Below are positions 1 through 64,000 of a stretch of DNA of 64,000 bases, in pieces (positions within the stretch are counted from its first letter, which is position 1; the number at the start of each line of letters is the position of its first letter). Source of the stretch: Chryseobacterium sp. SNU WT5 (GTDB taxonomy: Bacteria > Bacteroidota > Bacteroidia > Flavobacteriales > Weeksellaceae); contig NZ_CP041687.1 in NCBI RefSeq assembly GCF_007362475.1, positions 2,418,001-2,482,000 of the forward strand. Direction: 5' to 3'. The position numbers and the translations under genes were made by a program. Below the pieces are notes generated by a model. That model searched no databases and had not been told where the DNA came from. It was given only the letters and a program-made list of their open reading frames with translations.

Positions 1-58
1 TATTTTTATTAATTTATGTATTTTGGAGGAAGTCTATTTTAGCTTCTTTAGAAGTTCA

Positions 59-140
59 GTGCTGCTGTCCGTTTATTTTTTTTACCATTGCTTTTGCATT
101 TTAAAAAAAGGATGCCACTTCCATCGGGGCTACAGGTTCA
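59..140. repeat. degenerate intergenic repeat, flavobacterial type
   Basis: This gene-free stretch beside idi carries a CTGCTGTCCG block, a T/A-rich middle, then AAAAAAAGGATGCCACTTCC followed by ATCGGGGCTA. From memory, this layout (CTGCT..TCCG, an AT-rich hairpin, GGATGCC...GGGCTA) resembles an intergenic repeat common in Chryseobacterium-like genomes. The middle no longer folds into a clear hairpin, so I read it as a decayed copy. A distantly similar element lies at 25164-25253. Family membership is inferred. Confidence 0.35.
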
Positions 141-186
141 GTCATTTTCTTTTTTGAAAGATTTAGAAATTTCTATGAACTTATAT

Positions 187-699
187 TTAAAGCCTCTCCT
201 TGTATTCTCTCAGAATAATTTTAAACCACTCTGTAAAATGTTCAGGATTAGATTCCATCTCTTGATCCAATGATTCCATAGTAATATATCGGACTTCAGA
301 AACTTCTTCTTCGTTCAAAACAAAGTCACCGTTATAACTTCCGGTGAATACATGATCCAATTCGTGTTCCCAAAGATTTCCACCAACATCCGCTTTGTAG
401 ATAAAATAAAACTTCGGAGACAATTCCATACCTTCAATTCCCAATTCTTCTTTTAGCCTTCGTTGTGCAGCTTCAAGATAAGTTTCATTCATTCTTGGGT
501 GTGAACAAACTGCATTGGTCCATTGGTTCGGCGAATGGTATTTTTCCGCAGCTCTTTTCTGTAATAGAACTTCTCCTTTGTCATTAAACAAAAAAACAGA
601 AAAAGCGCGGTGCAGTATTCCGTTTTCGTGAGCTTTAAGTTTGTCCATCAAACCAAGCACTTCATCATTTTCTGAGATTAAAACTACCTGTTCTTCCAT
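187..699 (-). CDS. idi: isopentenyl-diphosphate delta-isomerase (type 1, Nudix fold)
   Basis: The 170-residue protein matches type 1 IPP isomerase, which interconverts isopentenyl and dimethylallyl diphosphate for isoprenoid (here menaquinone and carotenoid) synthesis in the cytoplasm. Visible signatures are HRAFSVFLFN, the CSHPR motif holding the catalytic Cys, the Nudix-like stretch with RRLKEELGI, and the late WEHELDHVF motif with metal-binding acids. The reading frame opens upstream at 762, but the family begins near MEEQVVLIS. A TAnnTTTG promoter element at 706-713 lies just before the ATG at 699, so I choose that start. It is a single gene facing away from the next one. Confidence 0.93.
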   Translation of the reverse strand: MEEQVVLISENDEVLGLMDKLKAHENGILHRAFSVFLFNDKGEVLLQKRAAEKYHSPNQWTNAVCSHPRMNETYLEAAQRRLKEELGIEGMELSPKFYFIYKADVGGNLWEHELDHVFTGSYNGDFVLNEEEVSEVRYITMESLDQEMESNPEHFTEWFKIILREYKERL

Positions 700-705
700 A
701 GTAGA

Positions 706-713
706 CAAATTTA
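706..713 (-). promoter_or_regulatory. -7 promoter element of idi
   Basis: Read on the minus strand this is TAAATTTG, a perfect match to the Bacteroidota -7 consensus TAnnTTTG. It sits 6 nt before the chosen idi ATG. No TTG -33 element is visible at the usual 19-21 bp spacing. Confidence 0.55.
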
Positions 714-976
714 AGTTTAAAAACTTGAGTAATGAAATTTTTAAGAAATATTTAGCTTTCATAACTTCTTAAATGTTGTTCTAAGTAAGTTATATTTCTT
801 TAGAATTATGAAGTGTTATGTTCTTAAAAAATTAAATAAAAGGGAGAATCTTTACAGAAAACTGATCATTTTTTAACTTTTTAAATTAAATTACTATTCG
901 TAGCTCTTTAAAGAAGCGTTGTTTTTAATTAAACTATTGTTTAAAGTTGTAATTTTAGCCTAATAGATTTTGAGAA

Positions 977-1378
977 ATGGAATTAGAATATAACGAACAT
1001 TTAAGTCCAGTGTTAAAAGGTAATATTAAAAATTACCTGATTGATATTGATGGTACTATTACGGACGATGTACCGAATGAAGAGCCAGAGAGAATGGTTA
1101 CGTGTGAACCGTATTTGGATGCCTTAGAAACAATTAATAAATGGTATGATGAAGGTCATAATATTTGCTTTTTCACGTCCCGTACCGATGATTTAAAACA
1201 GATAACAATTGAGTGGCTCGATAAACATGGTTTCAAATACCACAGCGTTTTATGTGGCAAACCACGGGGTGGCAATTACCATTGGATTGATAACCACATC
1301 GTAAAAGCGACTCGTTTCAATGGAAAGTTTACTGATTTAATACAAAAACAAGTGAAGATTGAGGTCTTTAAAGATTAA
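977..1378 (+). CDS. HAD-superfamily phosphatase, small, serA-linked
   Basis: This 133-residue protein has the HAD core. Motif I is LIDIDGTITDD near residues 22-32 with the nucleophile Asp, motif II is FFTSRTDD near 65-72, a conserved Lys follows in CGKPRGG, and motif IV is WIDNH near 103-107. There is no large cap domain, so it may act on a sizeable or polymer-linked substrate. It ends 8 bp before serA on the same strand, which suggests co-transcription. Small HAD proteins like this are sometimes labelled phosphoheptose-related in databases. The substrate is unknown, and a role as the missing phosphoserine phosphatase is only a guess from position. Confidence 0.75.
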   Translation: MELEYNEHLSPVLKGNIKNYLIDIDGTITDDVPNEEPERMVTCEPYLDALETINKWYDEGHNICFFTSRTDDLKQITIEWLDKHGFKYHSVLCGKPRGGNYHWIDNHIVKATRFNGKFTDLIQKQVKIEVFKD

Positions 1379-1386
1379 ATATACAA

Positions 1387-2346
1387 ATGAAGATATTAGC
1401 AAATGACGGTTTAGATCAATCAGGAATTGAGGCATTAACCGAGAAAGGTTTTGAAGTAATCACTACCAAAGTTCCGCAGGAATTTCTAGCTGATTTTATT
1501 AACGATCAACAAGTTCGAACCTTATTAGTAAGAAGTGCGACGGAGGTTAGAAAAGAACTTATTGATGCGTGTCCATGTTTGGAAATAATTGGTCGCGGTG
1601 GGGTAGGAATGGATAATATTGATGTCGATTACGCACGGTCAAAAAATATTCATGTAATTAATACCCCGGCCGCTTCTTCAGCTTCCGTTGCAGAATTGGT
1701 ATTTGCCCATTTATTCAGTGGCGCCAGGTTCCTACAGGATTCCAATAGAAGAATGCCTTTAATTGGGAATTCCGCTTTCAACCAATTAAAGAAAGAATAT
1801 GCTGGTGGCATTGAACTTCGTGACAAAACCATCGGAATTATCGGAATGGGCAGAATAGGACAGGAAGTTGCTAGAATTGCATTGGGATTAGGAATGCGTG
1901 TTGTCGCTGCAGATAATAATATTGGCAAAGCAACTATTAAAGTCAAATTTTATAACAATCAATTTATTAATGTGGATATCGACACAGAACCTTTGGAAGA
2001 TGTTTTGAAGCATGCAGATTTTATTACACTTCACGTGCCCGCACAAAAAGATGGCTGTATGATTGGTGCGGCAGAGATTGCTAAAATGAAAGATGGTGTG
2101 GCGATTATTAATTGCAGCAGGGGTGGAGTTGTTCATGAAAAAGACCTGATTAAAGCCCTTGATTCTGGAAAGGTTTCGTTTGCAGGCCTGGATGTTTTTG
2201 ATAATGAACCAACTCCAGGTAAGGACATTTTAGATCATACAAAAATTTCTTTAACTCCCCACACCGGAGCCTCCACGTTGGAAGCACAAGATAGGATCGG
2301 GCTTTCACTTGCAGAGCAGATCTGCAGTATTTTACAGGTATACTAA
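1387..2346 (+). CDS. serA: D-3-phosphoglycerate dehydrogenase
   Basis: The 319-residue protein belongs to the D-isomer 2-hydroxyacid dehydrogenases and probably oxidises 3-phosphoglycerate to 3-phosphohydroxypyruvate, the first step of serine synthesis. It has the early substrate-loop motif IGRGGVGMDNID, the NAD-binding GMGRIGQEVA near residue 157, the NCSRGGVVHE arginine motif, the GLDVFDNEP acid motif and the TPHTGAST histidine motif. It lacks a C-terminal ACT domain, so it is the short form without serine feedback of the classical kind. It follows the HAD gene by 8 bp and ends at a strong bidirectional hairpin. Another hydroxyacid substrate is possible but less likely. Confidence 0.88.
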   Translation: MKILANDGLDQSGIEALTEKGFEVITTKVPQEFLADFINDQQVRTLLVRSATEVRKELIDACPCLEIIGRGGVGMDNIDVDYARSKNIHVINTPAASSASVAELVFAHLFSGARFLQDSNRRMPLIGNSAFNQLKKEYAGGIELRDKTIGIIGMGRIGQEVARIALGLGMRVVAADNNIGKATIKVKFYNNQFINVDIDTEPLEDVLKHADFITLHVPAQKDGCMIGAAEIAKMKDGVAIINCSRGGVVHEKDLIKALDSGKVSFAGLDVFDNEPTPGKDILDHTKISLTPHTGASTLEAQDRIGLSLAEQICSILQVY

Positions 2347-2353
2347 AAAGAGA

Positions 2354-2379
2354 AAGACGCACTATGAGGTGCGTCTTTT
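2354..2379. terminator. bidirectional terminator between serA and mscL
   Basis: The stem AAGACGCAC pairs with GTGCGTCTT around a 6-nt loop and is followed by T residues. A matching A-run on the other side lets it serve convergent mscL as well. Confidence 0.8.
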
Positions 2380-2400
2380 GTATGTTGAGCTAAATTTTTA

Positions 2401-2772
2401 TTATTTAGTTTTCAGTAGATCTCTAATTTCCATTAATAATTCTTCCTGAGATGGTCCAGCTGGAGCAGCTTCGGGAGCAGGTTTCTGCATTTTGTTTGCA
2501 CCTTTGATCAACCAGAATAGGACAATTGCAATACATAAAAAGCTGATGACGGCAGATAAAAAGTTTCCATACATAACACCATTCCAACTTAGTTTCGCAA
2601 TATCTTCTGCACCTGCAGCTTTTAAGGCTGGATTTAATAATAGTGGAGTTATGACATCTTCAACTAGCGATGATACTATTTTACCAAAAGCTGCACCAAT
2701 AATCACCCCTACTGCTAGATCCATTACATTTCCTTTAAATGCAAAGTCTTTAAACTCTTGTACAATTCCCAT
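2401..2772 (-). CDS. mscL: large-conductance mechanosensitive channel
   Basis: The 123-residue protein is MscL, the homopentameric inner-membrane pore that opens under membrane tension to release solutes on hypo-osmotic shock. The N-terminal helix and TM1 are typical (FKDFAFKGNVMDLAVGVIIG). TM2 lies near residues 70-90 (FLCIAIVLFWLI). A charged cytoplasmic helix closes the protein, ending in LLMEIRDLLKTK. The spacer before that helix is rich in Pro and Ala (PAPEAAPAGP). Length fits the family. It converges on serA and shares its terminator. Confidence 0.95.
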   Translation of the reverse strand: MGIVQEFKDFAFKGNVMDLAVGVIIGAAFGKIVSSLVEDVITPLLLNPALKAAGAEDIAKLSWNGVMYGNFLSAVISFLCIAIVLFWLIKGANKMQKPAPEAAPAGPSQEELLMEIRDLLKTK

Positions 2773-2914
2773 AATTTTATTCTTAAATGTTTAAGTCGTA
2801 AATTTAATATTTTATTTTATACTTTTAGCTTTAAATCAAAGAGATGTTAAAAAATAAATAGGAATAATTTTCTATATTTCAATTATTTATAGGTTCTTAA
2901 CAATTTTTAATCAA

Positions 2915-2922
2915 TAAATTTG
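2915..2922 (+). promoter_or_regulatory. -7 promoter element of nnr
   Basis: TAAATTTG matches TAnnTTTG exactly and stops 2 nt before the ATG. The mRNA would begin at or just inside the start codon unless another promoter is used. No TTG -33 element is seen. Confidence 0.4.
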
Positions 2923-2924
2923 AT

Positions 2925-4418
2925 ATGAAACTCTTTTCCGCACAACAGATCAAACAGTGGGACGAATATACCGTCGAACATCAACTAATTTCGTCTTTAG
3001 CTTTAATGGAACGTGCTGCTATTTCCTGCGTGGATTGGTTGATTCAGAGATTTAGAAAAAATGAAACTTTCGTATTATTCTGTGGGAATGGAAATAATGG
3101 CGGAGATGGTTTTGCTATTGCAAGATTATTATATGAAAAAGGATATAATGTTGACGTGTTTTGTGATCAACAATTACCATTTTCGAAAGATGCTGCGGCT
3201 AATTTTAAAAAATGCAAATCAATTTCTGCAATTGCTTTACATGCTTTTTCAGCGGTTACTAGGTTTTGCTTTGATAAAAATACAGTGTTGGTTGATGCGC
3301 TGTTAGGGACTGGACTGAATAGAAATGTAGAAGGTGAACTTGCCAAATTGATCACTTTTATAAATAATGAAGATCTGATAAAAGTTTCTATCGATTTACC
3401 TTCCGGATTAAGAGCTGATGAAATGACTTGTGAAAATGCAGTGATTTTTCAAGCAGATGATACTTTAACTTTTCAGAGTTGGAAGAAATCCTTGCTTCAT
3501 CCAGAAACCGGATGCTATGCTGGGAATGTTCATTTGCTTGATATTAAGTTGGATCAAAATTTTCTTTTATCAGAAAACACGAATGAGTTTAGTATTGATG
3601 AACAGCTTATAAAAGGTATTTACAAACCACGAAAAGAATTCTCTCACAAAGGAACTTATGGTAAAACCACGATCATTGCCGGAAGTTTTGGTAAAATAGG
3701 CGCCGCAATTTTCGCTACGAAAGCAGCGATGAAATCTGGAAGTGGATTAACGTTTATTCTGGCTCCAAAATGTGGTTATGAAATTTTGCAAAGCAATTGT
3801 CCTGAAGCCATGTTTGTGCCTGGCGGACAGAATGATATTACGGCTTTTCCGATTGAACGGGATTCCGTGGTTGGCATTGGTTCAGGTATGGGAACTCATG
3901 ACAAAACAGAGATAGCATTTTTAAAATTTCTAAAAAACGGTATTAAACCATTGGTTTTGGATGCGGATGCGTTAAATATTCTTGCGAAAAATCCCAGTTA
4001 CTTGTCATTTATTCCGGAGAATTCAATTATTACTCCTCATCCGAAAGAGTTTGAAAGGCTTTTCGGAAAGACTAAAAATTCTTTTGAAAGATTAATTTTA
4101 GCCCGGGAAAAAGCTTTAGCACTTAAAATTTTTATTGTCTTAAAAGATCATCATACCCAAATCATCACACCCGGAAAGCAAATTTTTTATAATAGTACTG
4201 GAAATTCCGGAATGGCAAAAGGCGGAAGTGGAGATGCCCTTTTGGGAATTATAACTTCTCTTTTAGCACAAAATTATTCGTCAGAGGATGCCGCGATTTT
4301 TGGCGTTTGGCTTCATGGAAAAGCAGGTGATTTCGCAGCTGCAAAGTATTCTAAGGAAGCAATGTTGCCGACGGATTTAATTGACCAGCTGGGAAATGTT
4401 TTCAAATTTCTAGCATAA
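2925..4418 (+). CDS. nnr: bifunctional NAD(P)H-hydrate epimerase / ADP-dependent dehydratase
   Basis: This 497-residue protein repairs NADHX and NADPHX, the hydrated and inactive forms of the cofactors. The N-terminal YjeF_N epimerase domain (about 1-215) carries GNGNNGGDGFAIARLL and an Asp-containing LVDALLGTGL. The C-terminal ribokinase-like dehydratase domain (about 225-497) carries VGIGSGMG, LDADALNIL, TPHPKEFERL and the GSGDALLGI active-site loop. Both domains look complete. The frame begins MKLFSAQQIKQWD, which is the usual start for the family. It is a single gene converging with lgt. Confidence 0.93.
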   Translation: MKLFSAQQIKQWDEYTVEHQLISSLALMERAAISCVDWLIQRFRKNETFVLFCGNGNNGGDGFAIARLLYEKGYNVDVFCDQQLPFSKDAAANFKKCKSISAIALHAFSAVTRFCFDKNTVLVDALLGTGLNRNVEGELAKLITFINNEDLIKVSIDLPSGLRADEMTCENAVIFQADDTLTFQSWKKSLLHPETGCYAGNVHLLDIKLDQNFLLSENTNEFSIDEQLIKGIYKPRKEFSHKGTYGKTTIIAGSFGKIGAAIFATKAAMKSGSGLTFILAPKCGYEILQSNCPEAMFVPGGQNDITAFPIERDSVVGIGSGMGTHDKTEIAFLKFLKNGIKPLVLDADALNILAKNPSYLSFIPENSIITPHPKEFERLFGKTKNSFERLILAREKALALKIFIVLKDHHTQIITPGKQIFYNSTGNSGMAKGGSGDALLGIITSLLAQNYSSEDAAIFGVWLHGKAGDFAAAKYSKEAMLPTDLIDQLGNVFKFLA

Positions 4419-4420
4419 AA

Positions 4421-4446
4421 AATCCTTCCAAAAATTTGAAAGGATT
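4421..4446. terminator. hairpin between nnr and lgt
   Basis: AATCCTT pairs with AAGGATT across a 12-nt loop right after the nnr stop. It is weak, but placed to serve both convergent genes. Confidence 0.45.
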
Positions 4447-4473
4447 GTAAATTTATTGAATATTCATTACCAT

Positions 4474-5343
4474 TTAATCAGGTTTTTCATTTTCAGCTTC
4501 TGTAATCATCCTGTTTTTTGAAGTCAGCATAATCACTACTCCTGCAATCATAAAAGGTATTGACAAGATCTGCCCGGTGTTTAAGCCTGCAAAATGGATA
4601 AATTCATCACCTTGAGGTTCTTTTAAGTATTCTACAAAGAAACGTATCGCCCATAATAGGATGAAGAACAAACCGAATAGCCAGCCTTGCTGGTATTTTT
4701 TGCGGGTATAGCGGTATAAAATCCAAAGTAGAATGAATAGTAAAAAGTATCCGGTAGCTTCAAATAATTGAGTTGGGTAGCGCGGAACAATTGCACCATA
4801 TTCAGAGCTTTGCTGTGGAAACAGAATCGCAAAAGGTGAACTTTCCGGTGCTGGTTTACCAATGATCTCGGAGTTGAAGAAATTCCCAATTCTTACGAAT
4901 GCACCGCCGAGCGCAACCGGAATTCCAATGCGGTCATAAACCCAAAAAGGATTCTTCTTGATAATTTTAAAAGAATAATAAAGCGTTGTAAAGATTAAAG
5001 CGATAGTTGCTCCATGACTTGCTAATCCTGAGAATCCAGTGAATTCTAACGTCGGTTTTGTCCTGATTGGTAGAAATACCGACCAAAAATCCTCTTTGAA
5101 AAGTTCTGGTTGATAAAAAATCACGTGTCCTAATCTAGCACCCAATATGGTTCCGATCAAAGTCCAGGTGAACAGAGGTTCTACATATTTGAGATTGACT
5201 TTATCGATGGTGTAAATTTTCGTCATTAGAAAATAACCTAATCCAAAGGCGAAAATAAACATCAAACTATAAAAATGAAGCGTAACCGGACCTAAATGTA
5301 TTCCTGTTGACGGATCCCAAGTTGTGTATAATAATGTCAGCAT
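4474..5343 (-). CDS. lgt: prolipoprotein diacylglyceryl transferase
   Basis: Lgt moves a diacylglyceryl group from phosphatidylglycerol to the lipobox Cys of prolipoproteins in the inner membrane, the first step of lipoprotein maturation. The 289-residue protein has about seven hydrophobic segments. It holds the family marks GLASHGAT, the signature RIGNFFNSEIIGKPA near residues 151-165, the YPTQLFEATGYF stretch, and a late RFFVEYLKEPQ. The likely clients nearby are GldJ and the amidase at 50.1 kb. It is followed on the same strand order by no close partner; yidD lies 72 bp upstream on the same strand. Confidence 0.95.
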   Translation of the reverse strand: MLTLLYTTWDPSTGIHLGPVTLHFYSLMFIFAFGLGYFLMTKIYTIDKVNLKYVEPLFTWTLIGTILGARLGHVIFYQPELFKEDFWSVFLPIRTKPTLEFTGFSGLASHGATIALIFTTLYYSFKIIKKNPFWVYDRIGIPVALGGAFVRIGNFFNSEIIGKPAPESSPFAILFPQQSSEYGAIVPRYPTQLFEATGYFLLFILLWILYRYTRKKYQQGWLFGLFFILLWAIRFFVEYLKEPQGDEFIHFAGLNTGQILSIPFMIAGVVIMLTSKNRMITEAENEKPD

Positions 5344-5415
5344 ATATTTAATTCAAAAATTTAAAATTTAATTTGATAATGTTCTTCGTTTATTTTTTTT
5401 CTGTAACCTTCTTCC

Positions 5416-5652
5416 TTATTGATTTTTCGGTGGAACAGGGTCGTAGCCTTCTCCGCCCCACGGATGGCATCTTGCTATTCTTTTAGAACCCAGCCATAAT
5501 CCTTTAATTGGGCCATGAATTTTGAGCGCTTCGATCATGTAACTGGAACAAGTTGGCTCATACCGGCAGTTTTTTGGTAACAAAGGTGAAATGAACCATT
5601 GATAAAATCTGATCAGCACAATCAGTGGAAAAGAGATGATTTTATTGAACAT
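5416..5652 (-). CDS. yidD: membrane protein insertion efficiency factor YidD
   Basis: The 78-residue protein matches the YidD/Haemolytic family, a small membrane-associated protein that helps YidC-dependent insertion. The N-terminal amphipathic or membrane helix is followed by [25 protein letters not shown] with three family cysteines counting the later one, and [14 protein letters not shown]. The frame opens at a TTG at 5661, but that TTG belongs to the promoter element at 5659-5666. I therefore start at the ATG at 5652 (MFNKIISF). Confidence 0.93.
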
Positions 5653-5658
5653 GCTTTG

Positions 5659-5666
5659 CAAAAATA
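5659..5666 (-). promoter_or_regulatory. -7 promoter element of yidD
   Basis: On the minus strand this reads TATTTTTG, a perfect TAnnTTTG, 6 nt before the chosen ATG. It excludes the upstream TTG as the translation start. Confidence 0.5.
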
Positions 5667-5750
5667 ACTAAATAGTTTAAATTTGTTCTAAGTTTCCACC
5701 GAAACTTCCTTTACTTGTTTCAGAAATACCAAACTCTCAATCTTTTTATC

Positions 5751-7028
5751 TTGAATTCAAATTCTCCTCTTGCTGAAAAACTGCGACCGAAAACTTTAGA
5801 TGAAGTTTTGGGGCAGGAACATTTAACAGGTAAGAATGGACCAATTCGTAAGATGTTAGAGAATGATACTTTGAATTCCTTAATTTTTTGGGGTCCACCT
5901 GGTACCGGAAAAACAACTCTGGCAGAAATAATCTCTGAAACATCACGAAGAAAATTCTATAAACTTTCCGCAGTTTCAAGTGGAGTCAAGGATGTACGGG
6001 AAGTGATTGACGAGGCGAAAAGACAAAATTTGTTCTCAGGAAAATCACCAATTTTGTTCATTGATGAGATTCACCGTTTCAATAAATCACAACAGGATTC
6101 ATTGCTTCATGCAGTAGAAAAAGGATGGGTCGTTTTGATGGGTGCAACTACTGAAAATCCAAGTTTTGAAATTGTTTCTGCATTGCTTTCCCGGTCTCAA
6201 GTCTATGTGTTGAAGGCTTTGGATTATGAAAAACTGGAAGAACTGATTGCTATTTCATTAAATCAATATAATAATCTTGAGAAAACAGATTTTAGTATAG
6301 AGGATCATGAAGCGCTTATTCAATATTCAGGAGGAGATGCTCGTAAGTTGATTAATGCCGTCGAAAATGTGTTAAATCAATTTAAAAATTCTGATAAGAA
6401 AGAAATTAACAATCAAGATGTGCTCTCGGTTTTACAAGAAACTATGGCGCTTTATGATAAAAATGGAGAGCAACATTATGATATAATCTCTGCATTCATT
6501 AAATCGATGCGTGGATCTGATCCTAATGGCGCGGTTTATTGGCTAGCGAGAATGTTGGTTGGTGGTGAAGATATTAAATTTATTGCCAGAAGAATGCTCA
6601 TTTTGGCCTCAGAAGATATTGGTTTGGCAAATCCGAATGCATTGGTTATTGCAAATAATTGTTTTCAGGCAGTTAATGTAATTGGGAATCCTGAAGCCAG
6701 AATTTTATTGAGTGAGACCGCTGTTTATTTGGCGGTTTCTCCAAAGAGTAATTCTACCTATGTAGCTATTAATGATGCGATTGCCAACGTTAAAAAAACT
6801 GGAAACTTACCTGTTCCTTTGCATTTAAGAAATGCGCCAACAAAGTTAATGAAGGATCTAAATTACGGCAAAGATTATGGTTATGCTCACTCTCACGAAG
6901 GTAACTTTGTAGATTTAGAATTTTTACCGGAAGAGATTATTGGAACTCAGTTTTATAAACCAGGTGCTAATGCCACGGAGAATAAAATTGCGGAGCAACT
7001 GAAAAAGAAATGGAAAGACAAATATTAA
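5751..7028 (+). CDS. rarA: replication-associated recombination protein RarA (MgsA-type AAA+ ATPase)
   Basis: RarA is a clamp-loader-like AAA+ ATPase that acts at stalled replication forks. Walker A is GPPGTGKTT, Walker B is LFIDEIHRF with the arginine-rich NKSQQD that follows, and sensor 1 is GATTENPSF. The C-terminal tetramerisation part holds MRGSDPNGAVYWLARML and ASEDIGLANP. No ATG opens the frame. The family usually starts a few residues before PLAEKLRP, so I prefer the TTG at 5751 (425 residues) to the TTG at 5715. Translation from TTG may keep its level low. Confidence 0.9.
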   Translation: MNSNSPLAEKLRPKTLDEVLGQEHLTGKNGPIRKMLENDTLNSLIFWGPPGTGKTTLAEIISETSRRKFYKLSAVSSGVKDVREVIDEAKRQNLFSGKSPILFIDEIHRFNKSQQDSLLHAVEKGWVVLMGATTENPSFEIVSALLSRSQVYVLKALDYEKLEELIAISLNQYNNLEKTDFSIEDHEALIQYSGGDARKLINAVENVLNQFKNSDKKEINNQDVLSVLQETMALYDKNGEQHYDIISAFIKSMRGSDPNGAVYWLARMLVGGEDIKFIARRMLILASEDIGLANPNALVIANNCFQAVNVIGNPEARILLSETAVYLAVSPKSNSTYVAINDAIANVKKTGNLPVPLHLRNAPTKLMKDLNYGKDYGYAHSHEGNFVDLEFLPEEIIGTQFYKPGANATENKIAEQLKKKWKDKY

Positions 7029-7053
7029 GAATTAGCTTTTTATAGATGTGAAA

Positions 7054-7893
7054 TTAACTTTCCAGTAAATATTCGTTATAATGACCTATGAATTTTACGA
7101 TTACACCTATTGAATCCAATTCTTCCAGCGCATTTTTTGATAAAATTGGATGCCATTCATTCGCCACATTAATGAAGAAGAAATAATTTCCTAATCCTGT
7201 TTTTAAAGTTCGGCTTTCTATTTTTGATAGATTCATTTTACGCCAGGCAAAAATAGAAAGAACCTGATGTAAGCCACCTGCATGATCTTCAGGCAACGTT
7301 ATTAATAAAGAGGTTTTCTCGGATGTTTTAGGAAAGGAGAGTTCTAAGCAATTTTGCTTTTTAGAGATCACGATAAACCTGGTGTGGTTTTGTTCAAAGT
7401 CCTGAATATTCTCTTTGATTACTTTTAAGCCATATAATTTGGCAGCATAAGAATTGGCAATAGACGCCCATTTTTCTTGTGGATTTTCTGAAACTAACTT
7501 TGCCGCTGCAGCAGTTGAACTAAAATCCCGCGTAGCAATATCTTTAAAGTGATCTTGACGAAAATGAAAAGTTTGTGCTAAAGCTTGTGGATGGGAAATA
7601 ATAGTGTCAAAATTTTCATTTTGTGGATGAATCATTAAATGATGAGAAATGGGCATCACGACTTCTGTTTCAATCTGTATTCCATCAAAATCATACAAAT
7701 AATCCAAGGTCATAGAAACTGTTCCTTCAATAGAATTTTCCAGTGGAACAACTGCTTTGTCAACAACTCCACACTTTACCGCATTAAAACAGTCAATAAT
7801 GCTGGATTGCGGAATTAGATCTTAATCAGGGAAAATTTGTGAACAGGCAAGTTGGGTGAAGCTTGCATGAGGTCCGAGGAAAGCGATATTCAT
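7054..7893 (-). pseudogene. pheA: prephenate dehydratase interrupted by an in-frame TAA
   Basis: Reading from the ATG at 7891-7893 gives MNIAFLGPHASFTQLACSQI, a typical prephenate dehydratase N-terminus. The frame meets TAA at 7822-7824 (codon 24) and then continues without a shift through DLIPQSSIIDCFNAV, VVPLENSIEGTV, the catalytic TRF motif (NHTRFIVIS) and a C-terminal ACT domain with HAGGLHQVLSIFAWRKMNL and KIESR. The whole frame spans 279 codons, normal for the family. Homologues usually have an acidic residue where the stop lies, so a GAA to TAA change explains it. The stop-free part from the ATG at 7713 encodes 219 residues but lacks the N-terminal part of the catalytic domain. Possible readings are a true nonsense mutation (phenylalanine need), readthrough, or a sequencing error. 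Confidence 0.85.
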
Positions 7894-7897
7894 TTAG

Positions 7898-7905
7898 CAA
7901 AAATA
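7898..7905 (-). promoter_or_regulatory. -7 promoter element of pheA
   Basis: The minus strand reads TATTTTTG, 4 nt before the original pheA ATG at 7893. This supports 7893 as the ancestral start rather than the internal ATG at 7713. Confidence 0.55.
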
Positions 7906-7992
7906 AAAAAGACACTTGAATAGCGTGTAACGATCTTGACTTTTTTTCTTTAAATCATTGGATTTTCTGAATTTTATCGATCACAAGGAAAA

Positions 7993-8015
7993 AATCCGCA
8001 CAATTTGTACGGATT
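7993..8015 (-). terminator. terminator after the 8046-8468 gene
   Basis: AATCCG pairs with CGGATT around an 11-nt loop, with an A-run on the plus side that gives a U-run in the minus-strand transcript. It separates this gene from pheA. Confidence 0.6.
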
Positions 8016-8045
8016 ATATTTTGAATCTTAGAAAGATAAGTTCTT

Positions 8046-8468
8046 TTAAAGGTCATTCATAAGCGATGCAGAAACAGACATTTCTGGTATTGAATAGATG
8101 TGTGATTTGGCACGAACTGCGACGATTTTTTTGATCTGATTCAAATCTTTCGCTTCTTCATTGGTCATATTTTCAAATTCGTAGATCTTCACCACTTTAT
8201 TTAGTTCAAATGCTGTAGTTACATTTTTGAATTCTTCTTCATTTTTAACAGTTACACTTGTAATCAAATTATCATTATTTGAATACATTTTGCTTTGTTC
8301 AACTCCGAAAAGTTTTTTCCAAAAATTTTTCTTTATGGAAGGTGAGTTTTCTTTATCGGTTCTGTAAATAATGTAATCCTGGTTTTTGATTCCGGATTTT
8401 TCTAACCCTGCAGATACTTCTTTGATGTTTTCTTGACTTGGGAAAAGGCCTACAATCGTGTAATTCAT
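8046..8468 (-). CDS. uncharacterised small cytoplasmic protein
   Basis: I do not recognise this 140-residue protein with certainty. It begins MNYTIVGLFPSQENIKEV, a beta-strand and helix pattern like the ferredoxin-like fold of general-stress-protein 17M-type domains that start with a strand and a residue-pairing loop. It has no signal peptide or membrane segment. A lysine-rich middle (KKNFWKKLFGVEQ) separates two halves, and the C-terminus is mixed polar. It stands alone with its own terminator. A stress-related role is only a resemblance. Confidence 0.7.
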   Translation of the reverse strand: MNYTIVGLFPSQENIKEVSAGLEKSGIKNQDYIIYRTDKENSPSIKKNFWKKLFGVEQSKMYSNNDNLITSVTVKNEEEFKNVTTAFELNKVVKIYEFENMTNEEAKDLNQIKKIVAVRAKSHIYSIPEMSVSASLMNDL

Positions 8469-8664
8469 GATAAAGTGTTTTTATTGTTAAATTCTATGCA
8501 AATATACTTCTCAATTATTTGATAAAATTGTATTTCTAATAAATTAACAGAAAGTTGATAAAAATCAGTTAATTTATTATTAATGTCATAATTGTGAATA
8601 GTTGTGTATTATGGGTAATCGCATTTTAGTACCTTTACAATTCATTAATTAAACCGTCATCAAA

Positions 8665-9357
8665 ATGAATATACTGCTCGCTTCAACTTCCACGCTCTTT
8701 GGTGGGAATTATTTAGAATACATTCGCGCTGAAATCAAGGAACTCTTTCTGGGCGTTGACGAAATAATATTTGTCCCATTTGCCAGGCCAGGTGGAATAT
8801 CGCATGATGACTATACGGACAAGGCGAAAGAGTTTTTTGAAAAGTTCAATATAAAAGTAAAAGGCTTGCATGAATGTGATAATCAAAACCAAGCGGTTAA
8901 TGAAGCGCAAGGCTTTTTTACAGGTGGTGGAAATACTTTTTTATTGGTAAAAACTTTACACGAAAAGAATTTGATGAGCACTTTGAAAGAAAACGTTGAG
9001 AAAGGGAAACCTTATTTAGGTACAAGCGCAGGTTCCAATATTGGCGGACTAAATATGAAAACGACCAATGATATGCCAATTGTTTACCCGGCAAGTTTTG
9101 AATGTATGGGATTGGTTCCTTTTAACATCAATCCACATTATCTTGATCCAAATCCAGATTTAAAACATAATGGTGAAACAAGAGAGACCAGGATCAAAGA
9201 ATTTTTAACCCAAAACGATACTAAAGTGATTGGACTTCGGGAAGGGAACTGGATTCGGAAAATTGGAGATCGAATTACCGTTGAAGGGGATAAAAAAACC
9301 AGAATATTTGAAAAAGGAAAAGATCCTTATGAAATTATATCCGGAACAGAATTATAA
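8665..9357 (+). CDS. pepE: dipeptidase E (peptidase family S51)
   Basis: PepE cleaves dipeptides with an N-terminal Asp in the cytoplasm. The 230-residue length is normal. The nucleophile elbow is GTSAGSN with Ser at about residue 121. The conserved NDMP follows at 135-138, and NINPHYLDP carries the catalytic His at about 158. The early GGGNTFLL motif of the family is at about 87-94. It stands alone; the thioesterase gene converges on it with one base between the two stop codons. Confidence 0.92.
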   Translation: MNILLASTSTLFGGNYLEYIRAEIKELFLGVDEIIFVPFARPGGISHDDYTDKAKEFFEKFNIKVKGLHECDNQNQAVNEAQGFFTGGGNTFLLVKTLHEKNLMSTLKENVEKGKPYLGTSAGSNIGGLNMKTTNDMPIVYPASFECMGLVPFNINPHYLDPNPDLKHNGETRETRIKEFLTQNDTKVIGLREGNWIRKIGDRITVEGDKKTRIFEKGKDPYEIISGTEL

Positions 9358-9358
9358 A

Positions 9359-9769
9359 TTACTTTTCCCAGTTTTTCATTAGCAATTCCATTAAGAAATC
9401 TGGACACTTAATTACCTTGTTAATTTTAGAATCTAGAAAAAATAAGGTTGTTTTTGCTTCCGTTATTTTTTGTTTAGATTCATTATAAATTTCATATTCA
9501 AATTCTATTTTTACCCCTGGTATTTTTCTAATGTAAGTGTGGACTTCGAGTAGTTGATCATACAAGGCTGGTTTTAAATACTTAATGGAAAATTCAGAAA
9601 CCGGTAACCAAATTCCTTGCCTTTCGATCTCTTCATATGGTATCCCGAGTTTGCGGAAAAGTTCTACTCTTGCTACTTCAAAATAAGTAGCGTAGTTGCC
9701 GTAATAGACGTATTTCATAGGATCAGTTTCGGCGTAACGTACACGAATTGAGTGTGTTGTATGTATCAT
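9359..9769 (-). CDS. acyl-CoA thioesterase, YbgC/FadM type hot-dog fold
   Basis: This 136-residue protein is a 4HBT-type hot-dog thioesterase that hydrolyses acyl-CoA thioesters. The active-site motif is YAETDPMKYVYYGNYATYFE, with the catalytic Asp near residue 14, followed by the helix VARVELFRKLG. The frame could open at 9790, but the -7 promoter element lies only 1 nt before that ATG, so the ATG at 9769 (MIHTTHSIRVRY) is the better start. The motif has KY where many members have GVV; the function is otherwise intact. The substrate is unknown. Confidence 0.87.
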   Translation of the reverse strand: MIHTTHSIRVRYAETDPMKYVYYGNYATYFEVARVELFRKLGIPYEEIERQGIWLPVSEFSIKYLKPALYDQLLEVHTYIRKIPGVKIEFEYEIYNESKQKITEAKTTLFFLDSKINKVIKCPDFLMELLMKNWEK

Positions 9770-9791
9770 CTTAAGTATTAAATTAGTCATA

Positions 9792-9822
9792 CAAATATAT
9801 TTCTAATTAATCAATAGCACAA
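9792..9822 (-). promoter_or_regulatory. promoter of the thioesterase gene
   Basis: On the minus strand a TTG at 9820-9822 is followed after 20 bp by TATATTTG at 9792-9799, matching the Bacteroidota -33/-7 pattern. The transcript would start between the two possible ATGs. Confidence 0.6.
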
Positions 9823-9903
9823 TAATTTTTTTTTGACGTTTAAAAATTCCATCTTTGTCTTCCCGTCAAAATCAACAAACGAAGGAGAAATTGCAGCAAG
9901 AAA

Positions 9904-11358
9904 ATGGATGAAAATTTAACTTTAATTTGGGAAAAATGTCTTCAGTTTATGAGGGATAACCTTAACGCCGCTGAAGACAATACTGACCTAAAAAAACTCG
10001 AGAATTCTTTTGATTTATTGTTCGATAATGTACAACCTGTGTCATTAATCAGTAATAATTTGACCCTATTGGTTCCGAGTGATTTTTACAAAGAATATAT
10101 TGAAGATAATTATTTATCCTTGCTTTCGGCTGCGCTTAAAAAAAATATTGGTAGAGGAGTTAAATTATGGTATTCTGTAATGGAAAATAAACCAACCGGT
10201 CAGGAAAAACCCATTACCATGAATATGAAAGGTAAAACAATTCCTACACCCAAAATGCAGGAAAGTTTGCCACCATCTTTTTCTCCGAACCTGATCAATC
10301 CATTTGTGGTGCCGGGAATGAAGAAGATCAATATTGATTCTAATCTGAAAGCAGATTTTTCTTTTGACAACTATATAGAAGGAGAAAGTAATAAGTTTGC
10401 TTCTACTGTTGCTAAATCAATCGCGAAAAGACCTGGAGCAACCGCTTTTAATCCCTTGTTTTTATATGGAGGATATGGAGTTGGAAAAACACACTTAGGT
10501 CATGCCGTTGGACTGGAAGTTAAAAATGCTTATCCTGAAAAAGTAGTTCTTTATTTATCTTCAGAGAAATTCATTCAACAATTCGTTTCTGCAGCGAAAG
10601 CGCATAAGCAAACTGAGTTTGCTAATTTTTATCAGATGGTTGATGTTTTGATCATCGACGATATTCAGTTTTTATCGGGCAAAAAATCTACGCAAGACAG
10701 TTTCTTCCATATTTTTGATTATCTGCACCAAAACGGAAAACAGATTATCTTAACGTCGGATAAGGCTCCTGTTGATATTTTGGATATTCAGGATCGTATT
10801 GTTTCCCGATTTAAGTGGGGACTTTCGGCTGAAATTAAATCTCCTGATTTCGACACCAGACGTAAAATTATCGTTGATAAATTAAGTCGTGACGGCATTG
10901 TTTTAACGGAAGATATGCTGGATTTCTTGGCCTCCGAAGTAAAAACTAATGTTCGTGAACTAATTGGTGTTATTAATTCGGTAATTGCCTATTCTACCAT
11001 TTATAAATCAGAGTTATCACTGGAACTTCTTAAAGACACGATTAATAAAATCGCTGCAAACCAGAAAAAGGTAATCAATATTCCTTATATTCAGGAAGTT
11101 GTTTGCGAATATTTTGGGATCCAAAGAGAGCAGTTATTATCGAAAACGCGAAAAAGAGAAATCGCTTTGCCAAGACAGTTGGCAATGTATTTCTCGAAAG
11201 AGTTCACCAATGCTACCTTTAATAAAATCGGTGAGGAAATGGGCGGAAAAGACCATTCAACCGTAATGTATGCCTGCGATACGATCAAAGATGTTTCTAA
11301 AATCGATAAAGAAGTTAAAAAGTATGTTAAGGAATTAACAGAAAAAATAAAACAGTAG
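9904..11358 (+). CDS. dnaA: chromosomal replication initiator protein DnaA
   Basis: DnaA binds the origin and opens it for replication. The 484-residue protein has domain I (about 1-90), a linker, and the AAA+ domain with Walker A GGYGVGKTH near residues 195-203, Walker B VLIIDDIQF, and SRFKWGLSAEI. Domain IV is a DNA-binding helix-turn-helix with the signature GGKDHSTVMYACD near 450. No TTATCCACA-like boxes are visible by eye in the flanking gaps, so the origin is probably elsewhere. It is followed by a strong terminator. Confidence 0.97.
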   Translation: MDENLTLIWEKCLQFMRDNLNAAEDNTDLKKLENSFDLLFDNVQPVSLISNNLTLLVPSDFYKEYIEDNYLSLLSAALKKNIGRGVKLWYSVMENKPTGQEKPITMNMKGKTIPTPKMQESLPPSFSPNLINPFVVPGMKKINIDSNLKADFSFDNYIEGESNKFASTVAKSIAKRPGATAFNPLFLYGGYGVGKTHLGHAVGLEVKNAYPEKVVLYLSSEKFIQQFVSAAKAHKQTEFANFYQMVDVLIIDDIQFLSGKKSTQDSFFHIFDYLHQNGKQIILTSDKAPVDILDIQDRIVSRFKWGLSAEIKSPDFDTRRKIIVDKLSRDGIVLTEDMLDFLASEVKTNVRELIGVINSVIAYSTIYKSELSLELLKDTINKIAANQKKVINIPYIQEVVCEYFGIQREQLLSKTRKREIALPRQLAMYFSKEFTNATFNKIGEEMGGKDHSTVMYACDTIKDVSKIDKEVKKYVKELTEKIKQ

Positions 11359-11382
11359 TAATTAATCTTTATTGCTAAACAC

Positions 11383-11414
11383 AAAAAGGAATTTATTTTA
11401 AATTCCTTTTTTTT
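11383..11414 (+). terminator. dnaA terminator
   Basis: AAAAAGGAATTT pairs perfectly with AAATTCCTTTTT and a T-run follows. Confidence 0.85.
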
Positions 11415-11446
11415 ATTTGTATTTTGCATCTTTAACAGGAAATAAT

Positions 11447-11893
11447 ACGAAGATTTTAATGGTTTGCCTTGGAAATATTTGCAGAAGCCCTTTGGCCGAA
11501 GGGATACTGAAATCCAAACTCCCAGATACTTATATAGTTGAATCTGCAGGTACCATCAACATGCACGAAGGTAAAAGTCCTGATTACCGTTCTATCCAGA
11601 CGGGAAAGAATAATAACGTCGACATTTCAAAACAAAAGTCTAGGCACTTTTCCGCAAAAGATTTTGAAGAGTTTGATCGTATTTATTGTATGGATCGCAA
11701 TAATTTAAAAGACGTTCTTTCCTTAGCAAATGACCTCCAACAAAGAAAAAAAGTTTCTTTGCTTCTTGATGATGAAGAAGTTCCTGATCCTTATTGGGGC
11801 GAACAAAAAGATTTTGATCATGTCTTTCAAATGTTAGATTCTGCCTGTGAGAAAATCGCAGCTGATTTACAAACCCAAATTTCACCTAATTAA
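11447..11893 (+). CDS. low-molecular-weight protein tyrosine phosphatase, start codon apparently ACG
   Basis: The P-loop CLGNICRS (C-X5-R) and the general-acid DPYWG motif identify a low-molecular-weight tyrosine phosphatase. Such enzymes dephosphorylate Tyr residues, often on exopolysaccharide kinases. The start is odd. The first ATG (11459) would leave only two residues before the catalytic Cys and cut strand beta-1. The TTG at 11417 touches the dnaA terminator tail and lies upstream of or inside the probable promoter region. The codon where the family normally begins (TKILMVCLG) is ACG at 11447-11449, one change from ATG. I chose it for homology. The 3' end overlaps the frame of the next gene but not its preferred start. 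Confidence 0.8.
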   Translation, partial: TKILMVCLGNICRSPLAEGILKSKLPDTYIVESAGTINMHEGKSPDYRSIQTGKNNNVDISKQKSRHFSAKDFEEFDRIYCMDRNNLKDVLSLANDLQQRKKVSLLLDDEEVPDPYWGEQKDFDHVFQMLDSACEKIAADLQTQISPN

Positions 11894-11903
11894 CTATCAA
11901 AAT

Positions 11904-12602
11904 ATGCTATTTCTAATTCCAGCTTATCTGTCAGAAAACTCGCCAATCGATTATTTTGCACCATCGGTAAAAGAATACATTCTTAAAACTGATTATTTCT
12001 TTGTTGAAAATGAAAAGACCGCTAGAAAGGTTATTAAATTTTTTGCACCTGAAAAGAAACAGGCAGATTTAAAATTATTTTTGTTAAATAAAAATACGGA
12101 AAGAAAGGATTTACAGGAAGCTCAGATGCTGATGAAAAAAGGTCAGGATTTCGGACTGCTTTCAGAAGCTGGTTTGCCGTGTATTGCAGATCCTGGGAAT
12201 TTAATGGTTAAGTGGTGCCATGAAAATGCAGTGAAGGTTATTCCAATTAATGGACCTTCTTCAATTATATTAGCGTTGATCGCAAGTGGTTTCAACGGTC
12301 AGGAGTTTACTTTTCACGGATATATTCCTATCGATAAGTCAGACCGAAAATCAAAAATTAAATGGCTCGAAAATCAAGTGCAGACTACTGGGTATTCGCA
12401 GGTTTTTATGGAAACACCATACAGAAACAATCCTCTTTTTGAAGATTTGTGTAAGACTTTGGCACCAACTACAAAGCTTTGTGTGGCTGCAAATATCAAT
12501 GATCCAGAACATGAATTCATTAGGTCTTTAACCATTAAAGACTGGCTAAAGAATAAGCCTGAATTGCATAAGATGCCGGCTGTTTTTATTTTAGGAATTT
12601 AA
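11904..12602 (+). CDS. SAM-dependent methyltransferase, RsmI-like (tetrapyrrole methylase fold)
   Basis: This 232-residue protein resembles RsmI, which 2'-O-methylates C1402 of 16S rRNA. It has PAYLSENS near the start, FFVENEKTARKV, the GLPCIADPGN motif (family: SDAGTPxISDPG) near 90-100, GPSSIILALIASGF near 120, and FHGYIP near 137. It lacks some canonical RsmI residues, so it is the shorter Bacteroidota form and its target could differ. The frame opens at 11847, but the ATG at 11904 (MLFLIPAYLS) fits the fold and avoids overlapping the upstream gene. Confidence 0.83.
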   Translation: MLFLIPAYLSENSPIDYFAPSVKEYILKTDYFFVENEKTARKVIKFFAPEKKQADLKLFLLNKNTERKDLQEAQMLMKKGQDFGLLSEAGLPCIADPGNLMVKWCHENAVKVIPINGPSSIILALIASGFNGQEFTFHGYIPIDKSDRKSKIKWLENQVQTTGYSQVFMETPYRNNPLFEDLCKTLAPTTKLCVAANINDPEHEFIRSLTIKDWLKNKPELHKMPAVFILGI

Positions 12603-12676
12603 AGTTTAACAATCTTTAACATCGCCGTTGCACCATTTTTGTCTTTAGTATTGCATAACATTAAAATTTTAAAATT

Positions 12677-13054
12677 ATGTCAGAAAAAAAATTAGCAGGA
12701 ATCTGGATGGATTCAGAAAATGCAACAGTTGTTAAAAATCATGATATCGAGAGTGCTTACAAATTTTTTGTTTGTGATCCAGTGAAAAGAGACGTTCAGC
12801 ATGGGAACTCAAGTGAAAAAAACGCTAACAATGTAGAACAAACTAATACGGCAAAGTTTTTCAAAGATTTGGAGCATTTAATTACCAATACGCAGGAACT
12901 TTACCTTACAGGTACAGGAACTATTCAAGAACAGTTTAAAAATCATCTGGCGGAAACAGCTCAGTTTAAAAACTTAAAAGTAACTCTTGATACCGATCAA
13001 AAGATGAGTGACGAACAATTTTTAGAAAAAGTAAAAAGCCACTTCGGTGAGTAA
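12677..13054 (+). CDS. uncharacterised small protein, possible release-factor-like fold
   Basis: The function of this 125-residue protein is not known to me. It begins KKLAGIWMDSENATVV (strand-turn-strand). The C-terminal half holds LYLTGTGTIQEQFKNHLAE, which recalls the GPGxxKxxFxxxL strand-loop-helix of archaeal/eukaryotic release factor domain 3-like proteins found in bacteria. A polar low-complexity linker (residues about 43-62) separates the halves. There is no signal peptide or membrane segment. It stands alone and ends at a terminator. The fold suggestion is weak. Confidence 0.7.
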   Translation: MSEKKLAGIWMDSENATVVKNHDIESAYKFFVCDPVKRDVQHGNSSEKNANNVEQTNTAKFFKDLEHLITNTQELYLTGTGTIQEQFKNHLAETAQFKNLKVTLDTDQKMSDEQFLEKVKSHFGE

Positions 13055-13075
13055 TAAGAAATAAATTACTTTATC

Positions 13076-13105
13076 AAAAAGATCAGAAATTTCTGACCTT
13101 TTTTA
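13076..13105 (+). terminator. terminator after the 12677-13054 gene
   Basis: AAAGATCAGAAA and TTTCTGACCTTT form a stem with one mismatch, followed by a T-run. Confidence 0.7.
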
Positions 13106-13160
13106 TGCGTAATCAATTCTTATAAAGTTTGATCTATTTTAATATTCCTCTTTTATTGCT

Positions 13161-13168
13161 TATTTTTG
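13161..13168 (+). promoter_or_regulatory. -7 promoter element of the 13185 methyltransferase
   Basis: TATTTTTG matches TAnnTTTG and lies 16 nt before the ATG. No clear -33 TTG is at normal spacing. Confidence 0.5.
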
Positions 13169-13184
13169 CCGAAATATCACAGTT

Positions 13185-13898
13185 ATGAAAGACTTAATGG
13201 GACAGGCGATTTGGGATTTTTACCACGAGCAGAATCCTGAGAATTTGTTAACTGAAACTTCCATCTCTGAGATAGACGATCTTCCTGTTGATTACTTTTT
13301 TAGATCGTTTGGTGACATGAATTTGATAGAACAAAAAGCATTGGAATTATCGAAAGGAAAAGTTTTAGATATTGGAGCAGGAGCCGGTTCGCACAGTTTA
13401 TATCTTCAAAATGGAAAAGGTCTGGACGTGTTTGCACTGGATTTTTCTCCGAAGTCAATTGAGATTTGTCAATTGCGTGGCGTTAAAAATACTTTGTGTT
13501 CGGATATTTTAGAATATTCAGGCGAAACTTTCGATACCATTCTTCTACTAATGAATGGAACAGGAATTTTTCAATCGCTTGATAAAATCGATTTATATCT
13601 AGAGAAATTGCATTCATTGTTAAATGAAGACGGACAAATTTTAATCGACAGCACCGATATTCTTTATATGTATGATAAGGCTGATGATGGCGGTATTATG
13701 GTTCCTGCAGATCATTATTATGGCGAAGTCGATTATTTTATCCATTATAAATTAGATACTGAAAAACCGATCAAATGGCTTTATCTGGATTTTGTAACTT
13801 TAAAAAGAGCTGTCGAAAATAACGGATTTAAAATTGAAAAAATACTGAAAGAAGAAGATTCTTTTTTAGCGAGATTAACGAAAGAAGACCTGAATTAA
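13185..13898 (+). CDS. class I SAM-dependent methyltransferase
   Basis: The 237-residue protein has a Rossmann-like methyltransferase core: motif I LDIGAGAGSHSLYL near residues 63-76, the acidic end of strand 2 in FALDFSPKSIE near 85-95, and TILLLMNGTGIF near 117-128 at motif IV. A C-terminal beta part (DHYYGEVDYFIHYK) probably caps the site. The substrate cannot be told. It is a single gene, and its stop codon lies inside its own terminator hairpin. Confidence 0.85.
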   Translation: MKDLMGQAIWDFYHEQNPENLLTETSISEIDDLPVDYFFRSFGDMNLIEQKALELSKGKVLDIGAGAGSHSLYLQNGKGLDVFALDFSPKSIEICQLRGVKNTLCSDILEYSGETFDTILLLMNGTGIFQSLDKIDLYLEKLHSLLNEDGQILIDSTDILYMYDKADDGGIMVPADHYYGEVDYFIHYKLDTEKPIKWLYLDFVTLKRAVENNGFKIEKILKEEDSFLARLTKEDLN

Positions 13899-13911
13899 TT
13901 TTCAGGTCTTC
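13884..13911. terminator. terminator shared by the methyltransferase and metG
   Basis: GAAGACCTGAA pairs with TTCAGGTCTTC, and the methyltransferase stop codon is inside it. It lies between two convergent genes. Confidence 0.7.
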
Positions 13912-13938
13912 AATATTATAAAATGAATCAGTAATTAA

Positions 13939-15972
13939 TTATCCAATTTCAACACCATTTTCCACCGTTTCAGTAGGCGTTACAAAAACCAATTTTCCTT
14001 CTGCATTATTGGTTAAAAGCAACATTCCCTGAGATTCGATTCCACGGATTTTACGTGGAGCAAGATTTAATAAGATCATCACCTGTTTTCCTACACATTC
14101 TTCCGGCGTGAAGCTTTCTGCAACACCAGAAACCACTGTTCTTACGTCAACGCCTGTATCTACGGAAAATTTCAAAAGTTTGTCTGCTTTTTCCACTTTT
14201 TCAGCGGTCAAAATGGTTGCAGTTCTTAAATCTATTTTGGTAAAATCATCAAATTGAATTTCTTCTTTCATAGGGTTGGCTTTCGGGTTAGTTTTTTTAT
14301 TAGATTCTTTGGTATTCTCTAATTTCTGAATTTGAAATTCGATGGTTTCATCTTCAATTTTTGAGAATAACAATTCTGCCGGATTAATTTGATGTCCGGT
14401 TTTGATTAATACTTTTTCGTTTTTAATTTCTTCCCAGTTGAGTTGAGAAACATTAAACATTTTCTGTAATTTCTCTGCACTGAAAGGCAGGAATGGTTCA
14501 CAGATCTGTGCCAATCCAACTGCAATTTGTGCCGCAACGAAAAGAGACTGCGCCGCTTTTTCTGGATGGTCTTTAATAGTTTTCCATGGTTCTTCAATTT
14601 GAAGATATTGATTTCCAAAACGGGCCAGATTCATCATTGCAGTCAAAGCATTTCTGAATTCATAATGTTCCAAGAAATTTTCAACTTCGGTCGCGGCTTT
14701 TGTAACTTCGTTCAGTTCTTCAGCATTTTCGTTTCCAGCGGGAACAATTCCGTCGTAATATTTATGAATCAAAACGGCAACTCTGTTAATGAAGTTTCCG
14801 AAAATTCCCACCAACTCTGAATTGTTTTTCGTCTGGAAATCTTTCCAGGTGAAATTATTGTCTTTGGTTTCCGGAGCGGAAGAAAGAAGTGAATATCTTA
14901 AAACATCCTGTTGTCCAGGGAATTCTTCAACATATTCGTGTGCCCAAACTGCCCAGTTACGGGAAGTTGAGATCTTGTCGTTTTCTAAATTTAAAAATTC
15001 AAACGCCGGAACATTGGTAGGCATAATATAATTACCATGCGCTTTCATCATCGCCGGAAAAATAATACAGTGGAAAACGATATTGTCTTTTCCTATGAAG
15101 TGGACTAAATCGCTATTTTCATTCTGCCAATAATCTTTCCAGTCTTTGCCGTTTTTTTCTGCCCATTGCTGGGTGAATGAAATGTAACCAATAGGTGCAT
15201 CAAACCAAACATAAAGAACCTTTCCTTCTGCATTTGGAAGTGGAACGGGAACTCCCCAGTTCAGATCTCTGGTCATTGCTCTTGGTTTCAAACCATCAGT
15301 TATCCAAGATTTTACCTGTCCGTACACATTAGGTTTCCAGTCGTCTTTATGTCCTTCAATGATCCATTCATTTAGGAAATCTTCATATTCATTTAAAGGA
15401 AGATACCAGTTTTTGGTTTCCTTTAAAATCGGAACGTTTCCGCTTAACATTGATTTTGGATTTATTAATTCAGAAGGAGAAAGAGTAGAACCGCATTTCT
15501 CACACTGATCACCATAAGCATTATCATTGCCACAATTTGGGCAAGTTCCTACGATATATCGGTCTGCTAAAAATTCGCCAGCCTGTTCGTCAAAATATTG
15601 TTCGGAAACATCTTCAGAGAATTTTCCTTTATTATATAGCGTTTTGAAAAAATCCTGACTAACGTCGTGATGTCTTTTAGAAGTTGTTCTGGAATATTCA
15701 TCGAAAGAAATTCCTAAATCTTTAAAAGATTTCTTTATGATTCCGTGGTATTTATCAACAATATCTTGTGGAGTAACTCCTTCTTTTTTAGCACGAATAG
15801 TAATTGGAATTCCATGCTCGTCGGAACCACAAATAAAAGCAACATCTTTTCCCATTCTTCGCTGAAATCTAGCATAAACATCTGCAGGAATATAAACTCC
15901 TGCTAAATGACCAATGTGAACGGGTCCGTTTGCGTACGGCAAGGCAGCCGTAATCATCTTTCTATTTGACAT
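13939..15972 (-). CDS. metG: methionyl-tRNA synthetase
   Basis: MetRS charges tRNA-Met. The 677-residue protein has the HIGH-type motif [12 protein letters not shown] near residues 15-26, a zinc knuckle [18 protein letters not shown] near 144-161, and the KMSKS-type motif written KISTS. The anticodon-binding helical domain holds [19 protein letters not shown]. An Asn/Lys-rich linker (about 550-565) is followed by a C-terminal OB-fold tRNA-binding domain with [12 protein letters not shown] and [10 protein letters not shown]. The KISTS form is usual in Bacteroidota. The gene stands alone. Confidence 0.97.
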
Positions 15973-15992
15973 ATGTTTATTCTAAATTTTTG

Positions 15993-16000
15993 CAAAGATA
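15993..16000 (-). promoter_or_regulatory. -7 promoter element of metG
   Basis: The minus strand reads TATCTTTG, a perfect TAnnTTTG, with a 20-nt interval to the ATG. Confidence 0.55.
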
Positions 16001-16103
16001 AGCGATAACAATCTGACTGAAAAATCATAGGACACAGAATTACAAACTTTAAGTTTTTAGTCTGCTAAAAAGTAATTTAAGACCAATGTATTTTATCAAA
16101 TAA

Positions 16104-16133
16104 TTGTGAAGAAGATGGGTTATCCTATATTTG
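16104..16133 (+). promoter_or_regulatory. promoter of the SBF-type transporter gene
   Basis: TTG at 16104-16106, a 19-bp spacer and TATATTTG at 16126-16133 give a full match to the Bacteroidota promoter pattern. The leader is about 40 nt. Confidence 0.65.
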
Positions 16134-16177
16134 TGAATCTGTTTCTAATTATTTAACACCAACCTAAATGAATTTTA

Positions 16178-17167
16178 ATGCTGCATAAACTCAAAACCTT
16201 TAATCAGCAGAATGTTTTTTTGATTCTCTTAATGTTGATGGTGGTAATAGGAAAGTTTCTTCCATACCGAGAGTCTTATCAGCACGTTTTTAGTCTAGAA
16301 TATTTCATAGATTGGGGAATAATAGGAATATTCCTTCTTTATGGTTTGAAGCTAAATATTAAAGAAGTAAAAAAAGATATTTCAAACTGGCGGTTGCACT
16401 TGTTAGTGCAGATCGCTACATTTTTTTTATTTCCATCCTTGGTTTTTCTTTTTTATGGATTTGCGAACGGAACGGTCTATTACAGCCTATGGCTTTCTTT
16501 GTTTTTTTTGGCGAGTTTACCTTCTACTGTTTCATCATCGGTGGTAATGGTTTCTATTGCTAAAGGAAATGTAACTTCCGCTATTTTTAATGCTTCAATT
16601 TCTGGATTAATAGGGATTGTCATGACGCCGTTTTTAATGAGTTTATTCCTCCATCATAATGGCGAGCATGCAGATACTCAAGCAGCAATTTTTTATCAAC
16701 TTCTTTTAAAAGTAGTTCTTCCCATTATTTTTGGATTACTTCTAAATCCCATTTTCAAAAAACTGATTGTGAAATACCGGGATTTGGTGTCACAGTTTGA
16801 CAAATTAATTATCCTGCTCATCGTTTACGATAGTTTTTCTAAGGCTTTTCTTCAGAACATTTTTAAGTCTGTTCCACCTATGGTATTTGTGGTCCTTGTA
16901 ATAAGCGTACTCCTGTTATTTTTTGCTGTTTTTGAAATTTTGGAGGTGATCACTACCAAATTAAAATTCTCTCGAGAAGATAAAATTACTGCTAAATTTT
17001 GTGGAAGTAAAAAATCGCTCGTACATGGTAGTTTATTTGTTTTGATTCTTGGAATTCCAGATAATCAAAAAATGCTGTTTCTTTTACCAGTGATGATTTT
17101 CCATAGCTTTCAACTATTTTATGTGAGTTGGGTAGCAAATCGATTGGCAAAAACAGCAGAAATATAG
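16178..17167 (+). CDS. bile acid:sodium symporter (SBF/P7-type) family transporter
   Basis: The 329-residue protein has about nine to ten hydrophobic segments and resembles the SBF_like (YfeH/P7) branch of sodium:bile acid symporters. Recognisable pieces are GLKLNIKEVKKDI near residue 57, the unwound-helix region SLPSTVSSSVVMVSIAKGN near 114-132 (a substrate/sodium site in the family) and AIFNASISGLIG. The C-terminal KFCGSKKSLVHGSLF is also typical. Substrates of this branch are mostly unknown, and bile acids are not implied. It is a single gene with its own promoter. Confidence 0.85.
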   Translation: MLHKLKTFNQQNVFLILLMLMVVIGKFLPYRESYQHVFSLEYFIDWGIIGIFLLYGLKLNIKEVKKDISNWRLHLLVQIATFFLFPSLVFLFYGFANGTVYYSLWLSLFFLASLPSTVSSSVVMVSIAKGNVTSAIFNASISGLIGIVMTPFLMSLFLHHNGEHADTQAAIFYQLLLKVVLPIIFGLLLNPIFKKLIVKYRDLVSQFDKLIILLIVYDSFSKAFLQNIFKSVPPMVFVVLVISVLLLFFAVFEILEVITTKLKFSREDKITAKFCGSKKSLVHGSLFVLILGIPDNQKMLFLLPVMIFHSFQLFYVSWVANRLAKTAEI

Positions 17168-17293
17168 ACCACAGAATTATAATTAATGGGATGTACTCTG
17201 AAATTGTTTAATTGTATTTAATAAATTAAAATTTCAGTTTTACGGAAATCTTTCCTACTTTTAAAGAGTGATAACTCTTTAAAAAAATAAGAT

Positions 17294-17815
17294 ATGAAAA
17301 ATGTTTTTCGGTTGACCGTTCTATTGCTTTTATTCTGTTCTTTTTCCCTTTTCGCACAAAAAAAAGGATTTTACGAAAATGTTCAGAAAAAAAATGTTAG
17401 TAAAGTTTTGGATGATTTAAATACTTTTGCCGCTGTTGCAGATTTTAAGAATTACTTTAATTTGTATGCACCAGAATCTACTTTTATTGGAACAGATGCT
17501 GGTGAAGTGTGGAATAAGAAAGAATTCATGGAGTATGCAAAACCTCACTTTGATAAAGGTAAAGCATGGAATTTCAGCTCTGTAAAAAGAAATATTACTT
17601 TTAGTACAGACGGAAAATATGCATGGTTCGATGAACTGTTAGATACCCAAATGAAAATTTGTAGAGGAAGTGGCGTTCTGGAAAAGATTGGTTCTCAATG
17701 GAAAATAAGACAGTATGTTCTTTCTATGACCATTCCAAATAATGTTAGTAATAAAGTAGTGGAAATTAAAACTCCGCTTGAAGATGAAGTATTGATTAAA
17801 CTCAGAAATAAATAG
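17294..17815 (+). CDS. secreted NTF2-like (SnoaL-type) protein
   Basis: Residues 1-21 are a signal peptide ending near LFAQ. The rest looks like an NTF2/SnoaL cone fold: NTFAAVADFKNYFNLYAPE, then TDAGEVWNKKEFMEYAKPHF, then WFDELLDTQ and SGVLEKIGSQWKIRQYVLSM. This fold is used for ligand binding or as small-molecule enzymes. The protein would sit in the periplasm, or be lipid-free in the envelope since no lipobox Cys is seen. Function unknown. It has its own terminator. Confidence 0.83.
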   Translation: MKNVFRLTVLLLLFCSFSLFAQKKGFYENVQKKNVSKVLDDLNTFAAVADFKNYFNLYAPESTFIGTDAGEVWNKKEFMEYAKPHFDKGKAWNFSSVKRNITFSTDGKYAWFDELLDTQMKICRGSGVLEKIGSQWKIRQYVLSMTIPNNVSNKVVEIKTPLEDEVLIKLRNK

Positions 17816-17843
17816 AGATAATTGTTAGGTAGTTTTCAAAATT

Positions 17844-17870
17844 AAAGCCGCGTTTTTAATGAGCGGCTTT
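17844..17870 (+). terminator. terminator after the NTF2-like gene
   Basis: AAAGCCGC pairs with GCGGCTTT across an 11-nt loop. The T-rich tail after it is the target site of the insertion sequence. Confidence 0.75.
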
Positions 17871-17880
17871 ATTATTTTAT
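17871..17880. repeat. left direct repeat (candidate target duplication) of the IS
   Basis: ATTATTTTAT here is identical to 18863-18872 on the other side of the element. The repeat can be extended by one to two bases, so the exact duplication length is not certain; 8 bp is usual for IS1595. Confidence 0.7.
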
Positions 17881-17909
17881 ATGTATGTCCGTAACTTCCC
17901 ATAATTCCG

Positions 17910-17917
17910 TATATTTG
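17910..17917 (+). promoter_or_regulatory. -7 promoter element of the transposase
   Basis: TATATTTG matches TAnnTTTG, about 30 bp inside the left end and 21 nt before the ATG. It indicates a promoter adapted to Bacteroidota hosts. Confidence 0.5.
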
Positions 17918-17938
17918 TTTGATAATTAAATAATTGAG

Positions 17939-18844
17939 ATGAATATTTTTAGTTTTGGCGTAGAGTTTAGCAGTGAAGAGGATTGTATATCTCATTTCAA
18001 AGCAGAACGTGACAAAATTGGTGTTTCCTGCAAGTGCGGAAAAACTGATTTTTTTTGGATTAAAAGCAGATTAAGTTACGAGTGTAAATCTTGTAGAAAG
18101 CGAACTTCATTACGAAGTGGAACCATCATGGAGAATTCCAATTTGTCCTTTCTAGTTTGGTATAAAGCGATGTTTTTGATGAGTGCAACAAAAAAGGGAT
18201 TTTCTGCTAAAGAAATGCAAAGGCAATTAGGTTTGAAGCGCTATGAGCCAGTTTGGGCCATGATGCACAAATTGAGAAAAGCGATGGGAAAACGAGATGA
18301 AAGATACACTTTAGAGGGCATGATTGAAATGGATGAAGGGTATTTTACAGTTGAATCTAGAGAACTGGAACAAGAGAAAGGGATTCGTGGAAGAGGTGCA
18401 GTTGGAAAGCAAAATGTTGCAGTGATGGCGGAATCTACGCCATTAGAAAATATAGAAACGGGAGAGACATCGAAATCTTGTAGATATTTTAAAGCAATAG
18501 TATTAGAAGATCATACAGCAGAGGGAATTAATGAGACTATTAAAGAATCTTTGGCAGAATCCAGCATAGTTTTTACAGATCAAAGCACGTCATATGTTGA
18601 TATATCACAACTTGTAGAAATTCATATTTCAGAAAAATCTTCGAAAGAAACTACAAAAGATACTTTGCGTTGGGTTCACATATTTATCAGTAATGCGAAA
18701 AGGAATTTATTAGGAAATTACCACAAAATAAAACGCAAAAACCTTCAACTTTATCTAAATGAGTTTGTTCATAAGTTAAATCGGAGATATTTTGAAGATA
18801 AACTGTTCGATAGACTTGTGATAGCAAGCATTACAGGAGTATGA
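17939..18844 (+). CDS. IS1595-family transposase (ISXO2-like DDE domain)
   Basis: The 301-residue transposase starts with a zinc-ribbon: CKCGK near residue 33 and CKSCRK near 53. A helix-turn-helix-like stretch KEMQRQLGLKRYEPVWAMMHKLRKA follows. The ISXO2-type catalytic core has Asp in IEMDEGYF near residue 132 and Asp in VFTDQSTSY near 218. The expected third position falls in ISNAKRNLLGNYH, giving Asn-x-Lys in place of an acidic residue. From memory this is the DDNK layout of one IS1595 subgroup rather than a defect. The C-terminus has YLNEFVHKLNRR, as in relatives. The frame is intact. Confidence 0.9.
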   Translation: MNIFSFGVEFSSEEDCISHFKAERDKIGVSCKCGKTDFFWIKSRLSYECKSCRKRTSLRSGTIMENSNLSFLVWYKAMFLMSATKKGFSAKEMQRQLGLKRYEPVWAMMHKLRKAMGKRDERYTLEGMIEMDEGYFTVESRELEQEKGIRGRGAVGKQNVAVMAESTPLENIETGETSKSCRYFKAIVLEDHTAEGINETIKESLAESSIVFTDQSTSYVDISQLVEIHISEKSSKETTKDTLRWVHIFISNAKRNLLGNYHKIKRKNLQLYLNEFVHKLNRRYFEDKLFDRLVIASITGV

Positions 18845-18862
18845 TGAAAAACGGATATACAT

Positions 18863-18872
18863 ATTATTTTAT
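18863..18872. repeat. right direct repeat (candidate target duplication) of the IS
   Basis: ATTATTTTAT is identical to 17871-17880 and follows directly after the right inverted repeat. Confidence 0.7.
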
Positions 18873-18882
18873 ATTTATCGAG

Positions 18883-19746
18883 TTATTTTTTAATCAATGT
18901 ATAGATCTTTTTGATGGGAAAAAGCAAACAAACCACTACCAACCCAGCAATTATTCCGTACAAGAAATGTTTGGCCATTTCGGGAACATTTGGTAATAAA
19001 TGGTGAACTTCCGCTATGTTGTGATCGAAGATACCACCAGAAACCAATAATAATGCAATTGTTCCAATGATAGACAGTGCTTTAATAATAATTGGTAGAG
19101 CCTTTACTAAAAAATTTCCTAAGTCGTTAAAAAATCCTTTTCCGTGAGACTTTTTGATAAGTTTATATCCTGTATCATCCATTCTTACTATTACGGCTAC
19201 AATTCCATAAACGCCTACAGTGGCTAAAAGAGCTACAATAGAAACAGTAAGGATCTGAATGGCTAAGCTTTTATCTAGTACTGACCCCAAAGCAATAATT
19301 ACGATTTCCAATGATAAAATAAAATCTGTCGTAATAGCAGATTTTACTTTCGTTTTTTCTGCATCCACATCATTTTTGATCTCTTCAATTACCTCTACAT
19401 GTTTATCATTTTTATGAAACAGATATTCAATAATCTTTTCCACACCTTCGTAAGCAAGATAAAGTCCACCTAAGATTAAAATTATTTTAATCGCGGGTGG
19501 AAAAAGAACCTGTAATAAAAAAGCAATAGGGATAATGATCAGTTTGTTCACAAAGGAACCCTTGGTAATTGACCAAAGTACAGGAATTTCTCTGGAAGAT
19601 AGAAATCCAGTCGCTTTCTCTGCATTCACAGCTAAATCGTCACCCAAAATACCTGCGGTTTGTTTAGTAGCCACTTTCGAGGCAACAGCAACATCGTCCA
19701 TTAATGCTGCAATATCATCTAATATTGCGAAAAATCCTGAAGCCAT
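18883..19746 (-). CDS. DUF808 (YedI-type) membrane protein
   Basis: The 287-residue protein matches the DUF808/YedI family by its start, FFAILDDIAALMDDVAVASK, followed by KQTAGILGDDLAVNAEKATGF. About six hydrophobic segments follow, including FLLQVLFPPAIKIILILGGLYLA-like and late VVVCLLFPI stretches. It is an inner-membrane protein of unknown function. It converges on the insertion sequence and has 323 bp of non-coding DNA upstream. Confidence 0.88.
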   Translation of the reverse strand: MASGFFAILDDIAALMDDVAVASKVATKQTAGILGDDLAVNAEKATGFLSSREIPVLWSITKGSFVNKLIIIPIAFLLQVLFPPAIKIILILGGLYLAYEGVEKIIEYLFHKNDKHVEVIEEIKNDVDAEKTKVKSAITTDFILSLEIVIIALGSVLDKSLAIQILTVSIVALLATVGVYGIVAVIVRMDDTGYKLIKKSHGKGFFNDLGNFLVKALPIIIKALSIIGTIALLLVSGGIFDHNIAEVHHLLPNVPEMAKHFLYGIIAGLVVVCLLFPIKKIYTLIKK

Positions 19747-19913
19747 ATCTTTAATTATGCCACAAAAATAGATAATTTTGAAAGATGTAAGAGTTATTTT
19801 TTTGTAGAGAAATCATAAAAATTTTGACATCACTGAAATGTGGAAAAGATTATGGATTTATCGTTTTCAAATTAAATTAAAATTGCTATTTTCGCAGAAC
19901 AAAATTTTTACAA

Positions 19914-19991
19914 TTGAATCTGCATCAGTTATATTCACCAACAAAGGTATTCCAAGAGTTTGGAAATGTAATCGACGCTGAAAAAAAATAG
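19914..19991 (+). CDS. possible 25-residue micro-protein or gene remnant
   Basis: The frame TTG...TAG encodes 25 residues including HQLYSPTKVFQEFGNVIDAE. It lies 19 nt after a promoter-like element and stops one base before a strong terminator, so the unit would be about 130 nt long. It may be a small protein, the remnant of a longer gene, or chance coding in a small RNA. TTG starts are plausible here but unproven. I recognise no family. Confidence 0.25.
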   Translation: MNLHQLYSPTKVFQEFGNVIDAEKK

Positions 19992-20027
19992 AAAAAGCCG
20001 ACGATCAGAATGATTGTCGGCTTTTTT
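19992..20027 (+). terminator. strong terminator before purM
   Basis: AAAAAGCCGACGATCA pairs with TGATTGTCGGCTTTTT (one G-T pair) around a 3-base loop, with a T-run. No conventional plus-strand gene lies before it. Confidence 0.85.
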
Positions 20028-20069
20028 GTATAAAAATTAATAAATAACTAGAATTGATAAAATCTGAAA

Positions 20070-21059
20070 ATGAGCAATACTTATAAATCTGCAGGAGTTG
20101 ATAAAGAAGAAGGTTACAAGACCGTAGACAAAATAAAAGCAGCTGTTTCCGAAACTCATAATAAAAATGTACTAAACAATCTAGGTAGTTTCGGTGCTTT
20201 TTATGAGATCGCTGGTTACAAAAATCCTGTTTTGGTTAGCGGTACCGATGGAGTAGGAACAAAACTGAAAGTAGCTTTAGATTCTAAAAAATACGATTCT
20301 ATTGGCGTAGATTGTTTTGCAATGTGTGCCAATGATATTATTTGTCATGGAGCAAAACCATTATTTTTCCTGGATTATTTAGCTTGTGGCAAACTCGACG
20401 CTGATATCGCTGCAGAAATTGTTATGGGAATGGTAAAAGCCTGCAAAGACAACAATTGCGCATTAATTGGTGGAGAAACGGCAGAAATGCCTGGAATGTA
20501 TAAGCCGGGTGATTATGATGTTGCTGGATTTTGTGTAGGAATTGTAGAAAAAGAGGAGATTATTGACGGTTCTGGGATCAAGAAAGGATGTAAAATTATT
20601 GCATTGCCAAGTTCTGGATTTCACAGTAATGGATTTTCATTGGTAAGAAAAATATTCCCTGATTTTAACGAGGAGTTTGAAGGGAAACCGTTATATGAAA
20701 CGTTGCTTGTTCCTACAAGATTGTATTATCAGCCGATTCATAAGATTTTAGAAGAAGTTGCGCTATGCGGGATTGCCCATATTACAGGAGGTGGAATCAT
20801 TGAAAATATTCCTAGAATTATCCCAGAGAATTTATGTGCAACAATTGATGCTTCTAAAATAAAAATTCCTTCCATCATGCTTGAATTGGAAAAGAGGGGG
20901 AATATTGACCGCATGGAAATGTATGGAACTTTTAATATGGGTGTAGGAATGGTGATTGTGATTGATGAAATTCATGCAGAAAAAGTTTTGAATCTTGCTA
21001 CTGATGCTTACGAGATCGGTGAAATTACAGAAGGTCCAGAGAAAATACAATTCATCTAA
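20070..21059 (+). CDS. purM: phosphoribosylformylglycinamidine cyclo-ligase
   Basis: PurM (AIR synthetase) closes the imidazole ring, turning FGAM into AIR with ATP. The 329 residues show YKSAGVDKEEGYKTVDKI at the start, VLVSGTDGVGTKLKVAL near 52-68, CANDIICHGAKPLFFLDY near 87-104, LIGGETAEMPGMY near 133-145 and AHITGGGIIENIPR near 233-246. The C-terminal half has the MGVGMVIVI strand. It opens the purine gene row and purN follows 83 bp later. Confidence 0.96.
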   Translation: MSNTYKSAGVDKEEGYKTVDKIKAAVSETHNKNVLNNLGSFGAFYEIAGYKNPVLVSGTDGVGTKLKVALDSKKYDSIGVDCFAMCANDIICHGAKPLFFLDYLACGKLDADIAAEIVMGMVKACKDNNCALIGGETAEMPGMYKPGDYDVAGFCVGIVEKEEIIDGSGIKKGCKIIALPSSGFHSNGFSLVRKIFPDFNEEFEGKPLYETLLVPTRLYYQPIHKILEEVALCGIAHITGGGIIENIPRIIPENLCATIDASKIKIPSIMLELEKRGNIDRMEMYGTFNMGVGMVIVIDEIHAEKVLNLATDAYEIGEITEGPEKIQFI

Positions 21060-21142
21060 GAATTTAATCTATAAATGTTTCATAGACAATACATAATGAT
21101 GTTGGTAAACTGTTACATTAATAAATTGGTACCTTAATCATA

Positions 21143-21712
21143 ATGAAAAATATTGTTGTTTTAGTTTCAGGAGGCGGAACAAATTTGCAAAGAATCATCG
21201 ATTGCATTGAAAATGGAGAAATTCCGAACGCAAGAATTTCTTTGGTCATTGCAGATCGGGAATGTTTTGGTTTGGTAAGAGCGAGAAACCACAACATTGC
21301 TGCTCAACTAATCCCAAGAGGCAAATCTTTCTCCGCGGAACTAAAAAATGCTCTTCCAGAACACACCGATTTAATTGTCCTTGCTGGATTCTTATCCATT
21401 TTAAATAAAGAATTCTGTGAATCGTTTAATGGAAAGATTATTAATATTCATCCAGCCTTATTGCCGAAATATGGAGGGAAAGGAATGTGGGGACATCATG
21501 TTCATGAAGCGGTTTTAGCTGCAAATGAAAAACAAAGTGGTGCAACTGTACATTATGTAAATGCGGAGATTGACGAAGGGCAGATTATTTTACAGAAATC
21601 TTTTGAAATTGCACCTAACGAAACATTAGAATCATTGGCAAAGAAAATTCATGAGGTAGAATTTGAAATATTTCCAAGGGCCATTAATAAAGTTCTAGGA
21701 ATTCCCCTCTAG
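21143..21712 (+). CDS. purN: phosphoribosylglycinamide formyltransferase
   Basis: PurN transfers a formyl group from 10-formyl-THF to GAR. The protein (189 residues) has VLVSGGGTNLQRIID at the start, VLAGFLSILNKEFC, and the catalytic block NIHPALLPKYGGKGMWG with Asn and His, followed by SGATVHYVNAEIDEGQIILQ with the active-site Asp. The last codons and the TAG stop lie inside the left palindromic repeat of the DUF559 cassette. The C-terminal IPL and the stop were therefore probably supplied by the insertion. The catalytic part is unaffected. Confidence 0.95.
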   Translation: MKNIVVLVSGGGTNLQRIIDCIENGEIPNARISLVIADRECFGLVRARNHNIAAQLIPRGKSFSAELKNALPEHTDLIVLAGFLSILNKEFCESFNGKIINIHPALLPKYGGKGMWGHHVHEAVLAANEKQSGATVHYVNAEIDEGQIILQKSFEIAPNETLESLAKKIHEVEFEIFPRAINKVLGIPL

Positions 21713-21739
21713 TAAGAGGGGTGTCCGAAGGACGGGGTG
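21702..21739 (+). repeat. left REP-like palindromic repeat
   Basis: CCCCTC (21704-21709) pairs with GAGGGG (21716-21721). Then GTCC-GAA-GGAC (21723-21733) forms a second small hairpin, and GGGGTG (21734-21739) ends the unit. The purN stop codon is the loop start of the first hairpin. Confidence 0.8.
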
Positions 21740-21752
21740 TGTATTTGTTAAT

Positions 21753-22169
21753 ATGGATAGAAAGCTATTAACACGTATTGACGGAGTAGAAATCTTTCGA
21801 AGAAAAATAGAAGTGCTTCCAAAGAACAAAGAACTTTTAGCCAGATCACGAAGTTTAAGAAAAGGCTATGTTTTGTCAGAAGTTATATTTTGGAAACAGG
21901 TTAAAAGTAAAGATTTTCATCAAATTGATTTTGACAGACAAAGAATAATTGGAAATTATATTGTTGATTTCTATATTAAATCTTTAGGACTTGTTATAGA
22001 AATAGATGGTTCAAGTCATGATGATAAAGAAGAATATGATGGAAGAAGACAATTGTTTTTTGAGAGATTAAATTTGAAAGTTTATAGAATTTTAGATTTT
22101 AGAGTTAAGCATGATTTAGCAAATGTCATGAAAGAATTAGAAGAATATATTATAGAGTATTTCTCATAA
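21753..22169 (+). CDS. DUF559 endonuclease-like protein (Vsr/PD-(D/E)XK fold)
   Basis: The 138-residue protein belongs to the DUF559 family, related to very-short-patch repair endonucleases. Residues 20-50 are basic (KNKELLARSRSLRKGYVLSE). The nuclease core has FWKQVKSKDF, FDRQRIIGNYIVDFYI with the catalytic Asp near residue 73, and LVIEIDGSSHD near 81-91 with the Glu-x-Asp pair. RRQLFFERLNLKVYRI completes the core. No other domain is present. It sits 40 bp after purN between inverted repeats. Whether it cuts DNA, helps the repeats spread, or acts in repair is not known. Confidence 0.85.
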   Translation: MDRKLLTRIDGVEIFRRKIEVLPKNKELLARSRSLRKGYVLSEVIFWKQVKSKDFHQIDFDRQRIIGNYIVDFYIKSLGLVIEIDGSSHDDKEEYDGRRQLFFERLNLKVYRILDFRVKHDLANVMKELEEYIIEYFS

Positions 22170-22179
22170 TTATAGCAAA

Positions 22180-22220
22180 CACCCCGCCTTCGGCACCCCT
22201 CTTTCAAAAAGAGGGGAATT
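22180..22220 (-). repeat. right REP-like palindromic repeat, inverted copy
   Basis: On the minus strand it reads CCCCTCTTT-TTG-AAAGAGGGG, then GCC-GAA-GGC, then GGGGTG. Compared with the left copy, the second hairpin has lost one base from each arm (T and A), so pairing is kept. Confidence 0.8.
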
Positions 22221-22265
22221 GTACAAGAAAATAAAGTATTAAATAAAAAGTAAAAAGAAAGAAAA

Positions 22266-23783
22266 ATGTCAAAAAAAAGAGCGCTAATCTCTGTTTCCGA
22301 TAAATCCGGTCTCATTGATTTTGCAAAATTTTTAGAAGCAAACAATTACGAATTAATTTCCACTGGAGGAACTTTTAAACATTTAAAAGAAGCAGGTTTA
22401 AATCCAATTCAGATTGATGAAGTAACCAATTTCCCTGAAATGCTGGACGGCAGAGTGAAGACTTTACATCCGAAAGTACATGGTGGGTTGTTAGCAGTTC
22501 GTGATAATGATCAACACATTTCTACCGTGCAGGAACACAATATTGAGTTGATAGACATGGTTATTGTCAATCTTTATCCGTTTTTTGCCCATGCTAACAC
22601 CAATATTTCTTTAGAGGAAAAAGTAGAGTTCATCGATATCGGCGGACCTTCTATGTTACGCTCTGGGGCGAAAAACTTTCAGTCAGTTGCTGTAGTTACA
22701 GATGTGCAAGACTATGCCATCATTCAAAAAGAAATGTCCGAATCGGGAGATACGACTTTAGAAACAAGAAAGAAATTAGCGGGTAAAGTATTTAATCTTA
22801 CTGCTGCGTACGATGCTGCAATCTCACAAATGCTTTTAGATGAAGATTATCCACACTATTTAAACGCTTCTTATCAAAAAGTTTCTGACTTACGATATGG
22901 CGAAAATCCACATCAAACCGCTGCCTATTATGTTTCTACAACCGAAAACGGTGCGATGAAAGATTTCGAAATTTTGGGAGGTAAAGAATTATCTTTCAAT
23001 AATCTGAGAGATATGGATTTATGCTGGAAGGTGGTTAATGAATTTAAAGATGAAATGGCTTGCTGCGCAGTAAAACATTCAACACCATGTGGCGTTGCAA
23101 TTGGAACATCAGCGGTAGCAACTTATAAGAAAACTTTCGAATGTGATCCAATTTCTATTTTTGGAGGAATTATTGGTATGAACTTTAAAGTAGATTTAGC
23201 GACTGCCGAAGAGTTAAACAAAACATTTTTAGAAATCGTAATGGCTCCGGATTTTGATGAAGATGCAATCGCTTTTCTAAAAACAAAGAAGAATCTGAGA
23301 ATTATTAAAATTAAAAACTCAGTTTCTGACAGTCAAGCTTGGGTGAAGATCGATGGTGGAATGTTAGTTCAGGATAATGATAATCAATTCTCTGAAGATA
23401 TTAAAGTAGTTACCGATAAAAAGCCAACCGAAGAACAGGAAAAAGCTTTATTATTTGCTCAGCGAGTGGTAAAATATGTAAAATCTAATGCAATCGTAGT
23501 TTCCAATGGTGTACAGGCTTTGGGAATTGGAGGTGGTCAGGTGAATAGGATTTGGGCAACGCAACACGCGATTGAAAGAGCGAAAGTGAAGTTTGATGGA
23601 GACCTCGTTCTGGCTTCAGATGCATTTTTCCCTTTCCGTGATGTGGTAGAGTTCTGTGCGAAGGAAGGAATTAAAGCCATTATTCAACCTGGTGGAAGTA
23701 TGAAGGATCAGGAAAGTATCGATGCAGCAAACGAGTATGAGATTCCGATGATGTTGACGGGAATGCGTCATTTCTTGCATTGA
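22266..23783 (+). CDS. purH: bifunctional AICAR formyltransferase / IMP cyclohydrolase
   Basis: PurH carries out the last two steps to IMP. The N-terminal cyclohydrolase domain (about 1-195) shows [48 protein letters not shown] and the [15 protein letters not shown] loop. The C-terminal transformylase (about 196-505) shows [27 protein letters not shown] with the catalytic Lys-His, [19 protein letters not shown] and [12 protein letters not shown]. At 505 residues it is full length. It follows the DUF559 cassette and precedes purD. Confidence 0.97.
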
Positions 23784-23824
23784 TTTTGCTACATATTATT
23801 TTAGAGATTTTTTTTTCAACTAAA

Positions 23825-23855
23825 TTGAAAATCCATTCTCAAATTAGTAAATTTG
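23825..23855 (+). promoter_or_regulatory. promoter of purD
   Basis: TTG at 23825-23827, a 20-bp spacer and TAAATTTG at 23848-23855 match the Bacteroidota pattern. PurD therefore need not depend on the purH transcript. Confidence 0.6.
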
Positions 23856-23880
23856 TAGAATTCAAAATAAACAGATAAAA

Positions 23881-25119
23881 ATGAAAATATTAATAGTAGG
23901 AAATGGCGCCAGAGAATCTGCGATCGCTATGAAGCTGAAAAGTGACAAAAGAATTTCTAAGATGTATTTCGCTCAGGGAAATGCAACTACTGATTCAATA
24001 GGACAAAACGTTTACGAAGATAGTGTGGAAGGACTTCGCGATTTTGCTATTAAAGAAAGAATCGATCTTACCATCGTTGGCCCGGAAGCGCCTTTGGTTG
24101 CAGGTATTGTTGATGAATTTAAAGCACATAATCTTAAGATTTTCGGACCAAGAAAAAGAACTGCAGAATTAGAGGGGAGTAAAGCCTTTTCTAAGAAATT
24201 CATGCAGACTCATAATATCAAAACTGCCAAAGCGGTGGTGTTTGACGCGTATCAGGAAGCAATTGACTATGTAAGAACCCAACCGTTTCCATTAGTAATA
24301 AAAGCCAGTGGTTTAGCAGGAGGTAAAGGAGTGGTTATTGCAGATGATCTTGCAGAAGCAGAATCTACAATTCATCAGTTCATGATCGAAAGAATTTACG
24401 GAGATGCCGGTATTCAACTGGTTATTGAAGAATATTTGAGAGGTTTTGAAGCTTCCATTATTGCCTTTTCCAATGGGGAAAAATTGTTTCCATGTATTCC
24501 GGTGAAAGACTATAAAAAAGCAGGAACAGGTGATACAGGTCCTAATACAGGAGGAATGGGTAGCGTGGCACCAAGCCCTGAATTTACGGAAGAACACCAT
24601 AGAGATTTTGAAGAAAATATCTTAAAACCAACTTTAGAAGGACTTCACGCTTATAACATTCGATTCAAAGGTTTCATCTTTTTTGGTCTCATGATTACAG
24701 AAAATGGGACGTATTTGTTGGAATACAACATGAGATTAGGTGATCCAGAGACACAGTCGATAATGGCATTATTAGAAAATAATTTGTTCGATGTGATCAC
24801 GGATTGTTTAGCAGGGAATGATATTGAACTGAAATTCAGCGACAAAAAAGCAGTTTGTTTAGTGATGTGTTCAGGTGGTTATCCCAGACAGATCGAAACA
24901 GGCTTTGAGATCAGAAATATCGACAAAGTACACGAAAGCCAAGTGCTGTTTGCCGGTGCCAGAATGAAAGGTGACAAAGTGGTTACTTCTGGTGGTCGGG
25001 TGCTAAGCTTAGTTGCAACAGGTGATACGTTCGAAGAAGCTCGTAAGAAAGTTTACGAAGATGCCCGAACCATTCATTTCGATTACGAGACCTATAGAGA
25101 AGATATCGGTAAGTTTTAA
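23881..25119 (+). CDS. purD: phosphoribosylamine-glycine ligase
   Basis: PurD (GAR synthetase) joins phosphoribosylamine and glycine with ATP. The 412-residue protein has the N-terminal KILIVGNGARESAIAMKL, IVGPEAPLVAGIVDEF, the ATP-grasp region with FGPRKRTAELEGSKAFSK, VIKASGLAGGKGVVIAD and DTGPNTGGMGSVAPSP, and the metal site EYNMRLGDPETQ. The C-terminal domain has VCLVMCSGGYPRQ. It is slightly shorter than the E. coli enzyme but complete. It ends at a clear terminator followed by a repeat. Confidence 0.97.
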   Translation: MKILIVGNGARESAIAMKLKSDKRISKMYFAQGNATTDSIGQNVYEDSVEGLRDFAIKERIDLTIVGPEAPLVAGIVDEFKAHNLKIFGPRKRTAELEGSKAFSKKFMQTHNIKTAKAVVFDAYQEAIDYVRTQPFPLVIKASGLAGGKGVVIADDLAEAESTIHQFMIERIYGDAGIQLVIEEYLRGFEASIIAFSNGEKLFPCIPVKDYKKAGTGDTGPNTGGMGSVAPSPEFTEEHHRDFEENILKPTLEGLHAYNIRFKGFIFFGLMITENGTYLLEYNMRLGDPETQSIMALLENNLFDVITDCLAGNDIELKFSDKKAVCLVMCSGGYPRQIETGFEIRNIDKVHESQVLFAGARMKGDKVVTSGGRVLSLVATGDTFEEARKKVYEDARTIHFDYETYREDIGKF

Positions 25120-25124
25120 TAGAT

Positions 25125-25146
25125 AAGACGTGGTTTTCCACGTCTT
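25125..25146 (+). terminator. purD terminator
   Basis: AAGACGTGG pairs with CCACGTCTT around a short T-rich loop and a long T-run follows. Confidence 0.85.
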
Positions 25147-25163
25147 TTTTTTATATTTTTTTA

Positions 25164-25253
25164 GGAGCCGGGAACCTGCTCTTCGTTACAATTCCTCATT
25201 TCGGCGCTAGCTTCGCTCGCGCCTCATTCCGGGATTAGGGCTAGGGATCTGGG
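25164..25253. repeat. intergenic repeat with GC-rich hairpin
   Basis: This block between purD and guaA has GGGAACCTGCTCTTCG, a hairpin GGCGC...GCGCC with inner AGC/GCT arms (25203-25223), then CATTCCGGGATTAGGGCTAG. It is more GC-rich than its surroundings and codes for nothing. From memory the layout (CCTGCT...hairpin...GGGCTAGGG) matches a repeat family common between genes in Chryseobacterium relatives. The stretch at 59-140 may be a decayed cousin. Confidence 0.55.
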
Positions 25254-25310
25254 TTTCTACTCAATTTTATTTAGTTAAATTATTCATCAACATAGTCAAC
25301 ACAAATACAT

Positions 25311-26840
25311 ATGCAAAACGGAATTATCATCCTCGATTTTGGCTCACAATACAATCAATTGATCGGACGTAGAATTCGAGAAATGGGCGTTTATTCAGAA
25401 GTTCTACCATTTAATACCCCGTTAGAGGACATACTAGAGCGTGAACCCTCAGGGATTATTCTTTCTGGTGGACCAAGTTCGGTAAATGCTGAAAATGCGA
25501 ATCTTGTTGATAAAAAACTATTCGAACAAAATATTCCTGTTTTAGGAATCTGTTATGGAATGCAGCTTACAACTCATTTATTGGGTGGTAAAGTTAAAAA
25601 GGGAGTAAAAGGAGAATACGGAAAAGCAAAACTTCAGATTCAGAAATCAAATCAATTACTTTCTGGGATAAGCCGGTTCTCAACAGTTTGGATGAGTCAT
25701 TTTGATGAGGTAGAAACACCCCCCGAAGGTTTTGTTGTTAATGCGATGACTGATGTTATTTCGGGAATTTCAAATGAATCGAAGAAAATTTACTGCGTGC
25801 AGTTTCATCCAGAAGTTTCTCATACCGAAGAAGGTGCCAGAATGATGGAAAACTTTGTATTCAATGTTTGTAAAGCACCAAAAAATTGGAAACTAACTAA
25901 TTATATCGAAACAACTGTTGCAGATATTAAAGAAAGAGTAGGCGATCAGAAAGTGATTTTAGGTCTTTCCGGTGGAGTAGATTCTTCTGTAGCTGCTGTC
26001 TTAATTCACAAAGCAATCGGTGACCAACTACAATGTATATTTGTAGATACAGGATTATTGAGAAAAGACGAAGGTATAAAAGTGATGGAAAATTACGGTA
26101 AGCATTTTAATTTAAAAATTAAAATGATCGATGCTTCGGAAAGATTTCTAACGAAATTGGCTGGAGTTTCTGATCCAGAAGCAAAACGTAAAGCAATTGG
26201 TAATGAATTTGTAATTGTATTTGACGAGGAATCTAAGAAAATTGAAGGTGCGAAGTTCTTAGCACAGGGAACCATTTATCCGGACGTGATCGAAAGTCAA
26301 TCTGTAAAAGGACCTTCTTCTGTGATTAAATCTCACCATAATGTCGGTGGGCTTCCAGAAGAAATGGATTTTGAATTGCTTGAGCCTTTGCGTGAACTCT
26401 TTAAAGATGAGGTTCGTAAAGTAGGAGAGGAGCTTGGTATTCCACATCATTTAGTTCACCGTCATCCGTTCCCAGGTCCAGGATTAGGGATCAGAATTCT
26501 TGGAGCAGTAGATGAAGAGAAAGTCAGAATTCTTCAGGAAGCAGATGATATCTTTATAGAAGAATTATACAAAAATGATTTGTACGACAAGGTTTCGCAA
26601 GCATTTGTAGTTTTACTTCCAGTGAAATCTGTTGGAGTAATGGGTGATGAAAGAACCTATGAATACACTGCAGTTGTTCGTTCGGCTAACACTACTGATT
26701 TCATGACTGCAACTTGGAGCAGACTTCCTTATGAATTCTTAGACACTATTTCTAACAGAATTATTAATGAAGTACGTGGGATTAATCGTGTTGCTTATGA
26801 TATTTCCAGCAAACCACCTGCAACGATTGAGTGGGAATAA
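25311..26840 (+). CDS. guaA: GMP synthase (glutamine-hydrolysing)
   Basis: GuaA converts XMP to GMP with glutamine and ATP. The N-terminal class I amidotransferase domain (about 1-195) has ILDFGSQYNQLIGRRIRE, GICYGMQLTTHLLGG with the nucleophile Cys, and FHPEVSHTEEG with the His-Glu pair. The ATP-pyrophosphatase domain has LGLSGGVDSSVAAVLIHKA (P-loop) near 222-240, and the C-terminal dimerisation part has HRHPFPGPGLGIRILG and the final SKPPATIEWE. At 509 residues it is complete. Confidence 0.97.
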   Translation: MQNGIIILDFGSQYNQLIGRRIREMGVYSEVLPFNTPLEDILEREPSGIILSGGPSSVNAENANLVDKKLFEQNIPVLGICYGMQLTTHLLGGKVKKGVKGEYGKAKLQIQKSNQLLSGISRFSTVWMSHFDEVETPPEGFVVNAMTDVISGISNESKKIYCVQFHPEVSHTEEGARMMENFVFNVCKAPKNWKLTNYIETTVADIKERVGDQKVILGLSGGVDSSVAAVLIHKAIGDQLQCIFVDTGLLRKDEGIKVMENYGKHFNLKIKMIDASERFLTKLAGVSDPEAKRKAIGNEFVIVFDEESKKIEGAKFLAQGTIYPDVIESQSVKGPSSVIKSHHNVGGLPEEMDFELLEPLRELFKDEVRKVGEELGIPHHLVHRHPFPGPGLGIRILGAVDEEKVRILQEADDIFIEELYKNDLYDKVSQAFVVLLPVKSVGVMGDERTYEYTAVVRSANTTDFMTATWSRLPYEFLDTISNRIINEVRGINRVAYDISSKPPATIEWE

Positions 26841-26872
26841 TTTCTCATTTTTTAAATCGAATTAATTATAAA

Positions 26873-26901
26873 TATTCCCCATCTTTCAAAGTTGGGGAAT
26901 A
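26873..26901 (+). terminator. guaA terminator
   Basis: TATTCCCCA pairs with TGGGGAATA and is followed by CTTTTTG. Confidence 0.65.
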
Positions 26902-26930
26902 CTTTTTGCCTTACCCAGTAAAACATTAAA

Positions 26931-28577
26931 ATGTTCGATAAACAGCAAAGGAAACTCAAACGTTCCGCAAAATTAATTTCTATTTTTAGCAAATATGGGT
27001 TCAAGGATATTCTGGCCAGAATGAATCTTGCGAAAAATAATGTACCCTCTATTGATGAAAATGAAATGGTTTCGACCAATTCTGTTTATGAAAGAATTAG
27101 ATTGGCGTTGGAAGAATTGGGACCAACTTTTGTGAAATTGGGTCAAACATTTTCCACCCGCGAAGATCTGCTGCCTCCTGAATTGATAATAGAGTTACAG
27201 AAACTTCAGGATAAAGTAGAAGAAGTTGATTTGAATCTGGAAGAAATTTTAGAACAGGAGTTTAATATTTCACCGTTCGAACATTTTAGGGAAATTCAAA
27301 AAAAACCGATAGCAACTGCGTCTATTGCACAAGTTTATAAAGCGATACTCAACGATGGGTCACAAGTAATTTTGAAAGTTAAAAAACCTAATGTTCAGGA
27401 AAACATTCAAGATGATCTGTTGCTCATTCATGACGTGGTCAAAGTCATTACTAATTATTCCGAACTGGGTTCAAGACTTAATTTGAAAAGTGCAATTTCT
27501 ACCTTTGAAAAATCTTTGCTAGAAGAAATTTCCTTAATTAACGAAAAGAACAATATTCAACAGTTTGCGCTTAACTTCAAAAACAGTAAGGAAACCTACA
27601 TTCCAAAAGTTTACGAGGAGTTTTGTAGTAATAATATCCTGTGTATGGAATTTGTTGATGGAATTAAAATCACTAATAAAGACGCTCTAGTAGAAAATGG
27701 GATTGATCCTGTTAAGATCTCTGAAGTAGGTCTCAGGTTATTTGTGTCCCAAATTTTGGACTACGGCTTTTTTCACGCAGATCCGCACGCTGGAAATATT
27801 TTAGTAAAGAAAGATGGGAAGGTTGTATTTATTGATTTTGGTGCAGTAGGAAAAATTCAGCCGAATGATAAAGAAATTCTGGAGCAGATGATCGTAGCTT
27901 TTGTTTCTAAAAACGCACCTAAGATTGTTAAGAATCTTAAGAAAATGGCTGTAAGTTATGAGATTCCGGATGATAAAGCATTTGAGAATGATGTGGAAGA
28001 GGTGCTGGATTTCGTGCACAGTACTTCACTTCAACAGATCGATGTTCCTAAACTGGTCGGTAAAATGACAAATACTTTAAAAAATAATCAGATTAACATG
28101 CCTGATTATCTATATCTGCTGTTGAAAGGGATCAGTTTAATTGAAGGGGTTGGAAGAAGTATCAACCCCGATTTGGATGTGGTTAAAAGTTTGCAGCCAT
28201 TCACCAAAAAGATCATCTTCAATAAGATTTCACCAAAGAAGCTTATCAAGTCCGGATCTCAGAAGTTGATGGCCTTAACTGAAAATATCGAGGAAATTCC
28301 AAACGAATTACGTTCACTTCTACAAAAATTAGATGAAAATAAATTCACCGTTACCAGTGAAATAAAAAACATTGAAAAAACACACCAGTTAATAAAATCC
28401 AGTATTATCAATCTTATTTTAGGAATGATTTTGTGTGCAAATATTATTGCAACAGCGATTATCTGGAGTATGGAAAGCAGTTATAATGTTTCCTCAATTC
28501 CATATTTAATCTTCTTGAGTGTAGGATTTTCAGTTATTCTAGTGGTGATATTACTTTTGAGATTATTGAAAAGATAG
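26931..28577 (+). CDS. ABC1/UbiB-family atypical kinase-like membrane protein
   Basis: The 548-residue protein belongs to the ABC1/ADCK/UbiB family, ATP-binding proteins that support quinone synthesis. It has the KxGQ motif in FVKLGQTFSTREDLLP near residue 68, the Ala-rich loop in PIATASIAQVYKAIL near 124, FHADPHAGNILV near 280 and the DFG-type FIDFGAVGK near 300. Two hydrophobic helices at the C-terminus (about 487-545) anchor it in the membrane. Bacteroidota use menaquinone, so a lipid or quinone role is likely but the exact step is unknown. Confidence 0.88.
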   Translation: MFDKQQRKLKRSAKLISIFSKYGFKDILARMNLAKNNVPSIDENEMVSTNSVYERIRLALEELGPTFVKLGQTFSTREDLLPPELIIELQKLQDKVEEVDLNLEEILEQEFNISPFEHFREIQKKPIATASIAQVYKAILNDGSQVILKVKKPNVQENIQDDLLLIHDVVKVITNYSELGSRLNLKSAISTFEKSLLEEISLINEKNNIQQFALNFKNSKETYIPKVYEEFCSNNILCMEFVDGIKITNKDALVENGIDPVKISEVGLRLFVSQILDYGFFHADPHAGNILVKKDGKVVFIDFGAVGKIQPNDKEILEQMIVAFVSKNAPKIVKNLKKMAVSYEIPDDKAFENDVEEVLDFVHSTSLQQIDVPKLVGKMTNTLKNNQINMPDYLYLLLKGISLIEGVGRSINPDLDVVKSLQPFTKKIIFNKISPKKLIKSGSQKLMALTENIEEIPNELRSLLQKLDENKFTVTSEIKNIEKTHQLIKSSIINLILGMILCANIIATAIIWSMESSYNVSSIPYLIFLSVGFSVILVVILLLRLLKR

Positions 28578-28687
28578 ATTTGTCACAAACGCTCTTCTTT
28601 TTGTAGGATTTTAGAATGTATTTGGTCTCATTAGATAATAAGGTCTCCAACATTTGGAGGAAGGAGTGTTCACTTTAAATATTCAGC

Positions 28688-29977
28688 TTAATTTTTCTGG
28701 TCAAAAAATCTCAAAACAGTTTTATTAAATAATTCAGGAATTTCTTGTGGAGCGCTATGGGTGCTACCTTTAAAGATGACCAACTTACTATTAGGGATTT
28801 TTTCAGCAATTAATTTCGTGTGGTTCTCCGTCACAATATCATGTTCCCCAGCCATTACTAAAGTAGGGGCTTTAATTTTTCGTAGAGAATCCGGATTAAT
28901 ATGGGGTTCGGTTAATAAAAGCATTTTCAATCTATAATTCATACTGTTTTTTGATAAACCTCTATCATCCATTTCTTTCAACTGTGCGCGGAGAATTTTA
29001 TTAGTGCCAGGAACGACAGAAGTGTCATCATTATATAAAACGGTACCCATGACAGCCATTTTATTTATCTTATCAGCATGGTCTATTCCTAATATTACAG
29101 CGATATTACCACCATCGCTCCAACCTAATATATTCACATTTTTTAAATTCATTTTATCAATGAAAGTGTTCACATCTTCCGCCATCACTTCATAGGTTAT
29201 TTTGGTGTCATCAGATGTTGATTTTCCCTGTCCACGACTATCAAGACCAATTACCATATATTTTTTACTTAACGCATCTAGTTGACGATTAAAAATAGCC
29301 ATTGAGGAGTTATTCCCGTGTAGCATTAAAAGAGGTTCGCCTTTTCCATAAATTTCGTAATAAAGTTTGACCCCATTTACCTCCATATATTTCCCTAGTG
29401 CCTGATTGTTACCTAAGGTTGGTAAGGGCTTTACAGTAGAATTGTCTACAAGCAAAGCTTGCTTACCGGAAAATACCTGATCTTTAGAAAGAGTGAATTT
29501 TGTTTCTTTATCCTTACTGTAAGTCTGCCAATTTTGTAATGAATTAATTTCGAACCCAGGATTTACCAATGGAATTTCTATTTTATTTTTGCCTTCTTTG
29601 ACAAAAAGTTTAAAATCATCTAAATAATAACTGGCATTGCCTCCAAAGGCTGCCATCACCCCTATATATTTAGCGTTTTTATTAATTTTTCCTGAAAGTT
29701 CGTAATTACTCCATTCCCCCTTTTTATAATAATCTTCTGCATCATCATTATAAATTATTTTATTGATTATTTTACCTTTGGTGTCATAAAATGATACTCC
29801 CAATACCCCGTAAGAACCATATGCTAACTCAGTTGTGTAATATATTTTACCTTCGATAGTGAAGTTCTTGCCAGCGTATTTCTCAATGCTTACAGTTTGA
29901 TAAATTCCAGAATCTTGTGCATACGAAGTAAAATAATTTAGAAAAAATAATATGCTAAGAAATTTGATGTATTTCAT
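28688..29977 (-). CDS. secreted alpha/beta hydrolase with N-terminal jelly-roll-like domain
   Basis: Residues 1-20 form a signal peptide ending near SYAQ. Residues about 21-180 are beta-rich and hold NPGFEINSLQNWQTYSKDK and SGKQALLVDNS, as in CBM4/9-like ligand-binding modules. The alpha/beta hydrolase follows: oxyanion HGNNSS near 219, nucleophile elbow GWSDGG with Asp after Ser near 285, an acid in AGEHD near 377, and the catalytic His in GSTHSAP near 408. It may be an esterase or peptidase in the periplasm; the substrate is unknown. It has no T9SS C-terminal domain. Confidence 0.82.
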   Translation of the reverse strand: MKYIKFLSILFFLNYFTSYAQDSGIYQTVSIEKYAGKNFTIEGKIYYTTELAYGSYGVLGVSFYDTKGKIINKIIYNDDAEDYYKKGEWSNYELSGKINKNAKYIGVMAAFGGNASYYLDDFKLFVKEGKNKIEIPLVNPGFEINSLQNWQTYSKDKETKFTLSKDQVFSGKQALLVDNSTVKPLPTLGNNQALGKYMEVNGVKLYYEIYGKGEPLLMLHGNNSSMAIFNRQLDALSKKYMVIGLDSRGQGKSTSDDTKITYEVMAEDVNTFIDKMNLKNVNILGWSDGGNIAVILGIDHADKINKMAVMGTVLYNDDTSVVPGTNKILRAQLKEMDDRGLSKNSMNYRLKMLLLTEPHINPDSLRKIKAPTLVMAGEHDIVTENHTKLIAEKIPNSKLVIFKGSTHSAPQEIPELFNKTVLRFFDQKN

Positions 29978-30384
29978 GATAAAAAGTTTACTATTTCAGT
30001 TGGGTTATTGATAATTAGCTTACAAAATAAGTAAATAATAGGAATAATATTCTATTAAATTTTATAAAATTATAATTAAATCTTGGAAAAGTAAAATATT
30101 GGGAGCTAATCAACCTTTTAATCTGAATGAGTAATAAGGTTGATAACTTTTTGGTAACAGGATGTTTAAATTTTTTATTGGGTGTTTTTTATCAGACTTC
30201 TAGTCGGTGATAAAAGCAACTTTATCATAGCAGTTTACCTTAAGAAGTTGATATTTTTATTTCTGGATGTTGCAAAGAAGGCATGTCCTTCTTCTTATCA
30301 CAGGAAAAAGTTACAAGGAGAGTTAGAAAAGATAAGCTTTCATTTTTCCGAAATGCAAAATATTTCTAATCCTGTCAAAAAAAC
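29978..30384. other. about 400 bp without a convincing gene
   Basis: This AT-rich stretch holds an inverted repeat ATCAACCTT (30109-30117) / AAGGTTGAT (30136-30144), a second TTATCA...TGATAA pair near 30190-30214, and AGAAGG...CCTTCT near 30279-30295. A 75-codon frame at 30182-30409 runs into the helicase start and has no family features, so I do not call it. A structured leader or small RNA is possible but not shown. Confidence 0.4.
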
Positions 30385-30392
30385 TATCTTTG
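30385..30392 (+). promoter_or_regulatory. -7 promoter element of the DEAD-box gene
   Basis: TATCTTTG matches TAnnTTTG and lies exactly 4 nt before the ATG at 30397, so the transcript may begin at the start codon. No -33 TTG is seen. Confidence 0.5.
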
Positions 30393-30396
30393 CAAA

Positions 30397-31749
30397 ATGG
30401 AAAAAATGACTTTTGCCGATTTCGATCTTCCGGAGAAAATTCTTGATGTTCTTGCCGATTCTAATTTATTTGAACCGACACCTATTCAACAAAAAACTTT
30501 AAGCCCCATTCTTTCAGGAAGGGATGTGATGGGAATTGCGCAAACCGGGACTGGAAAAACTTTAGCATACCTACTTCCGGTTCTAAAATCTTGGAAATTT
30601 AATAAAAGCGGTAACCCAACTGTACTTATCCTCGTTCCAACACGTGAGTTGGTGGTACAGGTTGCGGGAATTGTTGAGAATTTAACCCAAAACCTTACGG
30701 CGAGAGTAATTGGGATTTATGGTGGGAAAAATATCAACACTCAGAAATTATTATTTAATGGAGGATGTGATATCCTTGTTGGAACACCTGGGCGTGTAAT
30801 GGATTTGGCGATTGATAATGCAATTTCGTTGAAAGAAGTTCAGAAATTAATCATCGACGAATTTGATGAGATGCTTAACTTAGGTTTCAAAGCACAGCTT
30901 ACCCACATTTTCCAAATGATGAAAGAGAAGAGGCAGAATATTCTGTTCTCTGCAACTATGACCGAAGCAGTTGATGCCTTATTATATGAGTACTTCGCAG
31001 GCCCGGTAGAAATTTCACTTGCAAAATCAGGAACACCACTGGAAAAAATTGAACAGGTTGGATATAAAGTGGAAAACTTTAACACTAAAATTAATCTACT
31101 TGAACATCTGCTAAAAACAGATATTGATTTCTCCAAAGTTTTGATCTTCTGTAATAATAAGAAACACGCTGATATACTTTTTACCAAAATAGATGAATTG
31201 TTCCCTGACGAATTTGATGTTATTCACTCTAACAAATCACAGAATTATCGTTTAAATGCGATGAGAAGCTTTGAAAATCAAGAAGTACGTGGTTTGATCA
31301 CAACTGATATTATGGCGCGTGGTTTAGATATTTCTGATATTACCCACGTAATTAATTTCGAAATTCCTGAAGTACCAGAACAATATATTCACAGGATAGG
31401 TAGAACTGGTAGAGCAGACAAAAATGGTATCGCAGTTTCTTTTGTCACTAATAATGAAGAAAGCCAATTGTTGGATATTGAAGTGCTGATGGATAAAGCA
31501 GTTTTAATCAAAGAATTCCCAACAGAGGTGAAAATAAATCCAGTTAAAATTGCTTCAGAAAAAGATGAAGTGGTTATGAAGAATGCCCACACCGTCAAAT
31601 TAGAAGAAGGTGGAGGAGCATTTCACGAGAAAAAAGATAAAAATAAGAAAGAAAACTGGGGCGGTCCACATGCCAGAAAACTTCCGAAAAAAGTTGGAGC
31701 CAACAGAGCGCACGAAAAAGCAAAATCAAAAGCAAAGAGAAAGAAATAA
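30397..31749 (+). CDS. DEAD-box ATP-dependent RNA helicase
   Basis: The 450-residue protein unwinds RNA in ribosome assembly or mRNA decay. It has the Q motif in LFEPTPIQQ, motif I AQTGTGKT near 49-56, VPTRELV, VGTPGRV, motif II DEFD (154-157, in place of DEAD and common in Bacteroidota), motif III SAT, then RGLDI and HRIGRTGR in the second RecA lobe. The C-terminal tail (about 395-450) is Lys-rich and probably binds RNA. A second Met lies three codons in. Confidence 0.95.
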   Translation: MEKMTFADFDLPEKILDVLADSNLFEPTPIQQKTLSPILSGRDVMGIAQTGTGKTLAYLLPVLKSWKFNKSGNPTVLILVPTRELVVQVAGIVENLTQNLTARVIGIYGGKNINTQKLLFNGGCDILVGTPGRVMDLAIDNAISLKEVQKLIIDEFDEMLNLGFKAQLTHIFQMMKEKRQNILFSATMTEAVDALLYEYFAGPVEISLAKSGTPLEKIEQVGYKVENFNTKINLLEHLLKTDIDFSKVLIFCNNKKHADILFTKIDELFPDEFDVIHSNKSQNYRLNAMRSFENQEVRGLITTDIMARGLDISDITHVINFEIPEVPEQYIHRIGRTGRADKNGIAVSFVTNNEESQLLDIEVLMDKAVLIKEFPTEVKINPVKIASEKDEVVMKNAHTVKLEEGGGAFHEKKDKNKKENWGGPHARKLPKKVGANRAHEKAKSKAKRKK

Positions 31750-31751
31750 GA

Positions 31752-31782
31752 AAAAAATCCGGACTGTAGATCCGGATTTTTT
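31752..31782. terminator. terminator between the helicase and hemerythrin genes
   Basis: AAAATCCGGA pairs with TCCGGATTTT with A- and T-runs on both sides, fit for convergent genes. Confidence 0.8.
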
Positions 31783-31796
31783 ATTTTTTAAGCGTT

Positions 31797-32243
31797 TTAT
31801 TTCCAAAAAATATCAGCGTATTCTGGTTCTTTCAGCTCGGGATGATCTAACTGAAGTAATTCTTCCAGTTGTTCAGTTGTAGCTTGTTTTTCTATTTCCG
31901 GGAAAATCTGCCGTTCTTCTGTCCGTATATGTAGTTCTAATAGGGAGCGAAAAATCTCTATCTGTTCCATTGTTTCAAAACCATCATCAATCATGCTCTT
32001 AAACGCATGATGTTGGGAAATAGCTTCTGTAATTAATGGATGATCATTTCCTAGAATCTTAAAGATAGTACTTTCTTCTTCCGCGAAATGAGGTTTAAGA
32101 TTATGTTGATAAAAAACCTCAATATATTTCCCCATTCGGTCTGCAGAAACCTCTTTCTTCATACCCTCTTTTAATTTCCAGCAGAGGAGCAGACCAAAAT
32201 GATGATCTCTGCTCAATTGTACTAATGCTTCGTGTCTTTTCAT
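31797..32243 (-). CDS. hemerythrin HHE-domain protein
   Basis: The 148-residue all-helical protein shows hemerythrin-type metal ligands: HHFGLLL in helix 1, HNLKPHFAEEES with His and Glu in helix 2, QHHAFKSM in helix 3, and LELHIRTEERQIFP with His-xxx-Glu in helix 4. Such proteins bind a di-iron centre and take part in oxygen, nitric oxide or iron-sulfur stress responses. Its exact job is unknown. It stands alone. Confidence 0.87.
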   Translation of the reverse strand: MKRHEALVQLSRDHHFGLLLCWKLKEGMKKEVSADRMGKYIEVFYQHNLKPHFAEEESTIFKILGNDHPLITEAISQHHAFKSMIDDGFETMEQIEIFRSLLELHIRTEERQIFPEIEKQATTEQLEELLQLDHPELKEPEYADIFWK

Positions 32244-32438
32244 AAGTTCTCGTTTCGCTTTATTTTAAAACTAAATTTACTTAAAATTTATTTAAGATTA
32301 ATAATTTTAATTGACTCTAAAAGTTTTATTACAATGCGAACTGTACTTAATTCTTATCGTCGATTTATTTAGCGGCTTATTTTAAAGTATTTTTATAAAG
32401 TATTACTACAAAGAAAAGAATTATAAAAATAGGAAGAA

Positions 32439-33266
32439 TTACTCTGTTAACTGTGCGGTAAGAAATATTTTGGCCATATCCTGGTTAAGATTTCCGCACC
32501 CATTTGAATTTCCACCATAGGTTAATGAGCTACCGTATTCCGGTCCGTATCCGGTATAAATTAGTGGAAGATTATATCCATACATTTTAATATTATGAGA
32601 AACATTCGGAGAGAGATCAGAAAATTGACCACTAATCTCAAATTTTTTCCATGGACAAGCGGTGATGTCCTCAAATTTGTACTTTCTGACAATCTTTAAT
32701 TGATTGTCTACGAAAATTGCGATAGCAAACTGAAAACTGTTGGGGTAATTAGGATTATTAAGTTGAACCATTCCTTCACCAGAGATGAAAATCGTGTTAT
32801 TTAATTTTTTTGGAGTGATCGGGACATTTACTTTAAGATCAGTCCAGCCTGCAGGTCCTGTACCCATGGTAAAAAGTTGCATATAGTTGGGGAACCCTGT
32901 AATTACTGTAGGTGTAGCAGAGCTAGACGAGTAATTAAATATTGATGAAATATAAGGTTGGGCATCTTCGATTTCAAAATTTTTATTCCATTTTGAATTC
33001 TCCCAAAAATTCATTTTTCTAATTGTAGTGTTGTATAAAACCAAGCCTGGTACCGGTGTTGGAACGGTAACTTTATCCTTGTCATTAAGTAAACCTACTC
33101 TGGGGAATAGAACGCCTGTACGATCGTCAGAAATTTCTAAAATTGCGGAACGATGTGGTTTGGAATTTACATCGCTACTTTTAAGGGTGATCTTAACCTG
33201 TGTTTTGAAAATTGAAAATATCAACAGAAAAATGATGATAAGATAGTTATGATTTAAAATTTTCAT
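32439..33266 (-). CDS. secreted beta-rich protein, paralog 3 of a three-gene operon
   Basis: This 275-residue protein begins with a signal peptide (about 1-21). It is followed by the segment HRSAILEISDDRTGVLFPRV and YNTTIRKMNFWENSKW, which matches the common Bacteroidota surface-protein opening (repeat-unit VGINT..P..A.LEI...KG.L.PR). The C-terminal half looks like a beta-sandwich with FVDNQLKIVRKYKFE, LTYGGNS and the end CGNLNQDMAKIFLTAQLTE. It is about as long as the two genes upstream and shares their order of motifs. It is last in the operon. Function unknown; the cell surface or envelope is likely. Confidence 0.82.
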   Translation of the reverse strand: MKILNHNYLIIIFLLIFSIFKTQVKITLKSSDVNSKPHRSAILEISDDRTGVLFPRVGLLNDKDKVTVPTPVPGLVLYNTTIRKMNFWENSKWNKNFEIEDAQPYISSIFNYSSSSATPTVITGFPNYMQLFTMGTGPAGWTDLKVNVPITPKKLNNTIFISGEGMVQLNNPNYPNSFQFAIAIFVDNQLKIVRKYKFEDITACPWKKFEISGQFSDLSPNVSHNIKMYGYNLPLIYTGYGPEYGSSLTYGGNSNGCGNLNQDMAKIFLTAQLTE

Positions 33267-33269
33267 TTT

Positions 33270-34100
33270 TTAAAAATTGAACGGTTGGTTAACTAAAATT
33301 ACACCCGAGATTTTGGCTTCGTCATTAGTTAAAATATTATTGCAGGTGCTGCTATTATTTCTACCACCAAATGCTATCGTGGTATCCTGACTGGAAGATC
33401 TATTTCTTATTGCAAACTTTACCGTATGATTTCCAACAGCTACATTTTGGGTGTATCCATAAACTTTGAAAGATCTAAATGCGCATCTGTCAGAGAACTT
33501 AAGGTCAAAAGGTTTAATATCAACCAATTTATCATCGATGAAAATTCCAATTACATTTAGGGCACTTCCGCCAGTATTATAATTATTCGCCTGGATCATT
33601 CCGGTAATGGTAAATACAATCTCATTGGAAGCACGATCAATTTTAATTGTTTTAGTTGCGTCTGTCAGCACCGTCCAACATAAATCTGCATAAATTGATT
33701 CCTGCAGTGAATGATTCGTATTATCGTAGTAATTAGCTGGTGCTGAAAGAGAGTAGGTCGTGTTATTTGTGACCGAATATGATTTGGTTAAATTTTTGAG
33801 ATTGCTTTCATTTAAATCACTAAAAAAGAAATCCCAGCTTTTTCCATTCCAAAAATATAATCCTTTGCCGCCGGTCAAATTATCATTTGTATTATAAACC
33901 AATAATGATTCTTTAGGATTAGGAATGGTTGTGACGTCAGTTTTTGATTTAAGGAAAATTTGAGGGAAGGATACTCCTTTATTTGTTGCCTGGATATCAA
34001 TAGATGAAGAAGAATGGGGAGTAGTTGTATTGATTCCGACTTGCGCCTTTGAATAATTTAATAGAATGAAGACCATTAAAAAGTATAAAATTTTCTTCAT
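33270..34100 (-). CDS. secreted beta-rich protein, paralog 2 of a three-gene operon
   Basis: The signal peptide ends near SKAQ, then VGINTTTPHSSSSIDIQATN and KGVSFPQIFLKS follow, with YNTNDNLTGGKGLYFWNGKSW. The C-terminal part has FIDDKLVDIKPFDLKF, SFKVYGYTQNVAVGNHTVKF, AFGGRNNSS and DEAKISGVILVNQ. The frame opens with GTG at 34103 overlapping the previous stop; the ATG at 34100 directly after is the natural start. The spacing of 2 nt before and 3 nt after its neighbours makes co-translation likely. Function unknown. Confidence 0.82.
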   Translation of the reverse strand: MKKILYFLMVFILLNYSKAQVGINTTTPHSSSSIDIQATNKGVSFPQIFLKSKTDVTTIPNPKESLLVYNTNDNLTGGKGLYFWNGKSWDFFFSDLNESNLKNLTKSYSVTNNTTYSLSAPANYYDNTNHSLQESIYADLCWTVLTDATKTIKIDRASNEIVFTITGMIQANNYNTGGSALNVIGIFIDDKLVDIKPFDLKFSDRCAFRSFKVYGYTQNVAVGNHTVKFAIRNRSSSQDTTIAFGGRNNSSTCNNILTNDEAKISGVILVNQPFNF

Positions 34101-34102
34101 CA

Positions 34103-34912
34103 CTATGGGTTCTCTGTTAGTTGTATATTAAGGAATGATCTGGACATGTCGTTACTTAAGTTATTGCAGCTATTTGATTTTCCGCCAAAAGAAAGTACAG
34201 CGTTGCTGGTGTCTAAAAGATTGACACGGTAGGTTTCATAAACTTCAACCGTGTGATTACCGACAGATAAATTATTCTTGGACATAAAAAGATTAAAGTC
34301 AGTATAGAGGCATGGTGTGTAGCCTGTGATAATAAAATTTCGAACGGACGCTAATTTTTTATCAATGAATATTGCAATTGCGAAAGAATGAGAAGTGTTA
34401 TTTTGACCTGAATTAACCTGGACAATGCCATTTACGTTTACCGATACATTATTTGATGAAGCATATACATCAAAAGATTTTGAAAGATTAGGAATCAATT
34501 GCCAGTCATGAGCGTTTGCAGTTTCACCTAAAGCGTAAGCATTTGCTCCATCAGGTGTAGAATCTGATCTGGTTGCATTAGAAACAGCATTTATTGTTTT
34601 AATAACTCCAAGATATTTATATATATTTGTTGAGTTAATTAATGGATTCCATTTGTTATCTTTCCATATATAGAAGCCGGTGCCCGTATTAGTGTTCGTG
34701 TTATATACAAATAGTGAATTTTCTGGATCGGTAACAGGAGCTGATTCGTTAAGATTAGGGATTGAAATATTGGGGAAAAGAACTCCCTTGTTGTTAGATA
34801 CTATTTTTAAAACCTCTGAATCATCGAAAGATTCTACATTATTTCCTATCCCAATTTGAGCGTAGGAGATAACTATTGAGAACAATAGTCCCAATGTTAA
34901 TATAAATTTCAT
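34103..34912 (-). CDS. secreted beta-rich protein, paralog 1 of a three-gene operon
   Basis: The first gene of the operon encodes about 269 residues from the ATG at 34912 (MKFILTLGLL; another ATG lies one codon earlier). The signal peptide ends near SYAQ. Then come IGIGNNVESFDDSEVLKIVS, NKGVLFPNISIPNL and YNTNTNTGTGFYIWKDNKW, and the C-terminal motif set FIDKKLASVRNF, LSFGGKSNSCNNLSND and FLNIQLTEN. It lies directly behind a promoter-like element with a 15-bp palindrome. The three paralogs have diverged, keeping short motifs only. Function unknown. Confidence 0.82.
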   Translation of the reverse strand: MKFILTLGLLFSIVISYAQIGIGNNVESFDDSEVLKIVSNNKGVLFPNISIPNLNESAPVTDPENSLFVYNTNTNTGTGFYIWKDNKWNPLINSTNIYKYLGVIKTINAVSNATRSDSTPDGANAYALGETANAHDWQLIPNLSKSFDVYASSNNVSVNVNGIVQVNSGQNNTSHSFAIAIFIDKKLASVRNFIITGYTPCLYTDFNLFMSKNNLSVGNHTVEVYETYRVNLLDTSNAVLSFGGKSNSCNNLSNDMSRSFLNIQLTENP

Positions 34913-34930
34913 CATCTGTGTTTTGCAGCG

Positions 34931-34952
34931 CAAATATCGCTGATTATCAGCG
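34931..34952 (-). promoter_or_regulatory. promoter with 15-bp palindrome, candidate operator of the paralog operon
   Basis: On the minus strand CGCTGAT-A-ATCAGCG (34938-34952) is a perfect palindrome, and it overlaps by one base GATATTTG (34931-34938), a one-mismatch -7 element. The palindrome fills the spacer where RNA polymerase binds, so a dimeric regulator could block or help initiation. No -33 TTG is present. Confidence 0.5.
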
Positions 34953-35089
34953 TATTCTGTCTATGGAAACACGTCTTTCTTTACCGTGAAAACACCCTTT
35001 CGTAATTGGTTTTAATTATTTGTTAATGATTGTTTTTATGGTAATGGATTTCGTAATAATTCGATTCATCTAATATGTTTTAAATAAAA

Positions 35090-35116
35090 TTGCCCTGAAA
35101 ATATTTTTCAAGGCAA
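35090..35116 (-). terminator. ahcY terminator
   Basis: On the minus strand TTGCCTTGAAAAA pairs with TATTTTCAGGGCAA (one G-T pair) followed by TTTTATTT. Confidence 0.7.
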
Positions 35117-35151
35117 CTTATAAAATCGGTAAATTAATAGTATAGCAATTA

Positions 35152-36465
35152 TTAATATCTGTAATATTCTGGTTTGAAAGGTCCTTTCACATCCACACCA
35201 ATATATTTCGCTTGTTCTGGAGATAAAGTTTCTAATTCTACTCCTAATTTTTTCAAGTGTAAGAAAGCAACTTTTTCATCTAAATGTTTTGGTAACATGT
35301 AAACCTCATTTCCATACGCTTCAGAATTAGTCCATAATTCAATTTGCGCTAAAGTCTGGTTGGCGAATGAATTACTCATTACAAAGCTTGGGTGCCCAGT
35401 TGCGCAACCAAGGTTGACCAAACGACCTTCTGCTAGAATGATAATTTCTTTTCCATCAACCGTGTAAACATCAACTTGTGGTTTTACTTCATATTTAGTG
35501 TCGCCATAGTTTTGGTTTAACCAAGCCATATCCAATTCATTATCGAAGTGACCGATGTTACAAACTACAGTTTTATCTTTCATTTTTTTGAAATGCTCTC
35601 CTTTAACAATGTTAAAGTTTCCAGTTGTGGTAATAACAATATCTGCATTTGCAACTACGGTATCCAGTTTTTTAACTTCAAAACCATCCATTGCTGCCTG
35701 CAATGCACAGATCGGGTCAATTTCAGTGACGGTAACAATAGAACCAGCACCTTTAAAAGAAGCCGCAGTACCTTTACCTACGTCACCATAACCACAAACT
35801 ACCACTCTTTTACCAGCCAACATTAAATCTGTAGCTCTTCTCACTGCATCTACTGCAGATTCTCTACAACCGTACTTGTTATCGAATTTTGATTTGGTAA
35901 CAGAATCATTCACGTTAATTGCAGGCATAACCAAAGTTCCGTTCTGCATTCTTTCGTATAATCTGTGTACTCCTGTTGTAGTTTCCTCAGAAAGACCTTT
36001 GATATCTTTTGTTAGTTCAGGATATTTATCAAAAACTAAGTTTGTTAAATCACCACCATCATCCAAGATAAGGTTTAATGGTTTTCTGTCTTCTCCAAAA
36101 AATACAGTTTGTTCAATACACCATTCAAATTCTTCTTCTGTCATACCTTTCCATGCATATACAGGAATTCCTGCAGCAGCTATTGCAGCAGCAGCATGAT
36201 CTTGTGTAGAAAAAATATTACAGGAAGACCACGTAACATCTGCTCCCAAAACCACTAAAGTTTCAATTAAAACAGCAGTTTGAATGGTCATGTGAAGGCA
36301 ACCTGCGATTCTCGCTCCTTTTAAGGGTTGAGATGGGCCATATTCTTCACGAATAGACATAAGACCTGGCATTTCTGCTTCGGCTAATTTGATTTCTTTT
36401 CGGCCGTATTCGGCTAGTGAGATATCCTTAACTTTATAAGGAACGTATTGTGTATTGGTTTCCAT
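35152..36465 (-). CDS. ahcY: adenosylhomocysteinase
   Basis: SAH hydrolase splits S-adenosylhomocysteine into homocysteine and adenosine, clearing the product of methyltransferases. The 437 residues show [36 protein letters not shown] near 80-97, [18 protein letters not shown] near 185-202 with catalytic Lys and Asp, the NAD-binding [15 protein letters not shown] near 222-236, and the C-terminal FKPEYYRY. It stands alone. I looked for a SAH riboswitch in the 237-bp leader region and found no recognisable one. Confidence 0.97.
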
Positions 36466-36485
36466 CTAGATAAATAAATTTGATG

Positions 36486-36493
36486 CAAATATA
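36486..36493 (-). promoter_or_regulatory. -7 promoter element of ahcY
   Basis: The minus strand reads TATATTTG, a perfect match, with a 20-nt interval to the ATG. Confidence 0.55.
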
Positions 36494-36703
36494 AGGAATC
36501 ACTTTCTATTTAAAGAAAAAGCAAATCAAATAGTGGCAATGTATATAATCTATAGTTTTCTCTAAACTTGCTTTGGTTTAAAAGCGGGAAAAGTATAAAA
36601 AAGTCGTTAGGTGACCGATTTTTATAATATTTATCATCTTTCCAATTGTATAAATATCTGCTTAATTTTAGAAATGCTTACTTTTACTCCATAATTAATT
36701 TAA

Positions 36704-37315
36704 ATGCCACTTTTTCGCGATTTTTCAGATAATCAAGCCACTATTCTTGTATGGAAATATGATGAAAAAGAAGAGTTGGATCCCCTTGTTTTAATAGAAG
36801 AAGAAAACCTGGAACGAATAAAAGATTACCATCCAACGAAGTTAAAGGAGCTTTTGTTGGTGAGAAAAATATTAAAATCTGTTTTGCCTGACCATAAAAT
36901 ATTGTACAATGGGCGTGAACCTTATTTATCACCGCCGGATTTTGAAATTTCCGTGACGCATTCTTTTCCTTTTGCAGCATTGGCTATTTCTAAGAATAAA
37001 GTGGGAATTGATCTTGAACCTTTCAACAGTAAAATTGTTAGAATACAACATAAGTTTTTACAAGAACAAGAAAGTGTTTTTATTGAAAAAGGGAAGGAGA
37101 TTGCTTACCTGACCGTAATTTGGTCTTTGAAAGAAAGCTTGTATAAAATTCACCATTCTAATTATTGGTCCTTAAAAAAACATTATGAAGTGAAACCCTT
37201 TGCGCTGGATTTTCCTTTCAATATCCAATGTCGAGTACATGACGAAAAGATTTCTGATCATTATAAAGCGCGTGTAGAGTTTTTTGAAAATTACTGTTTT
37301 ACTATTGTAGACTGA
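36704..37315 (+). CDS. 4'-phosphopantetheinyl transferase superfamily protein
   Basis: This 203-residue protein is a Sfp-type transferase that puts the phosphopantetheine arm on a carrier protein. It has ILYNGREPYLSPPDFEISVTHS near residues 65-87, the magnesium-site VGIDLEPF near 105, and WSLKESLYK near 145 (family W(S/T)xKES..K). No polyketide or peptide synthase is in this window, so the partner is unknown; the fatty acid ACP or an aryl-polyene/flexirubin ACP are options. Its last 25 bp overlap the end of the convergent FUSC gene. Confidence 0.87.
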   Translation: MPLFRDFSDNQATILVWKYDEKEELDPLVLIEEENLERIKDYHPTKLKELLLVRKILKSVLPDHKILYNGREPYLSPPDFEISVTHSFPFAALAISKNKVGIDLEPFNSKIVRIQHKFLQEQESVFIEKGKEIAYLTVIWSLKESLYKIHHSNYWSLKKHYEVKPFALDFPFNIQCRVHDEKISDHYKARVEFFENYCFTIVD

Positions 37316-39552
37316 ATTTCCGGCTGTAGTTTTTCCGCAACTTTTCGTTGTTCTTTCGCAACATCGTAAATTAGTTCCAATATCTCTTTTAAGTTTTTCA
37401 GCTCTGTAAGATAGGTGATGCGGTTTGGATCTCTACGGTCAAAAAATTCGTTTTCATGAAGTTCTTTTCGTCGGTTCTCTAATAATCTTTCCACTGAATC
37501 CAGAGGTTGGATTTGGCTTTCCAGTTTAATGTTTTCCTCCAGGTTCTTTTGATTTAATAAGGATTTCGTTCTTAACAGTTCTGCAGATATTTTCAAATCC
37601 CAGCTATCAAAATCTATTTCAGAATATTTTTTATTAGGTTCAAAATATTGTGAGAAAGATGCTATATAGGCAGTTATCAGATGAGAGGTAATAACGAACT
37701 GATGAAGATGTTCCAATTTTTTCTGTTGATTTTTAGGATCTGAGATCATGCGTTGAAAATTATCTGAAAGATTAGCAAGATCAATTATTGCCGCTTTTCT
37801 CGATAATTTATAATCCTGGCTGCTGAAGTTTTTTTCCTTAAAAAAGTCCATTGCAGAGGAAAAGTAATTCAGATTACTGGTTGCAGATTTCTTCATGAAA
37901 TCAAGATTTTTAGTATGTTCCCAAACAGGGAATACAAAATACGATACTGCAAAAGCTACTATTCCTGCAATGATGGTGTCGAGCACCCGATCTTTAAAAA
38001 TGACATTCAAATTTCCTGGATTTAAAATATTAAATGCCAGAAAAACATAAATGGTCATAAAAAACACTGCCCACGAGTATTTGGTCTTCAGGAATGCAAA
38101 ACAAAGAATCATAGTCAATAAAAAGAAAACAAATAAGACCGTTTGGTTAGGAATGAAATATAAGATCGCGTAGGCGCATACTGCTCCTGCAACAGTCCCG
38201 TATAATCTCAATACATTCCGGTGTTTGGTGGTTGCGTAAGCAGGTTTTAAAATTGCGACTATGGTAATAAAAATCCAGTAGGAATGGCCAATTCCTAAAA
38301 ATTCTAATTTTGAAATAAAATAACCAACCACCAAAGCAAAAGCAATTCGTATGGCATGGCGGAAATGGGATGATTTTAATGAGAAATTGCTCATTAAAAC
38401 CTTGCTGTTTAATTTTTCGTCAGCTGTTACAAACTTTTGATAATCTAAACCAGTTGATAAACTTTTTGCAAGCTTTTCATCCTGATTAAAAACTTTATAG
38501 ATCGTGTTAAGTTCATCAGAAACTGCGGTGATCCTGTTCAGGATAATTCGGAGCGTCATGAAATTTTCAAGATTGTCCGAATTTAATCTGCGGTTACGCA
38601 AGTCGAAATATTCATTAAATATTTTTTCTAACAAAGAATCGATATCTTCCAGAGGTTTAGGTTTTATTCCGCTCTGAAGTGCAATTCCAATGTTTGATAA
38701 TTCATGTGATATGGTTTCTAAATAGTGTCCTATCGATTTTAAAAATCCTGAGCTGCCAAAATTTTCCTGAACTTTCCGATAATCACTTTCTGAGGTCATC
38801 AATTTCTCGTGAAGATCAATTGAATTAAGAAACATTAGCATTAATAATCGACTGGTTGTCGTAGATTCATTGACTATTTTTCTAGTCTTGAAAACGGTTT
38901 CGCGGGTTTCTTCCTGCAAGTTTTTAATGGTGATCTGTTGAGAGATGATCTGAGAATACAGCGCGTCGTAATCTGGTTTTGGTAAGTAGAATTTTGACTT
39001 TATGGAAAGATAGTTTGCTAATTCCAGATAATTTTCGCCAATCATCTGGCCCGCAAGTTTGTAAGGCTGAATTTTTGATACGAGTAAGAATATACACAGG
39101 TAGCAAATTGATCCTGCCAGGAAAATGAGTGAACTTTTAATAATATTATCTCCCGTTAAATGACCATCAATAAATATTCCCAAAACAACTAAAGATAGTG
39201 AACCAACCGCTGCTAACCTTTGACCATAAACCCCAATCATGGTAAAGAAAATAGCAAAAATGATAATTTCCGGATAGATAAGGATCGGAAAACTTTTTAG
39301 AAAACTCGCTATAAGGGAAACTACAAAAAATGAGACAGTTGCAACAATTAAAGCATTTCTTCGTCTTATGAATGGTCCGGCCTGATCGGTGAGTCCAATA
39401 AAACTCGTTGCAAGTGGGAAAAGAAAATATTCTTTTAATAAACCAAAATGTGCAAGAACGATGCTGGGCAATACAATTGCCAGGGAAATTCTTACCGCCG
39501 AAAATATAGATTGGCTGGTTGCAAACTTTTTAAATTCCAGTGCATAATTCAT
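37291..39552 (-). CDS. FUSC/YccS-type inner-membrane protein
   Basis: The 753-residue protein has two blocks of about six membrane helices (roughly residues 20-155 and 395-525), each followed by a long soluble helical part, the layout of the YccS/FUSC family linked to aromatic acid or small-molecule efflux. TFIGLTDQAGPFIRRRN and AYATTKHRNVLRLYGTVAGAV are typical of the two halves. No membrane-fusion partner is adjacent, so transport is inferred from the family. Its 3' end overlaps the convergent transferase gene. Confidence 0.87.
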   Translation of the reverse strand: MNYALEFKKFATSQSIFSAVRISLAIVLPSIVLAHFGLLKEYFLFPLATSFIGLTDQAGPFIRRRNALIVATVSFFVVSLIASFLKSFPILIYPEIIIFAIFFTMIGVYGQRLAAVGSLSLVVLGIFIDGHLTGDNIIKSSLIFLAGSICYLCIFLLVSKIQPYKLAGQMIGENYLELANYLSIKSKFYLPKPDYDALYSQIISQQITIKNLQEETRETVFKTRKIVNESTTTSRLLMLMFLNSIDLHEKLMTSESDYRKVQENFGSSGFLKSIGHYLETISHELSNIGIALQSGIKPKPLEDIDSLLEKIFNEYFDLRNRRLNSDNLENFMTLRIILNRITAVSDELNTIYKVFNQDEKLAKSLSTGLDYQKFVTADEKLNSKVLMSNFSLKSSHFRHAIRIAFALVVGYFISKLEFLGIGHSYWIFITIVAILKPAYATTKHRNVLRLYGTVAGAVCAYAILYFIPNQTVLFVFFLLTMILCFAFLKTKYSWAVFFMTIYVFLAFNILNPGNLNVIFKDRVLDTIIAGIVAFAVSYFVFPVWEHTKNLDFMKKSATSNLNYFSSAMDFFKEKNFSSQDYKLSRKAAIIDLANLSDNFQRMISDPKNQQKKLEHLHQFVITSHLITAYIASFSQYFEPNKKYSEIDFDSWDLKISAELLRTKSLLNQKNLEENIKLESQIQPLDSVERLLENRRKELHENEFFDRRDPNRITYLTELKNLKEILELIYDVAKEQRKVAEKLQPEIQSTIVKQ

Positions 39553-39580
39553 TGTACAAAAATAATGTTTTAAACAGAAA

Positions 39581-39604
39581 GAAGTCCCATTCTCATGAGA
39601 CTTC
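39581..39604 (-). terminator. hairpin after porV
   Basis: GAAGTC and GACTTC pair, with additional inner CAT/ATG pairing, 25 bp beyond the porV stop. The minus-strand tail is T-rich. Confidence 0.5.
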
Positions 39605-39628
39605 TATTAAATAGGTAAGAATTTTTAT

Positions 39629-40756
39629 TTAGTCCTGAGCATTAGATGACTCTTCGCCAATATTCCATGTTAGGCCAAATCTCAAAGTATTATCTAAAGC
39701 AGAATTTACCTTCGAAGTATTAATTAAATAAGACAGGTCCAAACCGAATGATTGATATTTTAACCCTACTCCTACGGTTCCATATTGTCGACCACCTTGT
39801 TCTGCACTTTCATGAAAATAACCTCCTCGGAGCGCAAAAGCATTGTCATACTCATAGTCTACCGCTGCACTTAGCATCATACTTTTTTCATTACTGAAAG
39901 ATTTTCCAACACCTTCAATTACGCCAACATTAGGAATTCTACCCATATTGTCAGGTCCTGGAACCAGTAATTTAGAAGCTTCAAAATTAACACCAACTCT
40001 ATTTAGATCGTCGATGAACAAATCGTATCCAGCTCCTAATCTCGCCATAGTCGGCAGATAAGATCTTGATTCATCATTGCCGGTATAATCTAAACGTGGA
40101 CCCAAGTTCTGAATTGCAAAACCTGCTCTTGCACGACCTTCAAAATCATTAATACTGGTATGCTTAGGAGACATGAAATATCCTGAAACATCCACTGCAA
40201 AGGAGTTTGCAGGTTTCAAAGTGTTGTCGGAGTTAAAGCCACCTGATAGATCAGATCGTATATACCGACCTGTAACTGCCATGGAATAAGTATCTGTAAG
40301 CTTCAAAGCATAAGCAACATCGATGGAAAATTCGTTTGGTTTAACCGTTCCGTCTGATGAAACTTCACCTGTCGTACCATTAAGTTTGGTCAAATCTACC
40401 TGCCCCATATTAAAGTAATAGAGACTTGCCGAAATAGTCGCTCTTTCCTCATCTCCTAAAAACTGATGATAAGCTCCGTACAGCAAGAAAACATCATTGG
40501 TTAATTTACTCATATAAGGCGTGTAATTAATCCCCACTGCAGACGTAGTGGTACTAAAAGGATATTTTGCAGCATTCCAAAATTGTGAGAATGCATCCGT
40601 TGTAGTAGCGACTCCTTGATCTCCCATTCCGCCCGCTCTCGCATCTGGTGATATTCTCAAAAATGGAGCACCAGTAAGTACTGGATTGGTTTGAGCATAA
40701 GCAATCATGCTCACTCCTAAACCGATACCCAAAAATAGTTTTTTAGTTAATGTCAT
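39629..40756 (-). CDS. porV: type IX secretion outer-membrane protein PorV (LptO)
   Basis: PorV is the outer-membrane beta-barrel of the FadL fold that takes T9SS cargo from the translocon and delivers it to PorU. The 375-residue protein has a signal peptide (about 1-21), then TGAPFLRISPDARAGGMGDQ, the signature of PorV. TTDAFSQFWNAAKYPF follows, and amphipathic strands run to the aromatic-poor end. It lies 27 bp after porU, which points to one transcript; porU-porV order is known from other flavobacteria. Confidence 0.95.
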   Translation of the reverse strand: MTLTKKLFLGIGLGVSMIAYAQTNPVLTGAPFLRISPDARAGGMGDQGVATTTDAFSQFWNAAKYPFSTTTSAVGINYTPYMSKLTNDVFLLYGAYHQFLGDEERATISASLYYFNMGQVDLTKLNGTTGEVSSDGTVKPNEFSIDVAYALKLTDTYSMAVTGRYIRSDLSGGFNSDNTLKPANSFAVDVSGYFMSPKHTSINDFEGRARAGFAIQNLGPRLDYTGNDESRSYLPTMARLGAGYDLFIDDLNRVGVNFEASKLLVPGPDNMGRIPNVGVIEGVGKSFSNEKSMMLSAAVDYEYDNAFALRGGYFHESAEQGGRQYGTVGVGLKYQSFGLDLSYLINTSKVNSALDNTLRFGLTWNIGEESSNAQD

Positions 40757-40783
40757 CTGTGAATTTTTATCGTTATTTAATGT

Positions 40784-43700
40784 TTATTTTAATAAGACCA
40801 TTTTTTCTACGGCAGTAGCACTTCCTTTGCATTTTTCCTGATTTTGGCTTCTTGCAAAAATTTTAAAAATATAAGTTCCTTTTCCTACAGCATCACCAAA
40901 GTCATCATTTCCATCCCATTCAATTGCAGTTCTGGGTGTTCTGAATCCTTCTAAAAATGGCTCTGCCGTAACTATTGTACTTAGAGTCCTTACCAATTTA
41001 CCTGTAATCGTATAAATTTGTACGTTTACTTCTAAAATATCATCACAATTATGTTCAAATTGTACGTAGGTTTTATTGGTAAAAGGATTCGGCCAATTTA
41101 ACAATTTGTTAACTACTAAATTTTGATTGGATTCATCCTTAACTACAAAGTTTAACGTAGAGGTTGTAGAATTATTGTTAATGTCCCAAACTTTGAAAGC
41201 TAATTGATGCTCACCGGGTGATAAGTTCCGGAAAGGGTAGGTTACATTTCCTTTTTGGTAGTCTGCAAGGGAAGGATTTGAGCATCCGTTTGCATCTCCC
41301 GAAAAGTAATAATCATTCAACACTACAGTTTCTATAATTTTTCCATCCAGAATTACAGTAACATCATGTCCAATACCTGAACCGGTTGAGTTAATTCCCT
41401 TATCATCATTCACACAGGCTAGTAGCAATGGGTTTTGGTCTGTTATTCCGCCATCTGCAAAATTCGTGTTATTCATGAAAAGTTTTACCTTAGGAGGTTC
41501 TGTGTCATTAATTCCGTCTGGATTGATTCCGCCGATGATCTGACTTTGATTTTCAAAAACATCAAAAACTTTATTATCAGCGTACACTAACATTCTGCCT
41601 GTTCCTATTTCATAATTGATGTCTTTTGGAACATAGAATTCTACGGTGAATATACCATTAACTGCGACTCCTGATGATTTTACAATAGGACTTCCTTCTT
41701 CGGTATATTGCATAATTGGGGTCATTTTTGGAACTCCATCGTTATTCAGGGTTTTTTTGCTTATCCTTTTATCAAAAATATTGACGGCAACTCTTCCGTT
41801 GAAACTCGTGTCCACACTGCCATCTTGCTTTGTTATTTGGCCTTTTATCTTCACAAAATCCAAAGCCCGAAGCTGGTTTGGAACTGGCGAATCGATGTTA
41901 AGTATCGTAATTCTTCTTTTTGGTCTGCTTAATTTGGTAGCCGGATCGCCTAAGAAATTTACTTTTAAATGATCGCTGAAAGGTCCTTTTTCAATTTTTG
42001 CTTTTAAAAATGCATCTCCCAAATTAATAAATTCATCATCAACTAACTCAAAAATATGCTTGGTAAAAATGGTTGTAAATTCTTCTCCATATCCAACCCC
42101 GATTGCTCTACTAGATGTTATTAAGGTGGCAGCACCTCCTGTTTTTGATTTTATGACCTGCTCACCTGCAGAAAAAGTTCCAGGATCATCCCAGAGCGTA
42201 AATTCACAAGTGATCGTAGAAAAAAGTGGAAATCTCGAGTAGACATTGTTATAATTATTAAAATTCTGAATTTGATTAATCGTTAAAACGCGTTCCTGAG
42301 ACCAGCCATTGATTCCCCCATGTCCGAAATAGAACAAATAAAGGCTGTTTCCTACATCATTTGAGATTGCCTGATTTACTTGAGGATATCTTTGCCCTCC
42401 AGAAGAAGTTTGAGCTGCAAAAGCATCTAGGTAAAGTTTTCTAACATTATATTCTTTCTTTTCACTCCCTAATTCAAATACATTAACCAAAGAGTTGTTC
42501 ATCGTTTTATGGAAAGGGAATTCATTATCCGCATCATCATCAACTACAAAATCAAGTTTCATCCGCCACTCACCAAAAGGGGTAGATTGTCCCGGGAGTG
42601 CGTTGTTATAAGCTAACGTTTTATCGATTAATAGTTTTGCTTCAGAAATGTTCGCAGCAGGTAAGCGCCCAATTGGTAAATTAGGGAGGGTAGAAGAAAC
42701 GGATGTTGCACCCGCGGCCTGGCTCTCGGTAATTACGAAATAATCATCTGTTACAAATGAATCGGCATAATTTCCACTTTCCTCGCTTTGATAACTCGGA
42801 ATGATATCAGACCCAGGATGATTTTTACCTTTGTAATCATAAGAAGTATCTCCCAGAATAAAAACATATTTTAAATTTCCTGCAGTATTGAGTTTGGTTA
42901 CAAAATCTCTTATTGCCGTAATGTCTTTTCTCCCACTGCTATATTCATTATAGATCTTTTGGACATCCACAACGGCCACATTATACTGGTTCTGGTAAAA
43001 ATTAGCAAGTCTTTGGGCGTGTCCCATCATTTGCGGAACAGTAATCATCAAATAGTTGATGTTTTGTAAACCTGCTAAATCCTGATTTTCTACTTTCCCA
43101 ACAAAATTTGGTGCAAAAGCGTCACTGTTTTTGAAGGCAACAAATTCGTTCACAAAATCGCTGTTGGCGAGATATCCAAAAGTGAATGTAGAGTTATTTC
43201 CAGATTTATTCACCTTCTTACTAACATTTGCTAGATCGGATACCTGCCAAACCTGTTCGGCAGATGAGGCATCAGATATAGAAAATGTATAGATGTTGGA
43301 GCTTTTTTCATTGATATCATAACTTCTAAAATTCATCTGCGAATTATTAAATTTTAAATCTTCCTTGTACTGAACTTCAGCATAGTCAAAATAGAATTTA
43401 CCATTCGGATTACTAGTTACGCTTGGTGCATAATTAAAACTTAATTGGGTGCCAGTCAAATTAGAAACAGTCCCTGTGTAAATACTCTGAATGTACTCTC
43501 TGGTATCATTAGAAGCGATCTCTAAAGTAACAGGATTGCTATTATTAATATTTACCGCCATTTTATTTCCTGCGGACTGGAAGGCGATGTATCTTGTTCG
43601 GTAGTAGACATAATCATTAGCCTGAATTGGGCTTCTGGTAGTGAATGTTACCGTCTTATTATCAATGAATGAATCACCTGTCCAAATTCTACCAATCTTC

Positions 43701-44680
43701 ATCAGGTTATACTTTTCCTCATTGATATATTGAAAATCATCATATCTGGAAATTATATTGGAGCTGATCTCTTGATCTTGCTCAAGAATTCTTTTTCCAG
43801 GTCCACTATCGAAATTGATGAAGTAGTAAGCGAAATCATCATAAATATTAACCAGGTTTTTAGATTTGTCAGTTCGCGTTTCTATTCTTCGGTTTTCGTT
43901 TCCATTACTGTTACCGGAATTTTTGTACACATTATAGCCGTTTGGACCCTGTGCATAAAAAAGCGCGTAATCTTCTTCATTCCATACACCGTCATCTTCA
44001 CCCGTAACTTGAATGGCGTTCTCTTGTAGGGAACTATAACGAAAATCTGTATTATGTTCTGGAAGCATTAAACCACCATTACCATAAATTCTGAAATTTT
44101 TTGGATTAATGTTTGATGGATTCAGCCCATTATCCCGCAGGAATTTGGCGGTGATTTTAAATACACCAGACTTGTCCACTTTAATTTTATAAAAATTTCC
44201 ATTTTTTAAGGGGTTATCGGTGGATGCTGCTCTGGTAGTAAATTTGTTGGATTGTAGTTTATTTTCTGCCGTAGAAAGCGTGAAAGATTTTAGTCGGTAG
44301 ATAGAACCTTTTTCATACTTAAAAGTTGACACCCGGATATTAGTGCTTTTTTCTTTTGAATATGGATTAGTATAATAGCTGATATCGGATTCTATATCAC
44401 TTGGTAGATTATACGTTTTTAAATCAAATAATTCCTCTTGTGTGATCTTCTCCCAATCAAAGTTTCCTATTTTTTTCTGAATATTACTGTTCTCTATTAA
44501 AATCCTAATAAAAATATTATCGTTTTCATAAGAAAATGTTTTATTCTTAAAAAAAGGAACAGTTATTTGATTATTTCCGTAATCAATAGTGTTACTACCT
44601 TCCCAGTCTAGTTCTATTGTTTGTGAAAATGATAAAATACTAAAAAGAAAAATAGAAAGAAAAGTTAGAATACGCGTCAT
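40784..44680 (-). CDS. porU: type IX secretion C-terminal signal peptidase PorU
   Basis: PorU is the gingipain-like (C25) cysteine peptidase on the outer surface that removes the C-terminal signal of T9SS cargo. The 1298-residue protein has a signal peptide and a long N-terminal beta-rich region. The C25 domain carries a catalytic His at about 787 in FYFGHGGINGW and Cys at about 825 in STITCEFTLWDDP. Ig-like domains and a FlgD-like C-terminal domain with NWPNPFTNKTYVQF and GTYIFKIFA follow. It diverges from gldJ and is followed by porV. Confidence 0.96.
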   Translation of the reverse strand: MTRILTFLSIFLFSILSFSQTIELDWEGSNTIDYGNNQITVPFFKNKTFSYENDNIFIRILIENSNIQKKIGNFDWEKITQEELFDLKTYNLPSDIESDISYYTNPYSKEKSTNIRVSTFKYEKGSIYRLKSFTLSTAENKLQSNKFTTRAASTDNPLKNGNFYKIKVDKSGVFKITAKFLRDNGLNPSNINPKNFRIYGNGGLMLPEHNTDFRYSSLQENAIQVTGEDDGVWNEEDYALFYAQGPNGYNVYKNSGNSNGNENRRIETRTDKSKNLVNIYDDFAYYFINFDSGPGKRILEQDQEISSNIISRYDDFQYINEEKYNLMKIGRIWTGDSFIDNKTVTFTTRSPIQANDYVYYRTRYIAFQSAGNKMAVNINNSNPVTLEIASNDTREYIQSIYTGTVSNLTGTQLSFNYAPSVTSNPNGKFYFDYAEVQYKEDLKFNNSQMNFRSYDINEKSSNIYTFSISDASSAEQVWQVSDLANVSKKVNKSGNNSTFTFGYLANSDFVNEFVAFKNSDAFAPNFVGKVENQDLAGLQNINYLMITVPQMMGHAQRLANFYQNQYNVAVVDVQKIYNEYSSGRKDITAIRDFVTKLNTAGNLKYVFILGDTSYDYKGKNHPGSDIIPSYQSEESGNYADSFVTDDYFVITESQAAGATSVSSTLPNLPIGRLPAANISEAKLLIDKTLAYNNALPGQSTPFGEWRMKLDFVVDDDADNEFPFHKTMNNSLVNVFELGSEKKEYNVRKLYLDAFAAQTSSGGQRYPQVNQAISNDVGNSLYLFYFGHGGINGWSQERVLTINQIQNFNNYNNVYSRFPLFSTITCEFTLWDDPGTFSAGEQVIKSKTGGAATLITSSRAIGVGYGEEFTTIFTKHIFELVDDEFINLGDAFLKAKIEKGPFSDHLKVNFLGDPATKLSRPKRRITILNIDSPVPNQLRALDFVKIKGQITKQDGSVDTSFNGRVAVNIFDKRISKKTLNNDGVPKMTPIMQYTEEGSPIVKSSGVAVNGIFTVEFYVPKDINYEIGTGRMLVYADNKVFDVFENQSQIIGGINPDGINDTEPPKVKLFMNNTNFADGGITDQNPLLLACVNDDKGINSTGSGIGHDVTVILDGKIIETVVLNDYYFSGDANGCSNPSLADYQKGNVTYPFRNLSPGEHQLAFKVWDINNNSTTSTLNFVVKDESNQNLVVNKLLNWPNPFTNKTYVQFEHNCDDILEVNVQIYTITGKLVRTLSTIVTAEPFLEGFRTPRTAIEWDGNDDFGDAVGKGTYIFKIFARSQNQEKCKGSATAVEKMVLLK

Positions 44681-44711
44681 TTATAATAGGATTTACCGGT
44701 ACAAATTAACT

Positions 44712-44740
44712 GAAAAATAATAATATAAATTAAGATACAA
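44712..44740 (-). promoter_or_regulatory. promoter of porU-porV
   Basis: On the minus strand TTG (44738-44740), 18 bp, then TATTTTTC (44712-44719) is one mismatch from the Bacteroidota consensus. The leader is about 30 nt. Confidence 0.5.
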
Positions 44741-44768
44741 TAAAATTAATTTCTTCACGTTTTGGAAA

Positions 44769-44790
44769 AAATCAAACTATAATTTGATTT
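44769..44790. promoter_or_regulatory. palindrome in the porU/gldJ divergent region
   Basis: AAATCAAA and TTTGATTT are perfect arms around CTATAA, lying 50 bp before gldJ and upstream of the porU promoter. It could be an operator acting on both directions or a chance AT-rich palindrome. Confidence 0.35.
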
Positions 44791-44839
44791 ATAAGATAAT
44801 TTCTTTTTTCTTTGTGCTTTGATAAATTCTATATAGACT

Positions 44840-46444
44840 ATGAACAAAATAAAGTTGTTAACATTACTAATGTTTAGTGCATCAGTTTTCCTTGTAAGCT
44901 GCGGAGGCGGCGGTAGCAAGAAAGGTGGTGGAACAAAGCGTTTTACGAGTATGACCGGATGGAAACCTAATGACTCCAAAGGTTGGTTCTTTACCGGAAA
45001 ACAACAAAAACAAAAAGGTTTGCCCGGAATGGTTCACGTGGAAGGTGGTACTTTCACAATGGGCTTGGTTAAAGATGATGTGATGCATGATTGGAATAAT
45101 ACTCCGAAAAGAATGCAGGTCAGTTCTTTCTTCATGGGTGAAGCTGAGATTACAAATTATGATTACCGCGCTTATGTTACTTGGTTAAAGTATGTGTTTC
45201 CACCATCTGATCCTAGTTTCAAAGACATTTACACAGGAGCATTACCAGATACTTTGGTGTGGAATAATAAGTTGTCGCGTAATGATTTCGCAGAAACTTA
45301 TTTTAGATCACCAGAATATGACTACTACCCAGTAGTTGGAGTTTCTTGGTTGCAGGCATCTAGATACTGTGAATGGCTAACGGATAGAGTTACAGAACAT
45401 GAGTTGATGGCACAAGGGGTAATTTCAAAAGATCTTTATACCAATGAGTCCAACAATCAAGGTGCAAACGCTTTTAATCTAGATAAATATAAAGGTAATG
45501 ATCCAGAAATGGAATCGTATATCAACAAACAAAGATTACAGCAGAAAACAGGTATTAAAACTACCAACCAACGAATTGTTGCAGCGAATAGAAATGCGAA
45601 TCAAGGAGTTGTAGAAAAATTCCGACTTCCTACAGAGGTAGAATGGGAATTTGCAGCATTGGGTATGCAAAAAGAAAGAGAGTATAATCTTTATACAAAT
45701 AAGCAACCGCAAATTCAGCAGATAAAAGGTAAAAAAGGAAGAGATAGAGGAATGTATCTTGCGAATTTCAAACAAGGTAGAGGAGATTACTCTGGTGTAG
45801 CTGGCTGGAAAAATGACGGTTCACCCACAACTTCTGATGTTAAACAATATCCATCTAATAATTTAGGAATATTTGGAATGTTCGGAAACGTTGCAGAATG
45901 GACAGCCGATGTTTACAGACCTATTATTGATGAAGAGGCTAGTGATTTTAACTATTTCAGAGGAAATGTAAGTAGAGAAGTAGTTAAAAATGCTGATGGT
46001 TCTACCAAGAAAATCGAAAGTCCTAAATATGATACTTTGGCTGATGGTAGATTAGTTTATAAAGGTCTTCCGGGTCAGTATGAGAGAGAAGTTGTTGCAG
46101 ATAACAGAAACTTTAGAGATGGTGACTTTCAGTCTTCTTTAGATGCCGGTTATGGTAGAGCAGAAGATAGTTCTACAATTGGTTACAACATGTATAATTC
46201 TAAGGATAAAAAATTCGTTGTAGACGGTAGAGGTCGTGTGATTCTCCAAAAAGATAAAACAGCCAGAACAACAAGGATTTCAAACGAAGTGAGAGTTATA
46301 AAAGGGGGATCTTGGTTAGATGGAGCTTACTGGCTTGATCCCGGACAAAGAAGATACCGTGAACAGGCTAAGGCTTACGGATGGGTTGGTTTCCGTGTTG
46401 CACAAGACGCAAAATCGAGTTCGAAAGGCCGAACAAAAAGATAA
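44840..46444 (+). CDS. gldJ: gliding motility lipoprotein GldJ
   Basis: GldJ is an outer-membrane-associated lipoprotein that, with GldK, forms structures of the gliding/T9SS machinery. The 534-residue protein has a lipoprotein signal with Cys at about 21 (VFLVSCGGGG). A formylglycine-generating-enzyme (SUMF1-like) domain fills most of the protein: MVHVEGGTFTMG near 69-80, VVGVSWLQASRYCEWL near 165-180, FRLPTEVEWEFAA near 262-274, GMFGNVAEWTADVY near 345-358 and the end VIKGGSWLDGA...GFRVA. It diverges from porU and precedes murF. Confidence 0.96.
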   Translation: MNKIKLLTLLMFSASVFLVSCGGGGSKKGGGTKRFTSMTGWKPNDSKGWFFTGKQQKQKGLPGMVHVEGGTFTMGLVKDDVMHDWNNTPKRMQVSSFFMGEAEITNYDYRAYVTWLKYVFPPSDPSFKDIYTGALPDTLVWNNKLSRNDFAETYFRSPEYDYYPVVGVSWLQASRYCEWLTDRVTEHELMAQGVISKDLYTNESNNQGANAFNLDKYKGNDPEMESYINKQRLQQKTGIKTTNQRIVAANRNANQGVVEKFRLPTEVEWEFAALGMQKEREYNLYTNKQPQIQQIKGKKGRDRGMYLANFKQGRGDYSGVAGWKNDGSPTTSDVKQYPSNNLGIFGMFGNVAEWTADVYRPIIDEEASDFNYFRGNVSREVVKNADGSTKKIESPKYDTLADGRLVYKGLPGQYEREVVADNRNFRDGDFQSSLDAGYGRAEDSSTIGYNMYNSKDKKFVVDGRGRVILQKDKTARTTRISNEVRVIKGGSWLDGAYWLDPGQRRYREQAKAYGWVGFRVAQDAKSSSKGRTKR

Positions 46445-46463
46445 AATTTTATTTAAATATTTT

Positions 46464-46497
46464 CAAAATCCTTCTCTTATTGTAGAAGGATTTTTTA
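46464..46497 (+). terminator. gldJ terminator
   Basis: AAAATCCTTCT pairs with AGAAGGATTTT and a T-run follows. The T-run leads directly into the murF promoter element. Confidence 0.8.
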
Positions 46498-46503
46498 TTT
46501 TTG
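46496..46503 (+). promoter_or_regulatory. -7 promoter element of murF
   Basis: TATTTTTG is formed by the tail of the gldJ terminator and ends exactly 4 nt before the murF ATG. Confidence 0.45.
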
Positions 46504-46507
46504 ACTT

Positions 46508-47782
46508 ATGAATGCAGCATCCTTTTATCCACTATTTTTAAAATGTGGAAAAGTAACGATTGATAGCCGAAAGATTGAAGAAAATGATTTGTTTTTTGCC
46601 TTTTCGGGCGAGACTTTTAACGCGGCAACTCAAGCAGAAGATGCTGTAAATAATGGTGCCTTAGCTGCCATTGTAGAGCACAAAGAATATGAAAATACAG
46701 CAAAAAATATCTTCTATGTGCCCTCAACATTGATCTTTTTACAGGAATTGGCTATGCATCATCGTGACCAGCTGTCAATACCGATCATTGCACTTACTGG
46801 CAGTAACGGAAAAACGACTACCAAAGAAATTATTCATGCGGTACTCTCCCAGAAATATAATGTTCAGTATACTTACGGAAATCTAAATAATCACATCGGA
46901 GTTCCATTAACTTTACTTTCGATAAAAACGGAGCATGAAATTGCGGTGGTAGAAATGGGTGCTAATCATCAGCATGAAATTGAAGCATTATGCAATATAG
47001 CAAAACCAACTATTGGGTATATTACCAATTTTGGAAAAGCCCATTTGGAAGGCTTTGGTGGTTTTCAAGGCGTGATCAAGGGGAAATCGGAGCTCTACAA
47101 TTATCTGATAAAAAATTCGCAGACTATTTTAATTAATGAAAATGATCCGATTCAGCTTGAGAAAACAGAAGGTTACCAGTTAAAAATAACTTTTGGGAGC
47201 AATACTTCCGATTATAACTTCCAACACTTCTCTGAAGATAATTTGGTGGGATTGTCTTTTGAAAACGAAAATGTACTATCTAAATTGACAGGGAATTATA
47301 ATTATACCAATCTCTGTGCGGCGGCGACTTTGGGTTTTCATTTTGACGTAAATTTTGATCAAGTTAAAACAGCAATAGAACATTATATTCCAACGAATAT
47401 GAGGTCGCAATTATTAGAGAGAAATGGAAAGGTTTTTGTGCTGGATACGTATAATGCCAATCCAAGTTCTATGAAGGAATCATTGAAAAACTTCAGTGGT
47501 TTCGTAGGTTCTAAAACGATTATTATCGGCGATATGCTAGAGTTGGGAGATGAATCTGAAAGAGAACATCAAGGTATTTTAGATCTTGCTCATTCTCTTT
47601 GCTTTGATGAGATTGTCACCGTGGGAAATCATTTCTCCAAAGTGAATTCTGATTCAAAAGCTTTTAAGAGTTCTGCAGAGCTTTCTACTTATTTAAATGA
47701 AAATAGAATTTGTTCAAAAAATATTCTTCTAAAGGCTTCTCGTGGTATTGCTTTAGAAAATATTTTAGAGCATATTATTTAA
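46508..47782 (+). CDS. murF: UDP-N-acetylmuramoyl-tripeptide-D-alanyl-D-alanine ligase
   Basis: MurF adds D-Ala-D-Ala to the UDP-MurNAc tripeptide, the last cytoplasmic step of the peptidoglycan precursor. The 424-residue protein has an N-terminal substrate domain with VTIDSRKIEENDLFFAF, an ATP-binding LTGSNGKTTTKEII near 97-110, GNLNNHIGVPLTLL and VVEMGANHQHEIE in the central domain, and the C-terminal VLDTYNANPSSMKESL. The last 8 bp overlap the convergent NUDIX gene. Start fits other MurF proteins. Confidence 0.96.
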   Translation: MNAASFYPLFLKCGKVTIDSRKIEENDLFFAFSGETFNAATQAEDAVNNGALAAIVEHKEYENTAKNIFYVPSTLIFLQELAMHHRDQLSIPIIALTGSNGKTTTKEIIHAVLSQKYNVQYTYGNLNNHIGVPLTLLSIKTEHEIAVVEMGANHQHEIEALCNIAKPTIGYITNFGKAHLEGFGGFQGVIKGKSELYNYLIKNSQTILINENDPIQLEKTEGYQLKITFGSNTSDYNFQHFSEDNLVGLSFENENVLSKLTGNYNYTNLCAAATLGFHFDVNFDQVKTAIEHYIPTNMRSQLLERNGKVFVLDTYNANPSSMKESLKNFSGFVGSKTIIIGDMLELGDESEREHQGILDLAHSLCFDEIVTVGNHFSKVNSDSKAFKSSAELSTYLNENRICSKNILLKASRGIALENILEHII

Positions 47783-48383
47783 ATGAACTCCAGTAGTTTT
47801 CAAGAATTAATTTAATATTTCGAAAGGTCATCGGGAAGACATCTTGTATAATTTCATTTTTAGATTTCCAGGAGACTTCAGAAATACCTTCTTCTAATTG
47901 CGGGACCAGTTTCTCATTTCCTTCGTAGGAAACTTTGAACCAGTGGGTTATTTTAAGAATTTTTTCGCCATTTCTTTCGGTATAGATATGGTAAGTTGTA
48001 TTTAGAAACTTTTCTAATAACAACTCTTTCACTCCTGTCTCTTCTGTAATTTCCCGCAAGGCTGCCTGTTCCAAAGATTCTCCTTTTTCAATTTTTCCTT
48101 TGGCGAGATCCCATTTTCCTAATCTTCTGATGAAAAGAATTTCTTTATCCTGATTAGTAACAATCCCACCAGCGGCTTCAATAACCTTGAACATTTGTGA
48201 GAAGTCTTTCCAAATTTCTTCAATTTCTTCGCCATAAATATTTAATTCTGGGCAAGAAGTATTCTCCAAAAGATCAATAGCAATTTCTAGAGTTGCTCGT
48301 GTTTCGTATCGCAACTTTTTATGAATGTCTTCCGGAACCGTGCTGAAAATTAATTTTTTTTCATTGACAAAAACTTTATACAT
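47775..48383 (-). CDS. NUDIX hydrolase
   Basis: The 202-residue protein has a full Nudix box, GKIEKGESLEQAALREITEETGV near residues 95-117 (GX5EX7REUXEEXGU), inside a Nudix fold that begins with AAGGIVTNQDKEILFIRRLGKWDLAKG. The N-terminal 70 residues (KKLRYETRATLEIAIDLL) are an added domain without a name known to me. It should hydrolyse a nucleoside diphosphate linked to some group; the substrate is unknown. It overlaps the end of murF. Confidence 0.87.
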   Translation of the reverse strand: MYKVFVNEKKLIFSTVPEDIHKKLRYETRATLEIAIDLLENTSCPELNIYGEEIEEIWKDFSQMFKVIEAAGGIVTNQDKEILFIRRLGKWDLAKGKIEKGESLEQAALREITEETGVKELLLEKFLNTTYHIYTERNGEKILKITHWFKVSYEGNEKLVPQLEEGISEVSWKSKNEIIQDVFPMTFRNIKLILENYWSSFK

Positions 48384-48403
48384 TTGTGATGTTTTAATTA
48401 ATA

Positions 48404-48411
48404 CAAAAATA
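48404..48411 (-). promoter_or_regulatory. -7 promoter element of the NUDIX gene
   Basis: The minus strand reads TATTTTTG, 20 nt before the ATG at 48383. Confidence 0.5.
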
Positions 48412-48416
48412 TAAAA

Positions 48417-48803
48417 ATGAATTTAGAAGGACGAAAGATAGTTGTAAATAAATCCTCGAAAGATTTGGTGGAGATGTTAAACAATCCAGAAGGTTATAGG
48501 GGATTGATGCCAGATTCATTGCAGAATTTTGAGGTTAGAGAAGGAGGTTTTAAATTTAGCCTTAAAGGAATGCCCGAAATTGCACTTGTTATAGATGAGG
48601 TAACGGAGAATCAGGTTGTTTTAAAATCTGCAAGTTCCAGTCTTGATTTTTCATTGAAAGGATTGATGAATGCAATTAGCGAAAATCAAACAGAAGTTCA
48701 GCTGTTATTTGAGGGAAAATTCAATCCGTTCATTAAAATGATGGTAGAAAAACCTTTAAAGAATTTCATCGATGCTTTGACGGATAATATTGAGAAGATC
48801 TAA
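48417..48803 (+). CDS. SRPBCC-like small protein
   Basis: The 128-residue protein resembles START/SRPBCC proteins of Bacteroidota. It starts LEGRKIVVNKSSKDLVEML (strand then two helices), then EGGFKFSLKGMPEIAL, and ends with a long amphipathic helix MMVEKPLKNFIDALTDNI. This fold binds hydrophobic ligands in a deep pocket. No signal peptide is present. Ligand and role are unknown. It diverges from the NUDIX gene. Confidence 0.82.
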   Translation: MNLEGRKIVVNKSSKDLVEMLNNPEGYRGLMPDSLQNFEVREGGFKFSLKGMPEIALVIDEVTENQVVLKSASSSLDFSLKGLMNAISENQTEVQLLFEGKFNPFIKMMVEKPLKNFIDALTDNIEKI

Positions 48804-48821
48804 ATAGAAACTTCATAAATT

Positions 48822-48854
48822 AAAGAGCTCTGAATGGTGAATTCAGGGCTCTTT
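48822..48854. terminator. bidirectional terminator between SRPBCC-like and ABC genes
   Basis: AAAGAGCTCTGAAT and ATTCAGGGCTCTTT pair with one mismatch-type G-T, with A- and T-runs outside. Confidence 0.75.
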
Positions 48855-48858
48855 TCGT

Positions 48859-49554
48859 TTAATGAGTATAATTTGAAAAGGCTTCTTCTAAACTCGCATA
48901 TTTGCCTCTAAAATCATCAATATTGGCGTCCTGTATAATGTTCCCTTGATGAATAAGAATAACTCGGGAACATAAAGCTTCAACTTCCTGCATAATGTGC
49001 GTAGATAAGATGATGGTTTTTTCTTTTCCAATCTCTTTAATCACGTTTCTTATTTCTAAGATTTGATTAGGATCTAACCCATTAGTAGGTTCATCCAAAA
49101 TTAATAGATCAGGCTTGTGTAAAATGGCTTGTGCTAATCCTACTCTTTGTTTGTATCCTTTTGAAAGCTGAGAAATCTTTTTGGATTTTTCTGGAGTAAT
49201 CCCAACCAGATCGATGACTTCATCAATTCTTTCTTTTGATATTTTATGGAGGTCCGCAACAAATGATAGGTATTCTCTTACGTACATTTCGTTATAGAGC
49301 GGATTGCTTTCCGGTAGGAAACCTATTTTTTTCTTGGTGGCTATTTCATCTTTGTAAATGTCCTGACCATCAAATAAAATCTGTCCCTCATCAATTTTAA
49401 TAGCGCCAACAATCGATTTCATCAAAGTTGATTTTCCTGCGCCATTTGGACCGAGTAAACCTATAATTTCGTTATTGTTAATTTCAATATTGATGTTATT
49501 TAAAGCGACTTGATCGCCAAATTTTTTGGTAAGGTTGATGATTTTTAGTGACAT
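48859..49554 (-). CDS. ABC transporter ATP-binding protein, GldA-like
   Basis: This 231-residue ATPase has Walker A LGPNGAGKST near residues 33-42, the Q-loop region FLPESNPLYNEMYVREYLSF, signature LSKGYKQRVGLAQA, Walker B LLILDEPTNGLDPNQ and the switch His in STHIMQEVE. The Q-loop and signature regions look like GldA of the gliding Gld ABC transporter, but this protein is shorter than the roughly 300-residue GldA and no permease gene is adjacent. The naming as gldA is uncertain, so I leave the symbol out. It would power an exporter in the inner membrane. Confidence 0.88.
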   Translation of the reverse strand: MSLKIINLTKKFGDQVALNNINIEINNNEIIGLLGPNGAGKSTLMKSIVGAIKIDEGQILFDGQDIYKDEIATKKKIGFLPESNPLYNEMYVREYLSFVADLHKISKERIDEVIDLVGITPEKSKKISQLSKGYKQRVGLAQAILHKPDLLILDEPTNGLDPNQILEIRNVIKEIGKEKTIILSTHIMQEVEALCSRVILIHQGNIIQDANIDDFRGKYASLEEAFSNYTH

Positions 49555-49648
49555 TAGTTTTATTTAATAAAACACAAATTTAGTGAATAGGATGAGAATG
49601 GGGAAGAAAAAATAGAGAGACAAAGGATCGAGAGTCAGAAAAACAAAA

Positions 49649-49674
49649 AAACTTCACAAATAATTGTGAAGTTT
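49649..49674 (-). terminator. terminator after tRNA-Arg
   Basis: AAACTTCACAA pairs with TTGTGAAGTTT around ATAA, with a long T-run in the minus-strand transcript. Confidence 0.85.
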
Positions 49675-49677
49675 CAG

Positions 49678-49751
49678 TGAGCGCGACAGGATTCGAACCT
49701 GTGACCGTCTGCTTAGAAGGCAGATGCTCTATCCAGCTGAGCTACGCACCC
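49678..49751 (-). tRNA. tRNA-Arg (anticodon TCT)
   Basis: The minus strand gives a 74-nt cloverleaf. GGGTGCG pairs with CGCGCTC (two G-T pairs), the D arm is GCTCAGCTGGATAGAGC, the anticodon loop CTTCTAA reads TCT (AGA codons) and the T arm holds GGTTCGAATCC. CCA is not encoded. Confidence 0.93.
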
Positions 49752-49805
49752 AAAATATTGGGATTTTCAAACTTATCTTTGGGAAGATATCGTTTTTTAA
49801 AAAAA

Positions 49806-49829
49806 GAAAACTCTCGAAAGAGTTTTCTA
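49806..49829 (-). terminator. terminator after tRNA-Pro
   Basis: AGAAAACTCT pairs with AGAGTTTTCT around CGAA; the minus-strand tail is a T-run. Confidence 0.7.
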
Positions 49830-49834
49830 TAAAG

Positions 49835-49909
49835 TCGGGGCGGCAGGATTCGAACCTGCGACCTCCTGGTCCCAAACCAGGCGCGATGACCGGACTACGC
49901 TACGCCCCG
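49835..49909 (-). tRNA. tRNA-Pro (anticodon TGG)
   Basis: The 75-nt minus-strand cloverleaf has acceptor CGGGGCG/CGCCCCG, anticodon stem CCTGG/CCAGG with loop TTTGGGA (TGG, CCA codons) and T loop GTTCGAATC. Confidence 0.93.
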
Positions 49910-49931
49910 AATAATTTTTTGGCGGAAGTTG

Positions 49932-50018
49932 CGGAGAGTAAGGGATTCGAACCCTTGGTACAGTTTCCCATACGCTTGTTTAGCAAACAAGTCCTTTCGG
50001 CCACTCAGGCAACTCTCC
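49932..50018 (-). tRNA. tRNA-Ser (anticodon GCT)
   Basis: The 87-nt minus-strand cloverleaf has acceptor GGAGAGT/ACTCTCC, anticodon stem CTTGT/ACAAG with GCT in the loop (AGC/AGU codons), and a long variable arm as expected for serine. Confidence 0.93.
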
Positions 50019-50114
50019 AGTGCAATATTTATAAGAGCTTCTGTTCTGTAATTGCGAGTGCAAATATAAAATAGTTTTCGTTATAAACCAAAATAAATTC
50101 CTAAAAAATATTCG

Positions 50115-50122
50115 TATTTTTG
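50115..50122 (+). promoter_or_regulatory. -7 promoter element of the amidase gene
   Basis: TATTTTTG matches TAnnTTTG, 28 nt before the ATG. Confidence 0.5.
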
Positions 50123-50150
50123 ACTCTAATTTAAAATTATTTTAAAATTC

Positions 50151-51176
50151 ATGCGTAATTCATTATCTGTCATATCCTTAGGTTTTTTAATTATTTCTTG
50201 TGGAACGCAAAAAAATTCACAATCTGTTGTTGCAAAACCTACAATGCCTAAAGTTGCACCTTCAAATCCTGTAAAACCTGTTACTCCGGTTTATAAACCG
50301 AAGATTAAACATGACGGTGGTCTAGACTTTTTTAGGGAGAACATCGCGGATGCATCTAAAAATGATAATACCGCTAGTTATGGATCTATTGTTGCTGCAA
50401 ATCCTGCAGGTTATAAAGTGGTCAAAACATATTTTCCCTCAGTTGGTCAAAATTTTCGTCAGAAATATATCATTCTGCATTATACTGCTTTAGATAATGA
50501 TAAATCTGTTACAGTCCTTACACAGCAATCTGTAAGTGCTCACTACTTAGTGAATAATTTGGATGATAACGAAATTTATCAGTTGGTTGATGAAAACAAA
50601 AGAGCCTACCATGCCGGAATTAGTGCATGGAGAAATGATAAAATGTTAAATGATACTTCAATAGGAATTGAGATTGTAAATGCAGGATATGTAACCGATG
50701 CATCGGGCATAAAGATATTTCCAGAGTATCCTGCAGAGCAAGTAGACAAAATTGCAGCTTTAGTAAAAGATCTTGCTGTGCGGTACATGATTGCACCAAC
50801 CAATATTTTGGGTCACTCAGATATTGCACCAACCAGAAAACAGGATCCTGGGCCGAAATTTCCCTGGAAAAAACTATATGACGATTATCAGATCGGAATG
50901 TGGTATGATGAAGGCACCAAACAAAACTTTTACAACACTGCTGTTTTAGAAGATTTTGTCATGCAAATGTCTGTACCGTCATTTTTATTTAAAATTCAGA
51001 CGGAATTACGGAATTTCGGATATGATCTAGTTCCGACAGGAGTTTTTGATGATGCAACCAAAAAAACAATCGAAACTTTTCAATATCATTTCCGGCCACA
51101 GAATTATTCTGGGATGATGGATGCAGAAACGTGGGCGATTTTGCAGGCGTTAAACCAAAAATATCCTAGTAAATAA
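50151..51176 (+). CDS. lipoprotein N-acetylmuramoyl-L-alanine amidase (AmiD-like)
   Basis: The 341-residue protein cuts the bond between MurNAc and the peptide, probably for recycling of anhydro-muropeptides in the outer membrane. A lipoprotein signal ends at Cys near residue 17 (GFLIISCGTQ), a Pro/Lys linker follows (about 25-48), then an Amidase_2 zinc domain with ILHYTALD (His), GIEIVNAG (Glu) and HSDIAPTRKQDPGPKFPW (His and Asp/Lys region). A peptidoglycan-binding domain closes the protein (about 275-335, NFGYDLVPTGVFDDATKKTI). It is ended by a terminator. Confidence 0.92.
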   Translation: MRNSLSVISLGFLIISCGTQKNSQSVVAKPTMPKVAPSNPVKPVTPVYKPKIKHDGGLDFFRENIADASKNDNTASYGSIVAANPAGYKVVKTYFPSVGQNFRQKYIILHYTALDNDKSVTVLTQQSVSAHYLVNNLDDNEIYQLVDENKRAYHAGISAWRNDKMLNDTSIGIEIVNAGYVTDASGIKIFPEYPAEQVDKIAALVKDLAVRYMIAPTNILGHSDIAPTRKQDPGPKFPWKKLYDDYQIGMWYDEGTKQNFYNTAVLEDFVMQMSVPSFLFKIQTELRNFGYDLVPTGVFDDATKKTIETFQYHFRPQNYSGMMDAETWAILQALNQKYPSK

Positions 51177-51201
51177 GTTCAATTATTTTTAACATATTTG
51201 C

Positions 51202-51226
51202 GGACGATAATTGATCGTCCTTTTTG
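51202..51226 (+). terminator. amidase gene terminator
   Basis: GGACGAT pairs with ATCGTCC around AATTG and TTTTT follows. Confidence 0.8.
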
Positions 51227-51296
51227 TATAGATCAAATAGACATAATCAGCTAAAAAATTTAATAAAAAATCTTAACTTTTCAACAAATTAATTTT

Positions 51297-52700
51297 ATGG
51301 AAAATTTCAGAAATGAAAGCGATTTATTAGGGACGTTACAAGTGCCAGTCAATGCGTATTTTGGAGTTCAAACCCAAAGAGCTATTGATAATTTTAAAAT
51401 TTCAGGACAAAAACTTTCTTCCTATCCTCATTTAATTAACGCTTTGGCAGTAGTGAAAAAAGCAGCTGCGAAAACCAATTATGAATTAGGACTGTTGGAC
51501 GAAAATATGTATAAATTAATTGCAGAAACCTGTGAAGAAATTATGACAGGTCAGTTGCACAGTGAATTTCCTATCGACATGATTCAAGGTGGTGCTGGGA
51601 CTTCAGTGAATATGAATGCCAATGAAGTTATTGCGAACAGAATTTTAGAGAAATTAGGGAAAGACAAAGGTGATTACCAGTTTTGTTCTCCGAATGATCA
51701 TATCAATCTTTCTCAATCCACCAATGATGCTTATCCTACTTCTTTGAAGATGGCGTTGCTTGAAATGAATGGTGAGCTTGTTGAGAAACTTAAAAAAATT
51801 GTAGAAGCGTTCCGTGAAAAAGGCAAGGAGTTCTCTACTGTTATTAAAATGGGAAGAACGCAATTGCAAGATGCAGTTCCAATGAGTATGGGGCAGGAGT
51901 TTGAGGCTTTTGCCGCAACATTAGAAGAAGATGTTTCTAAATTAAACGCAAATGCTAATCTTTTTGTAGAGATTAATATGGGTGCTACAGCTATTGGTAC
52001 TGGGTTAAATGCACCTGTAGGTTATGCTAACCTATGTGCGAAAAACCTGGCACAACTAACTGGTTTTGGAATCGTTTCTGCACCCAATTTAGTAGAAGCA
52101 ACACCAGATACCGGATCTTACGTCATTTATTCTTCTGCACTTAAAAGATTAGCAGTTAAATTATCGAAAATATGCAACGATTTGCGTTTGCTTTCTTCTG
52201 GACCCAGAGCTGGTTTTTTTGAAATCAATTTGCCAGCCGTACAACCCGGCTCTTCAATTATGCCCGGAAAAGTGAATCCGGTAATCCCGGAGGTGGTCAA
52301 TCAAGTGTGTTATAAAGTGATTGGAAACGATTTAACGGTTACTTTCGCAGCAGAAGCAGGACAACTACAACTTAATGTAATGGAGCCTGTTTTATCACAC
52401 TCTATTATGGAGAGTATGATCTTCCTTGGGAATGCATTGGATACTTTAAGAGAGAAGTGCGTAACAGGTATCACCGCAAATAAAGATATCTGCTTAAACA
52501 TGGTTCGTAACAGTATCGGAATTGTCACGGCTTTAAATCCTTATATTGGATACAAAAATTCAACTGAAATTGCAAAAGAAGCTTTGGAAACCGGCAGAAG
52601 TGTATATGATCTTGTTCTTGAGAGAGGAATTCTGTCCGAGGAAAGACTGAATGAAATCCTAGATCCGGAAAATATGTTAAAGCCACATTTACCGATGTAA
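51297..52700 (+). CDS. aspA: aspartate ammonia-lyase
   Basis: AspA splits aspartate into fumarate and ammonia. The 467-residue protein has the family marks LLGTLQVPVNAYFGVQTQRA at the start, SPNDHINLSQSTNDAYPTSL near 129-148, GRTQLQDAVPMSMGQEF near 188-204, and the flexible active-site loop GSSIMPGKVNPVIPEVVNQ near 319-337 with the catalytic Ser. The substrate call rests on the overall style (fumarase C is the close relative). It follows the amidase gene after a terminator. Confidence 0.93.
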   Translation: MENFRNESDLLGTLQVPVNAYFGVQTQRAIDNFKISGQKLSSYPHLINALAVVKKAAAKTNYELGLLDENMYKLIAETCEEIMTGQLHSEFPIDMIQGGAGTSVNMNANEVIANRILEKLGKDKGDYQFCSPNDHINLSQSTNDAYPTSLKMALLEMNGELVEKLKKIVEAFREKGKEFSTVIKMGRTQLQDAVPMSMGQEFEAFAATLEEDVSKLNANANLFVEINMGATAIGTGLNAPVGYANLCAKNLAQLTGFGIVSAPNLVEATPDTGSYVIYSSALKRLAVKLSKICNDLRLLSSGPRAGFFEINLPAVQPGSSIMPGKVNPVIPEVVNQVCYKVIGNDLTVTFAAEAGQLQLNVMEPVLSHSIMESMIFLGNALDTLREKCVTGITANKDICLNMVRNSIGIVTALNPYIGYKNSTEIAKEALETGRSVYDLVLERGILSEERLNEILDPENMLKPHLPM

Positions 52701-52749
52701 TATTAAAAAGATAATTCAATGTTGAATTAGACTCAAACTCAGTTTAAAT

Positions 52750-55665
52750 ATGAAGAAAATACTAATAACTTTATCCATCATCGGAGCAATTACCATGACG
52801 AACGCACAAAAATATGAAGCCACGAAAATGATTGATAACGGCGGTTACCAATACGAAACTGTTACAAATGATAAAACCGGAGTTAGAGTTTATACCTTAA
52901 AAAATGGTTTGCAAGTCTATCTTGCAAAAAATGACGATGCGCCGAGAATTCAAACTTATATTCCTGTTCGAACGGGAAGTAATAACGACCCCGCGGATAA
53001 TACGGGTTTAGCACATTACTTAGAACACATGATGTTCAAAGGAACATCGAAATTAGCTAGTGCAAACTGGGGCAAAGAAAAACCACTTTTGGACGAAATT
53101 TCCAAACTTTATGAGCAGCATAAAGCGGAGCAGAATCCAGAAAAAAAGAAAGCACTATATAAAAAGATTGATGAGGTTTCTCAGGAAGCAAGTAAATATG
53201 CAATTGCTAATGAATACGACAAAGCAATTTCTTCCCTTGGAGCTTCCGGGACCAACGCTCACACCTGGTTAGATGAAACTGTTTACAAGAATAATATTCC
53301 AAACAACGAACTCGAGAAATGGCTTAAAATTGAAAAGGAAAGATTTTCTGAATTAACTTTGAGACTGTTTCATACCGAACTGGAAGCTGTTTATGAAGAA
53401 TTTAACCGTGCTCAGGATAACGATGGTCGGTTGGTGAATTATGAGTTAATGGATGCTCTTTTTCCAAAACATCCGAACGGTCAACAAACGACTATTGGGA
53501 AATCTGAACATTTGAAGAACCCTTCAATGGTAGCTATCCATAAGTATTTTGATGAATACTACGTTCCAAATAATTATGCGATGGTTTTGGTAGGAGATCT
53601 TGATTTTGACAAAACGATTAAATTGGTAGATCAGTATTTTGGCACTTTCGAATACAAGGAATTACCAAAAAAACAGGTGATTACTGAGGTTCCAATGACT
53701 AAAATCGTTGAGCGTACCGTTAAAAGTCCTTCGACTCCACGACTACAGTTAGCTTGGAGAAGTGATTCTTATGGAACTCAGAATGCGAGACTCGCGGATA
53801 TTGTAGGAAATATATTGACGAATTCTGGAGATACTGGTTTAATCGATATTAACATCAATCAAAGTCAAAAAGCACTGAGAGCAATGTCTTATGAATCTGC
53901 GTTTAAAAATTACGGTAGTTTCTCCATGATCGTGGTGCCCAAAAACGACCAATCCTTAGATGATGCGAAAAAATTATTATTGGAGCAGATTGATTTGGTT
54001 AAAAAAGGAGCGTTTCAAGAATGGTTAATTCCTGCCATCGTAAATGATATGAAGATCAACCGTATGAAAACCTATGAAACTGCAGACGGTTTGGCTACCA
54101 GTTTATATGGAACTTATATTAATGGTAGAACGTGGGAACAGGAGCTTAATGAAATTAATGAATATGAGAAAATTACGAAAGCAGATGTTGTGAAATTTGC
54201 TAACGAATTTTTTAAAGATAACTACGTAATTGTAAAGAAAGAGAAAGGAGTAAATGATAAACTAGTACGTGTTGAAAATCCTGGAATTACACCAATTAAA
54301 CTAAACCGGGAAGAGCAGTCGCCATTTTTAAAAGAAATTTTGGCTGATAAGTCCACGGACATCAAACCCGAATTTGTTGATTACAGCAAAGCTATTAAGA
54401 CTGATAAAATCGGTGATAAGAAAGTGAGTTTTGTTGCTAATAAATACAACGATATTGCGCAAGTCCATTTTGTTTTCCCTTTCGGAAGTGATAATGATAA
54501 GGAATTAAGCCTGGCAACGGAGGTTCTTCAATATTTGGGAACGAACAAAATGAGCGCTGAAGAATTGAAAAAGGAATTCTTCAAATTGGGAATTTCTAAT
54601 AATTTTAGAACTTCAAATGATCAATTATTAATTTCTTTAAGCGGTTTAGAAGAAAATATGCCGAAAGGAATTGAATTGTTAAAGAACTGGATGCAAAATG
54701 CTAAATCTGATCAGGAAGTATATGAGAAGAATGTAAAAACCATTTTGGAAAGCCGTGAAGTAGCGAAAAAGGATAAAGGACGTATAATGGCTGCTCTTAG
54801 CAACTACGCCAAATATGGTAAGGTTTCAAGGTTTTCAGATGTACTTTCTAAAGACCAGTTAGAGGCAATTAATTCTGCAGATATGACTAAAAAAGTGCAG
54901 AATTTATTGAAGATGCCTTACGAGATTTTCTTTTATGGACAAGATTTCAACTCATTTAAAAAATACGCAAAATCTTTTGTGGAAAAAGAAACAATGAAAT
55001 ATTCTGCGAGAAAAGTTTATCCGGAACCCGCAACTGAAGGCAAGGTTTATTTCACGAATTACGATATGGTGCAGACGGAGATGTCGAGAGTTGCAAAAGG
55101 TCCTAATGTAAATCTAAAAAACTTCGGTAAAATTAACGTTTTCAATGAATATTTCGGTAGAGGATTATCATCCATCGTTTTTCAGGAAATACGTGAAAGT
55201 AAGAGTTTAGCATATTCTGCTTACGTTTCCTATAGTGCAAATGGAGAGCTTAATCATCCCGATTACGTGACCACTTATATTGGAACACAGGCGAATAAGT
55301 TGCCTCAGGCAGTAAATGCAATGGATGAGCTAATGGCAAATCTTCCGCAGATTCCTGCACAGTTTAACAACGCAAAAAATGCGGCTTTAAAACAAATATC
55401 TTCAGGTAGAGTTAACAGAACAAATATCTATTTTAATTTGTTAAGTCTTAGAAAACTTGGAATCGATTATGATCTAAGAAAAGACATCTACGACGAAATT
55501 GGAAGATTGACATTAGCAGATTTAACTAACTTCTATAATTCACAAATGAAACCGATGAAATATAACACGGCGATCATTGGTAAGAAAGAAAACTTAGATA
55601 TGGCTGCATTGAATAAAATAGGCGATTTTCAGGAAGTATCTTTAGAGGAGATCTTCGGATATTAA
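52750..55665 (+). CDS. M16-family zinc metallopeptidase (pitrilysin-like, secreted)
   Basis: The 971-residue protein has a signal peptide (about 1-19, ending TNAQ) and two M16 halves. The inverted zinc motif is HYLEH at residues 89-93 with a further Glu in ELEAVYEEF near 216. The second, non-catalytic half holds NDIAQVHFVFPFG and a late GRGLSSIVFQEIRESKSLAYS. A Lys/Glu-rich insert (about 100-160) sits between the zinc motif and the next strand. It should degrade peptides in the periplasm. It stands alone between terminators. Confidence 0.93.
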   Translation: MKKILITLSIIGAITMTNAQKYEATKMIDNGGYQYETVTNDKTGVRVYTLKNGLQVYLAKNDDAPRIQTYIPVRTGSNNDPADNTGLAHYLEHMMFKGTSKLASANWGKEKPLLDEISKLYEQHKAEQNPEKKKALYKKIDEVSQEASKYAIANEYDKAISSLGASGTNAHTWLDETVYKNNIPNNELEKWLKIEKERFSELTLRLFHTELEAVYEEFNRAQDNDGRLVNYELMDALFPKHPNGQQTTIGKSEHLKNPSMVAIHKYFDEYYVPNNYAMVLVGDLDFDKTIKLVDQYFGTFEYKELPKKQVITEVPMTKIVERTVKSPSTPRLQLAWRSDSYGTQNARLADIVGNILTNSGDTGLIDININQSQKALRAMSYESAFKNYGSFSMIVVPKNDQSLDDAKKLLLEQIDLVKKGAFQEWLIPAIVNDMKINRMKTYETADGLATSLYGTYINGRTWEQELNEINEYEKITKADVVKFANEFFKDNYVIVKKEKGVNDKLVRVENPGITPIKLNREEQSPFLKEILADKSTDIKPEFVDYSKAIKTDKIGDKKVSFVANKYNDIAQVHFVFPFGSDNDKELSLATEVLQYLGTNKMSAEELKKEFFKLGISNNFRTSNDQLLISLSGLEENMPKGIELLKNWMQNAKSDQEVYEKNVKTILESREVAKKDKGRIMAALSNYAKYGKVSRFSDVLSKDQLEAINSADMTKKVQNLLKMPYEIFFYGQDFNSFKKYAKSFVEKETMKYSARKVYPEPATEGKVYFTNYDMVQTEMSRVAKGPNVNLKNFGKINVFNEYFGRGLSSIVFQEIRESKSLAYSAYVSYSANGELNHPDYVTTYIGTQANKLPQAVNAMDELMANLPQIPAQFNNAKNAALKQISSGRVNRTNIYFNLLSLRKLGIDYDLRKDIYDEIGRLTLADLTNFYNSQMKPMKYNTAIIGKKENLDMAALNKIGDFQEVSLEEIFGY

Positions 55666-55688
55666 TTTAATAGATTACCCTAAATAGT

Positions 55689-55717
55689 AAAGTGAGGCTT
55701 CGGTCTCACTTTTTTTG
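55689..55717 (+). terminator. M16 gene terminator
   Basis: AAGTGAGGC-TTCG-GTCTCACTT with a T-run. Confidence 0.85.
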
Positions 55718-55885
55718 TGAATATTTCCGGACTAAAGTTTAGATATTGTTTTTAGTACTTTGATTAATAGGCTAGTATAATATGCTGCATTAATAGAGTA
55801 GAGTTTGTAAATAGACAGTTCGCTTAAAGTCCGTTTTGATTTTCCACTTCTTTTATTGACAGTGTAGATTTAGATACTGCAAAAC

Positions 55886-55918
55886 AAAGCCTCGATAATC
55901 ACTGATTATCGAGGCTCT
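55886..55918 (-). terminator. S46 gene terminator
   Basis: AGCCTCGATAATC pairs perfectly with GATTATCGAGGCT; the minus-strand tail is T-rich. The stretch 55718-55885 between the terminators shows no gene. Confidence 0.8.
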
Positions 55919-55947
55919 TAATTACCTATTGAGGTTATAATTAGGTG

Positions 55948-58089
55948 TTATTTAACAATTTTCATCTCATTTAATAACCATTTTGAATCAGCAAATTTAT
56001 CAACGATAAAGAGGATATACTTGGTATCTACCATAATGTTTCGACTAAAACGTGGATCGTAATTAATGTCACTCATTGTTCCTTCCCATTGTCTGTCAAA
56101 ATTGAGTCCGATCAAGTTTCCTTTTGCATCCAAAGCAGGACTTCCAGAATTTCCACCAGTAGTGTGGTTCGTGGCCGTAAAGTTTACGGGTACATCACCA
56201 GTTTTGTCTTTGTAAACCCCATAATTTTTGGTATCATATAAGTTTACAAGCTTTTTCGGAACATCGAATTCATAATCACCAGGAATGTATTTTTCCATCA
56301 CCCCTGAAAGATGAGTTTGATAATTATAGGAAATGGCATCTTTAGGATTAGACCCTTTTACCTGGCCGTATGTTACGCGCATTGTAGAATTGGCATCTGG
56401 AAAAAACTTCCGTTCTTTGTCCGTTGCCATTTGCTGAGCCATGAATTTTTTCTGCAACCCATCAATTTGATCCTGATATTCTGCATACTTTCCTTCTGTA
56501 GTTTTGGTATACGTATCACGCATTCCTGCTGCTAACTGTATAATTGGATCATTTTTTAGATTTTTGATCATTGCGGTTGGATTAGAAAATACCTTGTCAA
56601 TATCTGCAGAAGCAGTTGCTCCATTGATCATTCCTCTTCCTGTTACTACCGAATTCTTAGACCATTTTTCAAATGTTCCTAAATTCTTTGTAACATCTTT
56701 GAATTGGTCGAAATTTTTTGGGAGGAATTCTTTTGGTGTTTTCTCCGCGTAAAGCGCCAATAATTGTGCAGTAACTTTTGCATCTAATTCACCATTGTAA
56801 TCTTGATAAATTCCTTTTAATTTGTTTTTGAACGCATTTAGAGTCTGGTCATTAATTTTTCCATCCTCATAACTTTTTATGAAATTTAAATAATGATTAG
56901 CCAGTGATAGTGTTTCGGCATTTCTTACAACTTCTGAATAGTAAGCTTTGTTTAATGCGTAGGGTGATTGTTCTGTATATAAGCGGTTAAGTTCATCAAT
57001 AGTTGGCTTAATTTCTGCATTTTTTCCGATAAGACTTTGCTCATAGATCTTCTTCTTCCCAACAGCATCGGATTTTTTTAGACCTTCCACTTCACCGATC
57101 CATTTTTTATGATAGTTGGCTACAGAAGCATATTTAGCAGCGTATTTCAGTCTTGTTTCATTATCCGTACGCATTTTTTCATTTAGTGTTTTCAATGCTA
57201 CTTCCCGTACAGCGATCATCGCTGGATCTATTTCATTCATTATTTTCTCAACAGCGATTGCTGGTAAATATTCAGTTGTTCTTCCTGGGAATCCGAATAC
57301 AAAAGTGAAATCGTTTTCCTGAAGATCTTTAATGGAAACTGGTAAGAAATATTTCGGGGTGTATGGAATATTGTCTTTTGAATATTCTGCAGGCTTATTG
57401 TTTTTATCTGCATAAATCCTAAACATGGAGAAATCACCGGTGTGACGAGGCCAAACCCAGTTATCAGTATCAGAACCAAATTTTCCAATTGAGCTTGGTG
57501 GTGCTCCTACCAAACGAATATCTTTATAAGTTTCAATAATAAATGCATAATATTTATTGCCGTAATACATCGGTTTTACAACAACTTTTTGCCAAGGTTC
57601 TAATTTGAAACCTGCTTTTACAGCTTCAATATTAGCAGTAACGGATACGGCTGCCGCTTTTTCATCTAAGTTTTGAGTTCCGGCTAAAACTGAAGCGGTA
57701 ACCTCTTTAATATCAGCGATAAAATCAACAGTAACGCCAGGATTTGGTAACTCTCCGTTCATATCCTTAGCCCAGAAACCATCACTTAAGTAATCATTTT
57801 CGACTGTTGAGTGTTTTTGAATTTGACTGTAACCACAATGGTGATTTGTTAAAAGTAATCCTTTAGGAGAAATTATTTCTGCAGTACAACCACCGTTAAA
57901 TTGTACAACGGCATCTTTAATACTCGGTTTTGAGGTGCTGAAAATATCTTTAGCAGAAATCTTCATTCCCAAATCTTTCATTTCCTTTTCATTGAGTTCA
58001 GTGGGAATCCACATTCCACCGTACTGTTGCGCAAAAGCCATCACAGCTGGAAAAATTATTGCAGACAGCAATATGTTTTTTCTTTTCAT
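55948..58089 (-). CDS. S46-family dipeptidyl peptidase (DPP7/DPP11 type)
   Basis: S46 peptidases release dipeptides from the N-terminus of oligopeptides in the periplasm and feed amino-acid use. The 713-residue protein has a signal peptide (about 1-20). The chymotrypsin-like triad is visible as LLTNHHCGYSQ with His near 84, DNWVWPRHTGDF with the Asp region near 224, and TGGNSGSPALDAKG with Ser near 652. A helical insert fills the middle. The residue that sets P1 choice (Gly in DPP7, Arg in DPP11) cannot be placed safely by eye. It stands alone. Confidence 0.92.
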   Translation of the reverse strand: MKRKNILLSAIIFPAVMAFAQQYGGMWIPTELNEKEMKDLGMKISAKDIFSTSKPSIKDAVVQFNGGCTAEIISPKGLLLTNHHCGYSQIQKHSTVENDYLSDGFWAKDMNGELPNPGVTVDFIADIKEVTASVLAGTQNLDEKAAAVSVTANIEAVKAGFKLEPWQKVVVKPMYYGNKYYAFIIETYKDIRLVGAPPSSIGKFGSDTDNWVWPRHTGDFSMFRIYADKNNKPAEYSKDNIPYTPKYFLPVSIKDLQENDFTFVFGFPGRTTEYLPAIAVEKIMNEIDPAMIAVREVALKTLNEKMRTDNETRLKYAAKYASVANYHKKWIGEVEGLKKSDAVGKKKIYEQSLIGKNAEIKPTIDELNRLYTEQSPYALNKAYYSEVVRNAETLSLANHYLNFIKSYEDGKINDQTLNAFKNKLKGIYQDYNGELDAKVTAQLLALYAEKTPKEFLPKNFDQFKDVTKNLGTFEKWSKNSVVTGRGMINGATASADIDKVFSNPTAMIKNLKNDPIIQLAAGMRDTYTKTTEGKYAEYQDQIDGLQKKFMAQQMATDKERKFFPDANSTMRVTYGQVKGSNPKDAISYNYQTHLSGVMEKYIPGDYEFDVPKKLVNLYDTKNYGVYKDKTGDVPVNFTATNHTTGGNSGSPALDAKGNLIGLNFDRQWEGTMSDINYDPRFSRNIMVDTKYILFIVDKFADSKWLLNEMKIVK

Positions 58090-58327
58090 TTTTAAAAATT
58101 TGCCTTAAAAATAAGAAATTTTAGCCGATTTCGGTCTGCTTTTCTATGAATAAGGGGTTTCTGTTTTGAAAATGATCGTATTTCAAATTAACAGAACTTT
58201 TATTTGAATTATTAAAAGTCTAGTTTTTGAAATAAATATATATATCTCTGCTAATTGCCAGACAAGTTATAATGGAATATTGTTTGATAATTCACTTGTA
58301 TTCCTCTTAAGAAAACTCAACAATAAA

Positions 58328-58747
58328 ATGATGCAGATGGAACTTTATAATCATATAACAATCCTCTTTATTCTTGCAATTCCAATCGCTTGTATTGCTT
58401 GGACGGTGACCCACGAAGAAGTTTTTCGGGAGCCTCGAGAGCTTTGCGCGAAAAAATCTACAGAATGTAAAAGTATCTGGCAAAGAAAGTTTTTCTACTT
58501 ATTTACCTGTGAATACTGCTTTAGCCATTATGTTTCTTTATTATTTATTTTTATTACTGACTACAAATTACTATTTGAAGATTGGCGGGGTTATCTCATT
58601 TCTTTTTTCGCATTGGTTTTTATCGCAAATTTATACATGACTTTATTTGGTTTACTACGACAGAATTTGAAAGCCGAAAAGATAGAGGCGAAATTGAAGG
58701 ATAATGAGTGGCATGAAGTAAAGGAGAAAATTGAAGAGATCAAGTAA
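58328..58747 (+). CDS. small membrane protein of unknown function
   Basis: I start at the ATG at 58328 (139 residues); 58337 is an equally possible start and the frame opens with TTG at 58280. Two or three hydrophobic segments are visible: ITILFILAIPIACIAW, HYVSLLFIFITDY and YLISFFALVFIANLYMTLFG. Between them lies FTCEYCFSHY, a Cys-x-x-Cys pair before a membrane helix that recalls DUF1360-like proteins. The C-terminus is a charged helix. Function unknown. Confidence 0.75.
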   Translation: MMQMELYNHITILFILAIPIACIAWTVTHEEVFREPRELCAKKSTECKSIWQRKFFYLFTCEYCFSHYVSLLFIFITDYKLLFEDWRGYLISFFALVFIANLYMTLFGLLRQNLKAEKIEAKLKDNEWHEVKEKIEEIK

Positions 58748-58800
58748 ATAATGGTTAGAGTTAAAAAAAATAAAGAAATTTAGATGGAGGCTATTTTTTT

Positions 58801-58832
58801 TAAAAAGACCTTAAATGTAGAAGGTCTTTTTC
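58801..58832. terminator. bidirectional terminator at the ppc 3' end
   Basis: AAAAAGACCTT pairs with AAGGTCTTTTT around AAATGTAG. It touches the ppc stop and serves the convergent small membrane-protein gene. Confidence 0.75.
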
Positions 58833-61375
58833 TATGCTGAATTACGACTTGCGTTAATGTTCCCAAATAATGATCTCATCACCAGCTTTTCATAGGTGCT
58901 GCGATTTCCTTCTCCTTTCTGGATTTTGATTAATGCATATTGTTGAATACTCAATAGTGGTAAAACGATTTTTTCTCTAATCTTTACTGAAAGACGGGAA
59001 AGTGGTTCTTCTTCCATTAAGGTTTTAAATCCGGTTAACTCCAACATAAGATTTTTTGAAAGGGTATATTCCTCAAAAAGGATATTCCAAAACGGTCCGA
59101 ATTTTTCATTCTTTGTCATGTAAGACGTGAGCGGAAAATATGATTTATTCATACTCATCATTGAATTTAGAACTAAGGTTTTAAAGAAATCGGAACCTTT
59201 GTACAGCTCTTTTACTTCTTCGAATCTTCCTTTGTTTTTTAATTCCTGCAACGCAAATCCAAAACCGAAGAAACCAGGAACGTTTTGTTTCAACTGGCTC
59301 CAGGATCCTACAAAAGGAATTGCCCGTAGATCTTCGAATCTTAATTCTTTTCCGGCACCTCTCTTTGTTGGCCGACTGCCAATATTAGTCTGGCCGTAAA
59401 ATTCTAACGTGCTCATTTCCTGAAGATAAGATACGAATCTGGGGTGTGCTTTCAGATCAGAGTATTTTTTAAAACTGATTTCTGCCAATTCTTCTATGAG
59501 TTTCCGCTCTTTTTCGGTTAAGTCTTTTTTGTAATTTTTAAAAATATCGTTTTCAATTCCCGCAGTTAATAATTGCTCAAAATTATATTTTGCCTGATCT
59601 TTATTTCCGAAAACACTGGTAATAGTTTGTCCCTGAATCGTTAATTCTATTTGATGATTGGCAATTGTTTTTCCTTGAGACGCATAGAAATCATGTGTTT
59701 TCCCTCCACCTCTTGCAGGTGGGCCACCTCTTCCGTCAAAGAAAATAACCTTAATATCAAACCCATCCGAAACTTTTGTCAGTTGTTCTTTTGTTTCATA
59801 AATTTCCCAGTTGGCTTTCAAATAACCTCCATCTTTCGTACCATCTGAAAAACCTAGCATGATCGTCTGGACTCTTTTTCTTCGGTCTAGATGGCTGCTG
59901 TAAACTGGCAATTCATAAAGATCCTTCATTACTTTTTGTGCAAGATCCAAGCCTTCCATAGTTTCAAAGAGAGGCACAATGTCCATATTTATTTCGTTTT
60001 CAGCATATCCACATAATTTGAATAACGCGAATACGTTGAGAACATCTTTGATTGATTCAGAATTTGAAATGATATAACGACTCATTCCACGCTCTCCATT
60101 CTTTTTTTGAATATGTTTTACGTTATAAATATTCTGTAAAGTGTCCTTTGTAATACCTTCAAAATCACCTGGATTAAGGATTACGTCAGTTTTTAGAAGC
60201 CAGTCCAGTTTTTCTTGATCGGAAACAGTTTTGATATTTAAGTTGCTTTTTTTATAAATGATCTCGTCAATTATTTCCTGATGCACGCGACTGTCCTGTC
60301 GAATATCCAACATAGCGAAATGAGTTCCGAAGATTTTGACACGATCTTCAAAGTCTTCCAAAAGATTTTTGAAAAGCCCGTTATGTTGTTCAATAAGGAT
60401 TTTTTTGGCACTTTTAATTTGAGTTAGGATTTGATCCGCAGAAATATATTTTTCTTCTCTGAAGATAGCGTCATACAAAACATTGCTTAAATCATCCAAT
60501 ATTTCAGAAACACCCCGAAAACTTAATCGTCTTCTAATGTTTTTAAGGTGGGCATAGTAGGATTTCAAAATAGAAAGTTGAAGTTCATGGGCAACCTGCT
60601 GCGTGATTTCTGCAGTTACAAAAGGATTTCCATCGCGATCGCCACCAGGCCAAAATCCCATTTGAATTAATTGTGGGGAAGGCGTGAAATTAGGCGTGGA
60701 AAAGGAGTTTTTTATTTTTTTGTACAATTCGCCAATCGTGTCGTAATATACATAACGGAGGTAAAATATAATGCTCATCGCCTCATCCAGAGGCGTTGGT
60801 TTTTCCTTATTAACAAAGGGTGTTTTTCCTAATTGTTGTAAGAGCATATCAATTTCGGTAACCGAATCAGTCATAATCGCTTTACGCAAATCATGTAGGA
60901 TTCTTTGAACTGAATTTGGATAAAATTGGGTTGGGTGAGCTGTAAAAACCACTTTAACACCAAAATCTTTTAATTTTTTTCTAGTTGCTTCTAACTGGTG
61001 TTCCTGCATAGCACGCTCATGCAGTTGAAGTACAGTTCCGGCTTCGCTGTCTCCATGTAATTGTGGGAACGCAGCGTCTTCAATACTATCATATAAAACA
61101 ACCTGTCGCTCGATGTATTGAATGATCTTAAAAAGAAGTTCAGTTTTCTGTTCCTCTGTCTTAAGGTCAGTATGTTTACTGAAAAAAGCTTCTACAATAT
61201 CCTCTGGACTTTTCTCGGCTTCGTAACCCGTTTTGCTTTCTTCATACAAAAAAGGCAACAACATTCCAATATTAGTCATTTTATCATAGGGCAAACTCAT
61301 GAACAGCGAGTTATAAATCTGGAATTTATTCTCGATGAGTTGTCGGAATTTTTCTTTTTTCTCTTCTTGTAGCAT
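58832..61375 (-). CDS. ppc: phosphoenolpyruvate carboxylase
   Basis: Ppc adds bicarbonate to PEP to form oxaloacetate, refilling the citrate cycle. The 847-residue protein has the first active-site motif VVFTAHPTQFYP with the catalytic His near 145, GGDRDGNPFVT near 245, MLGFSDGTKDGGYLKANW near 505, and FFDGRGGPPARGGGKTHDF near 548 with the mobile Gly-rich loop. The end NINASRNSA has the terminal Asn-x-x-x family style only loosely. The start at 61375 puts the promoter element 4 nt upstream. Confidence 0.96.
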   Translation of the reverse strand: MLQEEKKEKFRQLIENKFQIYNSLFMSLPYDKMTNIGMLLPFLYEESKTGYEAEKSPEDIVEAFFSKHTDLKTEEQKTELLFKIIQYIERQVVLYDSIEDAAFPQLHGDSEAGTVLQLHERAMQEHQLEATRKKLKDFGVKVVFTAHPTQFYPNSVQRILHDLRKAIMTDSVTEIDMLLQQLGKTPFVNKEKPTPLDEAMSIIFYLRYVYYDTIGELYKKIKNSFSTPNFTPSPQLIQMGFWPGGDRDGNPFVTAEITQQVAHELQLSILKSYYAHLKNIRRRLSFRGVSEILDDLSNVLYDAIFREEKYISADQILTQIKSAKKILIEQHNGLFKNLLEDFEDRVKIFGTHFAMLDIRQDSRVHQEIIDEIIYKKSNLNIKTVSDQEKLDWLLKTDVILNPGDFEGITKDTLQNIYNVKHIQKKNGERGMSRYIISNSESIKDVLNVFALFKLCGYAENEINMDIVPLFETMEGLDLAQKVMKDLYELPVYSSHLDRRKRVQTIMLGFSDGTKDGGYLKANWEIYETKEQLTKVSDGFDIKVIFFDGRGGPPARGGGKTHDFYASQGKTIANHQIELTIQGQTITSVFGNKDQAKYNFEQLLTAGIENDIFKNYKKDLTEKERKLIEELAEISFKKYSDLKAHPRFVSYLQEMSTLEFYGQTNIGSRPTKRGAGKELRFEDLRAIPFVGSWSQLKQNVPGFFGFGFALQELKNKGRFEEVKELYKGSDFFKTLVLNSMMSMNKSYFPLTSYMTKNEKFGPFWNILFEEYTLSKNLMLELTGFKTLMEEEPLSRLSVKIREKIVLPLLSIQQYALIKIQKGEGNRSTYEKLVMRSLFGNINASRNSA

Positions 61376-61379
61376 CTAA

Positions 61380-61387
61380 CAAATTTA
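61380..61387 (-). promoter_or_regulatory. -7 promoter element of ppc
   Basis: The minus strand reads TAAATTTG, exactly 4 nt before the ppc ATG at 61375. Confidence 0.45.
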
Positions 61388-61462
61388 GTACAAATAACAT
61401 TGGTTATCTTTTGTTTTAATAAAAATTCCTATGAAGAACTTAGAAATTCGTATCTTCATTTT

Positions 61463-62797
61463 ATGAAATTAATGAAATTCTTATTCTTATTGATCACGCT
61501 AAATTCTTTTGCTCAACAAGGATTTCAAATTTCAGATTCGAAAAAAACGGTTATTCCCTTTAAACTTATTAATAATCTTATCTTCATTCCAGTAAATGTA
61601 AATGGGGTGGGATTAACTTTTTTACTGGATTCAGGAGTGAAAGAATCTATTCTATTCAGTTTGGAAAACAAGGAAATTAATTTTAATGAAATAGAGAAAG
61701 TCAAATTTTCCGGTTTGGGCGAAAGTATGGATATAGAGGGATTAAGTTCCCGAAATAATTTAGTCACAATTGGAAAAGATTACCGAGATATAAAACATAC
61801 CATTTATATAATATTGGACGAAGGGATTAACTTTTCTTCACATATAGGTATTCCTGTAAATGGAATCATGGGATATAATTTCTTTGCTAACCACAAAGTT
61901 GAAATTAATTACAGTTCCAAAAAAATAACCGTATATAATAATAATGCATTTGCTGAAAAGAGGTTGCGCAAATTCAAAGATTTGCCCATCACAATTGAAA
62001 ATAATAAACCCTATATAATGACAGGAGTTGAAATGACTGGTCATAAAATAGACTCAAAAATGTTGATAGATCTTGGAAATAGTGACGCAGTTTGGCTTTT
62101 TCCTAAACTAATTGAAAATTTCGAATACAACAGACCTAATATTGATGACTATTTGGGTAGAGGTTTTAATGGGGACATATTCGGAAAAAGAAGCCGGATT
62201 CACCGCATTTATATAGGTGATTTTATATTTGAAAAGCCATTAACTGCAATGCCGGATGAATATTCTATTCAAAATTTAAAACTCGTCCCGAACAGGAAAG
62301 GATCAATTGGAAATGAGTTGCTAAGACGTTTCACCGTAGTATTTGACTATCCGGACAGAAAAATACTACTAAAAAAGAACAAATTTTTCCGAGATGCATT
62401 TTTGTTTAATGCAAGTGGACTAGATATTCAGCATGATGGAATGGATTGGGAAAAGGATCTTGTAAAAATAGAAACGGTAAGAAACAGTCGGTCTACTGAA
62501 GCAATAAATGTTTACCAAGCTGAATCTGGTTTTAGATATAATTTTGTCTTGAAACCAAAGTTTTCAGTAGCTGGCTGCAGAAAAGATTCACCATGTTTTG
62601 TAGCTGGTATAAGGAAAAATGATCAAATAATTAGTGTTAACAATAAGAAGACCAGTGAATTGACCTTGCAGAAAATCAATAATATTTTAAAAGAAGATGA
62701 TGGTACAAGAGTTAAAATACAAGTACAAAGAGCTGGTGAGATTCTAAACTTCACCATCACTTTAGTAGATCCTATACCTTACAAAGATGAAAATTGA
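61463..62797 (+). CDS. secreted retropepsin-like aspartyl protease with PDZ domain
   Basis: The 444-residue protein starts at the ATG at 61463 (MKLMKFLFLL); its signal peptide ends near SFAQ. Two aspartyl-protease-like lobes follow. Lobe 1 has FLLDSGVKES (Asp-Ser-Gly) near 49-58 and GIMGYNFFANHKVEINY. Lobe 2 has MLIDLGNSDAVW (Asp-Leu-Gly) near 198-209 and GSIGNELLRRFTVVFDY. A C-terminal PDZ domain (about 365-440) holds CFVAGIRKNDQIISVNNKK. A two-lobed single chain is like pepsin, but lobe 2 has Leu where the motif needs Ser or Thr. Envelope location is likely; the target is unknown. Confidence 0.85.
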   Translation: MKLMKFLFLLITLNSFAQQGFQISDSKKTVIPFKLINNLIFIPVNVNGVGLTFLLDSGVKESILFSLENKEINFNEIEKVKFSGLGESMDIEGLSSRNNLVTIGKDYRDIKHTIYIILDEGINFSSHIGIPVNGIMGYNFFANHKVEINYSSKKITVYNNNAFAEKRLRKFKDLPITIENNKPYIMTGVEMTGHKIDSKMLIDLGNSDAVWLFPKLIENFEYNRPNIDDYLGRGFNGDIFGKRSRIHRIYIGDFIFEKPLTAMPDEYSIQNLKLVPNRKGSIGNELLRRFTVVFDYPDRKILLKKNKFFRDAFLFNASGLDIQHDGMDWEKDLVKIETVRNSRSTEAINVYQAESGFRYNFVLKPKFSVAGCRKDSPCFVAGIRKNDQIISVNNKKTSELTLQKINNILKEDDGTRVKIQVQRAGEILNFTITLVDPIPYKDEN

Positions 62798-63314
62798 AGA
62801 AACTGCATTAGATCATATTCGTTCACTACCAAGATTTAAAATCTATACCGATATCTCTCGTGAGGAATATACGGAGTATTTAAGAGGTTTTTTAAATGAA
62901 AGAACTCATGAATATACTGGAAATGTAAATAATGAGGCAGCAATAATTAGAGTAAAAACGGAAAACGATCATTATTGGAAACCTTGTCTCTCATTACGGA
63001 CGGAAATTGATACGGAAGAAAATAAAACTTTAATAAGAGGTATTTTTGGACCTACCTCTGCAGTTTGGACTTTTTTTATGTTCTTAAATTTTATTTTCGG
63101 AATCATGTGGATGGTTACCATCACGCTTTGGTATGTAGAAAAACAAATTAAAAGCAATGATTTTAGTTGGGCATTGCCCTTTTCTTTCGTGATGTTGTTT
63201 TTGTTGCTTCTAACTTTTTTGGCCGCCCGCGTTGGTAAATATCTAGCTAGAGAAGAGATGGCTAAGCTTCGAAAATTTGCCGAACAGTCAATCGCAAATT
63301 TGGAATCATGGTAA
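62787..63314 (+). CDS. membrane protein of unknown function, overlapping the protease gene
   Basis: The 175-residue protein has a soluble N-terminal part (about 1-85) and two membrane helices (about 90-115, FFMFLNFIFGIMWMVTITLW; and about 128-150, SFVMLFLLLLTFLAARVG), then a short charged tail. Its ATG lies inside the last 11 bp of the protease gene, so the two are probably translated together and may work together. No family is recognised. Confidence 0.78.
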   Translation: MKIEETALDHIRSLPRFKIYTDISREEYTEYLRGFLNERTHEYTGNVNNEAAIIRVKTENDHYWKPCLSLRTEIDTEENKTLIRGIFGPTSAVWTFFMFLNFIFGIMWMVTITLWYVEKQIKSNDFSWALPFSFVMLFLLLLTFLAARVGKYLAREEMAKLRKFAEQSIANLESW

Positions 63315-63319
63315 GCTGC

Positions 63320-64000
63320 TTATAAATCAGGTTCTTGAGCAGCGATTACTTTCTCTCTTTTTGTTTGTTCCTCTAAAATTTTGCTAAGGTGTGGTTCAAT
63401 GATCTTTCCTATTTCGTCAACTGAAATCTCATTTGAATTCGGGTCGTTTTCCAGAGATTTCCAAGGTTTCTTTTTGCCCCAATTATAGTCTCCAAATACA
63501 ATTACTGGAGTTCCATTTGCTTTTACAGTGGCACCACCCTTGTTTAAAATCCATTGATCTGCCCAGTTGTAAAGGTATTTTGCGTCTTCTCTAAGTAATC
63601 GTAAACAAGAATGAGATGCAGGATATCCTGGTAAATCATATTCGTGCCACCCAATTCCTAAGGTATTATGAATGTTAAAGTTATAGGGCAACTTCCAATC
63701 GCTATCTACGGTGGAGATCGCCAATTCCTTCTTCCAGTTTGCAAACATTAATCCGCGCTTCGTTTGAGCATTTTTCTTACCTAAACTTGTAGGTCCCCAT
63801 TTTATCAATGTTCCCTTTTCATAAAGAGCATAGGCTTGAATTGGATAAGAGAACAAAGCTATTTTCTTTACTTCTTTCAATTCTCCTAATTTTTTTGGAA
63901 AAGGGGAGTAGATCATCAAGGATTTATCAAATTTATCCGGAATAGAAAGAGTATCTGCCCGCCATTTATTTTTTGTATCAAGACGGTTCAAAGACAATAT
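63320..64000 (-). CDS. L,D-transpeptidase (YkuD domain), partial at window end
   Basis: The frame is open to the window edge, so the N-terminus is missing. The YkuD core shows SYPIQAYALYEKGTLIKWGP, then TKRGLMFANWKK, and the active site GWHEYDLPGYPASHSCLRLL with His, then Ser-His-Ser-Cys-Leu-Arg (family SHGC(I/V)R), giving the nucleophile Cys. Such enzymes make 3-3 peptidoglycan cross-links or tether proteins. The Gly to Ser change is within what the family tolerates, I believe. It converges on the small membrane-protein gene. Confidence 0.85.
   Translation of the reverse strand: MLSLNRLDTKNKWRADTLSIPDKFDKSLMIYSPFPKKLGELKEVKKIALFSYPIQAYALYEKGTLIKWGPTSLGKKNAQTKRGLMFANWKKELAISTVDSDWKLPYNFNIHNTLGIGWHEYDLPGYPASHSCLRLLREDAKYLYNWADQWILNKGGATVKANGTPVIVFGDYNWGKKKPWKSLENDPNSNEISVDEIGKIIEPHLSKILEEQTKREKVIAAQEPDL

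Follow-up and report, generated by a model that had tools for sequence, protein, structure and literature searches.

A DUF559 nuclease gene bordered by inverted, triplex-type repeats interrupts the purine gene row of Chryseobacterium sp. SNU WT5 and belongs to a widespread gene-repeat association

The purN and purH genes of Chryseobacterium sp. SNU WT5 (genome size, 3.04 Mb; nearest named relatives, Kaistella antarctica and K. yonginensis) are separated by a small DUF559 nuclease gene that is transcribed in the same direction as both neighbors and has a copy of a short repeat on each side, in inverted orientation (Table 1); the whole 64-kb stretch of DNA analyzed here is referred to as the window. 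An earlier note on this DNA had described a nuclease gene between purN and purH and two inverted repeat copies with two hairpins each, and both descriptions are confirmed, the first by the open reading frames and Pfam matches and the second by the sequence and by single-strand folding compared with shuffles. The purN stop codon lies within the left repeat, such that the final purN codons (ending in GIPL and the stop) are repeat sequence, and in repeat-free relatives the PurN C terminus is about four residues earlier.

Table 1. Features of the purN-purH locus and of a related insertion elsewhere in the same genome
Feature	Position	Strand	Sequence, match, or remark
IS1595-family transposase gene	17939-18844		Upstream in the window
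purN (phosphoribosylglycinamide formyltransferase)	21143-21712	+	ORF; PF00551, E=5.5e-42
purN stop codon	21710-21712		TAG
Left repeat	21700-21742	+	AATTCCCCTCTAGTAAGAGGGGTGTCCGAAGGACGGGGTGTGT; in order AATT, pyrimidine arm, loop, purine arm, hairpin 2, third strand
Left repeat, pyrimidine arm	21704-21710		CCCCTCT
Left repeat, purine arm	21715-21721		AGAGGGG
Left repeat, segment with hairpin 2 inside	21722-21733		
Left repeat, third strand	21734-21740		GGGGTGT
DUF559 nuclease gene (138 aa)	21753-22169	+	PF04480, E=3.7e-23
Right repeat (inverted)	22179-22220	-	AATTCCCCTCTTTTTGAAAGAGGGGTGCCGAAGGCGGGGTGT; AATT, pyrimidine arm, purine arm, hairpin 2, third strand, with the third-strand end toward the gene
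purH (downstream in the interrupted pur row)	22266-23783	+	PF01808, PF02142
DUF559 insert and repeats in the leucyl-tRNA synthetase gene	Contig positions 1813000-1817500, at 1167-1624 and 2873-2902		Outside the window

As single strands, both window repeats fold into two hairpins (z-scores of -3.4 and -3.8), and none of 200 shuffles folds as well. The repeats contain three matching strands (CCCCTCT/AGAGGGG/GGGGTGT), in which the GGGGTG(G/T) that follows hairpin 2 is the mirror of the hairpin 1 purine arm with T opposite each A, as the third strand of a purine-motif triplex requires. The second loop is 10 to 12 nt long and holds hairpin 2, the stem of which is 3 to 4 bp in the window copies. 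A triplex-motif finder applied to the whole window reports exactly two places, which are the two flanking repeats, and the repeat pattern is absent from shuffled sequence. Judged from its sequence, the repeat thus fits a candidate purine-motif intrastrand triplex in which the connecting loop holds another hairpin. An Rfam search gave no match, and a known RNA element was therefore rejected as an explanation.

Covariation among relatives is seen in both parts of the structure. When equal-length repeats of relatives are aligned, hairpin 2 shows full compensatory change, with one pair appearing as C-G, T-A, and G-C and with six changed pairs in a longer class of repeats, and its covariation scores exceed those of all 500 shuffles (0/500) and all slid controls. 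Triad covariation was scored across 148 distinct repeats whose 7-bp stem is perfect, counted as sequences and not as independent events: stem pair 2 is C.G with a third-strand G (139 sequences) or T.A with A (5 sequences), and stem pair 7 is C.G with G (133 sequences) or T.A with T (11 sequences), with few exceptions at either position. The five sequences with T.A and a third-strand A all belong to one related group, which counts against the reading that we favor below. Three other loci carry the variant CTCCTCC/GGAGGAG/GAGGTGG, a joint change in all three strands.

The position of the hairpins at gene ends is also what would be expected if this were an ordinary repair or defense nuclease gene, with the hairpins on either side terminating transcription or stabilizing mRNA in the operon, and the Vsr-like fold of the protein (see below), its weak similarity to a restriction-enzyme model, and the link of a Caulobacter DUF559 protein to DNA damage (PMC12907096) are in keeping with this. 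We regard it as very improbable, because there is no T-run 3' of the window hairpins, PIT/BoxC elements showed neither promoter nor terminator activity in published assays (PMC4666352), copies of the same repeats are found within reading frames and scattered in the absence of DUF559, and a terminator has no need of third-strand covariation.

The 138-aa protein matches PF04480 with 81.9 bits (curated cutoff, 20.6), and its structure model (pLDDT 90.8) predicts a PD-(D/E)XK/Vsr-type fold. The closest solved fold is that of the gonococcal DUF559 protein NGO0050 (3hrl; E=4.3e-5), followed by the catalytic domain of the homing endonuclease I-Bth0305I (3r3p; E=8.5e-4, TM-score of 0.79 by target), with the Vsr structures 1vsr and 1cw0 further down the list of matches. 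A PADLOC match is only weak, and the protein was not taken to be a known defense protein. Conserved residues are E43, D72, E83, D85, and H89, with E43 and E83 invariant in 81 sequences and D72 present in 80 of the 81, and dN/dS values of 0.04 to 0.23, with 0.06 to 0.23 for the gene's own lineage, indicate purifying selection. The window's copy retains both D85 and H89, as do all 72 relatives located at other sites, but a few sister species that carry the gene at the purN site have lost one or the other, which is a further point against the favored reading. In one purN-purH unit (L092) the D85/H89 motif is lost and about 280 extra bases lie between the left repeat and the gene.

The association of DUF559 with such repeats extends far beyond this locus. 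When a triplex finder that uses only the three-strand pattern is applied within 400 bp of DUF559 genes, the motif is found at 75/80 loci of named relatives, 18/20 loci of more distant Bacteroidota, 8/13 loci in the class that includes genome G682, and 15/19 other records; the corresponding control windows 1 kb away give 0/158, 1/36, 1/26, and 0/3, respectively, and shuffled flanks give none. Repeats of this kind border the 30 best homologues in the family and nearly every one of the 80 named relatives (Flavobacterium, Chryseobacterium, Polaribacter, Mariniflexile, and others), and repeat-flanked DUF559 genes are also present outside the Bacteroidota, in Sinorhizobium, Sphingomonas, Novosphingobium, Deinococcus, and Neisseria gonorrhoeae.

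At the level of whole genomes, a survey of 296 members of the family for the repeat with and without DUF559 finds repeats in 128/130 genomes with a close DUF559 gene versus 59/166 without one (Fisher odds ratio, 116; p=2.7e-34). Repeats could instead be spread by another enzyme (a RAYT or IS200-type transposase) or by replication slippage, with DUF559 a passenger that inserts into or between them; Y1 transposases are present in 226/296 of these genomes, the window's own among them, and, in the absence of DUF559, inverted repeats also occur as compact dimers with a spacing of about 48 nt. Once genus is controlled, however, DUF559 tracks the repeats (odds ratio, 52; chi2, 65) and the Y1/RAYT family PF01797 does not (odds ratio, 1.6; chi2, 1.3; not significant), and for repeats beyond the two flanking copies the odds ratios are 13 and 2.9, respectively. 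The passenger explanation is accordingly improbable, and RAYT was rejected as the repeat mover since Y1 presence fails to track repeats within genera. The arrangement that the earlier note had read as a repeat-associated unit, with a nuclease in the position of the RAYT, is thus supported. Counted against the favored reading are the 59 of 187 repeat-bearing genomes without a close DUF559, for which gene loss or another enzyme is needed.

Most repeats are not part of a unit. Solo repeats reach 32 copies per genome in relatives and number at least 10 per unit in many genomes, while in the window's genome the exact repeat pattern is confined to the two copies that flank the gene. REPIN-like dimers were considered as the main repeat form and rejected, as 101/144 of the places listed are single, with no neighbor within 700 bp. 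A DNA search around one locus (L025) for solo-repeat polymorphism led to a repeat-rich region.

The purN-purH boundary was read in 30 genomes of the genus: 24 have no repeat there, 2 have only a scar, and 4 have the unit, with two further genus members having the unit at purN-purH by coordinates. The two scars consist of the unit's two outer ends with everything between them deleted. In three genomes the purN-purH spacer is 784 to 1229 bp long and unrelated in sequence to the unit, so this boundary receives other inserts too. Rather than being fixed at one locus in all relatives with no copies elsewhere, the unit has empty sites, solo repeats, and many alternative sites, with the 80 named loci falling into about 43 flanking contexts. 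In a DUF559 tree each well-sampled site corresponds approximately to one clade, and the purN-site clade sits among Flavobacteriaceae sequences, apart from other Weeksellaceae DUF559 genes, indicating one arrival followed by vertical descent.

Target sites record varied outcomes. At a Flavobacterium uvrA site, the uvrA 3' end is directly repeated beyond the unit for 58 to 98 bp at 9/11 loci, and at another site a similar direct duplication of 38 to 112 bp is present at four loci. The 3' parts of the uvrA duplicates are nearly identical in some species, as though they were kept alike by conversion. A fixed short target duplication was rejected because outcomes vary (38 to 112 bp or none), and for the same reason, together with the lack of a DDE domain in the unit, so was a DDE insertion sequence or MITE. 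On two Sphingomonas parapaucimobilis plasmids, DUF559 units separate sufB from sufC and transhydrogenase subunit genes from each other, and are thus inside operons like the purN-purH unit. A metagenome bin labeled Alphaproteobacteria (L199) has a Bacteroidota-like DUF559 with a repeat in a larger open frame.

Repeats and whole units also enter reading frames. In Chryseobacterium, a gene of 355 codons has the sequence KKWLSENGKVQEKCGL in its empty form and KKWLSEFPSAGGVSVGRGGLSQEKCGL with a solo repeat, a net gain of 33 nt that maintains the frame, and decayed forms of this insertion are present in other species. Whole DUF559 units lie in frame inside HsdR, RM-like proteins, and PheT. The genome of the window itself has a second DUF559 in frame within the editing-domain region of leucyl-tRNA synthetase, between two BoxC-type repeats (Table 1), and a third, solo repeat is in frame in the same protein shortly before the KMSKS motif. 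A third DUF559-like match in this genome is the C-terminal part of a helicase-like protein and is probably an ordinary domain fusion.

Sites in or beside conserved genes (purN, uvrA, HsdR, LeuRS, and PheT) are reminiscent of a free-standing homing endonuclease, in which case DUF559 would cut allelic empty sites in conserved genes, break repair would copy the gene, and the repeats would only insulate the gene or mark the target, with solo repeats as remnants of old units. I-Bth0305I is the nearest functional solved relative, a cyanobacterial DUF559 gene has been placed in the EDxHD homing family (PMC9403480), and the scars in two genus members resemble decayed units. We nonetheless think this unlikely, since solo repeats outnumber units by at least 10 to 1 in many genomes and are complete elements of 40 to 50 nt at sites that have no trace of a former gene and whose orthologues are repeat-free.

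On balance we favor the reading that the unit is a selfish, slow, and mostly immobile repeat-plus-nuclease cassette, in which DUF559 serves a triplex-repeat family in a RAYT-like manner without being a RAYT. The repeats would be the replicating units, and the nuclease would act on the repeat family in trans, as RAYTs do for REPs. It may recognize the folded repeat once this is single-stranded and may cut at or near it, or at the target; host repair would then copy the repeat, and on rare occasions the entire unit, to another site, with the target either losing a little sequence or gaining a duplication that may reach about 100 bp. Enzymes of the PD-(D/E)XK type only cut, which counts against this reading; cutting combined with host repair would explain both the variable loss or duplication at targets and the absence of a transposase. 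That DUF559 cuts the repeat, that the triplex is what it recognizes, and that cutting drives copying are all proposals drawn from these associations.

The description of this DNA as a mobile or repeat-spreading unit therefore stands in part. Empty sites, alternative sites, and solo repeats speak for it, but rapid or current mobility at this locus is not borne out, as there are only two flanking copies, the sites are inherited clade-wide, and sister species show erosion of catalytic residues. We infer that the unit has been mobilized; the sites are long established and stable, and movement itself was not seen. The small number of copies in this genome and the loss of D85 or H89 in sister species suggest that the system is nearly dormant in the window's lineage.

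Because the family accompanies such repeats across very different bacteria, DUF559 makes a good candidate for the enzyme responsible for spreading a class of bacterial repeats that is common and unexplained. A broader and more tentative proposal, which we hold to be possible, is that DUF559 nucleases are the dedicated mobilizing enzymes of bacteria-wide intrastrand-triplex repeats, making up a third type of mobile element in addition to HUH and DDE systems, and that they can also enter essential genes in frame without splicing. These repeats would include BoxC/PIT/TM of Escherichia coli and Neisseria, the two-hairpin repeats of Bacteroidota, GGAGGTGGC/GACGGAGGGG of sphingomonads, and perhaps CGTC-tagged REPs. 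If correct, DUF559, an ill-defined domain family, gains a role, and a selfish nuclease unit resides in frame in essential genes (leucyl-tRNA synthetase) with neither an intein nor an intron. The tie between the DUF559 family and triplex-type repeats holds in several phyla and includes E. coli K-12 (ycjD), so that the question of the missing mobility gene is testable in laboratory strains. In the open-access journal papers searched, none was seen to link DUF559 to repeats, and a search with the literal repeat strings returned nothing relevant; an earlier description in other literature is possible.

Among known systems, the unit is organized like REPIN/RAYT (REPtron) systems, in which a single nuclease gene also lies between inverted short palindromic repeats, solo repeats are dispersed, the gene is mostly vertically inherited, and the repeats are the more numerous replicators. 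It differs in coding for a DUF559 Vsr-like nuclease rather than a Y1 HUH transposase, with no Y1 match in the unit, and its repeats lack a GTAG tag, are mostly singlets, and have a third-strand (triplex) architecture. The repeat dispersal typical of REPtrons is seen in many relatives, with up to 32 copies, whereas the window's genome has 2.

The repeats share with BoxC/PIT/TM_ECO a pyrimidine arm, a purine arm, and a mirrored purine third strand, and both window repeats have the three stems of the purine motif. The E. coli BoxC/PIT/TM elements form triplexes in vitro, DMS footprinting gave no support for a triplex in vivo (a point counted against the favored reading), and no mobility gene was reported nearby (PMC4666352). 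That survey covered three stems of 6 to 15 nt and loops of 1 to 6 nt (PMC4666352), and would thus have missed repeats whose loop 2 holds a hairpin, the second loop of the window repeats exceeding this range. Next to E. coli ycjD, a DUF559 gene, a single clear BoxC-type copy that carries one mismatch in its stem lies on the downstream side only, and ycjD was therefore rejected as a perfect inverted-repeat unit.

CGTC-tagged REPs, including the Rickettsia RPE, have no known dedicated transposase, and their in-frame insertion in genes has been reported (PMC3733652). On the other strand, hairpin 2 of the longer repeats corresponds to CGTC-stem-loop-stem-(G)CCA, which in Chryseobacterium is CGTC-AAAAATTC-TTT-GAATTTTC-GCCA; CGTC-tagged REPs have a CGTC tag, an 8- to 9-bp stem, and a CCA tail, and the hairpin 2 stems of the window copies are shorter. 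EDxHD homing endonucleases such as I-Bth0305I share the nuclease fold and selfish insertion in or beside conserved genes, but they sit in introns, inteins, and phage intergenic sites and have long DNA-binding extensions (PMC3943268), whereas the DUF559 protein has no extension and its gene is bounded by folding repeats. The Vsr mismatch endonuclease shares the fold and the acidic/His motif with the DUF559 protein, which differs in having no cytosine methylase gene adjacent here and in being associated with repeats.
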